Shown here one piece after another: positions 1 through 64,000 of a DNA stretch of 64,000 bases. Below the pieces are notes generated by a model, which did no database searches, had not been told where the DNA came from, and saw nothing but the letters and a program-made list of their open reading frames with translations. Origin of the DNA: Prosthecobacter sp. GTDB lineage: Bacteria > Verrucomicrobiota > Verrucomicrobiia > Verrucomicrobiales > Verrucomicrobiaceae. Position 1 is the first letter of the stretch. Each line of letters opens with the position of its first letter. A program made the position numbers and the translations under genes. The stretch spans positions 1 through 64,000 of the forward strand of contig JAIPJY010000012.1 of assembly GCA_021733925.1 (NCBI GenBank), in the 5' to 3' direction.

Positions 1-57
1 CCCCATGAACTGGGTGGAGGCATCGAGAGCAGACATGGGGGCTTGCGGGAGCACTGC

Positions 58-300
58 CTGCGTGCGGCGGAATGGCGGGCAGGCGCTGCTGGCGGACGCG
101 GCGTGCGAAGGGCGCGCTGGGTTTGCTGCCCGGAGGGTGTCGGCCAGTACCAGGGAAGCCTCGCCGAGGCTTCCTCCTTCGCTCTGCCCATTCTTCGCTA
201 AAGCTACGAAGGGCAAGCTGAGCTTCGGAGGACACGCGGCATCCCTTCTATGATACGGAAGGCCGTTGGCCTTCAAGACAGGAGAGCGGCTCCGCAGGTG
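58..300 (+). repeat. Interspersed element, copy 1 (carries an extra insertion)
   Basis: First of five related intergenic elements; the others lie near 5.4, 14.9, 28.2 and 38.1 kb. Shared landmarks in order are a GGCGG block, GCGCTGCTGG near 83-92, GGGTTTGCT, CAGTACCAGG, a first stem-loop (GAAGCCT / AGGCTTC, 154-172) and a second 17-nt stem-loop (258-274, arms GAAGGCC and GGCCTTC). Between the two stem-loops this copy has roughly 65 extra bases, which contain another small palindrome (GCCC...TTCGCTAAAGCTACGAA...GGGC). No convincing terminal inverted repeat is visible, and the left end is close to the window edge. Short ORFs through it look like chance. Confidence 0.75.
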
Positions 301-471
301 AAATGATCCCAGTTAGAGCGGCTGATTCGATCCGGGGACAGACCTGTTTTCAATTGATCGTGGTATTGGCCCTACGTGCTTCGAAGGACACGCGGGCTGT
401 CGCCACACCCATCTGCGGGCATGCATGAAACTCGCCGCTGTTCGGAAAGGACTGTGATCTCCTATGATTCG
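301..471. other. Gene-free stretch beside repeat copy 1
   Basis: No credible coding region. It contains GGGGACAGACCTGTTTTC (about 336-353), a string I associate from memory with short repeats near REP-type transposases; with a single occurrence here I cannot support that. Nothing else is recognisable. Confidence 0.4.
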
Positions 472-509
472 AAAAACAAAAAGGCCCGGCAGCGTGGGCT
501 GCCGGGCCT
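472..509 (-). terminator. Rho-independent terminator of the DoxX gene
   Basis: A 12-bp perfect stem (482-493 with 498-509, GC-rich, loop GTGG) is followed on the minus strand by a T-rich tract (472-482). It begins 19 bases past the DoxX stop codon, as expected for an intrinsic terminator. Confidence 0.85.
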
Positions 510-527
510 GGGTGGGTGGAAACGGGT

Positions 528-950
528 TTATTCGCGATCCACGGAGTATTTGCCTGCGCCGGTGAAGAGGAGGGTCACGTAGGCGATGAGATAGACCATG
601 GCGAGTTCGCCTGATTTGATTCCACTGGCAGCCACATCAACCAACGCTGACTTGTGGAAAAAGAAAAAGGCGGTTCCCATGGTGATGGCCAGCATCAGCG
701 CCGCGAAACGAGTGAACAGGCCGGCGATCAGCAAGGCAGAGCAGACGACCTCCGCAAAGATGGCCAGACCGAGATTCACATTGCCGGGAATCCCTGGCAA
801 AATGGCAAATTTCTCCGCCATGGTGGAGAAGTTCAAAAGCTTGCCGCGACCATGCAGCATCAGCATGGAAAAACCGAGGGCGACACGGAGGATGAGCAGG
901 CCGTAGTCGGGAGACTTTGGGAGGAAGGATAGTTTCAGGAGCTTGAGCAT
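528..950 (-). CDS. DoxX family membrane protein
   Basis: A 140-residue integral membrane protein with four hydrophobic segments (about residues 17-35, 58-78, 80-98 and 113-131). The layout is that of the DoxX/SURF4-like family: RVALG in helix 1, then FTRFAALML, then the C-terminal FTGAGKYSVD signature. Length is normal for the family. DoxX proteins are linked to redox or thiol homeostasis at the cytoplasmic membrane, but the exact reaction is not settled and nothing here narrows it. It stands alone, with its own terminator downstream and a palindrome-rich spacer upstream separating it from valS. Confidence 0.85.
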   Translation of the reverse strand: MLKLLKLSFLPKSPDYGLLILRVALGFSMLMLHGRGKLLNFSTMAEKFAILPGIPGNVNLGLAIFAEVVCSALLIAGLFTRFAALMLAITMGTAFFFFHKSALVDVAASGIKSGELAMVYLIAYVTLLFTGAGKYSVDRE

Positions 951-1440
951 GAGTGTGTTGGGTTCGGGTTAAATGGGGATTTAGTGGAGCATGGTCATGC
1001 CCGGTGCCCGGCGACAAGCCTAAAATTTAACCTGTGAATGCAGAGGACGGGGGCTGGTGGTGCAAGGGGCGGCTCTGGGTGGCAGGCTCACCAGAACGGG
1101 CTGAAGCCCGAACTACGTACTCAGAGGTCGCCCGAGGAAGGTCATCGCGGAGGCGTTGCGGCGGGTTGTGTCACCGCTACGCGGTTCCACGAATGTCCGC
1201 GCGCGTGCTGCCGCACGAACCGTGGGTTGGCACCCACGGCTACGGTTATGTCAGCGCTACGCGCTTGATGAGAGAGCAGCCCAGACGGCGGGGGCGGGAT
1301 GCGTCAGGGGCGCTACGCGGTGTCACGATCCCGGCACGAATACGGGTGCCAGCTTTGGTTGGGGGAGGATCGTGGGGGATGGGCGGGTGGGGGCGCGCTG
1401 GGCTCATCTCGCGGAGCGAGATGGCTACTGTACGAGATGG
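951..1440. repeat. Spacer packed with short palindromic modules
   Basis: No gene fits this 490-bp spacer; the long ORFs crossing it are shadows of valS. It holds several short hairpins that end in CTAC: CGGGCT-GA-AGCCCG then AACTAC (1097-1116); CCGTGGGT-TGGC-ACCCACGG then CTAC (1220-1243); CATCTCGC-GGA-GCGAGATG then GCTAC (1405-1428). A truncated copy consisting only of the right arm plus GCTACTG (1433-1446) runs into the valS stop codon. The third module recurs exactly, in reverse orientation, at 44807-44830. Confidence 0.75.
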
Positions 1441-4269
1441 CTACTGCAGGGCGGACATCATTTCTTTGAGCTTGGCGAGTTTCTCCTGCCAGTCGGTTTT
1501 GCGCTGCTGGTGCTCGTCGAGCACTTTTTGCGGGACCTTGGAGGTGAACTTTTCGTCGGCGAGCTTGGCGGTGACTTTTTCGAGTTCGGATTCGACTTTG
1601 GCGACTTCTTTGCCGATGCGGGCGCGCTCGGCTTCGACGTCGATGAGGCCATCGAGGGGGAGGAAGAGGGTGCCTAGCGGGGTGAGGGCGCTGGGGGTGC
1701 CTTGGGTGGGAGCGAAGGCGGCATCGACATCGAGGGGCTCGGCATTGAGGAGGATGCGGAGGACTTCGATCTCGTGGGCGGGGAGTTCCTGAGCGGGCTT
1801 GAGGACGAAGCGGACGCGCTTGTTGATGTTGAAGGTGCTCTTGAGGTTGCGGCCCAAGTTGACGGCTTCGTATTTGTCGTTGGCGGTCTTTTCGTCTTCG
1901 GGGAGTATGCCGAAGTAGGCGAGTTCATCGGCATCGAGCGGCTTGGGCCATTTGGCGAACATGATGCTGTTGCCGCCCTGGTCTGCGGGGAGGTCGGCGT
2001 TGAAGGCCATGCCGTGCCAGAGCTCTTCGGTGATGAAGGGCATGAAGGGATGGAAGAGGCGCAGCGTGTTGCTGAGGACGAAGTCGATGACGGCGAGCGT
2101 GTTGGCCTTGCGCTTGTCGTCGGTGCCTTGGAGCACGGCTTTGCTGGCCTCGATGTACCAGTCGCAGTACTCGCTCCAGAAGAAGCGGTAGAGGGTGGCG
2201 GTGGCGTCGCTGAAGCGGTAGTCTTCGAGGGCGGCGGTGACTTCGGCGATGGCGGTGTTAAGGCGGAGGAGGATCCACTTGTCGTCGCTGCTGAGGAGCG
2301 CGGCGCTGATCTCGGTTTCAGTTTCGCCACCTTGCATCTGGCGGAAGCGCGCGGCGTTCCAGAGCTTGGTGCAGAAGTTGCGGCCGAGCTCGACGTTCTT
2401 TTCGTCGAAGGCGATGTCCTGGCCCAGAGGGGCGCTGCGCATGATGCCGAAGCGCAGGGCGTCGGCGCTGAAGCTGGCGATGAGCTCCAGAGGGTCGGGG
2501 GAATTGCCGAGGGACTTGGACATTTTGCGACCTTGTTTGTCGCGGATGATGCCGGTGAAATAGACGTTCTTGAAGGGGAGCTCGCCCATCCACTCGAAGC
2601 CGGCCATGATCATGCGGGCGACCCAGAAGAAGATGATATCCGGACCGGTGACGAGATCGGTGGTGGGGTAGAAGGCTTTGAGCGTGGAAGTCTTTTCCGG
2701 CCAGCCCATGGTGGCGAAGGGCCAGAGCCAGGAGGAGAACCAGGTGTCGAGGACGTCGGGGTCTTGGGTGAAGCCGAGTTCCTTTAGCTTTGCCGCCTCT
2801 TGTTCTGAATCAGTAGCCACCGTTAGGAACACCAAGTCTTCGTCAGCAGTTGGTTTTGGACTTAGAAATGACTCATGCCCTTCTAGCATCGAGAACGATG
2901 CAGTGGAACCGATCACTTCGTCGTTCTCATCACACCGAATGCTTGTGTATTTTGGCTGTATAGCTTGAAGTTCTTGGCCGGACAAGACCTTGCTCCACAC
3001 TGGAATGCGGTGGCCCCACCAGACCTGGCGGCTGATGCACCAGTCTTGGATGCCGGTCATCCAATGGTCGTAGGTTTTGGCCCAGCGGTCGGGGTGGAAT
3101 TTCATCTCGCCATTGGCGACGACGTCCTGGGATGCTTTGACGCTGGGGTATTTGAGGAACCACTGTTCGCTGAGGCGTGACTCGATGGGGACGTCGGCGC
3201 GCTCGGAGTAGCCGAGGTTGTTTTGATAGGGCTCTTCTTTGACGAGGCTGCCGATTTCGGTGAGGAGTTCGGCGGCGCGTTTACGGGCGGCGAAGCGCTC
3301 CATGCCGGCGAGGTCTTTGCCGGCGAGGTCATTGAGCACGCCGTTCGGGTGCATGACGTCGATGACGGGCAGGCTGTGGCGCTGGCCGATTTCGAAGTCG
3401 GCCTTGTCGTGGGCGGGGGTGACTTTGAGGACGCCGGTGCCGAAGGTGAAATCGACGTGCTCATCACCGATGATGGGGAGGAGTTCCTGATTTTCGACGG
3501 GGAGCGGACGGCGGACGTGCTTGCCGATGAGGTGGGTGTAGCGCTCGTCCTTCGGGTTCACGGCGATGGCGGTGTCGCCAGGGATGACTTCGGGGCGGGT
3601 GGTGGCGATGGTGAGCCAGGTGCCGGGTTCTTCGACCACTTCGACTTTGAAGTGATACATGATGGCGTTCTGCGGCTTCATGACGACCTCTTCATCGCTG
3701 AGCGCGGTGAGGGAGGAGGGGCACCAGTTGACCATGCGTTTGCCACGGTAGATCTGGCCTTTTTTGTAGAGGTCCACGAACACGCGCATGACGCAGGCGT
3801 TGTAGTCGGGATCGAAGGTGAAGCGCTCGCGGCTCCAGTCGCAGGAGGCGCCGAGTTTCTTGAGCTGATCGATGATGATGCCGCCGTGCTTTTCCTTCCA
3901 TTCCCAGATTTTGGCGACGAGGGCTTCGCGGCCGAGGTCGTCGCGATGCTTGATGACGCCCTGTTTTTTGAGGGTCTTTTCGACGACGTTTTGGGTGGCG
4001 ATGCCGGCGTGGTCGGTGCCGGGGAGCCAGAGGACTTCTTTCCCGAGCATGCGGGCGCGACGAGCGAGGATGTCCTGGATGGTGTTGTTCAGGACGTGGC
4101 CGAGCGTGAGGATGCCGGTGACGTTGGGCGGGGGGATGACGATGGAGTAGGCCGGGCGGGTCTCGCTCACGCGAGCGGGGTCGGCTTCAAAGCATTTGTC
4201 GTCCAGCCAGCGCTGATACCAGCGGGCTTCGACTTCCGCGGGTGTGTAGGTCTTGTCGAGTTCGGGCAT
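1441..4269 (-). CDS. valS: Valine--tRNA ligase
   Basis: Class Ia aminoacyl-tRNA synthetase that charges tRNA-Val in the cytoplasm. It has PPPNVTG near the N-terminus, the IQDWCISRQVWWGHRIP block, DVLDTWFSSWLWPFATMGWP, the GRKMSKSLGN nucleotide-binding motif, the anticodon-binding domain and a C-terminal coiled coil rich in K/E. About 942 residues, normal for ValRS. I start at the ATG encoding MPELDKTYTP; an in-frame GTG 69 bases upstream would add a tail with no ValRS character. Two oddities: the HIGH-type site reads TLGH where most ValRS have HMGH, and about 200 bp around 2770-2990 encode a stretch of clearly lower GC between WWGHRIPVWS and DPDVLDTWFSS. The TAG stop lies inside a short palindromic repeat. 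Confidence 0.97.
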   Translation of the reverse strand: MPELDKTYTPAEVEARWYQRWLDDKCFEADPARVSETRPAYSIVIPPPNVTGILTLGHVLNNTIQDILARRARMLGKEVLWLPGTDHAGIATQNVVEKTLKKQGVIKHRDDLGREALVAKIWEWKEKHGGIIIDQLKKLGASCDWSRERFTFDPDYNACVMRVFVDLYKKGQIYRGKRMVNWCPSSLTALSDEEVVMKPQNAIMYHFKVEVVEEPGTWLTIATTRPEVIPGDTAIAVNPKDERYTHLIGKHVRRPLPVENQELLPIIGDEHVDFTFGTGVLKVTPAHDKADFEIGQRHSLPVIDVMHPNGVLNDLAGKDLAGMERFAARKRAAELLTEIGSLVKEEPYQNNLGYSERADVPIESRLSEQWFLKYPSVKASQDVVANGEMKFHPDRWAKTYDHWMTGIQDWCISRQVWWGHRIPVWSKVLSGQELQAIQPKYTSIRCDENDEVIGSTASFSMLEGHESFLSPKPTADEDLVFLTVATDSEQEAAKLKELGFTQDPDVLDTWFSSWLWPFATMGWPEKTSTLKAFYPTTDLVTGPDIIFFWVARMIMAGFEWMGELPFKNVYFTGIIRDKQGRKMSKSLGNSPDPLELIASFSADALRFGIMRSAPLGQDIAFDEKNVELGRNFCTKLWNAARFRQMQGGETETEISAALLSSDDKWILLRLNTAIAEVTAALEDYRFSDATATLYRFFWSEYCDWYIEASKAVLQGTDDKRKANTLAVIDFVLSNTLRLFHPFMPFITEELWHGMAFNADLPADQGGNSIMFAKWPKPLDADELAYFGILPEDEKTANDKYEAVNLGRNLKSTFNINKRVRFVLKPAQELPAHEIEVLRILLNAEPLDVDAAFAPTQGTPSALTPLGTLFLPLDGLIDVEAERARIGKEVAKVESELEKVTAKLADEKFTSKVPQKVLDEHQQRKTDWQEKLAKLKEMMSALQ

Positions 4270-4558
4270 AAAGGGCGGCCAAGATGGGGGAAAGCGGCCG
4301 CTTTGCAAATGGGGAGGCGTTTCTATTGAGGCCCGCACACAGGGGTGACATCACTCCATTACGTGCACGGGGCCAAGGGATGGAACTCTGTCCATCTGCG
4401 CTGCGATCGCTCGGCAACCGTCAATGCAATCTGTGCAAGGGCGTCGTGGCTATGCGCGATTGAGGATTGATGAACAAGGATTGTTGATTTTTGAGGTGTC
4501 GATCCTGTGTTTTAGGCAGCGTGGCCTGGCAGGATGCCAATTCTCCTTGGGTCACCGA

Positions 4559-4759
4559 TCAGCGCATGGGCATGGAGAGGGGGCCGACGGGGGGCATTTC
4601 GGGGCGGGGGTCGCGGATGTTGTCGGGAACTGTGTGGGTGAGGCGGGCCTCTTCCTCCATTTCACGCTCGGTTTTGGGGGGAGATTTGTCCTCAAGGACG
4701 GCGCAGCCTGTGAAAAGGACTGCAGTGAGGAGGAGAATGACGGAGTGTGCTGGGTTCAT
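4559..4759 (-). CDS. Small predicted lipoprotein
   Basis: A 66-residue product that starts with a hydrophobic segment ending in the lipobox LFTGC (Cys about residue 19), so it is probably exported and lipid-anchored. The mature part is short, charged and proline-rich (KSPPKTEREMEEEARLTHTVPDN) with no recognised domain. It lies 42 bases downstream of the secreted SHD1-like gene on the same strand and may be co-transcribed with it. Coding status rests on the clean lipobox and the context. Confidence 0.6.
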   Translation of the reverse strand: MNPAHSVILLLTAVLFTGCAVLEDKSPPKTEREMEEEARLTHTVPDNIRDPRPEMPPVGPLSMPMR

Positions 4760-4801
4760 GGCTGCAGGCTTGGTTGGGATGGATGCTGACTTTGACTTAG
4801 A

Positions 4802-5272
4802 TCACTTGGGGAGCCTGGCGTTCAGATCCTCGACGTACTTGCGGTCCTCGTCGCTCAGACGATCCAGGGGGACCTCGACGGGTTTTTGGCTCACCAGCAG
4901 GCGGATTTTGCCCTCGCGGATGAGGGTGGGTTTGTCGGGCATTTTGGGAGGCGGAGCTTTGTTCACGGCTTCGCGGGCGGCGGCGGGATTGGCGGCGTCA
5001 AATTCGATGACGGACTCTTCAAAGATGATGATGGTGCCGAGCAGTGACCTGCCATCGGTGCTCTTCCACTGCCGTGGATCCCCGAGCCGGAAGTAGGAGG
5101 TCAGCTTGGTCTTGGTCGGTGGCGCGGGCTGGGCGGTGTTGTTAACGCTGACTCCGGTGTTGCCACCGCTGCCATTGATGGTGCGGGTGTCAAATTTCTT
5201 GCCGGTGGCCGGCAGAACCACCTGCGCGCTGAGTGGCGATGCCACCGCGAGGAGGATGAGCCAAGCTTTCAT
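4802..5272 (-). CDS. Secreted SHD1-like domain protein
   Basis: A 156-residue exported protein with a Sec signal peptide (MKAWLILLAVASPLSAQ). The middle has GRSLLGTIIIFEE. The C-terminal third reads GKIRLLVSQKPVEVPLDRLS followed by DEDRKYVEDLNA, which resembles the SLA1-homology-like (SHD1) module common in Planctomycetes/Verrucomicrobia secreted proteins (a small beta unit ending in VPL..LS..D..YV). Such modules are thought to mediate binding; no catalytic residues are seen. A related module closes the cytochrome at 40.7 kb. Repeat copy 2 begins just upstream of its start. Confidence 0.7.
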   Translation of the reverse strand: MKAWLILLAVASPLSAQVVLPATGKKFDTRTINGSGGNTGVSVNNTAQPAPPTKTKLTSYFRLGDPRQWKSTDGRSLLGTIIIFEESVIEFDAANPAAAREAVNKAPPPKMPDKPTLIREGKIRLLVSQKPVEVPLDRLSDEDRKYVEDLNARLPK

Positions 5273-5281
5273 GCCCGGAGG

Positions 5282-5620
5282 CTAGCATGGGCGGGTGGCG
5301 AGGTGCAACAGGGCTCTTTCGGAATTAGTGGCTGCGAATGGGCGTTTGATCGCGGCGGAGGGGCGTTCAGGCGCTGCTGGTGGACGCGGTGTGCAAAGGG
5401 GGCTCTGGATTTGCTTCCCATGCGGCTGTGTCCTGTACCAGGGTAGCCTCGCCGAGGCTCGGCAACCCTTCGCTATGGTGCGTAACCCCTTTGGGGTTGG
5501 CGGCTTTTCGAGCGGTCTGCTCGGAGCGAGATCGAATGCTGCATTCACAAGTGTTCCTCCAGTTATTCTGATGCATCAGGGACGCACGTCCAGAGCCGAC
5601 AAAATGTCGGCGCTCCCAGT
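5282..5620 (+). repeat. Interspersed element, copy 2
   Basis: The core at 5352-5530 aligns with the other four copies: GCGGCGG, GGCGCTGCTGG, GGATTTGCTTCC, TGTACCAGGG, stem-loop AGCCT-CGCCG-AGGCT (5445-5459), GGCAACCCTTCGCTATG, and the 17-nt stem-loop at 5483-5499 (AACCCC / GGGGTT). Outer limits are estimated by comparison with the 333-bp copy 4; terminal inverted repeats are not clear here. Towards the right end are two more tiny palindromes (GGACG-CAC-GTCC region and CCGACA-AAA-TGTCGG, about 5580-5615). The element fills the gap between the ABC ATPase and the SHD1-like gene. Confidence 0.75.
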
Positions 5621-5711
5621 GCAGAGTGCTCAACCCACAAAACAGATGACCCAAAGCAATGAAGACCTGCCACTTTCCTGAGCACCAGCCAGTTTAACAA
5701 GCGAATGGCGA

Positions 5712-6584
5712 TTATGCGTCCAGCACGGCGTAGTCGATGGCCTTCAAGCGGGGCTGCTTGGGCCCCATGCGTGGGACGCAGGCGAGGAGGGCCTTGGTGT
5801 AGGGGTGCTGGGGATTGCGGAGGACTTCATCGACTAGGCCGGTTTCAACGATCTCGCCACGGAACATGACGGCGACGCGGTCCACGACGCTGCGGATGAT
5901 GCCGAGATTGTGGGTGATGAGGATGATGGACATGTCGAGATCCCGGCGGAGCTGGGCGAGGAGGTCCATGATCTGTTTTTGAATGGTGACGTCGAGCGCG
6001 GTGGTGGGCTCGTCGGCGATGAGGAGCTTGGGCTGGGTGCAGAGGGCCATGGCGATCATGACGCGCTGCTGCATGCCGCCGCTGAGCTCGTGGGCGTAGG
6101 CGTGGAGGCGCTTGCGGGAATCGACGATGCCGACTTTGTCGAGCCACTTGACGATTTCGTCGTCGCGTCCGGCCTTGGGGACATCGGGGCGATGGAGGGC
6201 GAGGGCTTCGGCGATCTGGGTGCGGATGGTGAGGACGGGATTGAGTGAGGTGGTGGGCTCCTGAAAGATGTAGGCGATCTCCTTGCCACGGATGGCGCGC
6301 AGCTCGTGCTCTTTCATTTCGAGGATTTCGTGGCCGTTGAGCGACATCTGCCGTGCGGTGATTTTGGCGGGTGGCTCGGGGAGCAGGCGGGCGAAGGAGA
6401 GGGCGGTGGCGCTTTTGCCGCTGCCGCTTTCACCGACGAGGGCGATGGACTCGCCGCGCTTGAGTTCGAGGCTGATGCCTTTGACAGCTTTCACGGGATC
6501 GCCGTCGTGGCGGCTGAACTCGATCTGCAAATCGCGGATGCAGAGCAGCGGGATGTCTTGGGGGGAAGTGGCTTCGGCGGACAT
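5712..6584 (-). CDS. Oligopeptide-type ABC transporter ATP-binding protein (OppD/DppD-like)
   Basis: A 290-residue nucleotide-binding subunit that energises uptake of a peptide-like solute at the inner membrane. Walker A GESGSGKS is at residues 51-58, the Q-loop in [10 protein letters not shown], signature LSGGMQQR at about 167-174, Walker B LLIADEP at 186-192, and the switch His in ILITHNL. The C-terminal [13 protein letters not shown] is typical of the OppD/DppD group. The start at MSAEATSPQ leaves 4 bases after the permease stop; the longer reading overlaps that gene. There is no second ATPase (OppF/DppF) beside it, so a homodimer or a partner encoded elsewhere is needed. Fourth gene of the fhs-led run. 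Confidence 0.9.
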
Positions 6585-6588
6585 GGGC

Positions 6589-7905
6589 TCAGGAAAGTCG
6601 AGGTTGTACGATGCGGCTGAGTTGGAGCAAACACAAGGCGGCAAGCGCGATGATGCCGCCGGATTGCAACAGTGCGGTGGGATCTGCCAGCGTCTGCGCG
6701 GCGTCCTGTGTCGAGGAAATCACCATCGGGCGGTAAACTTTGGCGAAGGGTCCGCTCAAGGCTTCGATCAGCCGGGGCAGCAAGGCACAGGCTGCGGCCA
6801 TGGCGAGCAGAGTCTGCGCCAATGCGGTGCAAAGCCAGGCTGTTACCAGACGGTAGAGGACGGATGAGATGTGAGCGCGCCAGATCATGGAATCCGTGGC
6901 ACCGCACACCCGGGCGGCAGCGATGGGCAGCGATGCCTCGATGTGGTTCCAGGCCTGATGCCAGCCAGCGCAGCCCGAGACGAGGACAGCCATCCAGAGA
7001 ATGATCCATGTTATGAATGTCGCGGGAAGGAGCGCCAATGCTCCAAGCGCCCAGAACAGCCACGGCTGCCATGCCAGCGTGGCCACAAAGCCAGGGGCGG
7101 ATTTTAGCCTGCCCGGCAGCAGTTGCAGACATGTGCACAGGAGGGCCAGCATGGCTCCGCCGCTGGCGAATCCGAGGGCGATGCCGGGGGCGTCACCGGC
7201 GCGGAGGCTTTGTGCCATCCAATCTCCCCAGCCCATGAAATGCAGCGCGTCTTCGATGATGATGAGGCAGACCGGCGCAATGAGGCACAGCGACTGCAGG
7301 CGCACGCGCAGGAGTGGCAGCAACTGACGGAGATGATGGAGCCAAAGCCGCGATGCTTGGGGCACTCCGCGTGCGCGCAGGGAGAAATCGAGATCTGAAA
7401 CCGACCTGCCATCCACGATGACCGCGTGAATCATTTCGCCACACAGCGAGAGGGCGAGAACAAGCGCCGGGGCTAGAAACTCCCAAAGCGTATGCGCGAG
7501 GAGCACCCGCCAGGAGTCCTGGCTGTTTGGGAACTGCGCCGGCATGAGCGATTCAACGGCCCAGCCCAGCCGGCCAATCCAGCCGCCAATGAAGCCCCAC
7601 ACCAGGACCACCACCGGCACACAGGCGAGCGCACGACCCAGCAGGGCGATAAAGCGCTCCATTCGAGGGCCCATCTGACGGGCGCGCAGTCCTACGATGA
7701 CTCCGAGGCATAGCGCGAGCAGCAGCCCAATGACGAGCACGATCAGGCTGGAGCCACAACGCAGCCAGAAGTCCGGCCCGGGTGCCGTCACCTTCCAAGC
7801 GTGATGCCGGGAGAACAACAGCACCCCGGCGGCGATGATGCCGCCGAGCAGCAGGCGCAATGAGAGCCACCGTGGAGGCAATGAGAAGGGCTGCAGGCTC
7901 GTCAT
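6589..7905 (-). CDS. ABC transporter permease, apparently a fused double permease
   Basis: A 438-residue membrane protein, longer than the usual ~300 for DppB/DppC-type permeases. Residues ~15-270 form a complete DppC-like unit: several membrane segments, an EAA-like coupling loop (RARGVPQASRLWLHHLRQLLP) and EDALHFMGWGDW, equivalent to the family EAGLSFLGLG motif. Residues ~275-438 hold more hydrophobic segments and a second EAA-like loop (AAARVCGATDSMIWRAHISS), so this looks like a second, shortened permease half fused in frame. That would explain the absence of a separate DppB gene. Its ATG overlaps the stop of the substrate-binding gene by 4 bases. The fusion interpretation is inference from motifs. 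Confidence 0.75.
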   Translation of the reverse strand: MTSLQPFSLPPRWLSLRLLLGGIIAAGVLLFSRHHAWKVTAPGPDFWLRCGSSLIVLVIGLLLALCLGVIVGLRARQMGPRMERFIALLGRALACVPVVVLVWGFIGGWIGRLGWAVESLMPAQFPNSQDSWRVLLAHTLWEFLAPALVLALSLCGEMIHAVIVDGRSVSDLDFSLRARGVPQASRLWLHHLRQLLPLLRVRLQSLCLIAPVCLIIIEDALHFMGWGDWMAQSLRAGDAPGIALGFASGGAMLALLCTCLQLLPGRLKSAPGFVATLAWQPWLFWALGALALLPATFITWIILWMAVLVSGCAGWHQAWNHIEASLPIAAARVCGATDSMIWRAHISSVLYRLVTAWLCTALAQTLLAMAAACALLPRLIEALSGPFAKVYRPMVISSTQDAAQTLADPTALLQSGGIIALAALCLLQLSRIVQPRLS

Positions 7906-9950
7906 TCCTGAGTACGCAGTTGAAGTTGGAAAAGGGGGGCGGTCGGTGTGAGTTTCGGCGGACCCGTGAGGGTGTGCAGCGTCCAGTTGGAAACCGGACC
8001 CCGAGCGGATCGCTTTTCATGCAAGGTCGGCATGGCTGCGGCTTCGTCATGCGTGGTGAACAAGGTGAGCATGGGATGCTGGGGGAGGAGGCGGGACTCC
8101 AGCTCGCGCACGCGTCTGGGCACCTGCTCGGGATCATACTCTGCAGCCAGCGCTTCAAGAATAAGATCGGTCTGCGGATCAGAAATGCCGCAGAAATTGC
8201 TGCCGCCCGTTTTGGCCTGCGAAGAATGCCACCAGGGCAGCTGGTCCCATGAAACTTCGAAGCGCTGGTCCAGCAGCACGGCGTCAAACCGGTGCTCATG
8301 CAGACGCTGCGCAAGAGCCTGCGAGTCAGTGGCCAGTTCGATCTTCACCTCGGCTCCAAGCTTGCGCCACTGCGCCACGAGCAGCTCCGCGGTGCGAGTG
8401 TGCAGCGCATCGCCGCCGGGAACGAGCAGAGTGAATTGAAACGAACGCTCCGGACTGCGCGCAATCCCTTTGTCATCACGCGGCCATCCGGCCTCGGTGA
8501 GGATTTTCCGCGCCTGCTCCAACTGAAACGGCTGGCTCTTCGCGAGGGTGCTGAACCACAGATCAGGAGCGAAGAGGCTGGCATCCGCGTGCCCGAGACG
8601 CCCCGGCAGTGCGTGGATGAGTTCATCTTTGTCCGTGGCCAGAGTCAGAGCTTCACGGCAGCGCTCGTGCTTCAAAACGTCATGGCGGGTGTTCCAGAGC
8701 ACGACCAGGCGCTGCCGTGGGGGAGTGAAGCGCAGCCGCTCCAGCTGGGTGCGATCCGCCGCAGGCCAAACGAGATCCACGGCATGGGTGCGCATGCCAA
8801 TCTGGGTCATCAACGGCGAGGCGGCGAAATTAAACAGGAAACCCGGCATCTCCTTGTCCTTCTTATAGGGTGCCAGCAGCAGCGAACGGGGGTCTCGTGA
8901 GACGATGCGGTGGGTTCCAGCCCCAGGCGGTGCATGGTGTACAAAATCAGACTCCTGAGCTGCGGGATGAGCGCGCAGCCACTTAGCGGGCAGCATGGGC
9001 AGATTCACAAACACGCAGAGTGCCGTGCCCTGGCGTCGGCGAAAGGACACATGCAGGCGGGCGCCCTTGTTCTGCGACTCCATGGTCTGGATGTTGCTGA
9101 GCGCCTCACGATTCGGCAGCGGCCAGTCGTTGCCCCGCAGAAATTCGAGTGTTGCTTTGGCATCTGCCGCCGTCGCAGGCGTACCATCATGCCAGTGCAT
9201 GCCGGGGCGGATGTCGAGATCGAGTACCGGCTCGCTCAAGGCACCGACTTCAGCCATCGGGTTGATGGAGGCCGGTTCGTCCCTGCTGATGTCCAAGAAG
9301 CGATGCAGGTCTTCGAGCAGGCGCTGTGAATCTCCCGCCACCACGATCTCACAGGCGTTTGCCCCATCGAACCAGACGCGCTGAATTTGCACCGCCAGCT
9401 TGGACCCTGCCATGAACCGGTCCCAGGACTGGCGCAGCGGTTTGTGGCTTTCAATGCGCCAGTATACGACGGGCTTGAGATTCAGCCCAGCGACGATTTC
9501 GAAGGCCTGGCGGACGCCTTCGGCGTTGGGCTCGTTGAAACTCATCAGCAGGCGATTTTCCATGACTCGCACTGAATCGAGATGCCACTCGGTCCAGCGG
9601 TTGTTTTGACCGATCTGGGCATGAAGCAGCTCCTGCGCATGCTTGGCGGCAGCTTCATCCGCAAACCAGCAGGTCACGTCCTGCGTCCAGCGCCAAAACT
9701 CCGCCAGTCCAGACTGCAGTGTGCCATCTGCCCCCAGCCGGATCAGCGGTTCATGCACCAGATCCGAGATTTCCTGCTCAACTTCGGTCGCCGGAAGAAA
9801 GGGATTCAGCACCGGCTCATTCTGCGACAGCATCACCACCACACCGCCGGTACGATCTATGCGGCTCTGTCTGGACTCATGCACCGCCCACGCAGCCACC
9901 GCTGCAACGAGCAACGGAAAACCAATGATAAACGTGCGGGCCAAAATCAT
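7902..9950 (-). CDS. ABC transporter substrate-binding protein, family 5 (peptide/nickel type)
   Basis: About 682 residues beginning with one hydrophobic segment (MILARTFIIGFPLLVAAVAA) and no lipobox, so probably membrane-tethered with the binding domain outside. SBP_bac_5 features: LNPFLPATEVEQEISDLVHE, DGTLQSGLAEFW, LDLDIRPGMHWHDGTPATAA, and the later block ARKILTEAGWPRDDKG. It is longer than the usual 500-550 residues. A TTG 39 bases upstream would give a longer form ending 8 bases from fhs. It overlaps the permease start by 4 bases, which ties the two together. The ligand cannot be read from sequence. Confidence 0.85.
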   Translation of the reverse strand: MILARTFIIGFPLLVAAVAAWAVHESRQSRIDRTGGVVVMLSQNEPVLNPFLPATEVEQEISDLVHEPLIRLGADGTLQSGLAEFWRWTQDVTCWFADEAAAKHAQELLHAQIGQNNRWTEWHLDSVRVMENRLLMSFNEPNAEGVRQAFEIVAGLNLKPVVYWRIESHKPLRQSWDRFMAGSKLAVQIQRVWFDGANACEIVVAGDSQRLLEDLHRFLDISRDEPASINPMAEVGALSEPVLDLDIRPGMHWHDGTPATAADAKATLEFLRGNDWPLPNREALSNIQTMESQNKGARLHVSFRRRQGTALCVFVNLPMLPAKWLRAHPAAQESDFVHHAPPGAGTHRIVSRDPRSLLLAPYKKDKEMPGFLFNFAASPLMTQIGMRTHAVDLVWPAADRTQLERLRFTPPRQRLVVLWNTRHDVLKHERCREALTLATDKDELIHALPGRLGHADASLFAPDLWFSTLAKSQPFQLEQARKILTEAGWPRDDKGIARSPERSFQFTLLVPGGDALHTRTAELLVAQWRKLGAEVKIELATDSQALAQRLHEHRFDAVLLDQRFEVSWDQLPWWHSSQAKTGGSNFCGISDPQTDLILEALAAEYDPEQVPRRVRELESRLLPQHPMLTLFTTHDEAAAMPTLHEKRSARGPVSNWTLHTLTGPPKLTPTAPLFQLQLRTQE

Positions 9951-9996
9951 GCGCAGTACAAAGCTAGAGCGTGCGCCCCAAGACGGCAAGACATCG

Positions 9997-11613
9997 CTAG
10001 ATGCCGCTCATAATACCGTCATCTGTGACATGGATGCGCTCGGCAGCGGGCACTTTTGGCAGCGCTGGCATGCGCATCATGGTTCCGGTGAGGGCGACGA
10101 GGAAACCCGCGCCGTTGGCGATTTCGAAATCGCGCACGGTGATGGTGAAGCCGCGCGGGCGTCCGCGTTTTTTCGCGTCGTCGGAAAGGGAGTCCTGCGT
10201 CTTGGCCATGCAGAGAGGCAGTTTGTCGAAGCCGCTGCGGGCAAAGAGCGCCAGCTTGGCCCGCGCTTCCTCGGTGAGGTGCACACCATCGGCGCCGTAG
10301 ATCTTGGTGGCGATGGCGGTGAGCTTGGATTCGACGCTGTCGTCAGGCTGATAGAGGAAGGGTAGCGGCGGGACCACCGGCGCCATTGCCGCGAGCACTT
10401 TTTCGGCGAGTTCGACCGCGCCAGCGCCCCCTGCCCCGAAGACATTGGCGGTGGCGCTGGGAACGCCGCGTGACTTGCAGAACTCATGGACCAAGGCGAG
10501 CTCGTCTGCGGAATCGTTGGTGAACTGATTGACCGCCACGATGACCGGGCGCTGAAACTGCGCGGCACTGTCCAGATGTGCGGCGAGATTTTCCAAGCCA
10601 CGGCTGAGAGCGGCGGTGTCGGTCTGGGTGAGCTGGTCCAGTGGGACGCCGCCGTGCATTTTAAGCGCACGCACAGTGGCGACGATGACGATGGCCGCTG
10701 GCGCGAGGCCGCTTTGCCGGCACTTGATGTGCATGAATTTTTCCCCGCCGAGATCGAAGGCGAATCCGGCTTCGGTGACTGCGTAGTCGGCATGGGCGAG
10801 AGCCATCCGGGTGGCGAGCACGGAATTGCAGCCATGGGCGATGTTGGCAAAGGGGCCGCCGTGCAGGAAGGCGGGCACGCCTTCGACGCTCTGCACGAGA
10901 TTGGGCGGGAGGGCCTCGCGCAGCAGGGCGATCATGGCACCGATGACGCGAAACTCCTTGGCATAGACCGGGTCACCTTCCTCGGTGAAGCCGACGACGA
11001 TGCGTTCGAGACGATGGCGTAAATCCGGCAGCGACTCCGCGAGGCACATGATGGCCATGATTTCGGAGGCTGCGGTGATGTCGAAGCCCGAGGCGCGCTC
11101 TGTCGGCTTGCCAACGGAGGTGCGCACACTGCGCAGCGCACGGTCGTTCATGTCCATGACACGTTTCCACAGCACGCGCTCCGGGGACAGCCGCGCTTCG
11201 CCGAGGAAGAGCTGATTGTCGATCACGGCGGAGAGCAGGTTGTGCGCGCAGGTGATGGCGTGGAAGTCGCCGGTGAAGTGCAGATTGATCGAATGCGCGG
11301 GCAGCACGGTGCTTTTGCCGCCGCCCGTGGCACCGCCTTTGCGGCCAAACACCGGACCCATCGAAGGCTGGCGCAGCGCCAGAGCGACGCTTTGTCCGAT
11401 CTTTTTCAAACCCTGCGAGAGGCCGATGGAGACCGTCGTTTTGCCCTCTCCCGCCGGGGTCGGCGTGATGGCGGAGACGAGGATCAGCCTGCCACGCTGT
11501 GGTTTATTGTGCAGGGCCTTGAGACTGACCTTGGCCATGTGGCGGCCGTGCAGAATGAGGTGCTCAGGCGCGATGCCGAGATCAGCGGCGATGGGGGAGA
11601 TGTCCGGGTGCAT
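9997..11613 (-). CDS. fhs: Formate--tetrahydrofolate ligase
   Basis: ATP-dependent ligase that makes 10-formyl-THF from formate and THF, feeding one-carbon units to purine synthesis. The 538 residues carry the nucleotide site TPTPAGEGKTT (51-61), RQPSMGPVFGRKGGATGGG, HFTGDFHAITCAHNLLSA, the FANIAHGCNSVLAT block and the C-terminal GAGFLVALTGTMMRMPALPK. I start at MHPDISPIAADLGI, matching the usual N-terminus; the longer ORF adds 40 unrelated residues. It is the first gene of a minus-strand run that continues into an ABC uptake system 40-50 bases later. That linkage is unusual and may only reflect shared transcription. Confidence 0.96.
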   Translation of the reverse strand: MHPDISPIAADLGIAPEHLILHGRHMAKVSLKALHNKPQRGRLILVSAITPTPAGEGKTTVSIGLSQGLKKIGQSVALALRQPSMGPVFGRKGGATGGGKSTVLPAHSINLHFTGDFHAITCAHNLLSAVIDNQLFLGEARLSPERVLWKRVMDMNDRALRSVRTSVGKPTERASGFDITAASEIMAIMCLAESLPDLRHRLERIVVGFTEEGDPVYAKEFRVIGAMIALLREALPPNLVQSVEGVPAFLHGGPFANIAHGCNSVLATRMALAHADYAVTEAGFAFDLGGEKFMHIKCRQSGLAPAAIVIVATVRALKMHGGVPLDQLTQTDTAALSRGLENLAAHLDSAAQFQRPVIVAVNQFTNDSADELALVHEFCKSRGVPSATANVFGAGGAGAVELAEKVLAAMAPVVPPLPFLYQPDDSVESKLTAIATKIYGADGVHLTEEARAKLALFARSGFDKLPLCMAKTQDSLSDDAKKRGRPRGFTITVRDFEIANGAGFLVALTGTMMRMPALPKVPAAERIHVTDDGIMSGI

Positions 11614-11745
11614 GCGGGATGAAGCGCGCAGAATGGCAAGGGCTGCTGTGAAGCAAAGGGTTTTCAGAGGGCAAAAATTGAGAGACGGCTTTTGTCTTCC
11701 AATGAGCCGCTGATATAAGTGGCGGGCTGGCACGTCTTAACCGCC

Positions 11746-12837
11746 ATGAAATCCTCGATCCGCATCCTGCTTGTCATTGCCTTCATTACTGGGGCGACGT
11801 GGCTGGCCGGGCAAGTCGTCACGACTGCTGCCAAAAAAAGCGGGCTTGAGGCACGGCTGGCGCAGGCGCTGAAGTTGTACCCTGACGCGGATGTGGACAA
11901 GAATGGCACGCTCTCGGTGGATGAGGCACTGAAGTATCTGGAGGCGCACCCGGAGCTGAAGGCGCTGCTGGCCGCGAAATCCAAATCGAAGGGGGCGAAT
12001 ACCAGCAAGCCTGGCGAATTCACGACGCCTGCGGCTTTGGGACTGCCGCCCGGGCCGCGGGTGTTTGTGTGTGCACACAGCTTCATGATTTTCACGGCGA
12101 CGATGCTGCCGAAGATGACGGAGGCGGCGGGCATCGGCTATCAGGACGCCGGACGGCAGATGATCGGTGGCTCGCGCACGCTGCAGCACTGGGAGGTGCC
12201 GGATGAGAAAAACCTGGCGAAAATGGTGCTGCGTGAGGGCAGCGTGGATGTGCTCACGGTCTCGCCGCACATGCTGCTGCCGGATGAAGGCATCGACCAC
12301 TTCACCAAGCTGGGTCTGGAGAAAAACCCGAAGCTGCGTGTGCTGGTGCAGGCGTCATGGCCAGCGCGAGATGGCAACCTGACGGGGGAGTTTCACAACG
12401 CCATGCGCAACGACGCCACGGTGGAGAGCCTGCGAAAGCTGCAGGAGCTGCAACGCGACCAATGGCTCAAGCAGCTGGAAGCGCAGGTGACGGCACTCAA
12501 CACTGCGGCGGGCAAGGAGGCGGTCTGCATCGTGCCTGTGGGTGATGCGGTGTTTGCGCTGCGCGAGTGTGTCATCGAAGGCAAAGCGCCGGGCCTTACG
12601 AAGCAGGCGGATTTGTTCAAGGATGACCTTGGCCACCCGATGCCGGCGCTGTCTGCCCTGGTAAGCTACTGCCACTTCGGGGCCATCTACCAGCGCAGCC
12701 CCGTTGGTCTGCCGGTACCGGCGGCTTTGGAAGGTGCGCCCCAGGCGGCGGAACTCAATGCGCTGCTGCAAGAGCTGGCGTGGGATGCGGTGACGCAGTA
12801 CCCGATGAGCGGGGTGAAGGCGGAAGTGCTGCAATAA
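11746..12837 (+). CDS. Secreted EF-hand protein of unknown function
   Basis: A 363-residue exported protein (signal segment ILLVIAFITGATWLAGQ). One canonical EF-hand loop, DADVDKNGTLSVDE, lies near residues 46-59, implying Ca2+ binding. The remainder, from VFVCAHSFMIFTATMLPKM, includes AGRQMIGGSRTLQHWEVPDE, DVLTVSPHMLLPDEGIDHF and VCIVPVGDAVFALRE. That pattern loosely suggests an SGNH-like hydrolase fold, but I do not recognise a catalytic triad and make no enzymatic claim. The ATG at 11746 directly precedes the signal peptide and is preferred over a GTG 27 bases upstream. It diverges from fhs. Confidence 0.75.
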   Translation: MKSSIRILLVIAFITGATWLAGQVVTTAAKKSGLEARLAQALKLYPDADVDKNGTLSVDEALKYLEAHPELKALLAAKSKSKGANTSKPGEFTTPAALGLPPGPRVFVCAHSFMIFTATMLPKMTEAAGIGYQDAGRQMIGGSRTLQHWEVPDEKNLAKMVLREGSVDVLTVSPHMLLPDEGIDHFTKLGLEKNPKLRVLVQASWPARDGNLTGEFHNAMRNDATVESLRKLQELQRDQWLKQLEAQVTALNTAAGKEAVCIVPVGDAVFALRECVIEGKAPGLTKQADLFKDDLGHPMPALSALVSYCHFGAIYQRSPVGLPVPAALEGAPQAAELNALLQELAWDAVTQYPMSGVKAEVLQ

Positions 12838-12894
12838 CAGGCTGCGTCCGGTTTATCAGGCAAGCATGAGTCCGCCAGACTCGTTTTGTGCCGC

Positions 12895-14703
12895 ATGAAC
12901 TGGCTCATCGTCTTCCTCGTTATCGTCCTCGGAGTTGCTCAGGCCGAAACCGCCGCCACTCCGGTGGTGGAGTATTTTTCCAATGACTCCCGCCGTTTCT
13001 CACAGGCTGCGAAGGCCGTGGTTCTCACGGACTTGTCCAAGATGGAACCGGCTTCGGCGCTGATCACCGGGAAGCGGCAGAAGGGAAAGTGGAAGATGAT
13101 CCCCTTCTCCACGGTGGACATGCAAGGCACGGCGCTGTCGATCTACAGCGGGACCAACCCGCCGGTGGTCAAACTGGCGCTGGCGGAGCGTGGCTGGCAT
13201 GCGGTGCATGTCGGTCTGGCGACCACTTCGGGTGGATTTAACATTGGTGGCAATGGCATCAAGGCGAAGCTGAGCGATGAGCCGGTCTTCAAGCGGATGG
13301 CGAACAATCTTGCGCTGCTGAAGAACCGCCGCGCAGTGATTCAGGAGTGCTATCTTACCGTGGCGAATCTGAGCGGGCAGTCGGTTGAGATTGCGCCGAT
13401 GCCGGGACTGCCGGCGACGGTTTGCTATGTGAAGGTGGTGCCGCTGACGGATGCCGAGGTGAAGGCGAGCCGAGCCAAATCGCAGCAGCGGACTTCCATT
13501 GCCACGTTTGACGGGCATAGCTGGATCTGGCCGTTCAAGCCGACGACGGCGGAGGAACTGGCGGAGGAATTTCGCGGCTATGAAGAGACGGACATTGGCA
13601 AGTGGTGGTTTCAGGTGACGGGCGCGGATCTGGTGTGCTATCCGAGCAAAGTCGGCACCTATGCCGGTGAAGGCACGGTGGATTTTCCCAATGGGACGTA
13701 TGCCATCTACACCAAGTCGCTGGAGACGCTGTTCAAGAAAGGTGTCCATCCGCTGAAGGTGGCGCGGGATGCGGCGAAGGCGCAGGGGGCGGAGTTTCAC
13801 GTGATGCTGCGGCCTGCGGGCTGGGTGGGATCGATGCCGTATGAGGAGACGTTTAACAGCAAGTTTTTCTACGCGCACCCCGAGTGGCGCTGCATGGACC
13901 GTGATGGCACGCCGACGTTTTTCATGAGCTATGCGGTGCCGGAGGTGAGGCGGCATTTGATTGAGGTTTTCCGTGAGACGCTGGAGCTGCAGCCGGAGGG
14001 CGTGGGCTTTCTGTTTAACCGAGGCATGCCGCTGATGCTGTGGGAGGATGCGTTTTGCGAGAGGTTCAAGGCGATGCACAACGCTGATGCGAAGGCTGTG
14101 GAGGATGATGATCCGCGCATCCATGCGACGCGTGCGGCGATCATGACTGACTTCATGAAGGAGGTGCGTGCGCTGCTGGATGAAACGGCTGCCAAGCAGG
14201 GGCGCAAGGAGCGCTACAAGATTTCGCTGGGGACGTTTGCGAAGGAGGCAGACAATCAGCGGTGGGGGCTGGATCTGCCGAAGTGGATTCAGCAGGGACT
14301 CGTGGATGATCTGGCGACGACGTGGTTTGCCTACCACACCTCGTTTGAGAAGACGCCGGGGAAGATTGACATGGAGTACTACCGGCGCATCACGAAGGGA
14401 ACGAAGACGAAGGCGTACCCGATGGTGATCGCGTGGAAAACGGGCAAGCCGAAGGAGCTGTGCAAGCAGGCGGCTGGGTATCTTGCCGCGGGGGATCCGG
14501 GCGTGGCCATCTGGGATCCGCAGGTGATGAAGGGCTGGCCGGAGGGCTCGCCGGGGAATGTTTTTGATGTGCTGGGCAAGCTGGGGCATCGCGATGAACT
14601 GGAGAGATGGGCGAAGAATGGCGTGCCGCAGCCGCTGACGATTCCGCTGACACGGCTGGATGAGAACTACTTCAGCCGCTGGTTTCCGAACACGGGGTTT
14701 TGA
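12895..14703 (+). CDS. Secreted glycoside-hydrolase-like protein
   Basis: A 602-residue exported protein (signal MNWLIVFLVIVLGVAQA). The first ~200 residues are a beta-rich region. From about residue 260 the protein resembles TIM-barrel hydrolase-like families: VARDAAKAQGAEFHVMLRPA, FYAHPEWRCMDRDG, YAVPEVRRHLIEVFRETLEL, GVGFLFNRG, and later AYPMVIAWKTGKP. The pattern of following a path to Hpew..d.dg and then evr is seen in GHL10-type proteins. The catalytic acids are not assigned. The ATG at 12895 is preferred over a TTG 9 bases earlier. Substrate unknown. Confidence 0.7.
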   Translation: MNWLIVFLVIVLGVAQAETAATPVVEYFSNDSRRFSQAAKAVVLTDLSKMEPASALITGKRQKGKWKMIPFSTVDMQGTALSIYSGTNPPVVKLALAERGWHAVHVGLATTSGGFNIGGNGIKAKLSDEPVFKRMANNLALLKNRRAVIQECYLTVANLSGQSVEIAPMPGLPATVCYVKVVPLTDAEVKASRAKSQQRTSIATFDGHSWIWPFKPTTAEELAEEFRGYEETDIGKWWFQVTGADLVCYPSKVGTYAGEGTVDFPNGTYAIYTKSLETLFKKGVHPLKVARDAAKAQGAEFHVMLRPAGWVGSMPYEETFNSKFFYAHPEWRCMDRDGTPTFFMSYAVPEVRRHLIEVFRETLELQPEGVGFLFNRGMPLMLWEDAFCERFKAMHNADAKAVEDDDPRIHATRAAIMTDFMKEVRALLDETAAKQGRKERYKISLGTFAKEADNQRWGLDLPKWIQQGLVDDLATTWFAYHTSFEKTPGKIDMEYYRRITKGTKTKAYPMVIAWKTGKPKELCKQAAGYLAAGDPGVAIWDPQVMKGWPEGSPGNVFDVLGKLGHRDELERWAKNGVPQPLTIPLTRLDENYFSRWFPNTGF

Positions 14704-14729
14704 TCTCGTGCTTGGAGGGGCTGCATGAC

Positions 14730-15067
14730 GTGAATGGCACGCAGCCAAGGGGGTGATCGTGGGTTTTGGGGCGTTGTCTGGTCATGGCGCTGGTGTGTGG
14801 CGGAGCTCATTGCAAACGCTGCTGGCAGGCGCGGGGTGCTGAGATGTGCTGGGTTTGCTTCCAGGGTGGTTGGCGGCATTTTCCAGGGAAGCCTCGCCGA
14901 GGCTCGGCATCCCTTCGCTATGATGCGCAGTCCCGTTGGGACTGGTGTGCAGCGGAGCGGAATGGCGAAGGACTGCAGCCGCTTGCCGAGAAGGTTTCAC
15001 GTTCAGTGGACAGTGCCCATGAGTGCAGAAAAACAGCGAGGCTCTGCCATTATTGAGTGCCTTTCAT
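14730..15067 (+). repeat. Interspersed element, copy 3, with degenerate terminal inverted repeats
   Basis: Nearly the same length as copy 4. The left end TGAATGGCACGCA (14731-14743) pairs with the right end TGAGTGCCTTTCA (15054-15066), 11 of 13 matching. Bases just outside (GCATGAC left, GGCTGAC right) match at 5 of 7 positions, which could be a decayed target duplication. Stem-loop 1 is AGCCT-CGCCG-AGGCT (14890-14904). Stem-loop 2 is CAGTCCC-GTT-GGGACTG (14928-14944). The right end stops 25 bases before the serine hydrolase start, so the element forms most of that gene's upstream region. Confidence 0.85.
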
Positions 15068-15092
15068 GGCTGACTCATTGTAATCTCATTTT

Positions 15093-16637
15093 ATGCCCCC
15101 CTCACGCCGCTCCTTTCTTCGCACCGCCAGCCTTGCGCCGTTCAGCCTGTGGATTCCGCGAGTTTTTGCGGAGGAGACGGCCTTGCAACTGGCGCGCAGC
15201 ACGCCGGAGGCGCAGGGTGTTTCTGCCAAGGGCATTCTTGATTTCATTGATGCCATTGAGCGTGAGAAAATCGAACTGCACAGTTTCATGATGCTGCGGC
15301 ATGGCAAGGTGATCGCGGAAGGGTGGTGGAAGCCGTATGGGCCGGAGTTTGTGCATACGATGTACTCGATGAGCAAGAGCTTCACCTCCACGGCGGTGGG
15401 GTTTGCTGTTGCCGAAGGGAAACTGAGTGTGGAGGACAAGGTGGTTTCGTTTTTTGCGGATGACCTGCCTGCGACGATCAGCGAGAACCTGGCGGCGATG
15501 CGGGTGAAGGATCTGCTGACGATGTCCACGGGCAATGAGAAGGAGCCGACGGGCACGGTGGTGAAGGAGGAGAACTGGGCGCGGACCTTTCTGGCGCAGA
15601 ACTTTGCGCACAAGCCGGGGACGCAGTTCATGTACAATAGTGTCGCCACGTACATGTGCTCGGCCATCGTGCAGCGGGTGACGCATCAGACGGTGCTGGA
15701 CTACCTCACGCCGCGTTTGTTTGCACCGCTGGGGATCAAGGACATGAAGTGGGAGACGTGTCCGCATGGGATCAACACGGGTGGCTGGGGACTGAGCATT
15801 CAGACGGAGGGGCTGGCGAAATTTGGCCAGTTCCTGCTGCAGAAAGGCCAATGGAATGGCAAGCAGCTGCTGCCCGCTGCGTGGGTGGAAGAGGCGACAC
15901 GTTTCCACATTCAGCAACCGGGCGAAGACAAGAAGGACAGGCCCAAGGCGCAGAACGACTGGCTGCAGGGCTATGGGTACCAGTTCTGGCGCTGCCAGGG
16001 CACGGCATTCCGTGGCGATGGCGCCTTTGGTCAATTCACGATTGTGCTGCCTGAGCAGGATGCGGTGATCGTGATGACGAGCGAAAACAAAAACATGCAG
16101 GGGCAGCTGGATCTGGTGTGGAAGCATCTGCTGCCTGCGATGGATGCCAAAGAACCGCAAGCGGCGGATTTGAGCCGGCTCAAGACGCTGATACTTGCGC
16201 CGCAGCAGGGCAGCAAAACTTCGCCTGCAGCCACAAGCAGAAAATTCAAACTCGAGGCCAACGGCCTTGGCCTCACCACCGCTGCATTCGTCTTCGATGG
16301 CAATGCCTGCGTTTTTACCGCCGACTATCACACGGTCACCTGCGGTCTCGAATCGTGGAAGCGCTGCGAAGCGGCCTTTCCCGGCACGCCGCCGCGTCTC
16401 ATCTCAGGCGGCAAGCCGAAACAACCTGCGCCCTCGAAGATCGCTGCGAGTGCGGCGTGGACGGATGACAACACGCTGGTCATGCAGTGGCGCTACTACG
16501 AGACACCGCACAGCGACACGGTGACCTGCCAGTTTGACGGTGACAATGTCACGATCAGCTTCCTCAACAGCATCACCGCGATGAATCCGAAGGCGAAGGA
16601 TGTGCGTATGCCATTGAAGGGACAAGCATCTGTGTGA
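15093..16637 (+). CDS. Serine hydrolase, beta-lactamase / class C family, Tat-exported
   Basis: A 514-residue protein with a twin-arginine signal (RRSFLRTASLAPFSLW). The class C-type active site S-M-S-K is at residues 92-95 within HTMYSMSKSFTS; the Y-x-N element is in MYNSVATYM; the third motif is less clear (GDGAFGQF). The N-terminal ~350 residues are the catalytic domain; the C-terminal ~130 residues form a beta-rich extension. Members of this family are esterases, peptidases or beta-lactamase relatives, so drug hydrolysis cannot be assumed. The upstream sequence is almost entirely repeat copy 3. Confidence 0.9.
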   Translation: MPPSRRSFLRTASLAPFSLWIPRVFAEETALQLARSTPEAQGVSAKGILDFIDAIEREKIELHSFMMLRHGKVIAEGWWKPYGPEFVHTMYSMSKSFTSTAVGFAVAEGKLSVEDKVVSFFADDLPATISENLAAMRVKDLLTMSTGNEKEPTGTVVKEENWARTFLAQNFAHKPGTQFMYNSVATYMCSAIVQRVTHQTVLDYLTPRLFAPLGIKDMKWETCPHGINTGGWGLSIQTEGLAKFGQFLLQKGQWNGKQLLPAAWVEEATRFHIQQPGEDKKDRPKAQNDWLQGYGYQFWRCQGTAFRGDGAFGQFTIVLPEQDAVIVMTSENKNMQGQLDLVWKHLLPAMDAKEPQAADLSRLKTLILAPQQGSKTSPAATSRKFKLEANGLGLTTAAFVFDGNACVFTADYHTVTCGLESWKRCEAAFPGTPPRLISGGKPKQPAPSKIAASAAWTDDNTLVMQWRYYETPHSDTVTCQFDGDNVTISFLNSITAMNPKAKDVRMPLKGQASV

Positions 16638-16684
16638 ACATCGCATGACAAGTGCTGGATTCTCGGCGAGGAGACATCCATTTC

Positions 16685-17761
16685 ATGCAACGATTTACCT
16701 GTGAGTGCGGCAATGTGCTTTTCTTCGGCAGCTCACGCTGTTTGAAGTGCAGCAGTGATGTGGGATATGATCCGCAACGGGGTGCGATGCAGCGCGTCAA
16801 AGCTGACAGCACGATGAAACGCTGCCAGAACGGCGTGAAACACAATGTGTGCAACTGGCTGCTGCCCGCGAGTGCCACCGCCGTGCTTTGCGTGGCCTGC
16901 CGGATGAACCGTACGATCCCCGATCTGAGCGCGGACCGGAACCGCATGCTCTGGGCGCGCATGGAGATGGCGAAACGGCGGCTGATCTACACGCTGCTGC
17001 GGCTGGGGATCAGCCTGCCGACGAAAAAGGATGATCCCAAGAACGGGCTGGCCTTTGACATTGTCAGCACACTGTCCAATCCGACGGTGACCACGGGCCA
17101 TCTCAATGGCGTGATCACGGTGAACCTAGAGGAGGCGGATGACAGCTACCGGCAGTTCAACCGCCAGCAGCTCGGTGAAAGCAGCCGCACCTTGCTCGGG
17201 CATTTCCGCCATGAAAGTGCGCACTACCTGTGGCAGCGGAATTTGTCGGAGCTGCTGTGGGATGATCCGCTGCGGCTCGCGTTTCGCGAACGTTTCGGGG
17301 ATGAATGGATCGACTACGCAGCGGCGCTCGGTGCCTATTATCAAAACGGTGCTCCTGCGGACTGGGGGCAGAACTACATCACCGCCTATGCGTCTTCGCA
17401 TCCGTGGGAAGACTGGGCGGAGACGTGGGCCCATTATTTGCAGATTCTCGAAGGGCTGGAGACTTGTGAAGACCTAGGCATTCAGGTGCAGTTCATCGCG
17501 CTGCCGCTCGTCATTCTGCCGGTGGAATCGGGAGTGCTCCCGGCCATGCTGGCTTCATCTCCTGCTGAGGATGGTGAATTTCTGGCCTGGCTGCAGCGCT
17601 GGATGTGCCTCTCCACGGTGCTCAACGAGATCTCCTACAGCCTCGGTGAGCCGGCGCTGTATCCCTTCGTCATTTCCGTGAAAGCCGCACAGAAGCTGCG
17701 CCTCGCGCATCATTATGCGCAGGTATGGGGTCTGGGTGGCAGGAAAACTAACGAGGCTTGA
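16685..17761 (+). CDS. Zinc-dependent metallopeptidase with N-terminal zinc ribbon (DUF2248-type)
   Basis: A 358-residue cytosolic protein. The N-terminus holds a zinc-ribbon-like set of cysteines (C6, C8, C19, C22) and a second cluster CQNGVKHNVCNW...CVAC. The catalytic motif is HFRHESAHYLW (H176-E177-x-x-H180), followed by WEDWAETWAHYLQ, which supplies the third ligand region. Length and pattern match the putative zinc-binding metallopeptidase family (zinc_peptidase-like, DUF2248). Start chosen at MQRFTCECGN; the ORF extends 33 bases further upstream without support. It converges on the kinase genes, with 9 bases between stops. Confidence 0.85.
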   Translation: MQRFTCECGNVLFFGSSRCLKCSSDVGYDPQRGAMQRVKADSTMKRCQNGVKHNVCNWLLPASATAVLCVACRMNRTIPDLSADRNRMLWARMEMAKRRLIYTLLRLGISLPTKKDDPKNGLAFDIVSTLSNPTVTTGHLNGVITVNLEEADDSYRQFNRQQLGESSRTLLGHFRHESAHYLWQRNLSELLWDDPLRLAFRERFGDEWIDYAAALGAYYQNGAPADWGQNYITAYASSHPWEDWAETWAHYLQILEGLETCEDLGIQVQFIALPLVILPVESGVLPAMLASSPAEDGEFLAWLQRWMCLSTVLNEISYSLGEPALYPFVISVKAAQKLRLAHHYAQVWGLGGRKTNEA

Positions 17762-17770
17762 GGCGAGGCT

Positions 17771-18961
17771 CTAGGAGCGTTCGCTGAGAACCTGCCTTAG
17801 CGCTGTCAGAATGGTCTGGGCGGTGAAGGGCTTGGGCAAAAAGTGCTTCACCCCCATGGCTGTGGCGCGCGCTGAACTGCCGTCGTTGCTGAGTCCGCTG
17901 GCGGCGATGACTTTGACGGCAGGGTTGAGGCGTTGGAGCACCTGGATGGTGGCCTGGCCGCCCATGACGGGCATCATCATATCCGTCACGACGGCAGCAA
18001 TGCCCGTGCGATGCATTGAGTAGAGAGCGACCGCCTCCGTGCCATCCGCCGCGACCATCACACGGTAGCCGTAGGTCTCCAGCGTCTGCTGGGTGATGGT
18101 GCGCACTGCGGCTTCATCATCCACGATGAGGATCAGTTCGTCGTTGCCACGTGGATGCGTGTCTTCCTGAACTCTCGCAGTCGCACCTTCCGGAGCATCC
18201 ATGGCAGGAAAACAGATGCTGAAGGTGGTGCCATTGCCAGGCTCACTGTAGACATTGAGGAAGCCGCCGTGGCTTTTGATGATGGAGAGAACCGTGGAGA
18301 GCCCCAGCCCCGTGCCCTTGCCGTGCTCCTTGGTGGTGAAGAACGGATCAAAAATCTTGTCCAAGACTTCCGGCGGGATGCCGGTGCCGGTGTCCGTCAC
18401 TTTGATCTTGAGGTATCGCCCAGACATGGAGCCTGGAGTCATGCCGGCGTAGCTGTCGTCCACCAGCAGAGTGGTGGCGGTGACGGTCAGCGTGCCGCCC
18501 TTGGGCATGGCATCGCGGGCGTTGACGCAGAGGTTCAACAGCACCTGATGCACCTGGGTGTGATCGCCGGAAAAAAATGGCAGCTCCCGGTCCAGTTCGG
18601 CCCGAAAAACAATTTCCTTCGGGAAGGTGTCATGCACGAGATGCTGCATGTCCTGAATGATGTGCCGGATATTGATGACCATGCGCTCGCCTTCCACGCC
18701 TCGCGCGAAAGACAGGATCTGCTTCACCATGTCCGCCCCCCGTTTGGCACTGGTCTCGATGGTGGAAAGCACCGCCAGGGCACGCGCATCACGGCTGGTC
18801 ATCCGCAGCAGATCAATCGACATGAGGATGGGAGCCAGCACGTTGTTGAGATCGTGGGCGATGCCGCCGGCCAGTGTGCCGATGCTTTCCATGCGCTGCG
18901 CACGAAGGAACTGCTGCTCCATTTTCTTTTTCTCAGTGATGTCGCTGTTGATGGCGAGCAC
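17771..18961 (-). pseudogene. Hybrid sensor kinase, C-terminal half after a frameshift (HisKA-HATPase-REC)
   Basis: It reads in one frame from the end of a PAS/PAC unit (EARWTLVRDDAGRPQGVLAI, beginning near 19010) through the phosphoacceptor box RMESIGTLAGGIAHDLNNVL, the HATPase N-box LLNLCVNARDAM, G1 DTGTGIPPEVLDKIFDPFFT and GTGLGLSTV, to a C-terminal receiver (LILIVDDEA, VVTDMMMPVMGG). The coordinates begin at the first possible start (GTG), but translation from there is doubtful, because adding one base to an A/T run at 19014-19017 fuses it to the upstream ORF. Its original product is one REC-PAS-HK-REC protein. Confidence 0.85.
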
Positions 18962-19011
18962 ACCCTGCGGACGGCCTGCGTCATCCCGTACCAGCGTCCA
19001 GCGTGCTTCGA

Positions 19012-20868
19012 TTAAAAGACAGCGCCGGATTGGGTGACCTGCTGAATCTCACCGTTCCATTCGCCATGACTGAGCACGGCCGCGATGGCCTGCTCGTAGG
19101 CGGCCAGATCACGATACAGAAGATCATCGGTCTGACGACCTCTGACCTCTTCAGCGGTCCAGCCGTAGAGCAGTTCGGCGCTTTTATTCCAGTAAGTGAT
19201 GCCATGCTGCAGATGGCGGACCATGATGGCGTCACGGGCCTTGTCGAGCAATGAGGCCTGCTCACGCAGCTGATCTCTGGAGCGTTTGCGTTCGGTGATG
19301 TCCTGCGCCACACCGACCACGCGGTAAATCACCCCCTGGGCATCGCACAGAGGAAAGGCTCGGTCACGGATCCACCGCAGCGATTCGTCCGGCCGGATGA
19401 TGCGGTATTCTTCGTCATAGGTGCCAGCTATCTGCTGCGTGGCGACTGCTTGCTGCACACGCTCCCGGTCATCCTGATGAATCGACTCGACCCAGTTTTG
19501 CGGTGAGCTTTGCAGGCTGGCGCAAGAGCGGCCCCAGATATGCTCATAGGCAGGGCTGATGTAGAGCACCTGATGCTTGGCAGTGTCCGTGATCCAGAAG
19601 ACTTCCTGAATGGTTTCAGCGATCTGGCGGAAGCGTTCCTCGCTCTCCCGCAGTGCCTCCTCGGCCAGTTTGCGCTCGGTGATGTCACGAAACGCCCAGA
19701 TTCTGCCGTAGTGCTGGCCGTCATTGCCCACGACGGGAGAAGAGAAGCGGTCCAGCACGGTGCCGTCTTTGAGGTCAATCTCATCGCGACCTATTTCATG
19801 GGGGTGGGCATAGAGATGCTGAACGCGCGAGACAAACGACTCGGGGTCGGCGACTTTGGATGCGACCCACTGCAGCTGGCCGCTGTCGTCCTTGTCGTCT
19901 GTGATGTGCGGGGGAATTTGGAATATTTCGGCGAACCGCTGGTTTTGCAGAATCCTCCGGCCTTGCTGGTCCACCACGATGATGCCGTCAATGGAGGCGC
20001 AGACCTGGGCTTCGAGAAAGGCGGTTTTCCAGCGCAACTCTGCCTCCGCCTGTTTGCGTTCGGTGATGTCCCGGCAGGTGCCGAGAGCGCGCTGGGCCCT
20101 GCCCTGCTCATCATGAAAGACCTGCCAGTGCTCTTCGACGAACTTGATCCGGCCATCGGACATCAGCAGCCGGTGTTCCAGTGAGTTCACGGTCTGCTGA
20201 TCAAGCGACTGGTTAAAAGCCAGGTCCACCGCCGCACGGTCTTCAGGATGCACGAGCTCCAAAAAATTCTGGTGTGTCGGCTGATACTGCTCGGGTGTGA
20301 TTTCAAAGATGCGGTAGGTCTCGGCAGACCAGACCACATCGAGCGTGGAGAGATCGGTGTCCCAGCTGCCCATTTTAGCGACTGTCTGAGCGGCCGTCAG
20401 ATGCGCCCGTTCGATTTTTAATTCAGTGGTCAGTTCCCGCAGCTCCAGCTCGCTTTGCTTCAGCGCCTCGGTGGCTTTGACGCGCTCTCTGCGCAAGTGA
20501 CCCTGCTCCATGGCCTGCCTGACCGAGATGCCGAGCCTGATGAGGCGGTCTTTGAGCAGGTAGTCGGTGGCCCCCAGCCGCATCATTTCCACGGCGACAT
20601 CCTCGCCAATGGTACCGGAGATGATGATGAACGGAATGTCCATGCCGCTGTGCTGCAGCAGCTCCAGTGCATGCGGCCCGTTGAACGTCGGCATGTCGTA
20701 GTCCGAGAGGATGATGTCGAGGTCGGGCTTGAGCTGCTCGAGAAAGTCCTTCTCCGTCTCCACGCGGTGCCAGTCGGGATCGAAACCCGCCTGGCGCAGG
20801 GCACGCAGCACGAGCTCGGCATCGCTGAGATTGTCCTCCGCCAGCAGAACTCGCAATGGTTGACTCAT
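19012..20868 (-). CDS. Hybrid sensor kinase, N-terminal half before the frameshift (REC-PAS repeats)
   Basis: 618 residues: an N-terminal receiver (VLLAEDNLSDAEL, phosphoacceptor Asp in IILSDYDMP, Lys in DYLLKDRL), then three PAS/PAC units each closed by a DITERK-type linker (about residues 150-275, 285-415 and 420-550), and the beginning of a fourth PAS. It stops at TAA 19012-19014 with ...QQVTQSGAVF, exactly where a PAC domain should continue; the missing part is in the -1/+1 frame downstream. Its start is 1 base past the stop of the response-regulator gene, so it is third in a three-gene operon. If the frameshift is genuine, this half would be a receiver-PAS protein without a kinase. Confidence 0.85.
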   Translation of the reverse strand: MSQPLRVLLAEDNLSDAELVLRALRQAGFDPDWHRVETEKDFLEQLKPDLDIILSDYDMPTFNGPHALELLQHSGMDIPFIIISGTIGEDVAVEMMRLGATDYLLKDRLIRLGISVRQAMEQGHLRRERVKATEALKQSELELRELTTELKIERAHLTAAQTVAKMGSWDTDLSTLDVVWSAETYRIFEITPEQYQPTHQNFLELVHPEDRAAVDLAFNQSLDQQTVNSLEHRLLMSDGRIKFVEEHWQVFHDEQGRAQRALGTCRDITERKQAEAELRWKTAFLEAQVCASIDGIIVVDQQGRRILQNQRFAEIFQIPPHITDDKDDSGQLQWVASKVADPESFVSRVQHLYAHPHEIGRDEIDLKDGTVLDRFSSPVVGNDGQHYGRIWAFRDITERKLAEEALRESEERFRQIAETIQEVFWITDTAKHQVLYISPAYEHIWGRSCASLQSSPQNWVESIHQDDRERVQQAVATQQIAGTYDEEYRIIRPDESLRWIRDRAFPLCDAQGVIYRVVGVAQDITERKRSRDQLREQASLLDKARDAIMVRHLQHGITYWNKSAELLYGWTAEEVRGRQTDDLLYRDLAAYEQAIAAVLSHGEWNGEIQQVTQSGAVF

Positions 20869-20869
20869 G

Positions 20870-21322
20870 CTATTTGTCCAGCTGGGGTGGTTGATTGATC
20901 AGCAGCCAGTACATGCCCAGCTCCTGCACGGCAGCGGTGAAGCTCTCAAAGTTCACCGGCTTGACGATGTAGCTGTTGACCCCCAGTTGATAGCTTTTGA
21001 TGACATCGACCTGCTCCTTGGAGGAGGTAAGGACGACGACGGGAATGTGCTTGGTGCGCGGATCGCTTTTGATGCGCTCCAGCACCTCCAGCCCGTCGAC
21101 CTTGGGCAGTTTCAGGTCGAGCAGGATCAGCTTGGGTGTGTCCTCAATTTTGCGCTCAGCGTGAGGCCCTTCGCAGAAGATGAAGTCCAGCGCTTCAGCT
21201 CCATCCCGGGCAATCTGGATGTGATTGCCCAAGTTGGCGTTGCGCAGAGCGCGTTGTGTCAGCTCCAGATCCTCCAAGCTGTCCTCGACCAGCAGGATTT
21301 CGATGATGTGTGTTTCGGTCAT
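20870..21322 (-). CDS. Single-domain response regulator (CheY/Rcp1-like)
   Basis: 150 residues that are a receiver domain with no output module: acidic pair in [12 protein letters not shown], phosphoacceptor Asp in [13 protein letters not shown], Thr/Ser in VVVLTSSKE, Lys in [12 protein letters not shown]. The long loop before the phosphorylation site ([15 protein letters not shown]) is typical of Rcp1-type regulators paired with PAS or phytochrome kinases. It overlaps the kinase gene upstream by 4 bases (ATGA) and abuts the hybrid kinase downstream, so it is probably the shared phosphate shuttle between them. Confidence 0.93.
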
Positions 21323-24300
21323 GGTGGGTTGTCTCCTTCAAGGGTGAAATAGAAAGTGGCACCTTGGTCCACAGCAGCCTCCGCCCAGACCCTGCCACCA
21401 TGGCGATGAATGATGCGCTGCACAATGGCGAGGCCGACGCCGGTGCCGTCGTAGTCCTCCGCACGATGCAGGCGTTGGAACACGCCGAAGAGCTTGTGGG
21501 CGTAGCGCATGTCAAAGCCGGTGCCGTTGTCACGAACGTGGTAAACGTTGCGCCCGCCGTCTGGATTGCAGCCGATCTCGATCACGGCGGATTCGCGTTT
21601 CTGCGTGTATTTAAAGGCATTGGAGAGAAGGTTGATCCACACCTGTTTAAGCAGGGTGGGATCTCCCTCGCACGTGGGCAGATCGCCGATGCGCAGATCG
21701 ATCTGACGCCCCTCGCTCTGACTCTGCAGCTCCTCCATGGCGTCCTGCACGAGCCGCCGGACATCGATGGTCCGTTTAGACATCGCCGCCCGGCTCAGGC
21801 GCGAGAAACTCAGGAGGTCGTCAATCAGATTGCCCATGCGCTGCGCGCTGGTGCGGATGACCTGCAAATAGCGCAAGCCATCGGGCGGAAGCTGGGAGCC
21901 ATAGTCTTCCAGCACCGCCCGGGAAAAACCATCCATGGCCCGCAGCGGGGCCCGCAGATCGTGGGAGACCGAATAGGAGAAGGATTCCAGCTCCTTGTTG
22001 GCGGCCTCAAGCTGAATGTTGACCGCCTGCACCTTCTGTGAACTGGAGAAGATCTCCGCCTCCATCTGTTCCATGCGGGCGCTGAGCTCGGCATCGCTGC
22101 TGGTCTGTGACCGCCTGAGCACGAACTCCGTCACTTCCTCCACCCGATGGATGATGTACTGGATCTTCCGGTCCGCTCCGATCAGGGGAGAGTTGATCGG
22201 ACTCCAATAGCGCTCCTCAAACGCGCCATCCGGCCCCCTCACATCGTATTTTTGAATGGCCATGGTGTCGGCCTCACCGTTTGCCAGCACACGATTGAGG
22301 GAAGCCCGCAGATTGGACACGCCATCGGCTTGCGGATCATCCGGGTTGTCCGGGAAAACCTCAAAAAGTCCACGATCCACGATACCTTCACGGGTGGTCA
22401 TCGTGGCCGTCAAATAGGCGTCACTCGCAGCCACGATTTTGAAGTCCGGGGTGAGGACCAGGTACAAGCCAGGCAAAGATTCAAAGAGGCTTTCGAGCTC
22501 CGCCCGGCTCTCGCGCAGCTCGCGGTTGGCAGCTTCGAGATCGGTCGTTCGTGCAACCACCCGCTGCTCCAGTTCGGCATTCAACTGATGAATTTCTGCC
22601 TCCGCCTGTTTCATCGCGTCCACGTCCGTGTTGGTGCCAAACCACTGGATGAGTCTGCCGGAGGCATCCTTCAAGGGCTGCACACGGGTCAGGAAGCTGC
22701 GAAACCGCCCGTCAGCCCCGCGAAGCGGGAACTCCATTTCAAACGGCTGCTCTGCAGCCAGCACAGCTTTCCACTCCTCCATGACTTTTGGAAGCACCTC
22801 AGGGTCATGAACCTCCTGCCAACCCCAGCCCTCCATCTGTTCCGGGGTGGTTCCAGTGTATTCATACCAGCGTTGGTTATACCAAGAAATGTGGCCGTCT
22901 GCCTGAGCGATCCAGGCGAGCTGGGGAATGGAGTTTGCCATGGTCCGGAAGCGCTCCTCCCGGTCTTGCAACGCGGCCTCAGTGCGCTTGCGTTCCGTGA
23001 TGTCGCGCACGGAACCCACGATCACCGTTTGTCCGCGAAGCTCCATCAGCTCGCCCGAAACAAGGCACTCTCGCTTCTCTCCAGTCTGGGTGCAAATCGT
23101 TGCCTCCAAGTCCAGCACACGCCGATGCGTCCTCAATGTGGTGATAAAGCGCTCGCGATCCGCCAGCTCGGCCCAGAAATGGATATCCACTGTGGTGTGG
23201 TCGATCGCCTCATCCGTGGTGAAGCCAGTCAGGCGGGTAAACCCGGCATTGGCATCCAGGATACGGCCATCCAGGGTGGTGAGAAGAATGGCATCGGGAC
23301 TGTTGCGGAACAGCTTGCTGAATTTCTCCTCGCTCTCCTTGAGCGCCGCCTCTCCCAGCTTGCGTTCGGTGACATCCTGGATCATGGCCAAGGCATAGTA
23401 GATCTCACTGCCGGCACTGCGCACTCGCGTCAAAGCCCGCACCCCCCAGATCACCTCGCCATTTTTCCTTAGATAGCGCTTCTCCGTATGATGGCGTTGA
23501 ATTTGCCCCGCGCTGAGCTGCCGGACAGCCTGCTCGTCCACCGCAAGGTCGTCTGGATGCGTGACATCGCGAAACGTCAGGCTCTGCATTTCCTCCTCAG
23601 TGTATCCCAGCATGGCGCACAGTGCGCTGTTGGCAGCCGTGACTCTGCCGTTGTCCAGGCTGGCCATTGCAATCCCGACCGGCCCCTCTTCGAAGACTTT
23701 GCGGAAGAGCTCTTCGCTTTCCACCAATGCCTGCTCCGCATGTCTGCGCTCGGTGATGTCTTGAATGACCACCAGAGTTCGCAGCGGCTGGCCGTCAGGA
23801 ATATCGATGAGAGCAGCGTTGATGTTGACCCACACGATGCGACCATCCTTGCGCACATAACGTTTCTCACGGCTGAGGTCTTTGATTTCACCGCCGATCA
23901 GGCGCTGGTGAGCCACCTGGTCACTCGCAAGATCTTCGGGGTGGACCAGATCCGTGAAGGCCATCTGCACCAACTCCTTTTCGGAGTAGCCGGTGATTTC
24001 GCAGAATCGCTGATTCACGCGCAAATACCTCCCTGTGGCAGAATCCACCTGCGCATTGCCCACGCCGTCGGAATAAAAAGCGGCCCTGAACTCTGCCTCA
24101 TGCGCCTGAAGTTCGGCGGCGAAGAGGTCTGCGGCGGCGCGGGATCTGGACTGGGTCAGGGTGATGCCAAAGAGCAAAAAACTCATCGCTACGCCGCCGA
24201 CCAGAGTGAAAGGCGCCAAATTCGTCGTGGCATCCACCGCAAATTGCGGGCGGGTGGAAATCTCGAGGCTCCAAATGCTGTCGGCGATGAACAGAGGACG

Positions 24301-25236
24301 AAGGGTCGTGAATTCGGGCTGCGACTGATTGCCAGAGTATTCGTGGCCTCCATCATAAAGCAGGTGGCTGTCGTTTAACTCCGCAGGGTCATTCAACCCG
24401 TTGGTGTCATAGATTCGAATAGTAATCCTGGAGTCGTTCTGGCGGCTTGGAAACGCTTTGAAGAAGACGTCGGTGTTGAAGGGGCAAAAAACACAGCCCA
24501 GCGCCTGTGCCTGCCGGGCTTCCCGTGTGCCCGGGATGTCCCGGGTCATATACACCGGGCAATAAATCACAAAGCGTTGTTCCTCAGCCTGGATTTCCGG
24601 CATCCGCGCCACCCTGCCGGACACCGCAGGCTCGCCGGATTCGATCGCGCGATCAATGGCTGCGCGCCTCACTGGTTCGGACAGCATGTCAAAGCCGATC
24701 ATGGCACTGTTCCAACTGTCCATCGGAGCCAGGTGAATCACTGAGCACACTTTGCGCTGCTGGGAGTCCGGCCAGATGTGAAAAGATGCTTCACCACGAC
24801 CCTGCGCCACTTGGATAAGTTCAGCCTTCTTTTCAGGGGGCACGCGCACGCCAAAGCCCAGTCCCTGGAGACCTGGATAGTTGTGTGAAAGCCGCAAGGT
24901 CCCGACGTATGCATGAAACTGCTCCCGCTGCATGGACACTTTGGCGTTCACCAGTCCGCGCAGGCCTTCCAGCAGGGTGATGTACTGTCTCATCCGCTGT
25001 TCGATGTCGTCATGAGTCTGTTCGACGGCATGGTCGAACCTGCTCTGTTCTCTGGCGTGACTCAAGTGGTTGGCACTGTAGGTGACGAGGCAGGTCAGAA
25101 ACAAGGTGGCACCTAGAATCACATAAGCATGCCACCCCCTCATCAAACTAGCATCAGTAGATATTTTTTGTTGGCTCAACTTCACGCGTTTAGGAACTAT
25201 GCTTGATAATTTTCCTCCATCTAATATCAAACGCAA
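21319..25236 (-). CDS. CHASE-domain multi-PAS sensor histidine kinase
   Basis: Up to 1305 residues. A membrane helix (about 38-56) is followed by an extracellular CHASE domain (about 70-290; [29 protein letters not shown]), a second membrane helix near 340-360, then five or six PAS/PAC modules with DITERR / DVTERK / TDVDAM linkers, a coiled coil, the phosphoacceptor box [13 protein letters not shown] (His near 1090), HATPase boxes [17 protein letters not shown] and GTGVGLAIV. It senses small extracellular ligands and passes phosphate on. The first codon is a TTG; a GTG at about 25185 or the ATG at 25143 just before the first helix are alternatives. First gene of the phosphorelay operon. Confidence 0.9.
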
Positions 25237-25459
25237 GTGATCGTCAAAGCTTCAGGACTGAATGTGCGGAGGAATCGATTCAGACTGGGATCCGTAGGGA
25301 TTGGTTGGCAACGGATGAGGTCAGAGCATCCTATCAATCGTCTGGAGATGCCAGATGCGTAATCTTTAGACTTGTGTCATACAAAGCTTGATCCCGTCGC
25401 TTGCGGAAAATGTGACCTGTCGTATCTCTCCCGACGCACCCAACAACACGCGCACCATT

Positions 25460-25555
25460 ATGGCCAAAGGCAACAACGCTCACAAAAAGGAAGTCAAAAA
25501 GCCCAAGAAGGAAAAGCCCAAGCCACTGCCTACGGGCCGCAAGACCCACGGCTGA
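25460..25555 (+). CDS. 31-residue lysine-rich basic protein
   Basis: A very short gene beginning ATGGCCAAAGGC. The product starts MAKGNNAHKKEVKKPKKEK and ends in LPTGRKTHG; about a third of the residues are Lys or Arg. I recall MAKGNNAQKKE-type micro-proteins annotated as hypothetical in many bacteria, which supports the call, but no function is known to me; nucleic-acid binding is a guess from charge. It lies alone between the CHASE kinase gene (divergent) and ahcY. Flanks 25237-25459 and 25556-25725 show nothing else. Confidence 0.6.
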   Translation: MAKGNNAHKKEVKKPKKEKPKPLPTGRKTHG

Positions 25556-25725
25556 TCCATGACTGGGCGGTGGAACTCCCACGGCCCGGCGGCTGATTGA
25601 AAAGACCTGTGTTGCCGTCTGTCGTCACACAGGCACGGAGGCATTTGCGTCGGAGCTGACTGGCTCCGCCTCCTATTGCCTGCGCCATGTCACGGGCACG
25701 CAGGGTGGAATTCCAAGCGTGATGA

Positions 25726-25753
25726 CAAAAAAAGAGCGGCCATTGCTGGCCGC
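25726..25753 (-). terminator. Rho-independent terminator of ahcY
   Basis: A 7-bp GC-rich stem GCGGCCA / TGGCCGC (25736-25742 with 25747-25753, loop TTGC), possibly extended, followed on the minus strand by GCTCTTTTTTTG. It lies about 60 bases past the ahcY stop. Confidence 0.75.
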
Positions 25754-25811
25754 CCTCGTGGTTTTGGGGTTGTGATTGGTGATGCGCCCGTTGCGGCGCA
25801 ACTGGGCTACT

Positions 25812-27215
25812 TTAGTAGCGGTAGTGATCGGTCTTGTAAGGGCCTTCGACGGGGACGCCGATGTAGTCGGCCTGGTCCTTGGTGAGGGTCGTGAGCTTCA
25901 CACCGATCTTGGCGAGGTGGAGGCGGGCGACTTCTTCGTCGAGCTTCTTCGGAAGGACGGTGACGCCGATGGCGCGGGTGTCCTTGGTTTCCCAGAGTTC
26001 GATCTGAGCGAGGGTCTGGTTGGTGAAGCTGTTGCTCATCACGAAGCTTGGATGGCCGGTGGCGCAGCCGAGGTTCACGAGGCGGCCTTCCGCCAGCATG
26101 AAGATGCTGTTGCCAGCCGGGAAGGTGTACTTGTCCACCTGAGGCTTGATGTTGAGGCGCTTGACGTCCGTGCGGGCGTTGAGCTTGTCGACCTGGATCT
26201 CGTTGTCGAAGTGACCGATGTTGCAGACGATGGCCTGGTCCTTCATCTTCTCCATGTGGGCGAGGGTGATGATGTCCTTGTTGCCGGTGGTGGTGACGTA
26301 GATGTCGCCGTAGCCGAGGGTGTCTTCGATCGGCATGACGCGATGGCCTTCCATGGCTGCCTGGAGGGCGCAGACGGGATCGATTTCGGTGACAATGACC
26401 TGGGCGCCCATGCCGCGAAGAGCAGCTGCGCAGCCTTTGCCCACGTCGCCGTAGCCGCAGACGACGCCGACTTTGCCGGCGATCATGACGTCGGTGGCAC
26501 GCTTGATGCCGTCGAGGAGGGATTCGCGGCAGCCGTAGAGGTTGTCGAACTTGGACTTGGTGACGCTGTCGTTCACGTTGATGGCTGGGAAGAGCAGCTT
26601 GCCTGCCTTGGCCATTTCATAGAGGCGATGGACGCCGGTGGTGGTCTCTTCGGAGACGCCCTTCAGGTCCTTGACGATCGTGTGGAAAATGCCGGGCTGG
26701 TTCTTGGCGATGTCCTTGAGGAGGTCCTTGATGACCTTCACTTCGTGGTTGTCGGAGGGGGAATCGACCCACTTGTCGCCGTTTTCCATCTCATAGCCTT
26801 TGTGGATGAGGAGGGTGACGTCGCCACCGTCGTCGACGATGAGCTCAGGGCCTTTGTCTCCTGGGAAGATGATGGCCTTCCAGGTGCACCACCAGTATTC
26901 TTCGAGAGTCTCGCCCTTCCAGGCAAAGACAGGGGTGCCCGTGGCGGCGATGCCAGCAGCGGCGTGGTCCTGAGTGGAGAAGATGTTGCAGGAAGCCCAG
27001 CGGACATCGGCACCGAGTTCCTTGAGGGTCTCGATGAGCACGCCGGTCTGGATGGTCATGTGCAGGGAGCCGGTGATGCGGACGCCAGCGAGGGGCTTCT
27101 TGGGGCCGTATTTCTCGCGGGTGGCCATGAGGCCGGGCATTTCGCTCTCGGCGATGTCGAGTTCTTTGCGACCGAAGTCGGCGAGGGCGATGTCTTTTAC
27201 TTTAAAGTCGGACAT
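25812..27215 (-). CDS. ahcY: Adenosylhomocysteinase
   Basis: NAD-dependent enzyme of the methyl cycle that hydrolyses S-adenosylhomocysteine to adenosine and homocysteine, relieving inhibition of methyltransferases. 467 residues with [20 protein letters not shown], the NAD fold [16 protein letters not shown] (about 250-265), [11 protein letters not shown], and the invariant C-terminus KTDHYRY. It carries the ~40-residue insertion ([20 protein letters not shown] and following) seen in many bacterial and plant enzymes. Terminator downstream and a palindromic candidate operator about 45 bases upstream of the ATG. Confidence 0.97.
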
Positions 27216-27257
27216 GAGGTGTGGGTCGTGGGTTCAGGTTAAGTTGAAAAGGAACGG

Positions 27258-27281
27258 ATCAACGTATCAGGATACGATGAT
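27258..27281. promoter_or_regulatory. Palindrome in the ahcY upstream region, candidate operator
   Basis: Arms ATCAACGTATC and GATACGATGAT around a central AG: 10 of 11 positions pair and the inner CGTATC/GATACG is perfect. It lies 43 bases upstream of the ahcY ATG and 74 bases upstream of the divergent DUF1080 gene. That position suits a dimeric regulator site or a 5'-leader hairpin. I see no SAH riboswitch fold. No regulator can be named. Confidence 0.45.
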
Positions 27282-27354
27282 ATGTTCCAAATAGTTGCCC
27301 GAATGTCAAACGGGGATTTATCCGGCTGAGACGGACCGTTTGAAGCTGACCACC

Positions 27355-27993
27355 ATGAAACTTGCCTCCCTCTTTGCCTGCCTTTGTCTCGCTGCCTCAG
27401 CCCACGCTGAAGATCTTCACCCTGCGGCTGACGCGGCGGGTTTCGAACCGCTCTTCAATGGCAAGGACCTCACGGTGTGGAAAACCACGGGGAACTGGGT
27501 CGTGGAGGCTGACGGCAGTGTCTCGCTGCATCCGCGTGAGGGGGAGAAAGGCTGGCAGCGGTATGACGCCTACATTGCCACGGAGAAGCTGTACGGCGAC
27601 TTCGTGCTGGACCTGGAATTCAAGATCAATGCCAAGGGCAACAGCGGGGTGTTCATGCGCGTGGGAGATATGAAGGAGCCGGTGAAGACGGGATTTGAGG
27701 TGCAGATTTTGGACACCTATGGTCTCGAAAAACCGGGGCATCATGACTGCGGCGGTATTGTGGGTGGCACGGGCCCTTCCAAGAACATGGTGAAGCCTGC
27801 TGGGGAGTGGAACCGGTACACGATTACGGTGAAAGGCCGGAGTGTGAAGGTGGTCTTTAATGGGGAGCAGGTCATCGATGCTAATCTTGACGACATCAAA
27901 ATGGCGGATCGTCCGAACGTGGGGCACATCGCTTTTCAGGATGAGGCGCTGCGTGTGTGGTATCGAAATGTGCGGATCAAGGAGCTGAAGTAA
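27355..27993 (+). CDS. Secreted DUF1080 (3-keto-disaccharide hydrolase-type) protein
   Basis: A 212-residue exported protein: signal MKLASLFACLCLAASAHA, then a single concanavalin-like DUF1080 domain. Landmarks are GFEPLFNGKDLTVWKT, DFVLDLEFKINAKGNSGVFMR, GFEVQILDTYG, GEWNRYTITVKGRSVKVVFNGEQVID and the C-terminal FQDEALRVWYRNVRIKEL. The domain occurs in enzymes acting on 3-ketoglycosides and in sugar-binding proteins. Start set at the ATG before the signal peptide; the reading frame extends 60 bases upstream without support. Repeat copy 4 follows 54 bases after the stop. Confidence 0.9.
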   Translation: MKLASLFACLCLAASAHAEDLHPAADAAGFEPLFNGKDLTVWKTTGNWVVEADGSVSLHPREGEKGWQRYDAYIATEKLYGDFVLDLEFKINAKGNSGVFMRVGDMKEPVKTGFEVQILDTYGLEKPGHHDCGGIVGGTGPSKNMVKPAGEWNRYTITVKGRSVKVVFNGEQVIDANLDDIKMADRPNVGHIAFQDEALRVWYRNVRIKELK

Positions 27994-28040
27994 CGGGCTG
28001 CGTTGTTGTCTCCGTGGGCCATGCACGACTTGGACACAAA

Positions 28041-28389
28041 ATCTGTCATGAATGGCACTCAGTTAAGAACATTGATCGTTGGTTTAGGCGCGCTGCCTTA
28101 TCATGGTGCCAATGCGCGGCGGAGCTCTTTGCAGACGCTGCTGGTGCGCGTGGGGTGTGGAGGAGCGCTGGGTTTGCTTTCCAGATTTGATGCCTTGTAC
28201 CAGGGTAGCCTCGCTGAGGCTCGGCAACCCTTCACTTTGATCCACAGCCCCTTCAGGGCTGGTGTGAAGCGGGGCGGAGTGGCGAAAGATGAGGTGTCTG
28301 CTCAGGAAGGCTGAACGTGCCTGAAATGACATGAAGAGTGAAATAACAACGACATCAGGCCTTAACTGAGTGCCCTTCATATCTGTCAT
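28041..28389 (+). mobile_element. Interspersed element, copy 4: MITE-like, with inverted repeats and target duplication
   Basis: The best-preserved copy. Left terminus ATGAATGGCACTCAGTTAAG (28048-28067) and right terminus CTTAACTGAGTGCCCTTCAT (28361-28380) are inverted repeats matching at 19 of 20 positions, so the element is 333 bp. It is flanked by a direct repeat ATCTGTC (28041-28047 and 28381-28387), which continues to ATCTGTCAT if the terminal AT is counted; this is the signature of a transposition event. Inside are the shared core, stem-loop 1 (28207-28221) and stem-loop 2 (CAGCCC-CTTCA-GGGCTG, 28245-28261). No transposase-sized ORF, so it is non-autonomous. Confidence 0.85.
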
Positions 28390-29119
28390 CTACGGGGCAA
28401 TCATCTACTCGGTGTTTCTCAAGAAACCCTTGGGCCGATGGTTGCAGCAAGGCTTTTTGCAACAGGGACGTGCGGCACGAACCAAGGGCAGGCTGTTCAA
28501 TTTCCTGAAGAAACTTCGGTTGGTTCCTCCCCTCATCCTGCCAAACATCGACGTCAAAAAGCTGACGGAGAAGCCGCTGCCGCGTGGGTATGAAGTCCGC
28601 CTTTGGAAATTGGAAGACACCCAGGCATGCCTTGAGATTTACCGCATGAACGCGCCGGGGCGCTTTCCTGGCGAAGTGGAGCATGAGTTTGAAGAGGTGC
28701 TGAAGAGGGACGACGACTCCATGCTGGTCATTGAGGACCATGGTCGTATCGTCGCCTGTGGAGGCACATCGTTAAACGGCAACCAGGGGACGTTATTCTA
28801 TGGCTTGATCCATTCCGAGTTTCAGAAAAAGGGCATTGGGCGTGTGCTCCTATTATCACGACTCGCGAGGTTTAAAGGACCTCCTGTCGTCGTCCAAATC
28901 CATGCGGTCGAAGCTTCGATAGGCTACTATGAACGCTACGGATTTGCCCGATTCTCCAAGTGGTATTCTCAGAACGGTGACGCCCACCCCAGCGCCGGCA
29001 TTTCACTGCATCCAGAGCATCGTCAGAAGATCGCCGTGTTTCTCGCCACTGAAGGCTACGGCTTGCTGCCGGCATTGAATTCCTCAGCTGAAGAACTGCG
29101 CGCAAAATCAAGCGACTGA
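28370..29119 (+). CDS. GNAT-family N-acetyltransferase
   Basis: Up to 249 residues. The acetyltransferase fold occupies about residues 74-205: YEVRLWKLEDTQACLEIY, SMLVIEDHGRIVACGGTSL, the acetyl-CoA loop FQKKGIGRVLLLSRLA, and the closing IGYYERYGFARFSKW. The N-terminal ~60 residues are a basic/hydrophobic extension. The first available start is a GTG at 28370, which lies inside the right inverted repeat of copy 4, and codons 5-7 are the target-site duplication, so the element supplied or displaced the start. A downstream GTG (28410) may be the true start. Substrate unknown; base composition is lower in GC than the neighbours. Confidence 0.8.
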   Translation: MPFISVIYGAIIYSVFLKKPLGRWLQQGFLQQGRAARTKGRLFNFLKKLRLVPPLILPNIDVKKLTEKPLPRGYEVRLWKLEDTQACLEIYRMNAPGRFPGEVEHEFEEVLKRDDDSMLVIEDHGRIVACGGTSLNGNQGTLFYGLIHSEFQKKGIGRVLLLSRLARFKGPPVVVQIHAVEASIGYYERYGFARFSKWYSQNGDAHPSAGISLHPEHRQKIAVFLATEGYGLLPALNSSAEELRAKSSD

Positions 29120-29124
29120 GGCAG

Positions 29125-29769
29125 TCAGTGCTGCCGCAGTTTCAGCACCGCCTCACGGGCGCGCACGAGGAAATCCAATTTTGTTTCGTTCTCTTCGAGA
29201 CGGATCGGCTCACCAAAGGTGACACTGCCAAGCACGGGCACGGGGAGGACTTCGCCTTTGGGGAGGATGCGGTTGAGGTTTTCCATCCACACGGGGACGA
29301 GCTGAACATCCGACCGCTTTTTGGCGAGATGGTAGAGGCCGGGCTTGAAGGGCAGCGGTTCGGGAGAGGTCTGGCGGCCGCCTTCGGGAAAGAGGATGAG
29401 CGAGTGGCGATCTCCCATGGCATTCACCATTTCGACAAGCGGATTGGCCTCGGGCGTGGGCTTTTTGCGCTCGATGAGAACGGCGTTGAACACATGGCAG
29501 GCCAGGAAGGGGCGCACGCGGCCCACCGTCCAGTAGTCTTTGGCACCGACCATGCGCGTGAGCGCACGCACGGGTGCCGGCAGCGAGGCCCAGAGCACGG
29601 GCCCGTCGAGATTGCTGGTGTGATTGGCAAAGTAGACACGCTGGGCCAGCTCTGGCGCACAGCCCTGCCAGCGGGCGACGGAACCGGAAAACACACGCAG
29701 CGATCCTGCGATGAGACTGCGAATCATGTGCAGAAGATGTGCGAAGAAGTACAGGTTGTCACGCGGCAT
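29125..29769 (-). CDS. Lysophospholipid acyltransferase (PlsC-like)
   Basis: 214 residues of the glycerolipid acyltransferase family, acting at the inner membrane in phospholipid synthesis or remodelling. Motif I is NHTSNLD (H-x4-D), motif II in LIERKKPTPEANPL, motif III FPEGGRQ, and motif IV near VQLVPVWMEN. Shorter than classical PlsC but complete in motifs. Start may be the given ATG or the internal Met of MIRSLIAGS, 42 bases later. Its stop is 5 bases from the stop of the converging acetyltransferase, and its start is 30 bases from the divergent ATPase gene. Confidence 0.88.
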   Translation of the reverse strand: MPRDNLYFFAHLLHMIRSLIAGSLRVFSGSVARWQGCAPELAQRVYFANHTSNLDGPVLWASLPAPVRALTRMVGAKDYWTVGRVRPFLACHVFNAVLIERKKPTPEANPLVEMVNAMGDRHSLILFPEGGRQTSPEPLPFKPGLYHLAKKRSDVQLVPVWMENLNRILPKGEVLPVPVLGSVTFGEPIRLEENETKLDFLVRAREAVLKLRQH

Positions 29770-29799
29770 GCTTGTTCGTAATGCTGTCCTTTCACACGC

Positions 29800-32052
29800 A
29801 TGCCAGATTCCACCCCCGCATCTCCCGATTCATCCACCTGGATGACAGCGCTGGCGGATTTCCTGATGGAGGAGCCGGCTATTGAATCGATCCGGCTGAA
29901 TCCAGAGTCCAAGCGGGTCGAGATGGCGACTCTGGGGCAGGTGGACGGCGAACTGCTGCAGGCAAAGCTCTCCGAGGTGCTGCGAGCGGTGGATGCCAAG
30001 TGGCTGAAGCAGAACGGCCAGGTGCCGCCGGGCAACGCCATGCTGGAGGTGAAACAAAAGGAGGACGGTGCATTGGTACTGGAAAAACCTTCCTGCCTGA
30101 CGGCACCGAAGTTCTGGAAGTGGCGTGACTTTGCCTGGCCGGAACCGGATGAGATGGAGAAGGAAAGTGAGGATGAGTGGCGCATGCTGGCGATGCAGGC
30201 GGGACTGTGTGCCGTGACGCTGGTAGCCGGCTACATCACCGAGCGCTTTTTCTCGACACCTGCCTGGCTGCCGAAAAGCTTGTTTGCCATCTCGCTGATT
30301 TCCGGAGGCTGGGACGCGGCGAAGGACACCTGGGAAAACCTGCGCGAGGGGCGTCTGGACGTGCATTTCCTGATGCTGGCCGTGGCCACGGGGGCGGTGT
30401 CGATCGGCGCATGGGAGGAAGGTGCGCTGCTGCTGTTCCTGTTTTCGACCTCGGGGGCGCTGGAGCATTTTGTGATGTTCCGGACGCACCGGGAGATCAA
30501 TGCGCTGACCAAGGCCGCCCCTAAATTTGCGCATGTACTGCTGCCCGATGGGACGACTGCAGACCGTGGTGTGCAGACGCTGAAGGTGGGGGATGTGATC
30601 GTGGTGAAGCCGGATGAGCTTTTTGCCGTGGATGGCACGGTGATTGAGGGATCCACGGCGGCGGATGAATCGACGCTGACCGGCGAGGCGGTGCCAATCG
30701 CCAAGGAAACGGGGGCGCCCATCTACGGCGGCACCTTGAACCAATGGGGGCTGGTGCAGGTGCGCGTGGACCGCCTGGCCACGCAGAGTGCGCTGGCGAA
30801 AATCATCACGATGATCGAGACCGCGCAGCATCTCCGCGCGCCAAGCCAGAGGTTCACGGATCGCTTTGGCACGCGATACACGATCCTCACGCTCGGTGTG
30901 GTGGCCGTGATGTTTTTCGTGTGGTGGCTGGGTTTTGGCATTCCGCCGCTGGAAAATACTGCCGCTTCAAAGTCATCCTTTTACCGGGCCATGACGCTGC
31001 TGGTGGTGATGAGTCCCTGCGCGCTGGTGCTGTCGATCCCCTCGGCCATTTTGGCGGCGATCGCCTGGGGTGCGCGGCGTGGGGTGCTGTTTCGTGGCGG
31101 GGCTGCGATTGAAAAGCTCGCGGAGGTGGATGTCATCGCCATGGACAAGACGGGGACGCTCACGGAAGGCGAACTGAAGGTGACGAAGATCGAAAGCTTC
31201 CCAGCAGGCCGGGAGCAGGATGTGCTGCGCATCGCCGCGAGCCTGGAGGCGAATTCGAACCATCCCATCGCACGATCGATCACGCAATTTGCGCAGGCGC
31301 AGGGCATCGTGGTGGAAAAACTGGCGGAGTTTCAGTCGATCACCGGCCAGGGGCTGCGTGGGCGCACGGAGGGGGGGCTGAGCTACGTGGGGCGGCGTGA
31401 GCTCGTCAAAGACAGCGCCCTGGGGGAGGTACTGGCGGGTGTTCCGGACGCGCCGCTGGGTTTCAGCGAGGTCTGGGTGCTGCATGAGCAGATCGTGGGA
31501 CGGGTGCTGCTCAAGGATGAAATCCGGGCCGGCAGCCGGGGCGTGCTGGAAAAACTGGCCGCTGAAGGCGTGCGCACGATCATGCTGACCGGTGACCGCC
31601 GTGCGGCGGCGATCGAGGTGGGAGAGAAACTCGGCATTTCCGAAGTGCGCGCCGGATTGCACCCGGAGGACAAGGTGGCCGCCATCCGCGAACTGACGCT
31701 GGCGGGCCACAAGGTGGCGATGATCGGCGATGGCGTGAACGACGCGCCGAGCCTGGCCGCCGCCTACGTTTCCGTGGCCATGGGCGCACGTGGCAGCGAT
31801 GCGGCGCTGGAGCAGAGCGACGTGGTGCTGATGCAGGACAAGATCGAAAAACTGCTCTCGGCACGGCGCATCAGCCAGCGGGCGCGGCGCATCATTCAGC
31901 AGAACCTGATCATTTCCCTGGGCAGTGTGGTGGTCATGGCGGTGGCGTCGCTGTTCGGCATCGTCCCGCTCACCCTGGGTGTTTTGACGCATGAGGGCAG
32001 CACAGTGGTGGTGTGTCTGAACAGTCTGCGGCTGCTGTTTGAGAAAGAATGA
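29800..32052 (+). CDS. Heavy-metal P-type ATPase, P1B-4 subtype (Co/Fe/Ni-type exporter)
   Basis: A 750-residue membrane pump. Phosphorylation site D449-KTGTLTEG, actuator LTGEAVP, the HP motif SNHPIARS, hinge GDGVNDAPSLA. The metal-site motifs define the subtype: SPC (405-407) in the conserved helix instead of CPC, and HEGST (731-735) in the last helices, the P1B-4 combination associated with Co2+, Fe2+ or Ni2+ efflux. The N-terminal ~130 residues include an HMA-like region without CxxC (IESIRLNPESKRVEMATLG), unusual since P1B-4 pumps commonly lack N-terminal metal domains. No metalloregulator gene is adjacent. Confidence 0.92.
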   Translation: MPDSTPASPDSSTWMTALADFLMEEPAIESIRLNPESKRVEMATLGQVDGELLQAKLSEVLRAVDAKWLKQNGQVPPGNAMLEVKQKEDGALVLEKPSCLTAPKFWKWRDFAWPEPDEMEKESEDEWRMLAMQAGLCAVTLVAGYITERFFSTPAWLPKSLFAISLISGGWDAAKDTWENLREGRLDVHFLMLAVATGAVSIGAWEEGALLLFLFSTSGALEHFVMFRTHREINALTKAAPKFAHVLLPDGTTADRGVQTLKVGDVIVVKPDELFAVDGTVIEGSTAADESTLTGEAVPIAKETGAPIYGGTLNQWGLVQVRVDRLATQSALAKIITMIETAQHLRAPSQRFTDRFGTRYTILTLGVVAVMFFVWWLGFGIPPLENTAASKSSFYRAMTLLVVMSPCALVLSIPSAILAAIAWGARRGVLFRGGAAIEKLAEVDVIAMDKTGTLTEGELKVTKIESFPAGREQDVLRIAASLEANSNHPIARSITQFAQAQGIVVEKLAEFQSITGQGLRGRTEGGLSYVGRRELVKDSALGEVLAGVPDAPLGFSEVWVLHEQIVGRVLLKDEIRAGSRGVLEKLAAEGVRTIMLTGDRRAAAIEVGEKLGISEVRAGLHPEDKVAAIRELTLAGHKVAMIGDGVNDAPSLAAAYVSVAMGARGSDAALEQSDVVLMQDKIEKLLSARRISQRARRIIQQNLIISLGSVVVMAVASLFGIVPLTLGVLTHEGSTVVVCLNSLRLLFEKE

Positions 32053-32133
32053 AGACGCCTGCCATTTTTCATCTGTGCAACTCCGTGCTGGACGATTCCC
32101 CCCTTTTCTTCATAGAGTAGGTTAAAATCCGGC

Positions 32134-32319
32134 ATGCGCATTCTCTCCAAAGTCCTCTGGACCCTTGCTTTCCTCGTCGCCACCTTCGTCTGGATGGTGC
32201 TCTTTGAGCACGGATTCAGCATGAAAGGTCTGACCGAAGGAACGGGAGCCGAACTGCGTGGCATTTCCGCATGGTTTGGCGGCGGGAAAAAACAACCGCC
32301 GCCCGCCTTTTCATTCTAA
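32134..32319 (+). CDS. Small single-span membrane protein
   Basis: 61 residues with one hydrophobic helix (about 5-24, VLWTLAFLVATFVWMVLFEH) and a short polar, glycine- and proline-rich tail ending GGGKKQPPPAFSF. No family recognised. It precedes the TPR gene by 22 bases on the same strand, so joint expression is likely. The helix and the tight spacing support it as a real gene. Confidence 0.65.
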   Translation: MRILSKVLWTLAFLVATFVWMVLFEHGFSMKGLTEGTGAELRGISAWFGGGKKQPPPAFSF

Positions 32320-32341
32320 CACGTCAAGAACCCCCAGCATT

Positions 32342-33715
32342 ATGATCGTTCAGGAAGCCGAACTCGACCCCAAGTACCAAGCCCTTTGGAAAAAAGCCCT
32401 CATTTCCGCCGAGCGGAAAAACTGGGAGTACGTGATCGACCAGGTGCTGCCCATTGTGACGGCCAACGTCGGATTCATGGACGGCCGCAAGCTGCTGCGC
32501 AGCGCTGAAGGGGAAGCCACCGGCGGTGCCGGCGGCAAGAAGTTCAGTTTTGGCCTGGGCGGCTTCAAGCCCAGCTCCAAAAAAGAGCCAGCCGAGGCCA
32601 TCGCCGACATGGAAGAAAACGTGTTCCGCAAGGACCCCTTCAACCTCAACGCGAATGAGCAGCTCTATGACATCGCGATGAAGATGGGTTTCCCGGATCT
32701 GGCAGCCTTTGCGCTGGAGACGATCCGCGCCGGGCATCCTGAGAACACGAAGCACATGCACAAGCTGGCGCAGCATTACATGGCGCATAAGCAGCCTGAA
32801 CTGGCCGCCGAAGTGTACCGCCTCATTGTTGTGGTCAATCCCCGTGACATGGAGGCCATGCAGGGGGAAAAGAACGCCGCCGCGCAAAGCTCCATCAAAA
32901 ATCAGGGCTGGGGCTCCGCCAATTTCAAGGATGCGATGAAGGATTCCGGCGAGGCCGCGAAGCTGGAAATGCTCAGCCGCCAGGGAATGACGCAGGAGCA
33001 GATGGAGCAGTTCCTCGCGGAAACCATCGAACAGTACAACGCCAACCAGGGGGACATCGTCATCGTCAAACGCATGTCGGATCTCTATGAACGTCTCGGC
33101 CAGCTGGATACCGCGCTGATGTTCTACGATTACGCCCTCACTCTGAACGCTGGTGACGTGGCGCTCCAACGCAAGGTGGAGATTCTGCGTGACAAGGTGC
33201 AGGAACAGAAGATCGAGGAATACGAGCGCGAAATCGAAACCAATCCCGATGCGCCCGACATCGATGACAAACGTGCCCAGCTGGCCGAAATCCGCCGCCA
33301 GCGCGCCAGTGTCGTCATCAGCGAAGCCAAGACGCGGGTGGACCGCAACCCGACCGACAAAACGCTGCGCTTTGAACTGGGCCAGGCCTACTTCAGCGCC
33401 GGCATGTATGGAGAGGCGCTCCCCGAGCTGCAGCAGGCGAAGTCGAGCCCCAACCTGCGCATCAAGGCGATCCTCATGCTGGGACGCTGCTTTGAGAAGA
33501 AGAACATGAACGATCTGGCCAAGACTTCGTTCATGGAAGCCTCCAAAGAGCTGCTGATCATGGACGCCACCAAAAAGGAAGTGCTCTACGAACTGGCCAA
33601 CGTGCTGGAAAAAATGGGCGACAAGGCGGGAAGCCTGGATGCGCTCAAGGAAATCTACAACGCCGACTACGGCTACAGGGACGTGGCACACCGGGTGGAG
33701 TCCTCCTACTCGTAA
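32342..33715 (+). CDS. TPR-repeat protein
   Basis: 457 residues, predicted cytosolic, largely alpha-helical with tetratricopeptide-like units: FNLNANEQLYDIAMKMGFPD, ENTKHMHKLAQHYMAHKQPE, GDIVIVKRMSDLYERLGQLD, KTLRFELGQAYFSAGMYGEA and LRIKAILMLGRCFEKKNM. A glycine/lysine-rich linker (ATGGAGGKKFSFGLGGFKP) lies near residue 60-80, and a charged coiled coil is in the middle. TPR proteins act as scaffolds; partners are unknown. The ATG at 32342 follows the end of the small membrane gene and is preferred to the longer reading. A strong terminator follows. Confidence 0.85.
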   Translation: MIVQEAELDPKYQALWKKALISAERKNWEYVIDQVLPIVTANVGFMDGRKLLRSAEGEATGGAGGKKFSFGLGGFKPSSKKEPAEAIADMEENVFRKDPFNLNANEQLYDIAMKMGFPDLAAFALETIRAGHPENTKHMHKLAQHYMAHKQPELAAEVYRLIVVVNPRDMEAMQGEKNAAAQSSIKNQGWGSANFKDAMKDSGEAAKLEMLSRQGMTQEQMEQFLAETIEQYNANQGDIVIVKRMSDLYERLGQLDTALMFYDYALTLNAGDVALQRKVEILRDKVQEQKIEEYEREIETNPDAPDIDDKRAQLAEIRRQRASVVISEAKTRVDRNPTDKTLRFELGQAYFSAGMYGEALPELQQAKSSPNLRIKAILMLGRCFEKKNMNDLAKTSFMEASKELLIMDATKKEVLYELANVLEKMGDKAGSLDALKEIYNADYGYRDVAHRVESSYS

Positions 33716-33730
33716 CATCCGGACCTTTGG

Positions 33731-33771
33731 TCGTTCTGGAGGGCCGGCGCTTCCAGAACGAGCTAAAGCTC
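33731..33771. repeat. Short palindromic modules after the TPR gene
   Basis: Two hairpins in tandem: TCGTTCTGGA (33731-33740) with TCCAGAACGA (33752-33761), and GAGCT-AA-AGCTC (33760-33771). The second resembles the CAGAACGGGCT-GA-AGCCC module near 1.1 kb and is likewise followed by a -TAC triplet (GAGTAC). They belong to the short palindrome family. Confidence 0.6.
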
Positions 33772-33790
33772 TTGAGTACATTGCTTTGAC

Positions 33791-33825
33791 CACCCCGTTT
33801 CGCATTCCGAAACGGGGTGTTTTTT
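33791..33825 (+). terminator. Rho-independent terminator after the TPR gene
   Basis: A 12-bp perfect stem CACCCCGTTTCG / CGAAACGGGGTG (33791-33802 with 33808-33819), followed immediately by six T residues. It ends the small membrane protein - TPR unit before the TerC gene. Confidence 0.9.
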
Positions 33826-33880
33826 GTTTGCCGCCAAATGGTACTGGAAAGCCGGAAGGCGTCCTCCATCATACGGGCTG

Positions 33881-34765
33881 ATGATTTTCGAATTTCTCGC
33901 CGCCACTGATCTCTGGACCACTGTCAAAGACGGCATCCCCGTAGTGCTGGCCTTGATCGTGATCGAGGGGCTGCTCTCGGTGGACAATGCGCTGGCGATT
34001 GCCGCGATGGCCTCCCATCTCGAAGAAAAGGAGCGCAAGAAGGCGATGAACATCGGCTACATCGGGGCCTATGGCTTTCGCATCGTGGCCCTGCTCACCG
34101 CCAGCATCATCATGGGCAACCACTGGCTGATGCTGCTGGGATCGCTCTACCTCGTGTGGCTGATGTGCTCTCATTTTGCAGACCAAGAGGAGGCTGATAC
34201 GGATGAAACAGGTGAGAAGAAAGCAATCCCACAGAGCTTCGCCAAAACGATCGCGATGATCGCTTTTCTTGACCTGAGCCTGAGCTTTGACAACGTTGTG
34301 GCCGCCGTGGCCTTCGCACGTGACAGCAAGGTGCTTGTTTATGTCGGCGTGACGCTGGGCATCATCACGCTGCGTCTGGTGGCGGGTTACTGCATCAAGC
34401 TGCTCGAACGACAGCCGTGGCTGGAGCATACCGCGTTTCTTCTTGTGGGCTTTGTGGGCATGCTGCTTGGACTGGAGCTCTTCTGGGACCAAAGTGTCAA
34501 ACAGGTTGTCGCGCTCGGTGGTTTCAGTTTCGTCGGCGAGGCGGGTGGACATTACCACATCGCAAAAGCGGTCAAATTCGCGGGCATCATCGGCATCATA
34601 CTGCTGCATGTCGCCTACGAGAAAAATACCGCTGTCAGAGTCGTGCTGCGCCCTGCGCTCCGCCTGTTGCTGCCGCCTGCGCGCTGGATTGCCGGATTGG
34701 TCGGAGCTGTCTTTGGTTTGATCGCCTGGCCATTCCGAGCCGCATGGAAAGCCGTCCGAAAATGA
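33881..34765 (+). CDS. TerC-family integral membrane protein
   Basis: A 294-residue multi-span membrane protein. The two family signatures with membrane-buried Asp-Asn are present: LLSVDNALAIAAMA near residue 27-40 and LSLSFDNVVAAVAFA near 130-145, plus GMLLGLELFWD. TerC/Alx-type proteins are linked to metal (Mn2+) export or tellurite resistance. A charged cytoplasmic loop (ADQEEADTDETGEKKA) splits the halves. I checked the 115-bp leader for a yybP-ykoY manganese riboswitch and do not see one. Start set to the ATG before IFEFLAATD. Confidence 0.85.
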   Translation: MIFEFLAATDLWTTVKDGIPVVLALIVIEGLLSVDNALAIAAMASHLEEKERKKAMNIGYIGAYGFRIVALLTASIIMGNHWLMLLGSLYLVWLMCSHFADQEEADTDETGEKKAIPQSFAKTIAMIAFLDLSLSFDNVVAAVAFARDSKVLVYVGVTLGIITLRLVAGYCIKLLERQPWLEHTAFLLVGFVGMLLGLELFWDQSVKQVVALGGFSFVGEAGGHYHIAKAVKFAGIIGIILLHVAYEKNTAVRVVLRPALRLLLPPARWIAGLVGAVFGLIAWPFRAAWKAVRK

Positions 34766-34860
34766 GAATCCCCCGGCCGCTGGGCCGAGGGACTCCGTGA
34801 TTCATGTGATAGCGCTCTCCTAAACTGACTTCCGGAAAGCGAGCGTGGAGCCACTCGGCG

Positions 34861-34885
34861 GCGGCTTGAGGACAAGCCGCCCTAC
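34861..34885 (+). repeat. Short palindromic module
   Basis: GCGGCTTG-AGGA-CAAGCCGC followed by CCTAC: 8-bp perfect stem, 4-nt loop, and the CTAC end shared with the other short modules. It lies between the converging TerC and sialate esterase genes. Confidence 0.7.
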
Positions 34886-34908
34886 CTCACGGTGGGCAAG
34901 CGTGCCTA

Positions 34909-36471
34909 TTACTGCTTTGGCTTGGTGAGCATTTCGAAGTCGTCGCTGCGGAAGGGTGTCACGGGCAGACCATCGGTGCTGTAGAGATTGCACACAGGAT
35001 TGTCGGACCAGGCATAGCGGACGGCCACGGGTTTGGCGACGCCCTTGGCGCTGACTTCGAGCTTGTCCTTGCCGGTGATTTTAGCCTCGGCCCAGGCCCA
35101 TTTTTTGTCTTCACCGCAGACCACAAAGCCCTTCACTTCGCTGATGTCGACGGTGCGCAGGCTGCTGCCGAAGGTGTCGAGCGTGACGAGGGCCTTGTTT
35201 CCTGTGAACTCGGCGGATTTGAACTCGGGGCTGCGATAGGGGAGCTTCATGCCGTAGTCCTTGACCAGAGCCCAGCGGGCGAGGCGCTCGGCCACGTCGC
35301 GCTTGTTTTTCGGGTGGATGTCGTTGGCTTCACCGATGTCGATGATGACGGCCTGGCCGCCGTTTTTGATGGTGGCTTCCGTTTTCGTCTGGCTCTCGCG
35401 CAGTTCGGCCCAGGAGCTGGCGGTGGCCTGTTCGGCGTCGGTTTTTTCGGCCATGAAGTCGGCGAGCTGCACCCAGTAGAAGGGGAAATCTCCCTGCTTC
35501 CATTCATTGCGCCAGTTCTGGATCATGAAGGGGAAGAGGCTGGCGTACTCGTAGGCACGGCCGGCATTGCTTTCGCCCTGATACCAGATGGCGCCTTTGA
35601 TGCCGTAGCCGATGGTGGGGAGCAAGGCACCGTTGTAGATGTTGGCAGGACGGGCATTGCCGCTGAGCCAGTTGGTCGGTGCCGAAGGTGCGCGGACGGT
35701 GAAGGGCTTGCCTGCTTTTTTCGCTTCATCCGCCTGCTTCTGCCAGTTGGCGAGATCGGAGTCGTATTTGGTCTTGGCTGCTGGGGAAGCGAGGTAGGCC
35801 TCGTTCTTCTTGGTGTTTTCCATCAGCAGCTTGAAGCGCGGGTCTTTTTCGAGTTCACCACGGTTTACCCAGGCCTCGCAGGCGCTGCCGCCCCAGGCGT
35901 TGTTGATCAGGCCCACGGGCACATCGAGCATTTTGTGAAGCACTCGGCCATAGAAATAGCCGACGGCGGTGAAGCCGCCCACTGTGGCTGGCGAGCACTC
36001 TTTCCACTCGCCCTTGAAGTCCTGCTGAGGCTCCTGCGTGCCCACGTTTGGCACGGTGATGAGGCGGATGTTGGGATATTTCGCGGTGGCGATCTCCAGA
36101 TCGGCGTCCCAGCTGCTATTCACTGACATCTGCATGTTGGACTGGCCGGAGCAGATCCACACCTCGCCGACGAGCACGTTTTTCAATTCCTTCGTGGTGC
36201 TGCCCTTGATGACCAGCGTTGCGGGGGTCGCATTCGCAGGCACGGGATCGAGCTTCACCGTCCATTTGCCATCGGCACCGGCCTTGGCGGTCTTGGTTTG
36301 ATCCCAGAATTTCACCGTCACTTCGGTGCCCGGAGCATCCCAGCCCCAGAGGGGATTGGTCTGCTTCTGCTGCAGCACCATGTTGTCGCCAATGATGGCG
36401 GGAAGTTTCAGTTCAGCGCGGGCTGTGCATGCCAGCGCGGCGAGGAGGAGGGGAAGCGAGAGGAGTCTCAT
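34909..36471 (-). CDS. Secreted sialate O-acetylesterase family protein
   Basis: 520 residues with a Sec signal (MRLLSLPLLLAALACTARA). Starts with the family hallmark LPAIIGDNMVLQQKQ, then VLVGEVWICSGQSNMQMSV, where the Ser of GQSN is the SGNH-type nucleophile, GLINNAWGGSACEAW, YGIKGAIWYQGESNAG and ANDIHPKNKRDVAERLARWA with the catalytic Asp/His region. Such enzymes remove O-acetyl groups from sialic acids or plant polysaccharides and are abundant in glycan-degrading Verrucomicrobia. Length is typical. Single gene. Confidence 0.93.
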   Translation of the reverse strand: MRLLSLPLLLAALACTARAELKLPAIIGDNMVLQQKQTNPLWGWDAPGTEVTVKFWDQTKTAKAGADGKWTVKLDPVPANATPATLVIKGSTTKELKNVLVGEVWICSGQSNMQMSVNSSWDADLEIATAKYPNIRLITVPNVGTQEPQQDFKGEWKECSPATVGGFTAVGYFYGRVLHKMLDVPVGLINNAWGGSACEAWVNRGELEKDPRFKLLMENTKKNEAYLASPAAKTKYDSDLANWQKQADEAKKAGKPFTVRAPSAPTNWLSGNARPANIYNGALLPTIGYGIKGAIWYQGESNAGRAYEYASLFPFMIQNWRNEWKQGDFPFYWVQLADFMAEKTDAEQATASSWAELRESQTKTEATIKNGGQAVIIDIGEANDIHPKNKRDVAERLARWALVKDYGMKLPYRSPEFKSAEFTGNKALVTLDTFGSSLRTVDISEVKGFVVCGEDKKWAWAEAKITGKDKLEVSAKGVAKPVAVRYAWSDNPVCNLYSTDGLPVTPFRSDDFEMLTKPKQ

Positions 36472-36638
36472 GGATGGGTAAAAAACAGGAGGAAGGAAAC
36501 GCAGCCGAGAGCGGGCTTTTCAAAATCTTTTCACTCGAAGACCCGACAGCAGCAGAGGCAGAACAAGTCAGCGCTTGAAACCAGGGCAGTCCCATCCCAT
36601 TGGCAGATCACAGGCCGTCATGTGCGGCCTCATGACTG

Positions 36639-37334
36639 ATGATTGAAATGGATTCCAGAGAACAAGGCGGCCTCATCGCGAAGAGTGTCAGCAGGCCCGT
36701 GAAAACGGGTCATGGCATCAAGATCGGCATCTTTGCGGGCATTCATGGGGATGAGGAGGCGGGCACGCTTGCCACCCATGAGCTCATTGCCTGGGCTGAG
36801 GAGAGGCCGGAGGAACTGCATGACTACGAGCTGCATTTCTTTCCGATCTGCAATCCCACGGGCCGAACGCTTGGCACACGTCACAGTCATAGCGGCCTCG
36901 ATTTGAACCGCGAGTTCTGGCGCGGCTCCACCGAGCCCGAAGTCGTCTATCTGGAAGGGGAGCTGCGCTGCGAAAGCTATGACGGCATCATCTCGCTGCA
37001 TTCCGATGACACCTCCGACGGCTGCTATGGCTTTGTCAGAGGCGCATTGCTTAGCGAGCATCTGCTGGAACCCGCGCTCCAAGCATCGAGTGATTTCTTG
37101 CCACGCAATGAAGCGCCCATCATTGACGGCTTTCCCGCTTCACGTGGCATCATCAAGGAAGGCTACCTCGGCATCCTCAGCGCGCCGCCGGAACAGCGGC
37201 CGCATGCGCTGGAGATCGTGTTTGAGACGCCGGCGCTGGCGCCGATGGACGCGCAGGTGCAGGCGACGGTGGCGGCGGTGAAGAGGATTTTGGCGGAGTA
37301 TCGGGAGTTGCAGGCGTATGCGGCGAACTTGTAG
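36639..37334 (+). CDS. Succinylglutamate desuccinylase/aspartoacylase-type zinc hydrolase (M14 fold)
   Basis: 231 residues. Zinc-site motif GIHGDEEAG (H36 and E39), the substrate-binding LDLNREFWRGS, and a third His ligand in IISLHSDDTSD (H121). This matches the AstE/AspA family of zinc deacylases, which cleave N-acyl amino acids or similar amides. The family member's true substrate cannot be told; there are no arginine-catabolism genes nearby. A second Met (codon 4) could also be the start. No operon partners. The 168-bp spacer upstream shows nothing recognisable. Confidence 0.82.
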   Translation: MIEMDSREQGGLIAKSVSRPVKTGHGIKIGIFAGIHGDEEAGTLATHELIAWAEERPEELHDYELHFFPICNPTGRTLGTRHSHSGLDLNREFWRGSTEPEVVYLEGELRCESYDGIISLHSDDTSDGCYGFVRGALLSEHLLEPALQASSDFLPRNEAPIIDGFPASRGIIKEGYLGILSAPPEQRPHALEIVFETPALAPMDAQVQATVAAVKRILAEYRELQAYAANL

Positions 37335-37444
37335 CGATCTTCGCCCAATCCTTGTTCACGAGTTGTTTCTGGACTCAGCGAGAGCTCCAACAGAAAAGTG
37401 ACAAACGTTCCCAAACGGGCATTTTAGGCCTCTAGACACGTCTC

Positions 37445-37987
37445 ATGGAACCGCAGCCAATAACCTTTTCTTCCACTATCAGCTTTTGGACCCACTATCG
37501 CGCGACCCGTGCGATCGTGAACCGTTTATTGAGCACCTACATTGCATGGGGCTTTTTCGTCGGCGTTCCGTTACTGCTCGTTATCGTCATGCTTTGTCTC
37601 GGTCAGGATATTTTCGCTCCGGGCGCTTATGGATTGCCCACTTGGGCCATCCCGGTGGGTGGCTTGCTGTTTATGCTCGTCTTCAAGCCTTTGATACAGT
37701 GTCTTAACATCTCAAGCATGCGTCGCCGTAATCCCTCAATCAGCGGCGTCCAGACTTATACAATCACTTCCGCCGGTTACACTATTAAGGGAAGCTTGTT
37801 TGATACGACACTCAAATGGGATGCGTTCCACAAGGCAATCGAGACGAAGGAGTTTATCTTGCTCTATGTCTCCACTCGTTGGGCGCACTTCATCCCGAAG
37901 GCAGCAACTACAGCATCAGACCTCCAGGCAATCCGAACGATTATACGTGAAAAACTCGGTTCCAAAGCTAAACTCCAAGTGGCTTAA
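37445..37987 (+). CDS. YcxB-like membrane protein
   Basis: 180 residues: two membrane helices (about 30-55 and 65-85), then a C-terminal soluble module YTITSAGYTIKGSLFDTTLKWDAFHKAIETKEFILLYVSTRWAHFIPKA that matches the YcxB-type (PF14317-like) pattern of a strand pair followed by W..f.k..et...f.l. Function unknown in the family. The gene is visibly poorer in GC than its neighbours and is followed directly by repeat copy 5, whose left inverted repeat begins one base after the TAA, suggesting a recently acquired patch. Confidence 0.7.
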   Translation: MEPQPITFSSTISFWTHYRATRAIVNRLLSTYIAWGFFVGVPLLLVIVMLCLGQDIFAPGAYGLPTWAIPVGGLLFMLVFKPLIQCLNISSMRRRNPSISGVQTYTITSAGYTIKGSLFDTTLKWDAFHKAIETKEFILLYVSTRWAHFIPKAATTASDLQAIRTIIREKLGSKAKLQVA

Positions 37988-38296
37988 TTCTACTTTGGTA
38001 AGTTATCGGGGTTTGGGCGCTGGCGGTACGCTCTGAACGCGGCGGAGCTTCTTGCAAACGCTGCTGGTGGGCGTAGTGCGTAGCGAAGGCACTGGGTTTG
38101 CTTCCCGGTGATTGACATCCAGTACCAGGGTAGCCTCGCTGAGGCTCGGCAACCCTTCGCTATGATACGCAGTCCCGTTGGGACTGGTGTAAAGCGGAGT
38201 GGGATGACGCAAGACAACGGCAACCAGCCAAGGACATTCCACGGCGTAAGATGTGATGCCGCAGGAAAGACCTCCCTATGACTTACCAAAGTAGAA
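37988..38296 (+). mobile_element. Interspersed element, copy 5, bounded by a different 16-bp inverted repeat
   Basis: The core (about 38004-38240) aligns with the other copies: GGTTTGGGCGC, GGCGGAGCTTCTTGCAAACG, CCAGTACCAGGGTAGCCTCG, stem-loop 1 (38132-38146), stem-loop 2 CAGTCCC-GTT-GGGACTG (38170-38186). Its ends are TTCTACTTTGGTAAGT (37988-38003) and ACTTACCAAAGTAGAA (38281-38296), a perfect 16-bp inverted repeat unrelated to the ATGAATGGC... ends of copies 3 and 4 apart from the inner TAAG. No clear target duplication. The right end lies 16 bases from the stop of the aminotransferase gene. Confidence 0.8.
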
Positions 38297-38312
38297 CTAA
38301 CACTCGTTAAAG

Positions 38313-39470
38313 TTACCTTCCCTGCCTCACTCTCAATAACTTCTCCCCAGCCGCGTTCAGCGTCTCCACCTGCTTCGCGTAGTGAAAGCGGATGAAGCGG
38401 TGTTCGGGTTCGCGGAAGAAGCTGGAGCCAGGGACGCCGGCAACGCCGACTTCGCGCACGAACCATTCGGCGGCTTCGGTGTCGGTGGCGAAGCCGAGGG
38501 ATGAGATGTCCATGAGGACGTAGTACGCGCCGTGGGGTTCGGTGAACGGGAGGCCGGTGGCGCGGAGGTGATTGAGGAAGATGTCTCGCTTCTCGGTGTA
38601 GAGATCGCGCAGGCCATGGTAGTAGCTGTCCGGGAGTTCGAGTCCGGCGACGGCGGCCTCTTGAAGTGGCGCGGCGGCACCGACGGTGAGGAAGTCATGC
38701 ACTTTGCGCGCCTGCGCGATGATGTGCGGGGCGGCCTGCACGTAGCCGAGGCGCCAGCCGGTGATGGAGTAGGTTTTGGAGAGTGAATTGCACACGATCA
38801 CGCGCTCCACAGCGCCGGGAAGGGAGTGCATGTAGACGTGTTCGTGCGGGGCATAGACGATGTGCTCGTAGGGCTCGTCGGTGATGACGAAGGCATCGTG
38901 CTTTTCGGCGAGATCGAGGATCATCTGCAGCTCGGCACGGGTGAAGACCTTGCCGGTGGGATTGGAGGGATTGCAGACGATGATGGCCTTGGCACCCTGC
39001 GCAAAGGCGCGGGCGAGTTCATCGGGATCAAAGCCGAACTGTGGCGGACGCAGGGGGACGTAGATGGGCTCGGCACCGGAGAGGATGGCGTCTGCGGCGT
39101 AGTTTTCGTAGAAGGGTGAGAAGACGATGACTTTGTCCCCGGGCTCGCAGCAGGTCATCATGGCGCACATCATGGCCTCGGTGCTGCCGCAGGTGACAAC
39201 GAGGTTTTGATCGGGATCGACGGAGGTGCCGGAGAAATGGGTAATCTTTTTGGCGAGCGCCTGGCGGAAGCGCGGGGCGCCCCAGGTCACCGCATACTGA
39301 TGGAAGGGGCCGCGGGTAGCGCGCTCCAGCGCGGCGAGGAGTTCCTCAGGTGGATTGAAGTCGGGAAAGCCCTGGGAAAGATTGATCGCGCCGTGCTGAT
39401 TGGAGAGGCGCGTCATTCCGCGAATGACGGATTCGGTGAAGGCGTGGAGGCGGCGGGAAGTTGCAGGCAT
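38313..39470 (-). CDS. Class I pyridoxal-phosphate aminotransferase
   Basis: 385 residues of the aspartate-aminotransferase fold: INLSQGFPDFNPPEEL, YAVTWGAPRFRQAL, GSTEAMMCAMM, IIVCNPSNPTGKVFT, ITDEPYEHIVY, the PLP Schiff-base Lys in CNSLSKTYSITGWRLGY and the C-terminal Arg in HRFIRFHYA. It resembles the kynurenine/methionine aminotransferase-like subgroup (SQGFPDF), but the substrate is uncertain. Start is the ATG giving MPATSRRLHAF; the longer frame overlaps the divergent AlkD-like gene. The two genes share a 70-bp divergent promoter region. Confidence 0.92.
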   Translation of the reverse strand: MPATSRRLHAFTESVIRGMTRLSNQHGAINLSQGFPDFNPPEELLAALERATRGPFHQYAVTWGAPRFRQALAKKITHFSGTSVDPDQNLVVTCGSTEAMMCAMMTCCEPGDKVIVFSPFYENYAADAILSGAEPIYVPLRPPQFGFDPDELARAFAQGAKAIIVCNPSNPTGKVFTRAELQMILDLAEKHDAFVITDEPYEHIVYAPHEHVYMHSLPGAVERVIVCNSLSKTYSITGWRLGYVQAAPHIIAQARKVHDFLTVGAAAPLQEAAVAGLELPDSYYHGLRDLYTEKRDIFLNHLRATGLPFTEPHGAYYVLMDISSLGFATDTEAAEWFVREVGVAGVPGSSFFREPEHRFIRFHYAKQVETLNAAGEKLLRVRQGR

Positions 39471-39540
39471 CCTTGCGATTTGGGCGAGAAGCCGCCAACG
39501 TGCAACCAACCAATCTGCCCCACATGCTGCGCCGCTGATC

Positions 39541-40638
39541 ATGCCTCCTGAACCTTCCCCTCCGCCACAGCTCAAGGAATGGTTTGATGCCGCCCGCCAT
39601 CGGGCCATCGCCAAGGATCTCGCCAGCATCGCGCCCAAGTTTCGTACCAATGACTTCATGCAGTCCGTGCTGGATGGACTGGAAGGCCGCAGCCTCATGC
39701 AGCGAGTGCATCAGTGTGCGCTGGCCGCGGATGCCGCGCTGCCGGGGACGTATCAGCAAAAAGTTCGCGTCCTGCAAAAGCTCGCGCCGCGCATCGGGCA
39801 TGAGTTTGTGACGATTTTCCTTGGCGATTTCGTGGCGACCTTCGGTCTGGATGACTTTGATTTTTCGATGGAGGCGCTGCGATTTTTCACGGTCTTTGGC
39901 TCGGCGGAGTTTGCGGTGCGGCCGTTCATCGTGGCGGATCAAAAACGGGCGTTGCAGACGATGCTAGGATGGTCCGCTGACCCAGATGAGAAGGTGCGAC
40001 GACTGGCGAGCGAGGGTTCGCGTCCGCGACTGCCCTGGGGCATGCGTTTGCAGACACTGGTGCGTGACCCGGAACCCACGGCGAAGATTCTGGAGGCACT
40101 GAAGGATGATGCGTCTCTGTTCGTGCGCCGCTCGGTGGCGAATCATCTCAATGACATCACGAAGGATCATCACGACTATGTTTTGCAGCGGCTCGAAGCC
40201 TGGGATCTCGAACGCGAGCACCTGCGATGGATCGCCAAGCATGCCTGCCGGACGTTGATCAAGCGCGGGCATCCGGGTGCGCTGAAGCTCTTTGGGTTTG
40301 GCCGGAAGGCGGAGGTCAGGGCGAAGCTGGATGCGTCACCTTCACGTCTGGATCTTGGACAGCGACTCACTTTGACTGCGGCGCTCGCTTCCACCTCGAG
40401 CCGTTCGCAGCGTCTCGCGATCGACTACGTGGTGCATTACGTCAAAGCCAGCGGGGGCAGTGCGGAGAAGGTCTTCAAGTGGACGGAGATCGACCTGCCG
40501 GCGCATGCTGAAATCGAGCTCGTGAAATCGCAGGTCGTGCGGGATTTCACCACACGCAAACACTACGCAGGCAGGCACCGAGTGGAGTTGCAGATCAATG
40601 GCCAGCGGGTGGCGGAGACGATGTTTGATCTGCGCTAA
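39541..40638 (+). CDS. DNA alkylation repair (AlkD-like, HEAT-repeat) protein
   Basis: 365 residues, alpha-helical, with HEAT-like units characteristic of the AlkD family of alkylpurine DNA glycosylases: RAIAKDLASIAPKF, SAEFAVRPFIVADQKRALQTM, DEKVRRLASEGSRPRLPWGM, RDPEPTAKILEALKDD, SLFVRRSVANHLNDITKDH. The RLASEG.RPRLPWG block is the most diagnostic. The C-terminal ~100 residues form a beta extension (HAEIELVKSQVVRDFTTRK) found in the longer family members. Base-excision activity is inferred from family only. ATG at 39541 chosen; upstream sequence lies in the aminotransferase promoter. Confidence 0.85.
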   Translation: MPPEPSPPPQLKEWFDAARHRAIAKDLASIAPKFRTNDFMQSVLDGLEGRSLMQRVHQCALAADAALPGTYQQKVRVLQKLAPRIGHEFVTIFLGDFVATFGLDDFDFSMEALRFFTVFGSAEFAVRPFIVADQKRALQTMLGWSADPDEKVRRLASEGSRPRLPWGMRLQTLVRDPEPTAKILEALKDDASLFVRRSVANHLNDITKDHHDYVLQRLEAWDLEREHLRWIAKHACRTLIKRGHPGALKLFGFGRKAEVRAKLDASPSRLDLGQRLTLTAALASTSSRSQRLAIDYVVHYVKASGGSAEKVFKWTEIDLPAHAEIELVKSQVVRDFTTRKHYAGRHRVELQINGQRVAETMFDLR

Positions 40639-40670
40639 AAAAAACCGCCACCGGATCAAACCGGTGGCGG
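40637..40670 (-). terminator. Rho-independent terminator of the small cytochrome gene
   Basis: 10-bp perfect stem CCGCCACCGG / CCGGTGGCGG (40645-40654 with 40661-40670) followed on the minus strand by eight T residues, which begin inside the AlkD-like stop region. The plus-strand side lacks a T tract, so it serves the minus-strand gene. Confidence 0.85.
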
Positions 40671-40696
40671 ATGGTGTGGAGAATGGGTGGAAGGAA

Positions 40697-41272
40697 TTAC
40701 TTCGTGGCCGTCTTTGCCTGTTCCTGGCTCTCTGGTGAGAGGCGTGCAAGCGGCACGATATGCGTGACGCCAGTGGCTTGAATTTTAAGCAGCACGCCAT
40801 CGCCTTCCAAGCCCATGAACTGTGCTTCGATGACCTTGCCGTCACTGCTGGTCCATTTCTGGACGCCGCCAGCCGCAGCGGGGAGCATGGCTGCAGCAGG
40901 TGCTGGTGCGGGCGCTGCACCACCGCCGGTGAGGCTGGCGCCTTCGTTGATCCAGGCTTTGAAGATCTCGACTTCCTCATCGGTCAGCCTGTTCTTGCCT
41001 TCAGGGGGCATGACATCCGAGTCATCCTTGTCCAGGGTGCAGTTGACCCACATGGTGCTCTTGGCAGCTTCGCCCGGGATGATGTTTTTACCGGGACCGA
41101 TTTGCTTGGGAAGTTCGGCATCATCGAGCGCGAGCTTGCCTTTGACCTTCTTCGTGGTGCTGTGACAGGCGAAGCATTTGAGGCGGAAGATCGGGGCGAT
41201 CTGTGTTTTGAAATCAACCGCCGAAGCGGTGGTGGCGGTCAGTACAAGGGCGAAGAGGAGGCGGAATTTCAT
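40697..41272 (-). CDS. Planctomycete-type cytochrome c domain protein with SHD1-like C-terminus
   Basis: 191 residues with signal MKFRLLFALVLTATTASA. A single c-type haem motif CFACH lies at about residues 31-35 in FKTQIAPIFRLKCFACHSTT, followed by the family pattern KVKGKLALDDAE, PGKNIIPGEAAKSTMW, VMPPEGKNRLTDEEVEIFKAWINEGA. An Ala/Pro-rich linker leads to a C-terminal SHD1-like module (WTSSDGKVIEAQFMGLEGD ... VPLARLSPESQEQA). Probably periplasmic electron transfer; no partner gene is adjacent. Own terminator downstream. Confidence 0.85.
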   Translation of the reverse strand: MKFRLLFALVLTATTASAVDFKTQIAPIFRLKCFACHSTTKKVKGKLALDDAELPKQIGPGKNIIPGEAAKSTMWVNCTLDKDDSDVMPPEGKNRLTDEEVEIFKAWINEGASLTGGGAAPAPAPAAAMLPAAAGGVQKWTSSDGKVIEAQFMGLEGDGVLLKIQATGVTHIVPLARLSPESQEQAKTATK

Positions 41273-41338
41273 GATTGAAAGCGACATGGAACGATCAAAC
41301 GGGCGGTTTGCCTAGATTATTTAAAGGATTCCGTTCAT

Positions 41339-42208
41339 TCAGCGAGCGGCGGGGTCGAGCTCACGCAGCTGTTGCAGCGTGGCCAGAATGGAGTTGCGGT
41401 GGGATTGCAGGCGGCTGATGCCCAGCACGGCGCGGCTGCCGGAAAGGGTGTTGAGCAGCGGGCTGGCCTCCGGCTGAGCGGAATTCCACTCCCCGCCGCG
41501 AAGGGCGGCGGGGTTCTTGGAGGCGAGCGCCTGATACTCCGTGTTCAAGGCCTGCCGCTGTGAGGCAAGCTGGGTGCGCAGCACCTCCACCACGTTGCGG
41601 GCCGGCATGGCTGCTGCCGGGGCAGGAGTCTGGGGTGGACTGGCTTGCTCGCGGGCCTGCCGGGCCTGCATCTCCCGGGCTTGGACCAGCAGATTCTCCC
41701 GCGACTTTTCCAGGGCTTCCAGCGGGTCGTAGCAGGCCTCCCAGCGCAGATCGGGCGTGGTTTTCGCCAAGGCGACTTTGACGACACCGTCGGCATGGCG
41801 GATCGAGAGATCCTCGGCACTGACCGCGGTGATCTCCGCGTCGCGCAGCACTTTGCCATCCTCCAGATTCAGCATGGGAAACTTCTTTCCCACCATGGCG
41901 CTGCGGCGCTGGGTGCGGAACTGATCAAACTGGGATTTCAAGGCCTTGAACTCAGTCTGTGACTGCGTGAGCTCCAGCTGGGTCTTCTCCAGCTGTGCCT
42001 GTACCGACGCAAATTGCTGCATCTGTACCTGCAGCGTGGACAAATCCGCTTGTGATTGAACCAGGAGATGGTTGGTCTCATCGACGCGCGTCTGCAGAGT
42101 CTGGTTCTCGATCTGCAGGGCATCGTACTCGCTTTTTTTGACACAGCCGCCCAGCAGCAGCAGCATTGCGGCTGTCACTGGAAGAGTGCGTGTAGGATGT
42201 CTGCCCAT
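41339..42208 (-). CDS. Coiled-coil lipoprotein
   Basis: 289 residues. N-terminal lipoprotein signal with lipobox LLGGC (Cys about residue 22), then a long heptad-rich coiled coil (about 25-100; ALQIENQTLQTRVDETNHLL, QAQLEKTQLELTQSQTEFKA), a small beta-like section (PMLNLEDGKVLRDAEITAVS), a Pro/Ala-rich linker and a second helical region. Predicted to be lipid-anchored and to reach across the periplasm. No known family recognised. Start is the ATG encoding MGRHPTRTLP; the frame upstream is open but lacks a signal. Confidence 0.75.
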   Translation of the reverse strand: MGRHPTRTLPVTAAMLLLLGGCVKKSEYDALQIENQTLQTRVDETNHLLVQSQADLSTLQVQMQQFASVQAQLEKTQLELTQSQTEFKALKSQFDQFRTQRRSAMVGKKFPMLNLEDGKVLRDAEITAVSAEDLSIRHADGVVKVALAKTTPDLRWEACYDPLEALEKSRENLLVQAREMQARQAREQASPPQTPAPAAAMPARNVVEVLRTQLASQRQALNTEYQALASKNPAALRGGEWNSAQPEASPLLNTLSGSRAVLGISRLQSHRNSILATLQQLRELDPAAR

Positions 42209-42344
42209 TCCAAAAAGAATGTAATCCCTTTCATGCCGTTTTGTCACGCCTCCCGTTCCATGATTTCCAGAATGTCGCCCCTGCCTCAAGCACTTGCATT
42301 CAAGCCATCCTAGCCGACACTGCTAGCCCCCCAAACCATACTTT

Positions 42345-44141
42345 ATGAGCAAAGCCTCCGTCGAAGACATCAAACTCGCCTCAGACGGCCTTCGTGGCCA
42401 CCTAGCCGAGCTGTTCGCAGATACCAGCACCCCGAACATCCCGGAGGACTCCAACATCCTGCTCAAACACCACGGCTCCTACCAGCAGGATGACCGCGAT
42501 GTCCGTGCTGAACGCACCAAGGCCAAGCTCGAGAAAGCCTGGAGCTTCATGATCCGCAGCAAGATGCCCGGGGGCCGTATTTCCGCGAAGCAATGGCTGA
42601 TCCATGATGACCTTTGCGAAAAGGCCTTCGGCAACATGCGCCTGACCAACCGTCAGGGCATTCAGCTCCACGGCGTGCTCAAAGGCGGCCTGAAGGAAGT
42701 CATCTCCAATGTCTGCCACAGCGGCCTCAGCACCATGGGTGCCTGCGGTGACGTGGTGCGCAACACCATGGGCCCGGCGGCTCCGATCAAGGACGCGGTG
42801 CATGCTGATACTCAGACACTTACGGAAGAAATCAGCCAGCGCTTCCTGTGGCGCAGCCAGGCGTATGCCGACATCTGGCTGGATGGTGAGAAGATTGAGC
42901 CTGAATGGATTCAGGATCCGGAGGTCAACCCCGCTGTGCGTGAGGCGACGAAGGCCCCGGAAGGTGACGACCCGATCTACGGCAAGGTCTATCTGCCGCG
43001 CAAATTCAAGATCGGCGTGGCCATCCAGCCCTGCAACGACGCGGATATCTTCTCCCAGGACGTCGGCCTTGTGCCGCACGTGGTGGACGGTGCGGTCGAA
43101 GGCTACACCATCACCGTCGGTGGCGGCTTTGGCATGAGCCATGGCCAGCTCAGCACCCGCCCCTTCCTCGGTCAGCCGCTGCTTTATGCGAAGCGCGCGA
43201 ATGTGGTGGATGCCATCGAAGCCATCGTCACCACGCAGCGTGACCACGGCAACCGGACCGAGCGTAAAAACGCCCGCATGAAATACACCGTGCAGACGAT
43301 GGGCTTGGACGGCTTCCGCGCCGAAGTGGTGAGCCGCCTGCCTGGCATTGAGACTTTCCCGCCGAAGGAGCTCAGCTTTGACAGCGTCGAGGACAAACTC
43401 GGCTGGCATGAGCAGGGAGATGGCAAGCTCTACTGCGCCGTCCATGTGAGCATGGGCCGCATCGTGGACCGTGAAGACGGCCCGCACTACCGCAGCGCTT
43501 TTGTGGAGCTGTGCAAGTCGCTCGACCTGCCGCTCATCGTCACGCCGAATACGAATATGATCATTGCCGACGTCGCGCCTGAGCAGAAGGACGCCGTCGA
43601 TGCCATTCTGGCCAAGCACGGCGTTGTTCACTCCGACGGCATGACCCGCGCCCGCAAGGTGGCCCACGCCTGTGTGGCCCTGCCGACCTGCGGCCTGGCG
43701 CTGAGCGAATCCGAGCGCGTCCTGCCCGGATTCATGGACAAGATCGACGAATACCTGCGCGAACTGGGTCTCGAAGACGAGCCGATCCTCTTCCGCATGA
43801 CTGGCTGCCCGAACGGCTGTGGCCGCCCTTACAACGCCGACTTCGGCTTTGTGGGTCGCTCGCCGAACAAGTACGCGATGTTTGTGGGTGGCAGCATCCG
43901 CGGCAACCGCCTCGCCGGCCTGGAGTACAAGACGGTCCTCGGTGAAGAAGTTCCTGGCAAGGTGCGCGCCTTCCTGGAAGCCTTCAAGGCGGAGCGCAAG
44001 GACGGTGAAATCTTCGCCGACTGGTTCGCCCGCACCCGCACCACGGGTGAGGCTCCGACGCCGGAGCAGTTCCATATCGAACTCGCCGAACGCGCCGCGA
44101 AACTGGCTGAGGCCAAGACCACGGCGGCTGAGGCAGGCTAA
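42345..44141 (+). CDS. Sulfite/nitrite reductase, sirohaem hemoprotein (CysI-like)
   Basis: 598 residues with duplicated ferredoxin-like and catalytic halves. The [4Fe-4S]-sirohaem cysteines are in VAHACVALPTCGLAL (C-x5-C, about 441/447) and MTGCPNGCGRPY (C-x3-C, about 487/491). Other hallmarks: LKHHGSYQQDDRD, RMRLTNRQGIQLHGV-type block (here NMRLTNRQGIQLHGV), GDVVRNTMGPAAP, FGFVGRSPNKYAMFVGG. This is the pattern of NADPH-type assimilatory sulfite reductase subunit beta, making sulfide for cysteine. No flavoprotein (CysJ) gene is beside it, so the electron donor is elsewhere. Strong terminator follows. Confidence 0.92.
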   Translation: MSKASVEDIKLASDGLRGHLAELFADTSTPNIPEDSNILLKHHGSYQQDDRDVRAERTKAKLEKAWSFMIRSKMPGGRISAKQWLIHDDLCEKAFGNMRLTNRQGIQLHGVLKGGLKEVISNVCHSGLSTMGACGDVVRNTMGPAAPIKDAVHADTQTLTEEISQRFLWRSQAYADIWLDGEKIEPEWIQDPEVNPAVREATKAPEGDDPIYGKVYLPRKFKIGVAIQPCNDADIFSQDVGLVPHVVDGAVEGYTITVGGGFGMSHGQLSTRPFLGQPLLYAKRANVVDAIEAIVTTQRDHGNRTERKNARMKYTVQTMGLDGFRAEVVSRLPGIETFPPKELSFDSVEDKLGWHEQGDGKLYCAVHVSMGRIVDREDGPHYRSAFVELCKSLDLPLIVTPNTNMIIADVAPEQKDAVDAILAKHGVVHSDGMTRARKVAHACVALPTCGLALSESERVLPGFMDKIDEYLRELGLEDEPILFRMTGCPNGCGRPYNADFGFVGRSPNKYAMFVGGSIRGNRLAGLEYKTVLGEEVPGKVRAFLEAFKAERKDGEIFADWFARTRTTGEAPTPEQFHIELAERAAKLAEAKTTAAEAG

Positions 44142-44166
44142 ATCCTCCAAAAAGCATCGAATTCGA

Positions 44167-44197
44167 GGCGGTCCGCACCCAGCGGACCGCCTTTTTT
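44167..44197 (+). terminator. Rho-independent terminator of the sulfite reductase gene
   Basis: 10-bp perfect stem GGCGGTCCGC / GCGGACCGCC (44167-44176 with 44182-44191, loop ACCCA) followed by TTTTTT. It lies 26 bases after the stop. Confidence 0.92.
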
Positions 44198-44443
44198 GTG
44201 CCTACAGGTCAAGGATCAGAGGAGGTGCCTACGGAACACACTGAATGCACGGAAAATCAGAGGGGAACCAAGCACCTGGATGGGACCCTTTATATATCAA
44301 GGCTAGTGTGGCGGCACACAGTTGCCGTGCTCCTGTGAGACAGGTGTCCGGACCATGCCCTTGTTGCACAGCTACAAGGCAACTTTAATTTCTGAGCATT
44401 ACGGGACTTGTGTGAGGCGTTTCTTTGGGCCACAGACTCCGCC
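44198..44443. other. Intergenic stretch, nothing recognised
   Basis: 246 bases of lower GC with no ORF worth reporting. TTTATATATC near 44290 could be promoter-like, but I cannot pair it with a -35 element. Confidence 0.4.
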
Positions 44444-44785
44444 ATGTCTCTCCCGTTCTATCATTACCTGCATCTCATCGGCCTGATCCTCGTTTTCATC
44501 GGCATTGGCGGAATGCTCTCCAGTGAAGGTGCCAAGAAAGCCATGATGTGGCACGGCATCGGTCTCCTCATCAGCATTGTCTCCGGTTTCGGCATGCTGG
44601 CGAAGCTGGGCATCATGGGCACGATGCCGGTGTGGGCCTGGATCAAGATCGGCCTGTGGCTGGTGCTGGGCTTCCTGCCGGTGCTGGCCAAACGCCGTGT
44701 GATCGCCACGCCGCTGGTCGTGCTCATCGCCGCTATTGTGGGTGCAGCGCTGGCGTATCTGGGCTACTTCAAGCCGACGTTTTGA
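44444..44785 (+). CDS. Small four-helix membrane protein (SirB-like)
   Basis: 113 residues that are nearly all membrane: helices about 5-25 (YHYLHLIGLILVFIGIGGML), 32-55, 60-82 and 88-110. The opening YHYLHLIGLILVF and the conserved small hydrophobic helices recall the SirB/invasion-expression regulator family, but the match is loose and the function unknown. Start is the ATG encoding MSLPFYHYLH. Confidence 0.65.
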   Translation: MSLPFYHYLHLIGLILVFIGIGGMLSSEGAKKAMMWHGIGLLISIVSGFGMLAKLGIMGTMPVWAWIKIGLWLVLGFLPVLAKRRVIATPLVVLIAAIVGAALAYLGYFKPTF

Positions 44786-44806
44786 TTTTGGCGTGGCGGC
44801 CGTACA

Positions 44807-44926
44807 GTAGCCATCTCGCTCCGCGAGATGAGCTGTGCGCCACCGCAAGAATAGAGCGTTCGCGTATTTTGCTGATTCCGTGGCATGCGGAAGCGCTGTG
44901 TACCTCTCGCGGAGCGAGAGGACTAC
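44807..44926. repeat. Pair of short palindromic modules at the proC end
   Basis: First module (44807-44830) reads GTAGC then CATCTCGC-TCC-GCGAGATG, an exact reverse-orientation copy of the module before valS at 1405-1428. Second module (44903-44926) is CCTCTCGC-GGA-GCGAGAGG followed by ACTAC; its CTA is the reverse complement of the proC stop codon TAG (44923-44925). Both stems are 8 bp with a 3-nt loop. Confidence 0.85.
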
Positions 44927-45729
44927 TTTTCTCCCAGGGCTTTGCTCTTTTCCGTGGCGGCGCGAACGGCTTGGATCATGGCGTTGCGGAGGCCGTGCTG
45001 CTCGAGTTTTTCGAGACCGGCGATGGTGGTGCCACCGGGGCTGGTGACTTCATCGCGCAAGGCCGCGGGGTGTTTGCCGCTGGTGAGGACCATTTCTGCT
45101 GCTCCGGCGACGGTCTGGGCGGCGAGGCGCAGGGCGGCTGCGCGTGGAAGACCCATGAGGACGCCGCCATCGGCGAGGGCTTCGATGACGGTGTAAACAT
45201 AGGCGGGGCCGCTGCCGGAGAGGCCGGTGACGGCATCGAGCAGTTTTTCGGCGACTTCGTCGGCCGTGCCGACGGCTCCGAGGATCTTCTCTGCGAGCGC
45301 GGCGTCTTTGGCGGTCGCCTTGCTGCCACGTGAAAAGGCGGCAGCGCCGATGCCGACCAGGGCCGGTGTGTTGGGCATGCTGCGGATGACGCGCTGCTTG
45401 CCGCCGAGCCAGGTTTCGAGATTGGCCAGGGAGACCCCGGCGGCAATGCTGAGGTAGAGGCGCGAGCCTTTGACCAGAGCGAGCGCCTCACACAGGGCCT
45501 GCATGTCTCCGGGTTTCACGGCGAGGATGATCACGTCTGAGGCTGCGGCCACTTCCGCCGGAGTGCCGGTGATGGTTTTGCAGGTGAGGCATTTCCGCAG
45601 GGAGTTCACGGCCTCGGGCATCACATCGCTGAGCGCCACATTGAGGCTGGATTTGCCAAGCGCCTGCTCCACGCCGCGCAGCAGCGCGCCGCCCATTTTT
45701 CCGCAGCCTATGAGTCCGAGTTTCATCAT
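44923..45729 (-). CDS. proC: Pyrroline-5-carboxylate reductase
   Basis: 268 residues. NAD(P)-dependent last step of proline synthesis: reduces pyrroline-5-carboxylate. N-terminal Rossmann motif MKLGLIGCGKMGGALLRG, VILAVKPGDMQAL, VIRSMPNTPALVGIGAAAFS, and the family signature in LTSGKHPAALRDEVTSPGGTTIAGL. Two adjacent Met codons open the gene. The TAG stop is contributed by a short palindromic repeat, so the natural C-terminus may have been trimmed or replaced; the length remains normal. It diverges from the kinase-like gene. Confidence 0.95.
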   Translation of the reverse strand: MMKLGLIGCGKMGGALLRGVEQALGKSSLNVALSDVMPEAVNSLRKCLTCKTITGTPAEVAAASDVIILAVKPGDMQALCEALALVKGSRLYLSIAAGVSLANLETWLGGKQRVIRSMPNTPALVGIGAAAFSRGSKATAKDAALAEKILGAVGTADEVAEKLLDAVTGLSGSGPAYVYTVIEALADGGVLMGLPRAAALRLAAQTVAGAAEMVLTSGKHPAALRDEVTSPGGTTIAGLEKLEQHGLRNAMIQAVRAATEKSKALGEK

Positions 45730-45828
45730 GGGGCGACTTTGGGGCAGATGCGGCGAGGTGCAAGTACGCCAATCTTGTCTTGCGTTGGCCCCCGAATTTT
45801 TGCGATGCTGGTAGAAATCGTCGCTAAA

Positions 45829-47088
45829 ATGTACGCCGACCACTTTCAGCCCGAAAAGATCATCGCCGCCGGGCCCTCGGCCAAGGTGTATCGTGGAGTG
45901 GAAACGATGACGGGACGCAAGGTGCTGATCAAAGCCCTGATGGAGGAGCACGAGACTGCCCATCCGCTGGATCGTGAGCGCCTTCAGCTGCTGGCACCTT
46001 CACTCATGCAGATGCGGCATCCGCACATCGCGGGCCTGATCACGCTGCTGCCCACGGAGGAGGAGTTTGCCCTGGTGTCTGAATTCATGCCGGGAATGAA
46101 CGGCCGGAACTTTGCCGCGGAGCACCAACCCTCGCCTGCGGATCTGCGCGCGCTGGCAGTGCAGCTCATGCACGCCCTGCTGGTGGGGGAGCACTTGCGC
46201 CAGCCGCATGGCGACCCGAAGCCGAGCAATCTCATCATCACCGACCATCCCGGCGGCGGTTTGTTTCTTCAGGTGCAGGACTGGGGCCTCTCGCTGGCCC
46301 GACGGACGCAGCCGCCGGAGACGCTATGGTTTCGGGCACCGGAGCTGCATGCGGGCGGCGCGCCAACGACGCAGAGCGATCTTTTCACGGCGGCGGGCAG
46401 CTTGTTCTGCATCGCCACGAACACCGCACCAGCTCAAGGCACGAGGGTGGAGGAGATCCTGAGGGACTGGCAGGCCTTCAACGCGGGCCATGTGCTGAGC
46501 CACATGCGGCCAGATCTGGACCCACCGCTGCGCGACTGGCTGGCGTGGCTGCTGAATCTGGCACCGCAGCAGCGCCCGCACTCCGTGGCGCAGGCGCTGG
46601 ATGTGCTGATGCTCAGCATGCACACCGGCTACGCCTACCTGCCGCAGCAGGCACCCGTCATGGCACCGGGCACCCAGACCATGCCGCTGGTGGCTGCAGT
46701 TGCACCCGGAGCAGCGATGCCAGTGCAATCCGGTGCGCCAGCGTCGGCGCCTCCCGGTGCGCCGCAGCCGAAGCCCGTCCTGCCCAAATCCGCGCCCGCC
46801 ATCGCCGCTGCCGCCGCCCCCCCTCCGCCAGCAGCCGCCCCGAAAAAATCATCCGGCAGCCGTGTCATGATCGCCGTGGTGTTGAATCTCGCCGCTCTCA
46901 CCGTGATTGGATTTTTTGTCTGGCCCATCATTCAGAAATCCATCCCCAGCGTGGAAATCTCAACTGCCGTGAGCAGCGAGAAAACACCCACCATTGCCAT
47001 CCCCTTGGGCAAGGCAGACAGCACGAAAGCTGCCGTCACCGCTGCCACCCAACCAAAGCCTGCGGCGACCGATGCCAAAGTCCACTGA
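45829..47088 (+). CDS. Protein-kinase-like membrane protein (divergent Ser/Thr kinase)
   Basis: 419 residues. The N-terminal ~270 form a kinase-like domain: glycine loop degraded to AAGPSAKVYRG, candidate Lys35 in KVLIKAL, catalytic loop HGDPKPSNLII (H127-G-D129, where active kinases read HRD), and DWG (D151) in place of DFG. The catalytic residues K, D and D remain, so activity cannot be excluded. An Ala/Pro-rich linker leads to one membrane helix (about 350-370, VMIAVVLNLAALTVIGFFVW) and a short outer tail. Upstream ATG at 45805 is an alternative start. It precedes the PSD1 cytochrome gene by 57 bases. Confidence 0.75.
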   Translation: MYADHFQPEKIIAAGPSAKVYRGVETMTGRKVLIKALMEEHETAHPLDRERLQLLAPSLMQMRHPHIAGLITLLPTEEEFALVSEFMPGMNGRNFAAEHQPSPADLRALAVQLMHALLVGEHLRQPHGDPKPSNLIITDHPGGGLFLQVQDWGLSLARRTQPPETLWFRAPELHAGGAPTTQSDLFTAAGSLFCIATNTAPAQGTRVEEILRDWQAFNAGHVLSHMRPDLDPPLRDWLAWLLNLAPQQRPHSVAQALDVLMLSMHTGYAYLPQQAPVMAPGTQTMPLVAAVAPGAAMPVQSGAPASAPPGAPQPKPVLPKSAPAIAAAAAPPPPAAAPKKSSGSRVMIAVVLNLAALTVIGFFVWPIIQKSIPSVEISTAVSSEKTPTIAIPLGKADSTKAAVTAATQPKPAATDAKVH

Positions 47089-47145
47089 GTGCGTGGCACA
47101 GCTCCCGCCCGACAGCATTCTCCATGCGGCAGGCGCTGATTTCGC

Positions 47146-50100
47146 ATGCAGGACCGGCGTATTTATCTTGTGAAAAGCCCCCCTGCCCTTCTCCTGCTGC
47201 TACTCACCGCGCCTGCTTCGGCGGCGGTCGATTTCGTTCGGGACATCCAGCCCATCTTCAGCGAGCACTGCTACAAGTGCCACGGAGGGCACAAGCAGGA
47301 GGCGGCCTTCCGGCTGGATCACAAGCCCAGTGCGCTCAAGGGCGGCGACTTTGGTGTCGCGATCATTCCCGGCAAAGCGGACGACAGCCGGCTGCTGCAC
47401 GCCGTGCTGGGTACGAACCCCAAAATGCGCATGCCGCGCAAAGGTGACCCGCTGAGCGTTGATGAAATCGCCAGGCTCAAGGAGTGGATCGATGAGGGTG
47501 CCGTCTGGCCTGACAGCGCGAGTGTGAGCCTTGAGCGGAAGACCGACCACTGGGCCTTCAAGCCGCCCGTGCGGCCTCCAGTGCCTGCGACAGCGAAGCA
47601 TCCCATCGATGCCATCATCCGCGAGCGTCTCACCAAGGAAGGGTTGCAGCCTTCGCCCCCAGCAGCTCCTGAAACGCTGCTGCGCCGCCTGCATCTGGAT
47701 ATCACCGGCTTGCCACCGACGCCGCTGGAGATCCGCACTTTCACCGCTGCGTATCGCAAGGATCCCGCCACCAGCATCCAGCGTGTGACATCCGCGCTGC
47801 TGGCCAGCCAGCACTACGGCGAGCGCTGGGCGAGGCACTGGCTGGATGCGGCGCATTACGCGGACAGCAACGGCTATGAAAAGGATCCGATGCGCTTCAT
47901 CTGGTTCTACCGCGACTGGGTCATCAGCGCTTACAACCGCGACCTGCCGTATGACCAGTTCATCATTCAGCAGCTGGCCGGCGATGAGCTGCCCAAGGCC
48001 ACGCAGGATCAGATCGTGGCCACCGGATTCCTGCGCAACACGATGGTCAACGAGGAAGGCGGCGTGGATCCCGAGCAGTTTCGCATGGAGTCGATGTTTG
48101 ACCGCATGGACACCATCGGCAAAAGCATCCTCGGTCTCACCATCGGCTGCACGCAGTGCCACAACCACAAGTACGACCCCATCTCGCAGGAGGAGTACTA
48201 CCGCATGTTTGCCTACCTCAACAATGACAACGAACCCTGGCGTGTGGTGTATACCGCCAGCGATCAGATGCAGCGTGCGCAGGTGCTGACACAAATCGCT
48301 GAGCTGGAGGCAAAGCTGAAGCATGATCATCCTGACTGGCAGGAGCGGATAAAGGTGTGGGTGGCGGGTGTGAAAGCCGCGCAGCCGGAGTGGCACACGC
48401 TGGCTTTTGAAGATGATCCGTCCGGGGGTGAAAAGGCGCTGCGGCAGCCGGACGGCAGCATCCTCGCGCAAGGGTATGCGCCGACGAAGAGTGATGTGAA
48501 GTTTGCGGTGAAAGCTGTAGAGCAAGCCGCTGGCTTGCAGACTGCAACCGGGACGGTTGCACTACAGAAGAGTGCGCCACGCACGATCAGCGCCTTTCGC
48601 CTGGAATTGATGAACGACCCCAATTTGCCTGCTTATGGCCCCGGTCGTTCGCAGAAGGGCACGGCGGCACTCACGGAGTTCAGCGCCGAGATGAAGATCG
48701 ACGGCAAGATGACGAAGCTGAAATTTGTGAAGGCCAGCGCCGACTATGGCGAAGCGGAAAACACGCCGCTCGCCCCCTTCGCACGCGACAAGGAAGACAC
48801 GAAGGACAAGCGCGTTACCGGCCCTGTTGCGTATGCGATTGATGGCAAGGCGGACACCGCGTGGGGGATCAACGCCGGACCTGGACGGCGCAATGTGCCG
48901 CGCAATGCGGTCTTCGTTTTGGAGAAGCCGGTTGAGCTCAAACCCGACAGCGAGCTGAGCGTGACGCTGAGCATGAAGCACGGCGGCTGGAACAGCGATG
49001 ACCTGCAGACGATGAACCTTGGGCGCTATCGCATCAGCGTGACTGATGCGCCGAATGCGGCGGCGGATCCGCTCTATGGCAAGAAATCTGAGTTCAGCGC
49101 CTTCCGCACCACCGTGGCGGAATGGCAGCCGGTGAACGACGAGATTGAATCGCTGTGGAAGCAGCATCCCGAAGGCACCACCACCCTGACGCTGGACCCG
49201 CGCGATGAACCGCGCATGACCTCCGTGCTCAAGCGCGGTGATTTCCTCAAACCCGACAACCGTGTGACCGCTGGCGTGCCCGCCATGCTGAATCCGCTGC
49301 CCAAGAATGCCGACGGCTCGCGCCTCACCTTTGCGCGCTGGATGGTGGACAAAAAATCGCCCACCACGGCCCGTGCTTATGTGAACCGCGTTTGGCAGGC
49401 CTGCTTCGGCATCGGACTGGTGGAGACCGCCGAGGACTTCGGCACGCAGGGCTCGCCACCGAGCCATCCTGCGCTGCTCGACTGGCTCGCCGTGGAGTTC
49501 ATGGAGCACGGCTGGAGCACCAAGCATCTGCTGCGCCTCATCACCAGCAGTGAGACTTATCAACAGTCCAGCAACGTCACGCCCCAGCTTCTGGAGCGCG
49601 ATCCCTACAACCGCCTGCTCGCACGTGGTCCGCGCTTCCGCGTGGAAGGCGAAGTCGTGCGCGACATTCAGCTTGCCGCGAGCGGCCTGCTCAATCCTGC
49701 GATTGGCGGACGCCCTGTCATGCCGCCCGCTCCCGCGTATCTCTTTGAGAAACCCGCCAGCTACGCGCCCTTCCCGTGGAAGGTCGATGAGGATGAGAGC
49801 CAGTTCCGACGCAGCGTCTATGTCTTCCGCCGTCGCAGCACGCCATATCCATTTTTAAGCACCTTTGATGTGCCGAATGGCGAAAGTTCGTGCATCCGCC
49901 GCTCTAAAAGCAACACGCCGCTGCAGGCGCTGATGACGCTGAATGAGACCATGAGCATGGCTGCGGCCAAGGCGCTGGGCGAACGCATGTGGAAAGAAGG
50001 TGGCAGCGATGATGCCTCCCACATCGCCTACGGCTTCCAACTCTGCACCGGCCGCCAGCCGACGGCCAAAGAAACCACCGTCCTGCTGGACATGCTCAAG

Positions 50101-50190
50101 CGCCACCAGACTAAACCGGGTGAGATCGACTCGCATACCCTGCTCGCCCGCGTCCTGCTCAATCTCGACGAGACGATCACGAAGGAGTAG
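47146..50190 (+). CDS. PSD1-family protein: planctomycete cytochrome c, DUF1549 and DUF1553
   Basis: 1014 residues, exported (hydrophobic segment 13-27). Cytochrome motif C42-x-x-C45-H46 in FSEHCYKCHGGHKQEAAFRL; PSCyt1 pattern DDSRLLHAVLG..MRMP and LKEWIDEGAVWPD. DUF1549 spans about 150-380 (LLRRLHLDITGLPPTPLEI, ERWARHWLDAAHYADSNGYE, IGLTIGC-type CTQCHNHKYDPISQEEYY). DUF1553 spans about 720-980 (RLTFARWMVDKKSPTTARAY, VNRVWQACFGIGLVET, STKHLLRLITSSETYQQSS). These proteins are often linked to polysaccharide desulfation or degradation clusters. Residues about 459-473 are encoded by two short palindromes and look inserted. Confidence 0.92.
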   Translation: MQDRRIYLVKSPPALLLLLLTAPASAAVDFVRDIQPIFSEHCYKCHGGHKQEAAFRLDHKPSALKGGDFGVAIIPGKADDSRLLHAVLGTNPKMRMPRKGDPLSVDEIARLKEWIDEGAVWPDSASVSLERKTDHWAFKPPVRPPVPATAKHPIDAIIRERLTKEGLQPSPPAAPETLLRRLHLDITGLPPTPLEIRTFTAAYRKDPATSIQRVTSALLASQHYGERWARHWLDAAHYADSNGYEKDPMRFIWFYRDWVISAYNRDLPYDQFIIQQLAGDELPKATQDQIVATGFLRNTMVNEEGGVDPEQFRMESMFDRMDTIGKSILGLTIGCTQCHNHKYDPISQEEYYRMFAYLNNDNEPWRVVYTASDQMQRAQVLTQIAELEAKLKHDHPDWQERIKVWVAGVKAAQPEWHTLAFEDDPSGGEKALRQPDGSILAQGYAPTKSDVKFAVKAVEQAAGLQTATGTVALQKSAPRTISAFRLELMNDPNLPAYGPGRSQKGTAALTEFSAEMKIDGKMTKLKFVKASADYGEAENTPLAPFARDKEDTKDKRVTGPVAYAIDGKADTAWGINAGPGRRNVPRNAVFVLEKPVELKPDSELSVTLSMKHGGWNSDDLQTMNLGRYRISVTDAPNAAADPLYGKKSEFSAFRTTVAEWQPVNDEIESLWKQHPEGTTTLTLDPRDEPRMTSVLKRGDFLKPDNRVTAGVPAMLNPLPKNADGSRLTFARWMVDKKSPTTARAYVNRVWQACFGIGLVETAEDFGTQGSPPSHPALLDWLAVEFMEHGWSTKHLLRLITSSETYQQSSNVTPQLLERDPYNRLLARGPRFRVEGEVVRDIQLAASGLLNPAIGGRPVMPPAPAYLFEKPASYAPFPWKVDEDESQFRRSVYVFRRRSTPYPFLSTFDVPNGESSCIRRSKSNTPLQALMTLNETMSMAAAKALGERMWKEGGSDDASHIAYGFQLCTGRQPTAKETTVLLDMLKRHQTKPGEIDSHTLLARVLLNLDETITKE
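48522..48565 (+). repeat. Two short palindromes inside the PSD1 coding sequence
   Basis: GCAAGCC-GCT-GGCTTGC (48522-48538), then TGCAACCG-GGA-CGGTTGCA with a CTAC end (48543-48565). The second has the same architecture as the intergenic modules (8-bp stem, GGA loop, NCTAC) but a different stem sequence. The reading frame passes through, giving residues like EQAAGLQTATGTVALQ in a linker region before a carbohydrate-binding-like section. Confidence 0.75.
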
Positions 50191-50196
50191 AGTTTC

Positions 50197-51438
50197 TCAC
50201 CGCTCGAAAAGCTTGGCCTTCTCGGTGAAGCCCTGCACCTGCGCTCCTGAGATGCCAGGAAAAGCCTCGAACTTCAGCTTTCCGTCAGCCAGCACCTGAA
50301 CCAGCACGGTGCCTTGCACTTGATCACCGCCGGGGCGCATCTGCGTCTGGCCAGAACTGCCAAGCTGACCGTGGATGAGTTCGTATTTCACGACGCCAGC
50401 CTGCTCGCTGATGGTTGCGGGATCAGGCGCGTTGCCCTTCACCCAAAACTGAGCGGCGCGGCCATCGTAGCTGCCGATTGAGAACACGATGATCGTCGGA
50501 TCGAGGTGGTGATACACGATGGCAAGATGACCGACCCAGTAGTCGATGCGGCGATTGAGACCGGCAAAGCCGCCAGTGCCCTGCTCATACCAGTTGCCGA
50601 TGAGTTTGCCGTCAATGTCATAGTCGATGCGGCCGCCGAAGGGCGGAACCTTGCGCGCATCTTTCTTGATCAACCCGCTGCGCAACGGTTCGTCGATGTA
50701 GTCGAAGGGATCAACAACGTGCGGCTTCTGCGGGTCACGTTGCAGGAACTGCCCGGGTTTGACAAAGCCTTTGCGCGTCGTGCTTGTGTCGATCAGTGCG
50801 AAGTCGAAGGTCTGGTTGCCGACCTTGCCGATGACCTGTCCGGCTTTCACCGGGATGCGCACGTTCACCGGCTGGCCGGGCTGCACGCCACCGGGCACCT
50901 GCTTCATGATGGCGGCATCGACTTCGATGAGATGATCGACGTAGCTCCACACATGCGCCGAGTGTTCGATGAAGACCTTCAAATCGACAGCGCGGTCAAA
51001 CACACTGGGGTCATACTTTGCCTGTCCGCCCTGCGGATTCGGCCGCCACTGCAGCATGACGATGAAACCGTCGGCAACAGCAACGACATCGTAGAGCTGG
51101 CTGAAGTCGCGCGTGTCCACGCCGGTGCCCTGTCCGGGCGGACGACTGCCGCCCATGCCGCCACGCCCCTGGTTCACCGCACCCTTTGGCACGAGATACA
51201 GGTGGTCGCTCGGCGTCGTGTGACCGCTTTGCATGTTCCCCAGCGGGATGATGTAGCCGATGTCATCGAGCCGCAGCGGGAAGCTTTGCAGCCTCACCGG
51301 CCCGTCACCCTGCGCCTGGCCACGACTCCACATCTGATTGATCTGCTCCGCCGTGGAGCCCGGACGCGAGTCAGAGGATTGAGCGCAAAGCGATGCCGCA
51401 GCAGCGGTGAGGAGGGTGGCGAGGAGTTTGGCGTTCAT
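50197..51438 (-). CDS. Secreted protein with degenerate M23 (LytM)-like domain
   Basis: 413 residues with signal MNAKLLATLLTAAAASLCAQ. The section YIIPLGNMQSGHTTPSDHLYL ... DVVAVADGFIVMLQW ... LKVFIEHSAHVWSYVDHL ... VKAGQVIGKVGNQTFDFALI follows the beta-hairpin order of M23 peptidases (an H..p.dH site, aVaDG, H......Y.H, G..iG.vg....fdfel). The metal ligands are only partly kept, so it may be a binding domain rather than a peptidase. The C-terminal part (VKYELIHGQL, GTVLVQVLADGKLKFEAFPG) is not recognised. It converges on PSD1 with 6 bases between stops. Confidence 0.6.
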   Translation of the reverse strand: MNAKLLATLLTAAAASLCAQSSDSRPGSTAEQINQMWSRGQAQGDGPVRLQSFPLRLDDIGYIIPLGNMQSGHTTPSDHLYLVPKGAVNQGRGGMGGSRPPGQGTGVDTRDFSQLYDVVAVADGFIVMLQWRPNPQGGQAKYDPSVFDRAVDLKVFIEHSAHVWSYVDHLIEVDAAIMKQVPGGVQPGQPVNVRIPVKAGQVIGKVGNQTFDFALIDTSTTRKGFVKPGQFLQRDPQKPHVVDPFDYIDEPLRSGLIKKDARKVPPFGGRIDYDIDGKLIGNWYEQGTGGFAGLNRRIDYWVGHLAIVYHHLDPTIIVFSIGSYDGRAAQFWVKGNAPDPATISEQAGVVKYELIHGQLGSSGQTQMRPGGDQVQGTVLVQVLADGKLKFEAFPGISGAQVQGFTEKAKLFER

Positions 51439-51696
51439 AGATTTTTGCGTTTCAGGTGAATCTATTCACGTCGTGTCCCTGCTGAACGGGGAAGGACTCT
51501 AACACGGCGAGACGCCCGAGGTTGCGAACCGCTTTCGTGTGATACACGACCGCATCGCATTTCCACGAGCATGCTGCCCCGACTGCAAATCGGCGCAGCC
51601 CGTGGCGGGAATGCCAGTGCACATGTGATTAGTGCGTGAGAAGACAGGCAGTCATTCAGCGCGTGCGATGAAGCACACAAACAGCGCGCCAGGAGT

Positions 51697-53211
51697 TCAT
51701 CGCCGTTCCGAGGCAAGTTTCATCCGCCAAAGCCAGTCTTTTCCAACCGCGCCGCCGTCGTCTTTTGCATCGGGTCCGGCGGACCAGAGGAGGTAGCCGT
51801 TTCTTTCGAGGCGATAGCCCAGCGGCTGTGTGGGCCGTGCGGGATCGGTGACATGGAAGAGCTTCAGGTCGTCATTCACCAGATCGAGCGAGGCAGGAAA
51901 GCTGCCGTTCTTCATGCGATGCTTCTCCAAGGCACAGGCGATGATGAGGCAGCGGCGGTGGAAGAGTCTCTCGGCAGCGGCTCGCGTGATATCGCCGATT
52001 TGCGGAATGGCAATGGCTCCGAGAATGCGACGCGGGTTGGGCCAGGAGTTTTCCGCTTTGCTCCGACGCTGCACGATTTCCGCTCTGGAACCTGACGCGA
52101 GCCAGGCTTCGGGGCTGGGTGGTCCAAGCTGATCGAGCATGCAATCGGCATAAAATGCAATGTTCGCTTCGTGCCAGCCGATGGGGCCATTAATCAGGAC
52201 ATAATAAAATGCATCCTCTATCATTCGCTCCAAGAAGGGCGTCTTTAAGGATCGGTTGGTTATGTCCTGCAGCAGGTGGCGGTGCTTTCTCAAATACTCG
52301 AGCTGGAAAAACATGCCGAGGATCTCCTGGCCATGAGCGGATTGATACTGCTGCAAATCATCAAACTGGCCCAGTCGCACCTGAAGGCACCCCAGAGACT
52401 CTAATGTCCAAGCTGGATGGCTGAGGGCCTCGTGCAAAGCGTCAAACGTGATGCCATGGGCGGCCAGTGGAACGAGGCACCCGACGATGCCGCCACGCGC
52501 CATTCCCTCGCTGATGCGAAGCATGATCAAGGCTGTGCTCACGGTCTTTGCCGCATCCCCTACCAACGCCGCGCTGCGCAGATGGAGGCCGAGCTGAAGC
52601 TGGAAATCGTTCAGTCCGAGGAAGTCGGGAAAAGAGGCCTGCCATGGGTTGTCTCCGACGGCCTCCAGTGCCTCTTGCTGGCCTGGTTTGATGACTGAGA
52701 AAGGTTTGTTCAGGCCTTCAGCAAGCTTTGGCAGCAGGCCATTGCCATCTCCCAGTTCGCGGGCAAGCACCGTGGCGGGTGGCTCAGGAGCATTGATACC
52801 CCGGTTCTTGATCCAGGTGACCAGATCGAGTCTATCGCCTTCGCCATCCTGGGATTTGGTGATCTCCGGGCGAAGGAAGTCCTTCGGCAGCAGAGCGTTT
52901 TGGGGTGGAACGTATCTCAGGCTCAGCGTGCCCGGCTTCTTCACGTGCAGCCAGCTTTCGAGGACTGAATTTGCAAAGTAGTTCTCCTCATCGGTCACCT
53001 TGGGAGGCATCAGAGCTGTCGGATCGCCCGTGCCCAACCGTTCCACCATGCGGCGATGGACGGCCGCCAGTTCACGGGCGCTGCGCCAGTTTTCCCACTG
53101 CCAGAGAACGGTGATGAGAGAGATGAGGCAGACGAACGTCCAGCCCGTGCGGCGATTCCACACAAGCGACCACAACCAGCGCATGAAACGAACTGAGTAC
53201 CAGGAGTTCAT
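51697..53211 (-). CDS. Membrane-anchored protein with pseudopilin-like C-terminus, paralogue A
   Basis: 504 residues. One N-terminal membrane helix (about 18-38, RTGWTFVCLISLITVLWQW), a long helical middle (GDGNGLLPKLAEGLNKPFS, GLHLRSAALVGDAAKTVSTALI) and a C-terminal stretch LIIACALEKHRMKNGSFPAS ... GYRLERNGYLLWSAGPDAKDDGG. That end resembles the C-terminal calcium loop of type II secretion pseudopilins (S.GPDG..DDGG). About 240 bases upstream of the M23-like gene there is no other gene. It overlaps paralogue B by 4 bases (ATGA). Function unknown; it is the last gene of the sigma-factor run. Confidence 0.7.
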   Translation of the reverse strand: MNSWYSVRFMRWLWSLVWNRRTGWTFVCLISLITVLWQWENWRSARELAAVHRRMVERLGTGDPTALMPPKVTDEENYFANSVLESWLHVKKPGTLSLRYVPPQNALLPKDFLRPEITKSQDGEGDRLDLVTWIKNRGINAPEPPATVLARELGDGNGLLPKLAEGLNKPFSVIKPGQQEALEAVGDNPWQASFPDFLGLNDFQLQLGLHLRSAALVGDAAKTVSTALIMLRISEGMARGGIVGCLVPLAAHGITFDALHEALSHPAWTLESLGCLQVRLGQFDDLQQYQSAHGQEILGMFFQLEYLRKHRHLLQDITNRSLKTPFLERMIEDAFYYVLINGPIGWHEANIAFYADCMLDQLGPPSPEAWLASGSRAEIVQRRSKAENSWPNPRRILGAIAIPQIGDITRAAAERLFHRRCLIIACALEKHRMKNGSFPASLDLVNDDLKLFHVTDPARPTQPLGYRLERNGYLLWSAGPDAKDDGGAVGKDWLWRMKLASERR

Positions 53212-54752
53212 TGCAGTTCATTGTTGAGTTTCATCCGCCACAGCAAGTCTTTGTCTTTTGCACCGCCGTCATCCTCTGCATCCGGTCCGGCGGACCAGAG
53301 CAGGTAGCCACCGGGTTCAAGACGATAGCCGGGCATCTGTTTGGGTCTTGCAGGATCGTTTATGGTGAAGGGTTTCAGGTCATCCTGCACTGCATCGAGC
53401 AACACAGGAAACGAGCCATGCTGCATGCGATGCCTTTCCAAGGCGCAGGCGATGATGAGGCAGCGGCGGTGGAAGAGCACACGTGCGGCGGCATCAAAAA
53501 GATTGCCAATGTTCGGCAGCGTAAGCGCACCGATCTTGCGACGCATGTTCCAGCCGAGGTGGCGGTATTCCTCATCGCGCCGTTTTTTGAGAACCTCGCC
53601 ACGCGCTGTGCCGTCCATCCATGCAGTCTCACCCTTCGGCCCGAGCATGTCGAGATAGGTCTCCGCAAAGAAGGCGATGTTTGCGTCATGCCAGCCGGTG
53701 GGTCCGTAAACGTATGCAAGTCGAGTTGCGCGAGTGCCAAAGGTGTCATCCTCGTTTACAAGAAGAAGCTCTTCGGTGGCAGGGCCACCTTTGCGGCAGC
53801 TTTCGCGAATGAGGATGCCCGCGCCAAAGCCGGTGAGGATTTCCATGCTCATGCCGCGCTCCATGACTTCAAGATCGTTGATCTTGCCCAGCTGCAACTG
53901 CAGCATTCGCAAGCCTTGCTCGTCCCACGCCGGCTGGCTGAGCGCGTCCTGGATCGCCTCAAAGGCGAGACCGTGTGCGGCAATGCTGACCAGCGAGCCG
54001 ATCATCCAGTGATAAGAAGTTGCGGCCTCTGGAAACAACCGCAGCAGGATGAGCGCGGTGCTGCGTGTCTTCTCCACATCTCCCGCTGCTGCTGCCACGC
54101 GCAGATGAAGACCAAGATCCCGCATCGTGTCATTCACATTGCCCACATTTGGCTGGATCGCTGCATAAGGATTGGCCCCTGCGGAGGCGAATTCCTCGCG
54201 TTGAGCTGGTTTCCATGCAGAGAACGGCCTTGAAAGACCTGCGGCGAGCTGGGGCAGCAATCCGTTGCCATCACCGAGTTCACGATGCATGACGATGGCG
54301 GGCTTTTCTCCTTTCAAATCACGGCCCTCAGCCCAGGTGCTGAAATCGATGCGGGAAGTTTTGTCCGAGCCGTTTTCGATGATCTCCGGCTTCACAAAGC
54401 CAGGCGGCAAAAAAACGTTTTTCGGAATGATGTAGCGAATACGCTTTCCATCGCGATGCAGCCACTGTTCGGCGACGGGCAGTGAAAAAAAGTTTTGCTC
54501 ATCTGGCACGCCCGGTGTCGCGAATGCGATCCAGTCGTCGGTCCCAATGCGCTCGACCATTCGTTGATGGGCGGCTTTCAACTCGCGTGCGCTTCGCCTG
54601 TTTTCCCACTGGTAGTAGAGCGTGAGCAGCGAGATGAGGCAGACGAGGGTCCAGCCCGTGCGGCGATTCCACACGAGGCGGGCCAGCCAGCGAGCCATAA
54701 GCACGCTATAGAGGCGGGATGGGGCCTTGGTGCCGGGGGTGGAGGAGTTCAT
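53208..54752 (-). CDS. Membrane-anchored protein with pseudopilin-like C-terminus, paralogue B
   Basis: 514 residues, clearly homologous to paralogue A along the whole length: VWNRRTGWT...CLISLL...WENRRSARELKAAHQRMVERIG, HRELGDGNGLLPQLAAGLSRPFS, FHRRCLIIACALERHRMQHGSFP and GGYLLWSAGPDAEDDGG. Same single N-terminal helix. It overlaps the small membrane gene upstream by 47 bases if the first ATG is used; an internal Met (54698) would remove the overlap. The pair arose by tandem duplication. Function unknown. Confidence 0.7.
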   Translation of the reverse strand: MNSSTPGTKAPSRLYSVLMARWLARLVWNRRTGWTLVCLISLLTLYYQWENRRSARELKAAHQRMVERIGTDDWIAFATPGVPDEQNFFSLPVAEQWLHRDGKRIRYIIPKNVFLPPGFVKPEIIENGSDKTSRIDFSTWAEGRDLKGEKPAIVMHRELGDGNGLLPQLAAGLSRPFSAWKPAQREEFASAGANPYAAIQPNVGNVNDTMRDLGLHLRVAAAAGDVEKTRSTALILLRLFPEAATSYHWMIGSLVSIAAHGLAFEAIQDALSQPAWDEQGLRMLQLQLGKINDLEVMERGMSMEILTGFGAGILIRESCRKGGPATEELLLVNEDDTFGTRATRLAYVYGPTGWHDANIAFFAETYLDMLGPKGETAWMDGTARGEVLKKRRDEEYRHLGWNMRRKIGALTLPNIGNLFDAAARVLFHRRCLIIACALERHRMQHGSFPVLLDAVQDDLKPFTINDPARPKQMPGYRLEPGGYLLWSAGPDAEDDGGAKDKDLLWRMKLNNELQ

Positions 54753-55161
54753 CGGCGAGCTGTTCGATTTGTTTGAGGTTGGCGAGAAGCTGCGCGGGAG
54801 TTATTGGCGGCAGCTTGGCGTAGTTGTTGAGCGTGGATTGCGGGATGGCCTCGGGCGTGGTGATGCGGAAGAAGAAGGCCAGCAGCCAGCAGGCGGCGAG
54901 TGGCAGGCGGAGCGGGCGTGGGATGAAGGCGAGCCATGCCAGAACATGCGACTTTCGAGCTGGCGCGGTTGGGTGCTGGAGGGTGCTGGTCTTGCGGTGC
55001 CTTCGAGTGTCCTCCGGTTCGCGAAAAGCTCCAGAGGGCTGGAGCACTCCAGGACGCTGTCGCGATGCTTCGAGCGCCTCTTCAAGAACACGCTCAAGAA
55101 ACGCGGTTGGCGGATCGCGCCAGCGCATTTGGCGCAGGGTTTGTTCGGGATCGGCTTTCAT
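54706..55161 (-). CDS. Small membrane protein after an ECF sigma factor, possible anti-sigma factor
   Basis: 151 residues: N-terminal ~75 soluble and charged (EQTLRQMRWRDPPTAFLERVLEEALEA), one membrane helix (about 88-103, LRLPLAACWLLAFFF), then an outer helical tail (PPITPAQLLANLKQIEQLADELL). It overlaps the sigma gene by 4 bases, the usual arrangement for a sigma/anti-sigma pair. There is no zinc-binding HxxxCxxC motif, so it would be an atypical anti-sigma factor; the call rests on topology and position. Confidence 0.55.
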   Translation of the reverse strand: MKADPEQTLRQMRWRDPPTAFLERVLEEALEASRQRPGVLQPSGAFREPEDTRRHRKTSTLQHPTAPARKSHVLAWLAFIPRPLRLPLAACWLLAFFFRITTPEAIPQSTLNNYAKLPPITPAQLLANLKQIEQLADELLHPRHQGPIPPL

Positions 55162-55655
55162 ACGAGCGTGTGTTTTTGGGTTCGCAGTTTTTCCAAGCCG
55201 TAGCGGTAGCGGCTGGCGACGGTCTGGGTGGGGAGGCCGAGCAGTTCACCGATCTCGCGAAAGCTGAGCTCCTCCCACACATGCAGGTGGATGACGCTGC
55301 GCTGCTCCTCGGGGAGCGCAGCGAGTGCGACGGTGATTTGAGCGCGGGTTTCCTCGGTGTCATCTGCGGGTAAAAACCAGCCGGGTGATTCGTCTGCGAA
55401 GCGCTGTAATGCGTCCTCCCGGGTGGAACGACGGCGCAGGGCATCGAGTGCGAGATTGCGCGTCAGGGTGAAGATGACGGCGCGCTCCGACTGCGCCTGG
55501 GAGATGACTGCGGAATCCCGAGCGAGCTTGAGAAACAACTCCTGCACCACTTCCTGCGCCAGCGATTCATCCTTCGTCACCGACCACGCGAAGCGATACG
55601 CACTGACGGCGTAGTCGGAATGGAGTCGGGTGAGGGTGGCTTCGGTGGGCGGCAT
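55158..55655 (-). CDS. ECF-type RNA polymerase sigma factor
   Basis: 165 residues with sigma region 2 (about 10-75; DYAVSAYRFAWSVTKDESLAQEVVQELFLKLA, AVIFTLTRNLALDALRRR) and region 4 (about 105-158; ALAALPEEQRSVIHLHVWEELSFREIGELLGLPTQTVASRYRYGLEKLR). It directs polymerase to a specialised regulon, probably including its own operon. It is followed by the small membrane protein and two paralogues, and preceded by the WD40 kinase gene 87 bases upstream on the same strand, suggesting the kinase may feed this sigma factor. Confidence 0.93.
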   Translation of the reverse strand: MPPTEATLTRLHSDYAVSAYRFAWSVTKDESLAQEVVQELFLKLARDSAVISQAQSERAVIFTLTRNLALDALRRRSTREDALQRFADESPGWFLPADDTEETRAQITVALAALPEEQRSVIHLHVWEELSFREIGELLGLPTQTVASRYRYGLEKLRTQKHTLV

Positions 55656-55742
55656 CCGTGGTCAGTTTGACAAACGACGCACGGCTTGGGGGATTTTATT
55701 TGTCATCGGATGCTTTTTAGAGCCTCCCATCTGAAGTCATGG

Positions 55743-58700
55743 TCAGTCCGACGTTTTTGAATCTGGGATGGCGTCCAGATTCCAGATGCGCATGGAGCGA
55801 TCGCCCGAGAGACATGCGAGGCGACGACCTTTGAGACTGAAGGCGAGCTGACGCGGCGGACCGACGGGACCACTCAATTCTTCAAGGAGTTTGCCGTCAG
55901 CGAGGTTCCACAGCTTGATGGTGAGATCATCAGAAGCCGTGGCGAGAATGTGAAGCGTGGGATGAAATGCGAGCGCCATGATGGGACTGTCATGGACCCG
56001 CAGCTCCTGTGTGACGGCGAAGGTTTTTGTATTGCGGAGGCGCACCATTCTGTCGGCTCCGCCTTCGGCGAAGAGGGTACCGTCGGGGGAGACCGCAATG
56101 GCGTTGATCACGCTGCTGCTGAGCGTGGTGTGCAGACACTCGCCCGAGATGGCATCGAACAACAGCAGCCGGTCTTCTGAGCCTGGGAGACTGCGCGAGT
56201 TCTTGGCGACGAGGAGTGCGATGATGTGTGATGAAGTTCCGACCCATTCCGCCTCGCGAATGGAAAACATTTTGTCCCAGGGGATGGTGGTGCTGTGGCC
56301 GGACTCGGAATCGACCACATAAAAGGAGCTGGCCGCACGGACGAGCAGACGTTCACCTGAGGGATCAAAGTGCATGAAGAGCAGTCCACCAGGCGCCGTG
56401 AGATGCCGCAGTTCCACCACACTGAGGTTGTCGCGCCGCAGCAGCTGGATGTCAGTGACGGCCTTGTTGGAAGATGCGACTGCAGCCATCGAGCCGTCGC
56501 GGCTGGCGGTGACAAGGCGGGCACTTTTGTCAGCCGAGCGCCAAAGTGGATGACTCTGAGCCTCGTCGTCATGCAGGTCGATGAGATCAATGCCAGTATT
56601 CGCGCCATGGGCAAAGACGAGATCGTCGCTGCTCCAAAAGCAGGTGTTGGCGAAATCGCGGGCAGGCAGGCGAAACTCTTCACTCAGGCCTTTCAGGCGC
56701 CAGGCTTTGGCAGTAATGCCAGTGGCAAGGATCTCTCCCGAGACTGGATGCACGCAGAGCTTGCTCCCGGTACTGCCGGCATTGAGCAACGGCTGAAGAA
56801 AAACACCGGTGGAAGCATCCCACACCTTGATGGACTGACGGCCGCCCGAGAGATTGGAAAGTGTGATGAACTGCCTGCCATCATGCGCATAGGCCAGCGC
56901 AGACACGGCACGATCATTGGCGCGAAATTCGTATCGGATATTTCCGGTTTTAAGTGCGATGGAGCGCACGAAACCGCGTTGATCACCCGTCAGCACCTGG
57001 CGCCCATCCGGGCTGACGGCAAGTGCCGTAAGGCGGGTGCGCGGTGCGCTCAGTTCACGCAACATGACTCCGTTGAAGGCATTGACGATCTGCAGCCGTT
57101 GTCCGCCCACGGCTTTGTTGCAGACCAACTGGCGTCCGGATGGATCAAAAGCAGCCAGCAAAATGGTTTCGTTTCCTTCGGCAGTCCAGAGAATCGCCCC
57201 CGTTTGCGCCAGCCTCATATGCGCAGGTCCGTTGTGAGCGATGTCCAGCAGACGTCGTCCATCCGGGCTGTAGATCAACGCATCCGTTCCTGCATCTTCC
57301 CAACGACTGATCACTTCGCCGTCCCGCAGATTGTGAATGATGATGCCTCCGCCACTGATTTTGGCCGCTGCAAGCTGCTCACCGTCGGGTGAAATCGTCA
57401 GACAAAAATCAGTGGCTGAGCGATCTTTGAAACCGAGCTGGAAACTCAGCAGAGTGGCCTCGGAGCCGAGTTTGGTGATCGACACCCAGTAATCGGAAGA
57501 AACCGTGATGAACACTCCTTCCTTCGTCGGATGCGGCAGCACACGCTCCACAGCAGCGCCACTGGGAACCTGAATGCTGGCAACGGACGTGTCTGACTTC
57601 TCCGTCAGGTAGTACCAGTTCGAATCACGCATATCTTGCGGCACTGCCAGCAGCGCAGCCTGCATCGCACTGCCGTCCTGGTCTCGATAGGCTGCGTCAG
57701 CAAGAGCGATCTGGGCCTTGGCCAGAGATCTCCGCGCGGCCTCCTTGTCGTCATGAGCCCTGCGCTCGCTTTGTTCGGCCAAGGCACGCAACCGGTCATG
57801 CTCATGCTCAACCTGCGTGATGCGATAGGTCTGCATGCCGCTGATGCTGATGCCGCTGAGCAACGCCACCCCCACCAAAGTACCCATCGTGAAAACCAAC
57901 CGGTTGCGATTCACCAATTTGTCCAGGCGATAACGATTGGTGCTCGGGCGAGCCACAATCGGCTCACTCATGAGGTATCTTTCCACATCCATGGCCAGAC
58001 CGTTCGCGGTCTCGTAGCGCTGGTTGCGATCCTTCTGCATGGCCTTCATCACAATCCAGTCAAGATCCTCACGCAGAGCGGTCATCAGCATGGCTGGAGA
58101 GCTTTGCTGGCCTGCCGCAATCTTTGCCGCCGTCTCCCTGGGCATCGCCGCAAGCACTGCCGAGGGCTTTGCCGGCACCTCCTCACCAATCACCCGACGA
58201 ATCTCCTGCTCACCGGCCTCCTGAAGTTTTTTCTGATCAAACGGAGTGCAGCCGGTGAGCAGCTCGTACAGCAGAACTCCCAGCGCATACACATCGCAGC
58301 GAGTGTCGATGTCGATGTTTCCCGCCGTCTGTTCGGGACTCATATAAACCGGCGTGCCGACCAGTTGATCGTTGGGCGGGTGAGTCTTGACCCCGTTTGG
58401 CATCGGTCGTGTGGCTCTGGCGATACCAAAATCAATCACCTTGGGCAGCGGTTTGCCGTCGGTCTTGCACACGAGAATGTTGCTGGGCTTGATGTCCCGG
58501 TGACTGACACCCTTCTGATGAGCATGCTGCAAGGCCTTGCAAACATCCATGAAAAGTCGGAGCCGTTCGGCGGTGGAGAGGTGGTGCTCACTACAAAACC
58601 GCGTGATCGGAATTCCCCCCACCAGCTCCATCACAAAATACGGCAACCCCTCGCTGGTTTCTCCCGCGTCGTACACCTTGGCAATGCAGGGGTGGTCCAT

Positions 58701-59117
58701 CAATGCCAGCAGTTGTCGCTCCGCTTCGAACTGTGCAATGACCGCGCGTGTATCCATGCCAGGCTTGACGACCTTCAGCGCCACCCGTCGTGGAACAGGA
58801 CCTTCCTGCTCAGCATGCCACACGCTGCCAAAACCTCCGGTGCCGATCACATTCAGCAGCCGGTAACGATCGATCTGTTCATGAACTGGCTCTTCAGCTT
58901 GTTCCAGATGCAGGGTGTCTTCGTCTTCTTCCGGCCCCTCAGGCTTGTTGCTCGAAGCGTCTCTGCACATGTCACGGGCCGCGAGTCGTTCTTCAACGCG
59001 ACGCCTCAGGTCAGAATCGTCACCGCACGTCCGCTTCAAATAAGAATTGCGCTGAGCCATAGGTCGTTTTAAAACGGCCTTAAAAAGAGCCTCTTCAGCA
59101 GACACAGAAGCACTCAT
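55743..59117 (-). CDS. Serine/threonine protein kinase with WD40-repeat sensor region
   Basis: 1124 residues. Kinase domain about 84-385: IGTGGFGSVW (91-100), Lys115 in VALKVVKPG, HRDIKPSN (206-213), DFG (229-231), PVYMSPEQ, and DVYALGVLLYELLTG. All catalytic residues are intact. A membrane helix (about 410-430, TMGTLVGVALLSGISISG) is followed by a coiled coil and, from about 500 to the end, WD40-type beta-propeller repeats (RLTALAVSPDGRQVLTGDQR, MALAFHPTLHILATASDDLT, RRLACLSGDRSMRIWN). The architecture is typical of Planctomycetes/Verrucomicrobia transmembrane kinases. It lies directly upstream of the ECF sigma gene. Confidence 0.94.
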   Translation of the reverse strand: MSASVSAEEALFKAVLKRPMAQRNSYLKRTCGDDSDLRRRVEERLAARDMCRDASSNKPEGPEEDEDTLHLEQAEEPVHEQIDRYRLLNVIGTGGFGSVWHAEQEGPVPRRVALKVVKPGMDTRAVIAQFEAERQLLALMDHPCIAKVYDAGETSEGLPYFVMELVGGIPITRFCSEHHLSTAERLRLFMDVCKALQHAHQKGVSHRDIKPSNILVCKTDGKPLPKVIDFGIARATRPMPNGVKTHPPNDQLVGTPVYMSPEQTAGNIDIDTRCDVYALGVLLYELLTGCTPFDQKKLQEAGEQEIRRVIGEEVPAKPSAVLAAMPRETAAKIAAGQQSSPAMLMTALREDLDWIVMKAMQKDRNQRYETANGLAMDVERYLMSEPIVARPSTNRYRLDKLVNRNRLVFTMGTLVGVALLSGISISGMQTYRITQVEHEHDRLRALAEQSERRAHDDKEAARRSLAKAQIALADAAYRDQDGSAMQAALLAVPQDMRDSNWYYLTEKSDTSVASIQVPSGAAVERVLPHPTKEGVFITVSSDYWVSITKLGSEATLLSFQLGFKDRSATDFCLTISPDGEQLAAAKISGGGIIIHNLRDGEVISRWEDAGTDALIYSPDGRRLLDIAHNGPAHMRLAQTGAILWTAEGNETILLAAFDPSGRQLVCNKAVGGQRLQIVNAFNGVMLRELSAPRTRLTALAVSPDGRQVLTGDQRGFVRSIALKTGNIRYEFRANDRAVSALAYAHDGRQFITLSNLSGGRQSIKVWDASTGVFLQPLLNAGSTGSKLCVHPVSGEILATGITAKAWRLKGLSEEFRLPARDFANTCFWSSDDLVFAHGANTGIDLIDLHDDEAQSHPLWRSADKSARLVTASRDGSMAAVASSNKAVTDIQLLRRDNLSVVELRHLTAPGGLLFMHFDPSGERLLVRAASSFYVVDSESGHSTTIPWDKMFSIREAEWVGTSSHIIALLVAKNSRSLPGSEDRLLLFDAISGECLHTTLSSSVINAIAVSPDGTLFAEGGADRMVRLRNTKTFAVTQELRVHDSPIMALAFHPTLHILATASDDLTIKLWNLADGKLLEELSGPVGPPRQLAFSLKGRRLACLSGDRSMRIWNLDAIPDSKTSD

Positions 59118-59237
59118 GGCTAGAGAACATTCTGACTATTTTCGATACAGAAACAACCCATCACTTCATAAAATTACTAGAATGAAGTGGCTGAATGAAT
59201 GTGCTGTAAGCCAGAACATTCCCCAGCTGGCCAACAG

Positions 59238-60557
59238 CTAAATCGCCAAGGCGTTCTCGGCATCGCCAAAGTGGCCGACATGGAGGCCCATGCGGTCCAT
59301 GAGGGCGATGTGGAGACGGCAGAGTTTGCGGTTCGGGTCGGCGCTGTGGTCATGGAGGCGGCCGCCCTGGATGGTGCCGCCACCACCGCCTGCGAGGACG
59401 ACGGGGAGCTGGCGGGAGTCATGGGCGTTGCCGTCGAAGAGGCTGCTGGTGAGCATGATCATGCTGTTTTCGAGCAGGGTGCGCTCGCCTTCGTTGGTGG
59501 CCTGCATTTTGCCGAGGAACTCGCCCCAGAGCTTCACCTGGTGCTGGTTCACGCGCTGGTACATGTCGAGGCGGTGCTCGTCATTCGCGTGATGTGAGAG
59601 CTCGTGGATGCCGCCACTGATGCCATCGAGGCTGGGGAAGCGCATGTTGGAGAGGTCGTTGTTCATCATGAAGGTGGCCACGCGGGTGCGGTCCATCTGG
59701 AAGGCGAGGAGCATGATGTCGAACATGAGGCGCAGATGATCTTCCGCGCTGGTGGGGATGCCGGAACCGGGGCGTGCCATGGTGGGCACCTTCACGGTGG
59801 GCTGCCAGCCGGCACCACCGGTTTCGGCCTGGCTGATTTTTTCGGCCAGCTCCACGCGCTGCTCGATCTCGCGCACGGAGGTGAGGTATTCATCGAGCTT
59901 CTGCTTGTCGCGCTGGCTGAGCTTGGGCTTCAGCGCACCGGCGTCTTGGAGCACGAGGTCGAGGATGCTCTTGTCACGCTTGCGCTTGCTGCCGTCGTCA
60001 AAGAGCTGATCGAATGCCTGCTGCGGGAAGATTTCTTTTGGGGCCGGTGTCGTCGGTGTGCTCCAGGAGATGTAGGCGGAGTAGATCGAGGTGAAGCCGG
60101 AGTCCGTGCTGTAGCTCGGGCGCTCGGTGCCGAGCACGACGCTGGGAATCGGCGTGAATTTGCCCGTTTGAGCGGCGATGAGCTGATCCATTGTGGTGCC
60201 GACTTCGACGTCGGTGGTGGTCTTCTTCACCTTGAGGCCGCAGAGCACGTTCATCTTCGGATAGTGGCCGCCTTCACCTTCCACGGTGGTCGGATTCCAC
60301 AGCCCTTTGAACACGCTGACGTGTTTCTTCAGCGGCTCCAAAGGCGAAAGCGATTTCATGAACTCCATGCCCCCAAGGCCCTGCGTGGCACCCCAGTGAT
60401 GCGGATTCACACCGTTGCCGGTGAAGCACACGGCGAGACGGCGCGGCGCGGTGTTGTTCTTCACCGCTTCCGCTCCGAAGGAGCTGATCGATTCAAACCA
60501 CGGCAGCCCAAGGGCGACACCGGTGCCACGGAGAAATTTGCGACGGGAAAGGTTCAT
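59238..60557 (-). CDS. DUF1552 secreted protein
   Basis: 439 residues with a Tat signal (SRRKFLRGTGVALGLPWFES). Body features of DUF1552: LAVCFTGNGVNPHHWGATQG, LEPLKKHVSVFKGLWNP, GHYPKMNVLCGLKV, DKSILDLVLQDAGALKPKLS, MFDIMLLAFQMDRTRVATFM, HELSHHANDEHRLDMYQRVN, HDHSADPNRKLCRLHIALMD. In Planctomycetes and Verrucomicrobia these genes sit next to DUF1592-type cytochrome genes and are thought to act together; the partner is at 61.4 kb on the same strand, but two small genes on the other strand separate them here. Start is the ATG just before the twin-arginine motif. Confidence 0.92.
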   Translation of the reverse strand: MNLSRRKFLRGTGVALGLPWFESISSFGAEAVKNNTAPRRLAVCFTGNGVNPHHWGATQGLGGMEFMKSLSPLEPLKKHVSVFKGLWNPTTVEGEGGHYPKMNVLCGLKVKKTTTDVEVGTTMDQLIAAQTGKFTPIPSVVLGTERPSYSTDSGFTSIYSAYISWSTPTTPAPKEIFPQQAFDQLFDDGSKRKRDKSILDLVLQDAGALKPKLSQRDKQKLDEYLTSVREIEQRVELAEKISQAETGGAGWQPTVKVPTMARPGSGIPTSAEDHLRLMFDIMLLAFQMDRTRVATFMMNNDLSNMRFPSLDGISGGIHELSHHANDEHRLDMYQRVNQHQVKLWGEFLGKMQATNEGERTLLENSMIMLTSSLFDGNAHDSRQLPVVLAGGGGGTIQGGRLHDHSADPNRKLCRLHIALMDRMGLHVGHFGDAENALAI

Positions 60558-60689
60558 ATTGGGGGTACTCAAGATACGTTCTGAGATGGGATAATTATGC
60601 AAGCTCCGCAAGGCAAGCTCACAAGCGGCCAAGAATGGAGCGAAAGATCCCTTCCTTGCGATTTTGTGCTGCCATGGTAGGTATATTGC

Positions 60690-60950
60690 ATGAACGTGTT
60701 CTCTGAACTGGAGCAGGCGCTTGACCCCTCCGAGCCTATCTTCACCATCGAAGGTGCGCGCCGACTGGTCAACATGCCACCGAATGCGGAGAAACTCAGC
60801 CGGATGGAAGAGCTGGCGGACAAGGCGAATGAAGACCTGCTGACCCCAGGTGAGCGCAGCGAGTACGAAGGATTGATTTACGCTGGGAAGCTGATGTCCA
60901 TCCTGCGCCTGAAGGCGGGGACGTTTCTCCAGAACCTCAAGGCGGCCTGA
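60690..60950 (+). CDS. Small protein paired with an HNH nuclease gene
   Basis: 86 residues, helical and acidic: FTIEGARRLVNMPPNAEKLS, MEELADKANEDLLTPGERSE, YEGLIYAGKLMSILRLKAGT. The segment LADKAN..LTP.E..EY is one I have seen in front of HNH endonuclease genes in several phyla, so the pairing is familiar though its purpose is not known; a regulator or antitoxin-like partner is possible but unproven. Its stop is 2 bases before the broken HNH reading frame. Confidence 0.7.
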   Translation: MNVFSELEQALDPSEPIFTIEGARRLVNMPPNAEKLSRMEELADKANEDLLTPGERSEYEGLIYAGKLMSILRLKAGTFLQNLKAA

Positions 60951-60952
60951 TC

Positions 60953-61354
60953 TTGAATGCGCAGTTGAGAGAGCAGGTTCGCGAACGTGCGGGACGCCGA
61001 TGTGAATACTGCCGTCTCAGCATGGCAGACGAAATCGACGCGCCTTTTCATATCGAGCATATCATCGCCAGGTAGCATCGCGGGCAGACCATCGAAGAGA
61101 ATCTCGCCCTGTCCTGCATGAGCTGCAATTTGCACAAAGGTACCAACCTCGTCAGCCTTGACCCGGACACCAACCTCCCCGTGCGTTTGTTTGATCCCAG
61201 AAAGGACGTTTGGAATGATCACTTCATTCGGGCAGGAGTACACATTATAGGGCTCACCGAAATTGGGCGCACCACGGCATGGCTGCTGCAGTTCAACAGC
61301 GATCTCAACCTGCTGCAACGGCAGGCCATCATGGAGAAGCATCCGTTGGATTGA
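60953..61354 (+). pseudogene. HNH endonuclease gene with an in-frame stop
   Basis: Opening with TTG, the frame encodes 133 codons: RCEYCRLSMADEIDAPFHIEHIIAR, a TAG at 61073-61075 (codon 41), then HRGQTIEENLALSCMSCNLHKGTNL and a typical C-terminal tail. Zinc-binding C-x2-C pairs and the catalytic H of FHIEHI are intact, and relatives usually read RQHGG at the stop, so a single C-to-T change (CAG to TAG) explains it. Either a dead gene, a sequencing error, or stop readthrough. Confidence 0.85.
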
Positions 61355-61390
61355 CCTCCTCTTCCAACGGCATGCCAAGGATGATTGGTG

Positions 61391-64000
61391 TCACTTGGCA
61401 GCCGGCGGGTTCACAGCAGCCACGGCGGGTTCGCTGCGGCGGTTGAGGAACTGGCGGCTGTTGACGACATCGAGCACGGCGGCGGAGAACTTGCCGTTGT
61501 TCTGCTTGAGCGCAGCCTGCATGTGGGTGAGCAGCGCTTTGTCGCTGGGCATCGTCTGGCGGCCCAGCGCGTAGCCGAGGAGCTTGCGGCAGAACTGCGC
61601 GTTGAAATTGGTTTCGTTCTTTTTGAGGTAGTCGCGCAGACCGGCGAGGCCCTGGAACTTGGTGCCGTCTTTGAGCTCGCCCGTGTCGTCGATCTTGCCG
61701 CCGGTTTCATCAGCGACGCGGAAGCGGCCGATGGGGTCGAAGCTTTCGAGGGCGAAGCCGAGTGGATCGATGCGGTCATGACAGACCGAGCAGGCCTTGT
61801 CAGCGCGGTGCTGCATCAGGGCCTCGCGCAAGGAGGAGGGTTTCACGGCGCTGTCTGGCAACTTGGGAACATTCGGCGGCGGCGGTGGAGAACTGAAACC
61901 GAGCACGACCTGATACAGGTAGTCACCGCGAACCACCGGGCTGGTGCGATTCGGGCGCGAAGTCTTGGTCAGGATGGCACCCATGCCGAGAAGGCCGCCG
62001 CGATGCTGCTGCGCGACTTTGACTTCGCGGAACTCCCCGCCGGCGACTCCGGGAACGCCGTAGAATTTGGCGAGGCGCTCGTTGAGGAAGGAATAGTCGC
62101 CACCGATGATGTCGCTGACGCTGCGGTCATCGCGCACCAAGTGAGCAAAGAATTCGATGGTCTCACGCTGCATGTCGTTGCGAATGTCCGTGGTGAACTC
62201 GGGATACTTTTTCTCATCAACGGTGCTCTTCTCGTCAAAGCCGTTGAACTTGAGCCACTGGCCGGCGAATTCCTTGGCGAGGGCGGTGGCTTTCGGATCA
62301 CGCAGCATGCGCTTTGTCTGTGCGGCGAGGACTTCGGGCTTCAAGAGACTGCCGTTGTCTGCGGTCTTGCGCAGTTCCCAGTCGGGCTGCGAGGCCCAGA
62401 GGAAATAGCTGAGGCGGGAAGCGAGTTCGAAGGCGTTGAGCTTCGCATCACCAGGGGTATTATTCGCCACCGGCAGCGTTTCGGCTTTGAAGAGGAAGTA
62501 GGGTGAGACGAGCACGCGTACGATAACTTCCCGTGCAGCGGATTCGCGATCGAGCTCCTTTTTGCGGCCTTCAAAGTAGAGTGCGTCCAGCTTCTGGATT
62601 TCTTCACCCGAGATGGGCCGGCGCCAGGCGCGACCAGCGAACGAGTGCAGATGCCCGAGCATGGCACCGTCGAAGTCTTTCTCCATCTGCTGGCTGAGCT
62701 TCTGGGGAGCGGCGAAGCCAAAGTCTTTCTTCATTGCGGCGAGCTGGTCGCGGTCTTTGACGTCGAGAATCTGCCCGAGCTGCTCATCGCTGAAGTAATA
62801 AACGGTGATGCCCGGCTTGCGGCGGTAGAGATTGTCCGCCACCTCCTCCAGCCGACGCTCATACATGTCCGGAAAGGCCTGTTTCATCACACCGAAGTCG
62901 CCCATGGTGCGGCGTGAGGCTTCGGTCTGCGTTTTCCAGACGGTGAGGATGCCGGGCATGATCTTGGTGACATCTCGCGGCTTGTCCGCTGTGATGTCCC
63001 ACTGGATGGTGCCGTCATTGATGTCGGGGTTTTGCAGATCCAGCCGGGCTTCGGCATGAATCCAAGTGACGTTCTCCGGCAGCGGCAGGGTGATGACAAG
63101 AGGCGCGGCGATGGCGAGCACACCAGGCTCGATCTGGCGGCCCTGCGGATGTTGGCCGAAGGCGTTTTTCACACGTTCGAGTTCGGCGACCTGCTGCTTC
63201 AGCGCCTCTGCATTCGCAGGGGGCGGATTCACAGCAAGGGCTTTGCGGTCTTGCTCAAGCTGCTTGTTGAGCCAGTTGAGATAAAGCACCGGGCCTTTGG
63301 TGGTGCGGAGGTCCAGCTTCGTGATAAGCGCGACGTCGCCTTTGCTGCCGTCGCCGTCATCGCCGATGCAGAGGAAAGCCTGCTTCCTGCCCTTCACCTC
63401 GAGATTCATCTGGTAGGGGCGAATGCCGTCGGCGTCCTGCTGCTGGCGCTGAATACCGCTGCCTGCCTTCTTCGGATTATTCCACGAAAGCAGCTGTGCC
63501 TGAATCGCCTTGGCACCATCAATCACCGCCTGCGGCACCTGGCCGGGCTTCGTGGCATCCGGGCCGGGCAGCTCGCGCCAGGCGACACGGGTGAGATCGA
63601 GGAAGCGGGACTTCGGCTCGGTGGCGTTCACGAGGTTCGACCAGTTTTGCAGGAAGGGCAGTTTCAAGCCGCCCTCCTTGGCGAGTTGTTCGAGGGGCGT
63701 GTTGAAATGCTTGTGCTTCCAGCTGGCGACCATGTAGTCGGCCTCACGCATGTCATCGCCGTCCTTGGGCAGATGCGGTGCCGCCTTCTGCTGATACCAG
63801 ACATACAGGGCCTGCTGCGCCTGGGCTTTGACCTGCTCGAAACCGCGCAGGCCGATGCGCTGCGGATTGAAAACGATGCCTGTGCCCGGCATGATCGTGG
63901 CGTGGTCAGCCACCTTGCGGGCGGCACCGAAGTATTTGTCGAGCGCCGCCGGGCTCATGAAGAGCACATCGCCCGTGTTGCTGAAGCCTTCGCCGCCACC
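61391..64000 (-). CDS. DUF1592/DUF1588/DUF1585 family protein (5' end outside the window)
   Basis: At least 869 residues; the frame stays open to the window edge, so the N-terminus (usually a signal and a cytochrome c/DUF1587 module) is missing. Seen here: GEGFSNTGDVLFMSPAALDKYF (end of DUF1587), AGRAWRRPISGEEIQKLDALYF (DUF1595), FELASRLSYFLWASQPDWEL (DUF1592), GDYSFLNERLAKFYGVPGV and MGAILTKTSRPNRTSPVVRG (DUF1588), LLGYALGRQTMPSDKALLTH (DUF1585), with CSVCHDRIDPLGFALESFDP carrying a haem-type CxxCH. A periplasmic protein expected to work with the DUF1552 gene downstream. Confidence 0.9.
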   Translation of the reverse strand, partial: GGGEGFSNTGDVLFMSPAALDKYFGAARKVADHATIMPGTGIVFNPQRIGLRGFEQVKAQAQQALYVWYQQKAAPHLPKDGDDMREADYMVASWKHKHFNTPLEQLAKEGGLKLPFLQNWSNLVNATEPKSRFLDLTRVAWRELPGPDATKPGQVPQAVIDGAKAIQAQLLSWNNPKKAGSGIQRQQQDADGIRPYQMNLEVKGRKQAFLCIGDDGDGSKGDVALITKLDLRTTKGPVLYLNWLNKQLEQDRKALAVNPPPANAEALKQQVAELERVKNAFGQHPQGRQIEPGVLAIAAPLVITLPLPENVTWIHAEARLDLQNPDINDGTIQWDITADKPRDVTKIMPGILTVWKTQTEASRRTMGDFGVMKQAFPDMYERRLEEVADNLYRRKPGITVYYFSDEQLGQILDVKDRDQLAAMKKDFGFAAPQKLSQQMEKDFDGAMLGHLHSFAGRAWRRPISGEEIQKLDALYFEGRKKELDRESAAREVIVRVLVSPYFLFKAETLPVANNTPGDAKLNAFELASRLSYFLWASQPDWELRKTADNGSLLKPEVLAAQTKRMLRDPKATALAKEFAGQWLKFNGFDEKSTVDEKKYPEFTTDIRNDMQRETIEFFAHLVRDDRSVSDIIGGDYSFLNERLAKFYGVPGVAGGEFREVKVAQQHRGGLLGMGAILTKTSRPNRTSPVVRGDYLYQVVLGFSSPPPPPNVPKLPDSAVKPSSLREALMQHRADKACSVCHDRIDPLGFALESFDPIGRFRVADETGGKIDDTGELKDGTKFQGLAGLRDYLKKNETNFNAQFCRKLLGYALGRQTMPSDKALLTHMQAALKQNNGKFSAAVLDVVNSRQFLNRRSEPAVAAVNPPAAK

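Follow-up and report, generated by a model that had tools for sequence, protein, structure and literature searches.

How did a short stretch with no transposase gene come to interrupt the start of an acetyltransferase gene in a Prosthecobacter genome, what moved it there, and where did its ends and its interior come from? The locus lies in the window, namely the whole stretch of 64,000 nucleotides that was analysed, and the window's own genome is an assembly of 7.3 Mb in 127 contigs. The family of miniature elements found at this place is called F1. Its ends were typed by scoring over 22 bases inside the repeat, with B denoting the upstream end and A the transposase-tail end of an insertion sequence (IS).

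The element and its insertion site

28050–28378, no strand assigned: F1 miniature element (329 bp) with IS4-subgroup ends, from the sequence and repeat comparison
28050–28067, plus strand: left terminal inverted repeat, GAATGGCACTCAGTTAAG; the subterminal bases score 10.7 for B and −3.8 for A, which assigns it to the IS upstream end
28361–28378, minus strand: right terminal inverted repeat, GAAGGGCACTCAGTTAAG on that strand; the subterminal bases score 8.5 for B and −11.4 for A, again the IS upstream end
28039–28049, no strand assigned: target duplication (probably 11 bp), left copy, AAATCTGTCAT, the 11-bp length being taken from the source IS copies
28379–28389, no strand assigned: target duplication (probably 11 bp), right copy, ATATCTGTCAT, from the sequence
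28370–29119, plus strand: remaining GNAT acetyltransferase frame, whose first start codon is the GTG at 28370, inside the right end of the element
14732–15065, no strand assigned: second F1 copy in the window, with decayed ends and flanks alike at 6/11

Regarding its boundaries, an earlier note on this DNA had described 333 bp with 20-bp ends, and the inverted repeats themselves are there (28048–28067 and 28361–28380 are identical at 19 of 20 positions); the limits were two bases off, the element being 329 bp long with ends that begin GAA. The two bases preceding GAAT differ among copies of the source IS (AT, TC, AG, AC, and TG), and because of this variation the element is taken to start at GAA, with AT as part of the target; for the same reason, a 7-base duplication with ATGAAT ends was ruled out. 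Similarly, the note's duplication of ATCTGTC, or of nine bases, corresponds to a real exact repeat (ATCTGTCAT at both 28041–28049 and 28381–28389), only its length needs revision: the duplicated target most likely measures 11 bp, AAATCTGTCAT and ATATCTGTCAT being identical at 10 of 11 positions; alternatively, the element may have an exact 9-bp duplication and unequal ends.

As for coding capacity, the two longest ORFs listed that lie mostly within the element have 101 and 103 aa, far shorter than the source transposase (∼500 aa). The end motif GRCACTCAGTTAAG, allowing up to one mismatch, had 53 matches in the own genome (26 + 27) and none with a reversed-pattern control, which rules out a chance inverted repeat. 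When the own genome was searched with the F1 element and 40 of 158 first-look candidates were scored, at least 50 matches had E ≤ 0.001, many of them covering only the middle of the query; a blastn search of plasmid and phage collections, where records near the window's genome were possibly left out, gave no match. Thus, the element is a MITE: it is short, with terminal inverted repeats and a duplication, it lacks a transposase-length ORF, it occurs in multiple copies, and it has its ends in common with an autonomous IS. All these traits, and the genome copies with the same ends, had been proposed or predicted from the sequence of the window.

In the fetched loci, the flanks of two-ended F1 copies were alike at 9 or more of 11 positions in 8 out of 19 cases, versus 6 of 342 mismatched left-right pairings; the remaining 11 of the 19 agreed at fewer than 9 positions, through age or wrong pairing. 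In four places (L089, L091, L092, and L093), neighbouring F1 elements are exactly 11 bp apart, the spacing that a second hit on the duplicated target would give; the 11-bp target seems to be re-used, as though every insertion provided the next with a fresh site.

The frame downstream of the element matches Pfam GNAT domains, and the insertion falls within codons 7–10 of this gene. The pre-insertion ATG is at 28021, and the present frame (28370–29119) can start only within the right end of the element, with GTG, or further on; judging from the reading frame, the right end of the element now offers the GNAT frame a candidate start at GTG 28370. Of 56 genomes, own included, 34 have matches to the flanks of the insertion site. 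Among the 21 loci of relatives that were examined, both flanks were found together at four (G002, G020, G027, and G029), all of them empty, and the left flank alone was found at the remaining 17. The uninterrupted gene starts with MKDLNTLGVLYGALF in G020 and with MNDRLLLGVIYGVMV in G002, while the window minus the element reads MHDLDTKSVIYGAII; in G027, the empty site is shown by DNA alignment alone. Four related genomes therefore carry an uninterrupted GNAT gene at this place, which supports a past insertion in this lineage and agrees with the empty sites that had been anticipated in relatives.

The source insertion sequence

In the own genome, 17 contig edges fall within the same two sequences, 8 in an “A” end and 9 in a “B” end, with 100% identity; this is the pattern expected when a multicopy IS collapses in assembly, and the source IS has apparently collapsed at these 17 contig ends. 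Read backwards, the A end encodes the tail of an IS4-type transposase (our reading; the same tail occurs in frames from relatives). For six of the eight “A”-end flanks there is an identical 11-bp flank at a B end, and the flanks of the source IS resemble ATGCCWGGCAT. The A end was matched in 13 of 142 genomes, own included.

A complete source IS is present in the relative G025 (L100). It is 1622 bp long, holds a frame of 511 aa, and has ATGCCAGGCAT flanking both sides; its ends are both GAATGGCACTCATTTAAG, identical at 17 of 18 positions to the left end of the element in the window. The protein scores 214.5 bits with the NCBIfam IS4 model NF033592 (cut-off 115) and matches PF01609 (Pfam DDE_Tnp_1); its stretch YRRWSIELFYRDIK is the Y(2)R(3)E(6)K motif of IS4 transposases. 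For subgroup IS4, an excerpt of PMC2266710 gives ends of the form -AATR--------WTW, duplications of 10–13 bp, lengths of 1400–1650 bp, and the YREK motif; the ends of L100 fit this pattern, and its 11-bp duplication and its length fall within these ranges. Accordingly, the autonomous source is a ∼1.6-kb IS of the IS4 family, subgroup IS4, intact in genomes of the same genus, so that the full-length relative expected from the window, with near-identical ends and a transposase, exists and encodes one of the IS4 family. Relatives of the transposase were found at nine loci in a scan of named genomes, listed as Verrucomicrobiaceae bacterium, Verrucomicrobia bacterium, or Prosthecobacter sp.

The own-genome assembly lacks the body of the source IS, and PF01609 has one weak match there (33.2 bits). 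This sole match lies at G000:C116:25275–25466, near an F1 cluster. A diverged A-type end on contig C9 (L060), viewed as an IS body, has no transposase frame recognised by eye, and on C12 (L199) neither a partner end nor a recognisable transposase was found.

The shared core and the F2 and F3 elements

28114–28289, plus strand: core common to F2 and F3 elements, from sequence comparison
28202–28231, plus strand: core hairpin 1, position read off the sequence
28245–28261, plus strand: core hairpin 2, position read off the sequence
37988–38296, no strand assigned: F2 element with IS701-like ends, its core being related to that of the element at 28050–28378 (78.5%)
5351–5500, plus strand: core copy (74%) without recognisable ends at the stricter limit
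1–366, no strand assigned: partial F3 element with a partial core (79–171), cut by the contig start

The interior of the element contains a core of ∼176 bp that also occurs between other ends. The fetched own-genome loci hold 53 core copies, of which 22 have F1 ends only, 15 F2 ends only, 2 both, and 14 neither; this count used generous limits, with single F1 ends at up to 6/18 mismatches, and by our estimate a few of the single ends at 6/18 are due to chance, possibly including the F1 label of the copy at 5351–5500 in the tree. At 5 mismatches, 48 core copies comprise 17 with a left F1 end, 15 with a right one, and 10 with both. Tandem core copies without clear F1 or F2 ends on both sides occur at L130:402–878 (three copies), L132, and L013:1250–1660, with a spacing of ∼150–250 bases.

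F2 ends are TTCTACTTTGGTAAGT, unrelated to those of F1 and accompanied by 4-bp repeats, which are identical in 9 of 14 copies as opposed to 19 of 182 mismatched pairings; F2-type copies exist also in the relatives G001 and G032. The core is present in all 14 two-ended F2 copies and in 14 of the 19 two-ended F1 copies, proportions that are biased towards the core because most loci were fetched through it. Core and ends are not tied to each other, since 5 of the 19 F1 copies have no core and 14 of the 53 core copies have ends of neither the F1 nor the F2 type. The five F1-ended elements without core (L002:1059, L005:1836, L031:1497, L084:1216, and L084:1501) indicate that the same ends carry other passengers.

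The consensus sequences of F1 and F2 have 196 bp in common at 82% (E 1e-52), and the best F1 copy (22–286 of 330) aligns to positions 15–278 of the 328 in the F2 consensus, again at 82%; this homology spans almost the full element and breaks off close to its ends, which were therefore probably exchanged around one passenger. By eye, the outermost ∼50 right-hand bases of F2 resemble the corresponding end of L226, a 1536-bp element in G012 that has TTAC on both sides and ends TTCTACTTTGGTAAGT; its 241-aa frame scores 69.5 bits with the IS701 model NF033540 (cut-off 150) and 50.3 over 27 with PF13546 (DDE_5). An excerpt of PMC2266710 describes the IS701 family by ends ---YACT-Y--YR, 4-bp duplications, and lengths of 1400–1550 bp, and L226 has all three. 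With an F1-like interior and a right end like that of L226, F2 is a mosaic: its end pattern and 4-bp duplications agree with the IS701 family, while its interior is F1-like. A C32-edge F2 end was considered as an autonomous F2 element and ruled out, the sequence being a miniature copy.

F2 would most likely derive from an F1-like element by replacement of its ends, or from an IS701-type element by replacement of its middle. As a plausible exchange route, one family may have inserted within the ends of the other or next to them, with a later deletion. Nested insertions of both kinds are seen: in G027 (L225, TCAG/TTAG), an F1 end contains an F2 element, and in G000 (L173, with CTGCCGCGCAT twice), an F1 element adjoins a decayed F2 end. 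At L225:248–2060 (G027:C41), a 461-aa frame that scores 130.1 bits with the IS4 model (cut-off 115) lies between F2 ends 1.8 kb apart; here, an IS has probably inserted into an F2 element, itself located within an F1 end.

The third end type, F3, is bipartite (ATACCAC-6-TTGAAAACRGGTCTG), and such ends enclose core copies in G022 and G030 as well as further ones in the own genome, including two of the 14 without F1 or F2 ends. The 15-base F3 motif, with up to one mismatch, had 56 matches in the own genome and 0 in the control; beyond the genus, its matches were near the control level. F3 copies were noted at 1–366 of the window and on contigs C7, C12, C68, C87, and C95 of the own genome (L302–L306). 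In the F3 copies examined, neither a target duplication nor a source transposase was found.

Taken together, the core may be a structured selfish passenger that changes vehicles across at least three systems (IS4, IS701-like, and ATACCAC-TTGAAAAC ends), a reading put forward tentatively; if true, the core would spread independently of any one transposase. Instead, the core could be an older interspersed repeat, picked up separately by IS4-type, IS701-type, and F3 elements. Copies lacking F1 and F2 ends, some of them in tandem, speak for such independent capture, as do the different extents of interior that F3 copies of different genomes have in common, and a separate capture by F3 is likely. 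However, in the best F1 copy the F1–F2 homology exceeds the core and comes close to either end, and the F2 cores plus one mixed row form one clade (99/99, with the bootstrap not settled), which leaves independent capture as an unlikely account of all three families.

Regarding structure, the two hairpins pair in 99.1% of cells over 44 own-genome core copies, with two-sided changes at 5 pairs (34 cells), and in 98.9% of cells over 35 distinct rows from relatives, with two-sided changes at 5 pairs (25 cells); the rows from relatives were not used to set the structure, and their alignment was fitted to the model. Each pairing figure was reached by 0 of 500 shuffles, which ignore relatedness, and the counts may go back to few independent events; the measure of further types was weaker (28 and 29 of 500 shuffles). 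With a covariance model of the core, matches at E ≤ 0.001 (E-values are rough) were obtained in 66 of 142 genomes, own included, the strongest being in the same genus.

The two-sided changes would also suit a host functional RNA or regulatory element merely carried by mobile elements. Against this, Rfam searches were negative both for the element, up to E 1, and for the window, at gathering scores, which also rules out the core as a known RNA family; moreover, copies lie at different places, many of them decayed, and the structure may serve the element itself. A host RNA is thus improbable, and any role of the hairpins or function of the core is an inference. As in REP/BIME sequences, at least as an excerpt of PMC3733652 presents them, there are short, sometimes clustered hairpins whose stem residues have complementary alternatives; unlike them, the hairpins here belong to a ∼176-bp core carried by elements that have long inverted repeats.

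Two upstream-type ends and the origin of the element

Internal deletion of a single IS is the usual origin of miniature elements. For F1, 35 of 38 ends score higher for B than for A and 3 higher for A; no end scores above 1.0 for A, and 7 of the 38 are below 0 for B too. A leave-out control assigned 13 of 13 IS ends correctly, with shifts of −1 to 2 allowed for the F1 ends and not for these controls. On these scores, the IS4-type copies mostly have ends similar to the upstream one of the source IS, and because 35 of 38 fit B better, F1 is not simply an IS with its middle deleted. A plain internal-deletion derivative, namely the IS minus its transposase gene with its own left and right ends around a decayed IS interior, has one case at L111 (G029:C9), an IS shortened to 889 bp (718–1606) by an in-frame deletion, with one B-type and one A-type end, and is nevertheless very improbable for F1, given the end scores and the presence of the core also between unrelated ends.

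In conclusion, the stretch at 28050–28378 is very probably a non-autonomous, mosaic element of the IS4 subgroup with two B-type ends and a ∼176-bp core, presumably mobilised in trans. The transposase of the source IS would have acted in trans on the two upstream-type ends, and insertion would have taken place into an 11-bp target within codons 7–10 of the GNAT gene; the structured core is found within F1 (IS4-type), F2 (IS701-like), and F3 ends. The element at 28050–28378 differs from the IS4 subgroup in that it has no transposase gene, two upstream-type ends, and a foreign structured interior.

A further likeness is to TIMEs, which are Tn3-derived miniature elements: in an excerpt of PMC4133298 they are non-autonomous and ∼260 bp long, with conserved ends, a less conserved core, and mosaic derivatives, as in F1 and F2. 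However, TIMEs have one end type with different cargo, whereas F1, F2, and F3 have one cargo with several end types. Among the papers listed from the open-access literature on MITEs, IS4, Prosthecobacter, and Verrucomicrobia, none named the mosaic F1/F2/F3 system, and its novelty in print is not established.

The element is of an ordinary kind, yet mosaic, and the exchange of ends around a structured passenger lifts it above the routine. One passenger can be traced across two well-defined end types, with duplications of 11 versus 4 bp, which makes end exchange in bacterial miniature elements testable; the kept hairpins, in turn, raise the question of whether the passenger itself is selected.
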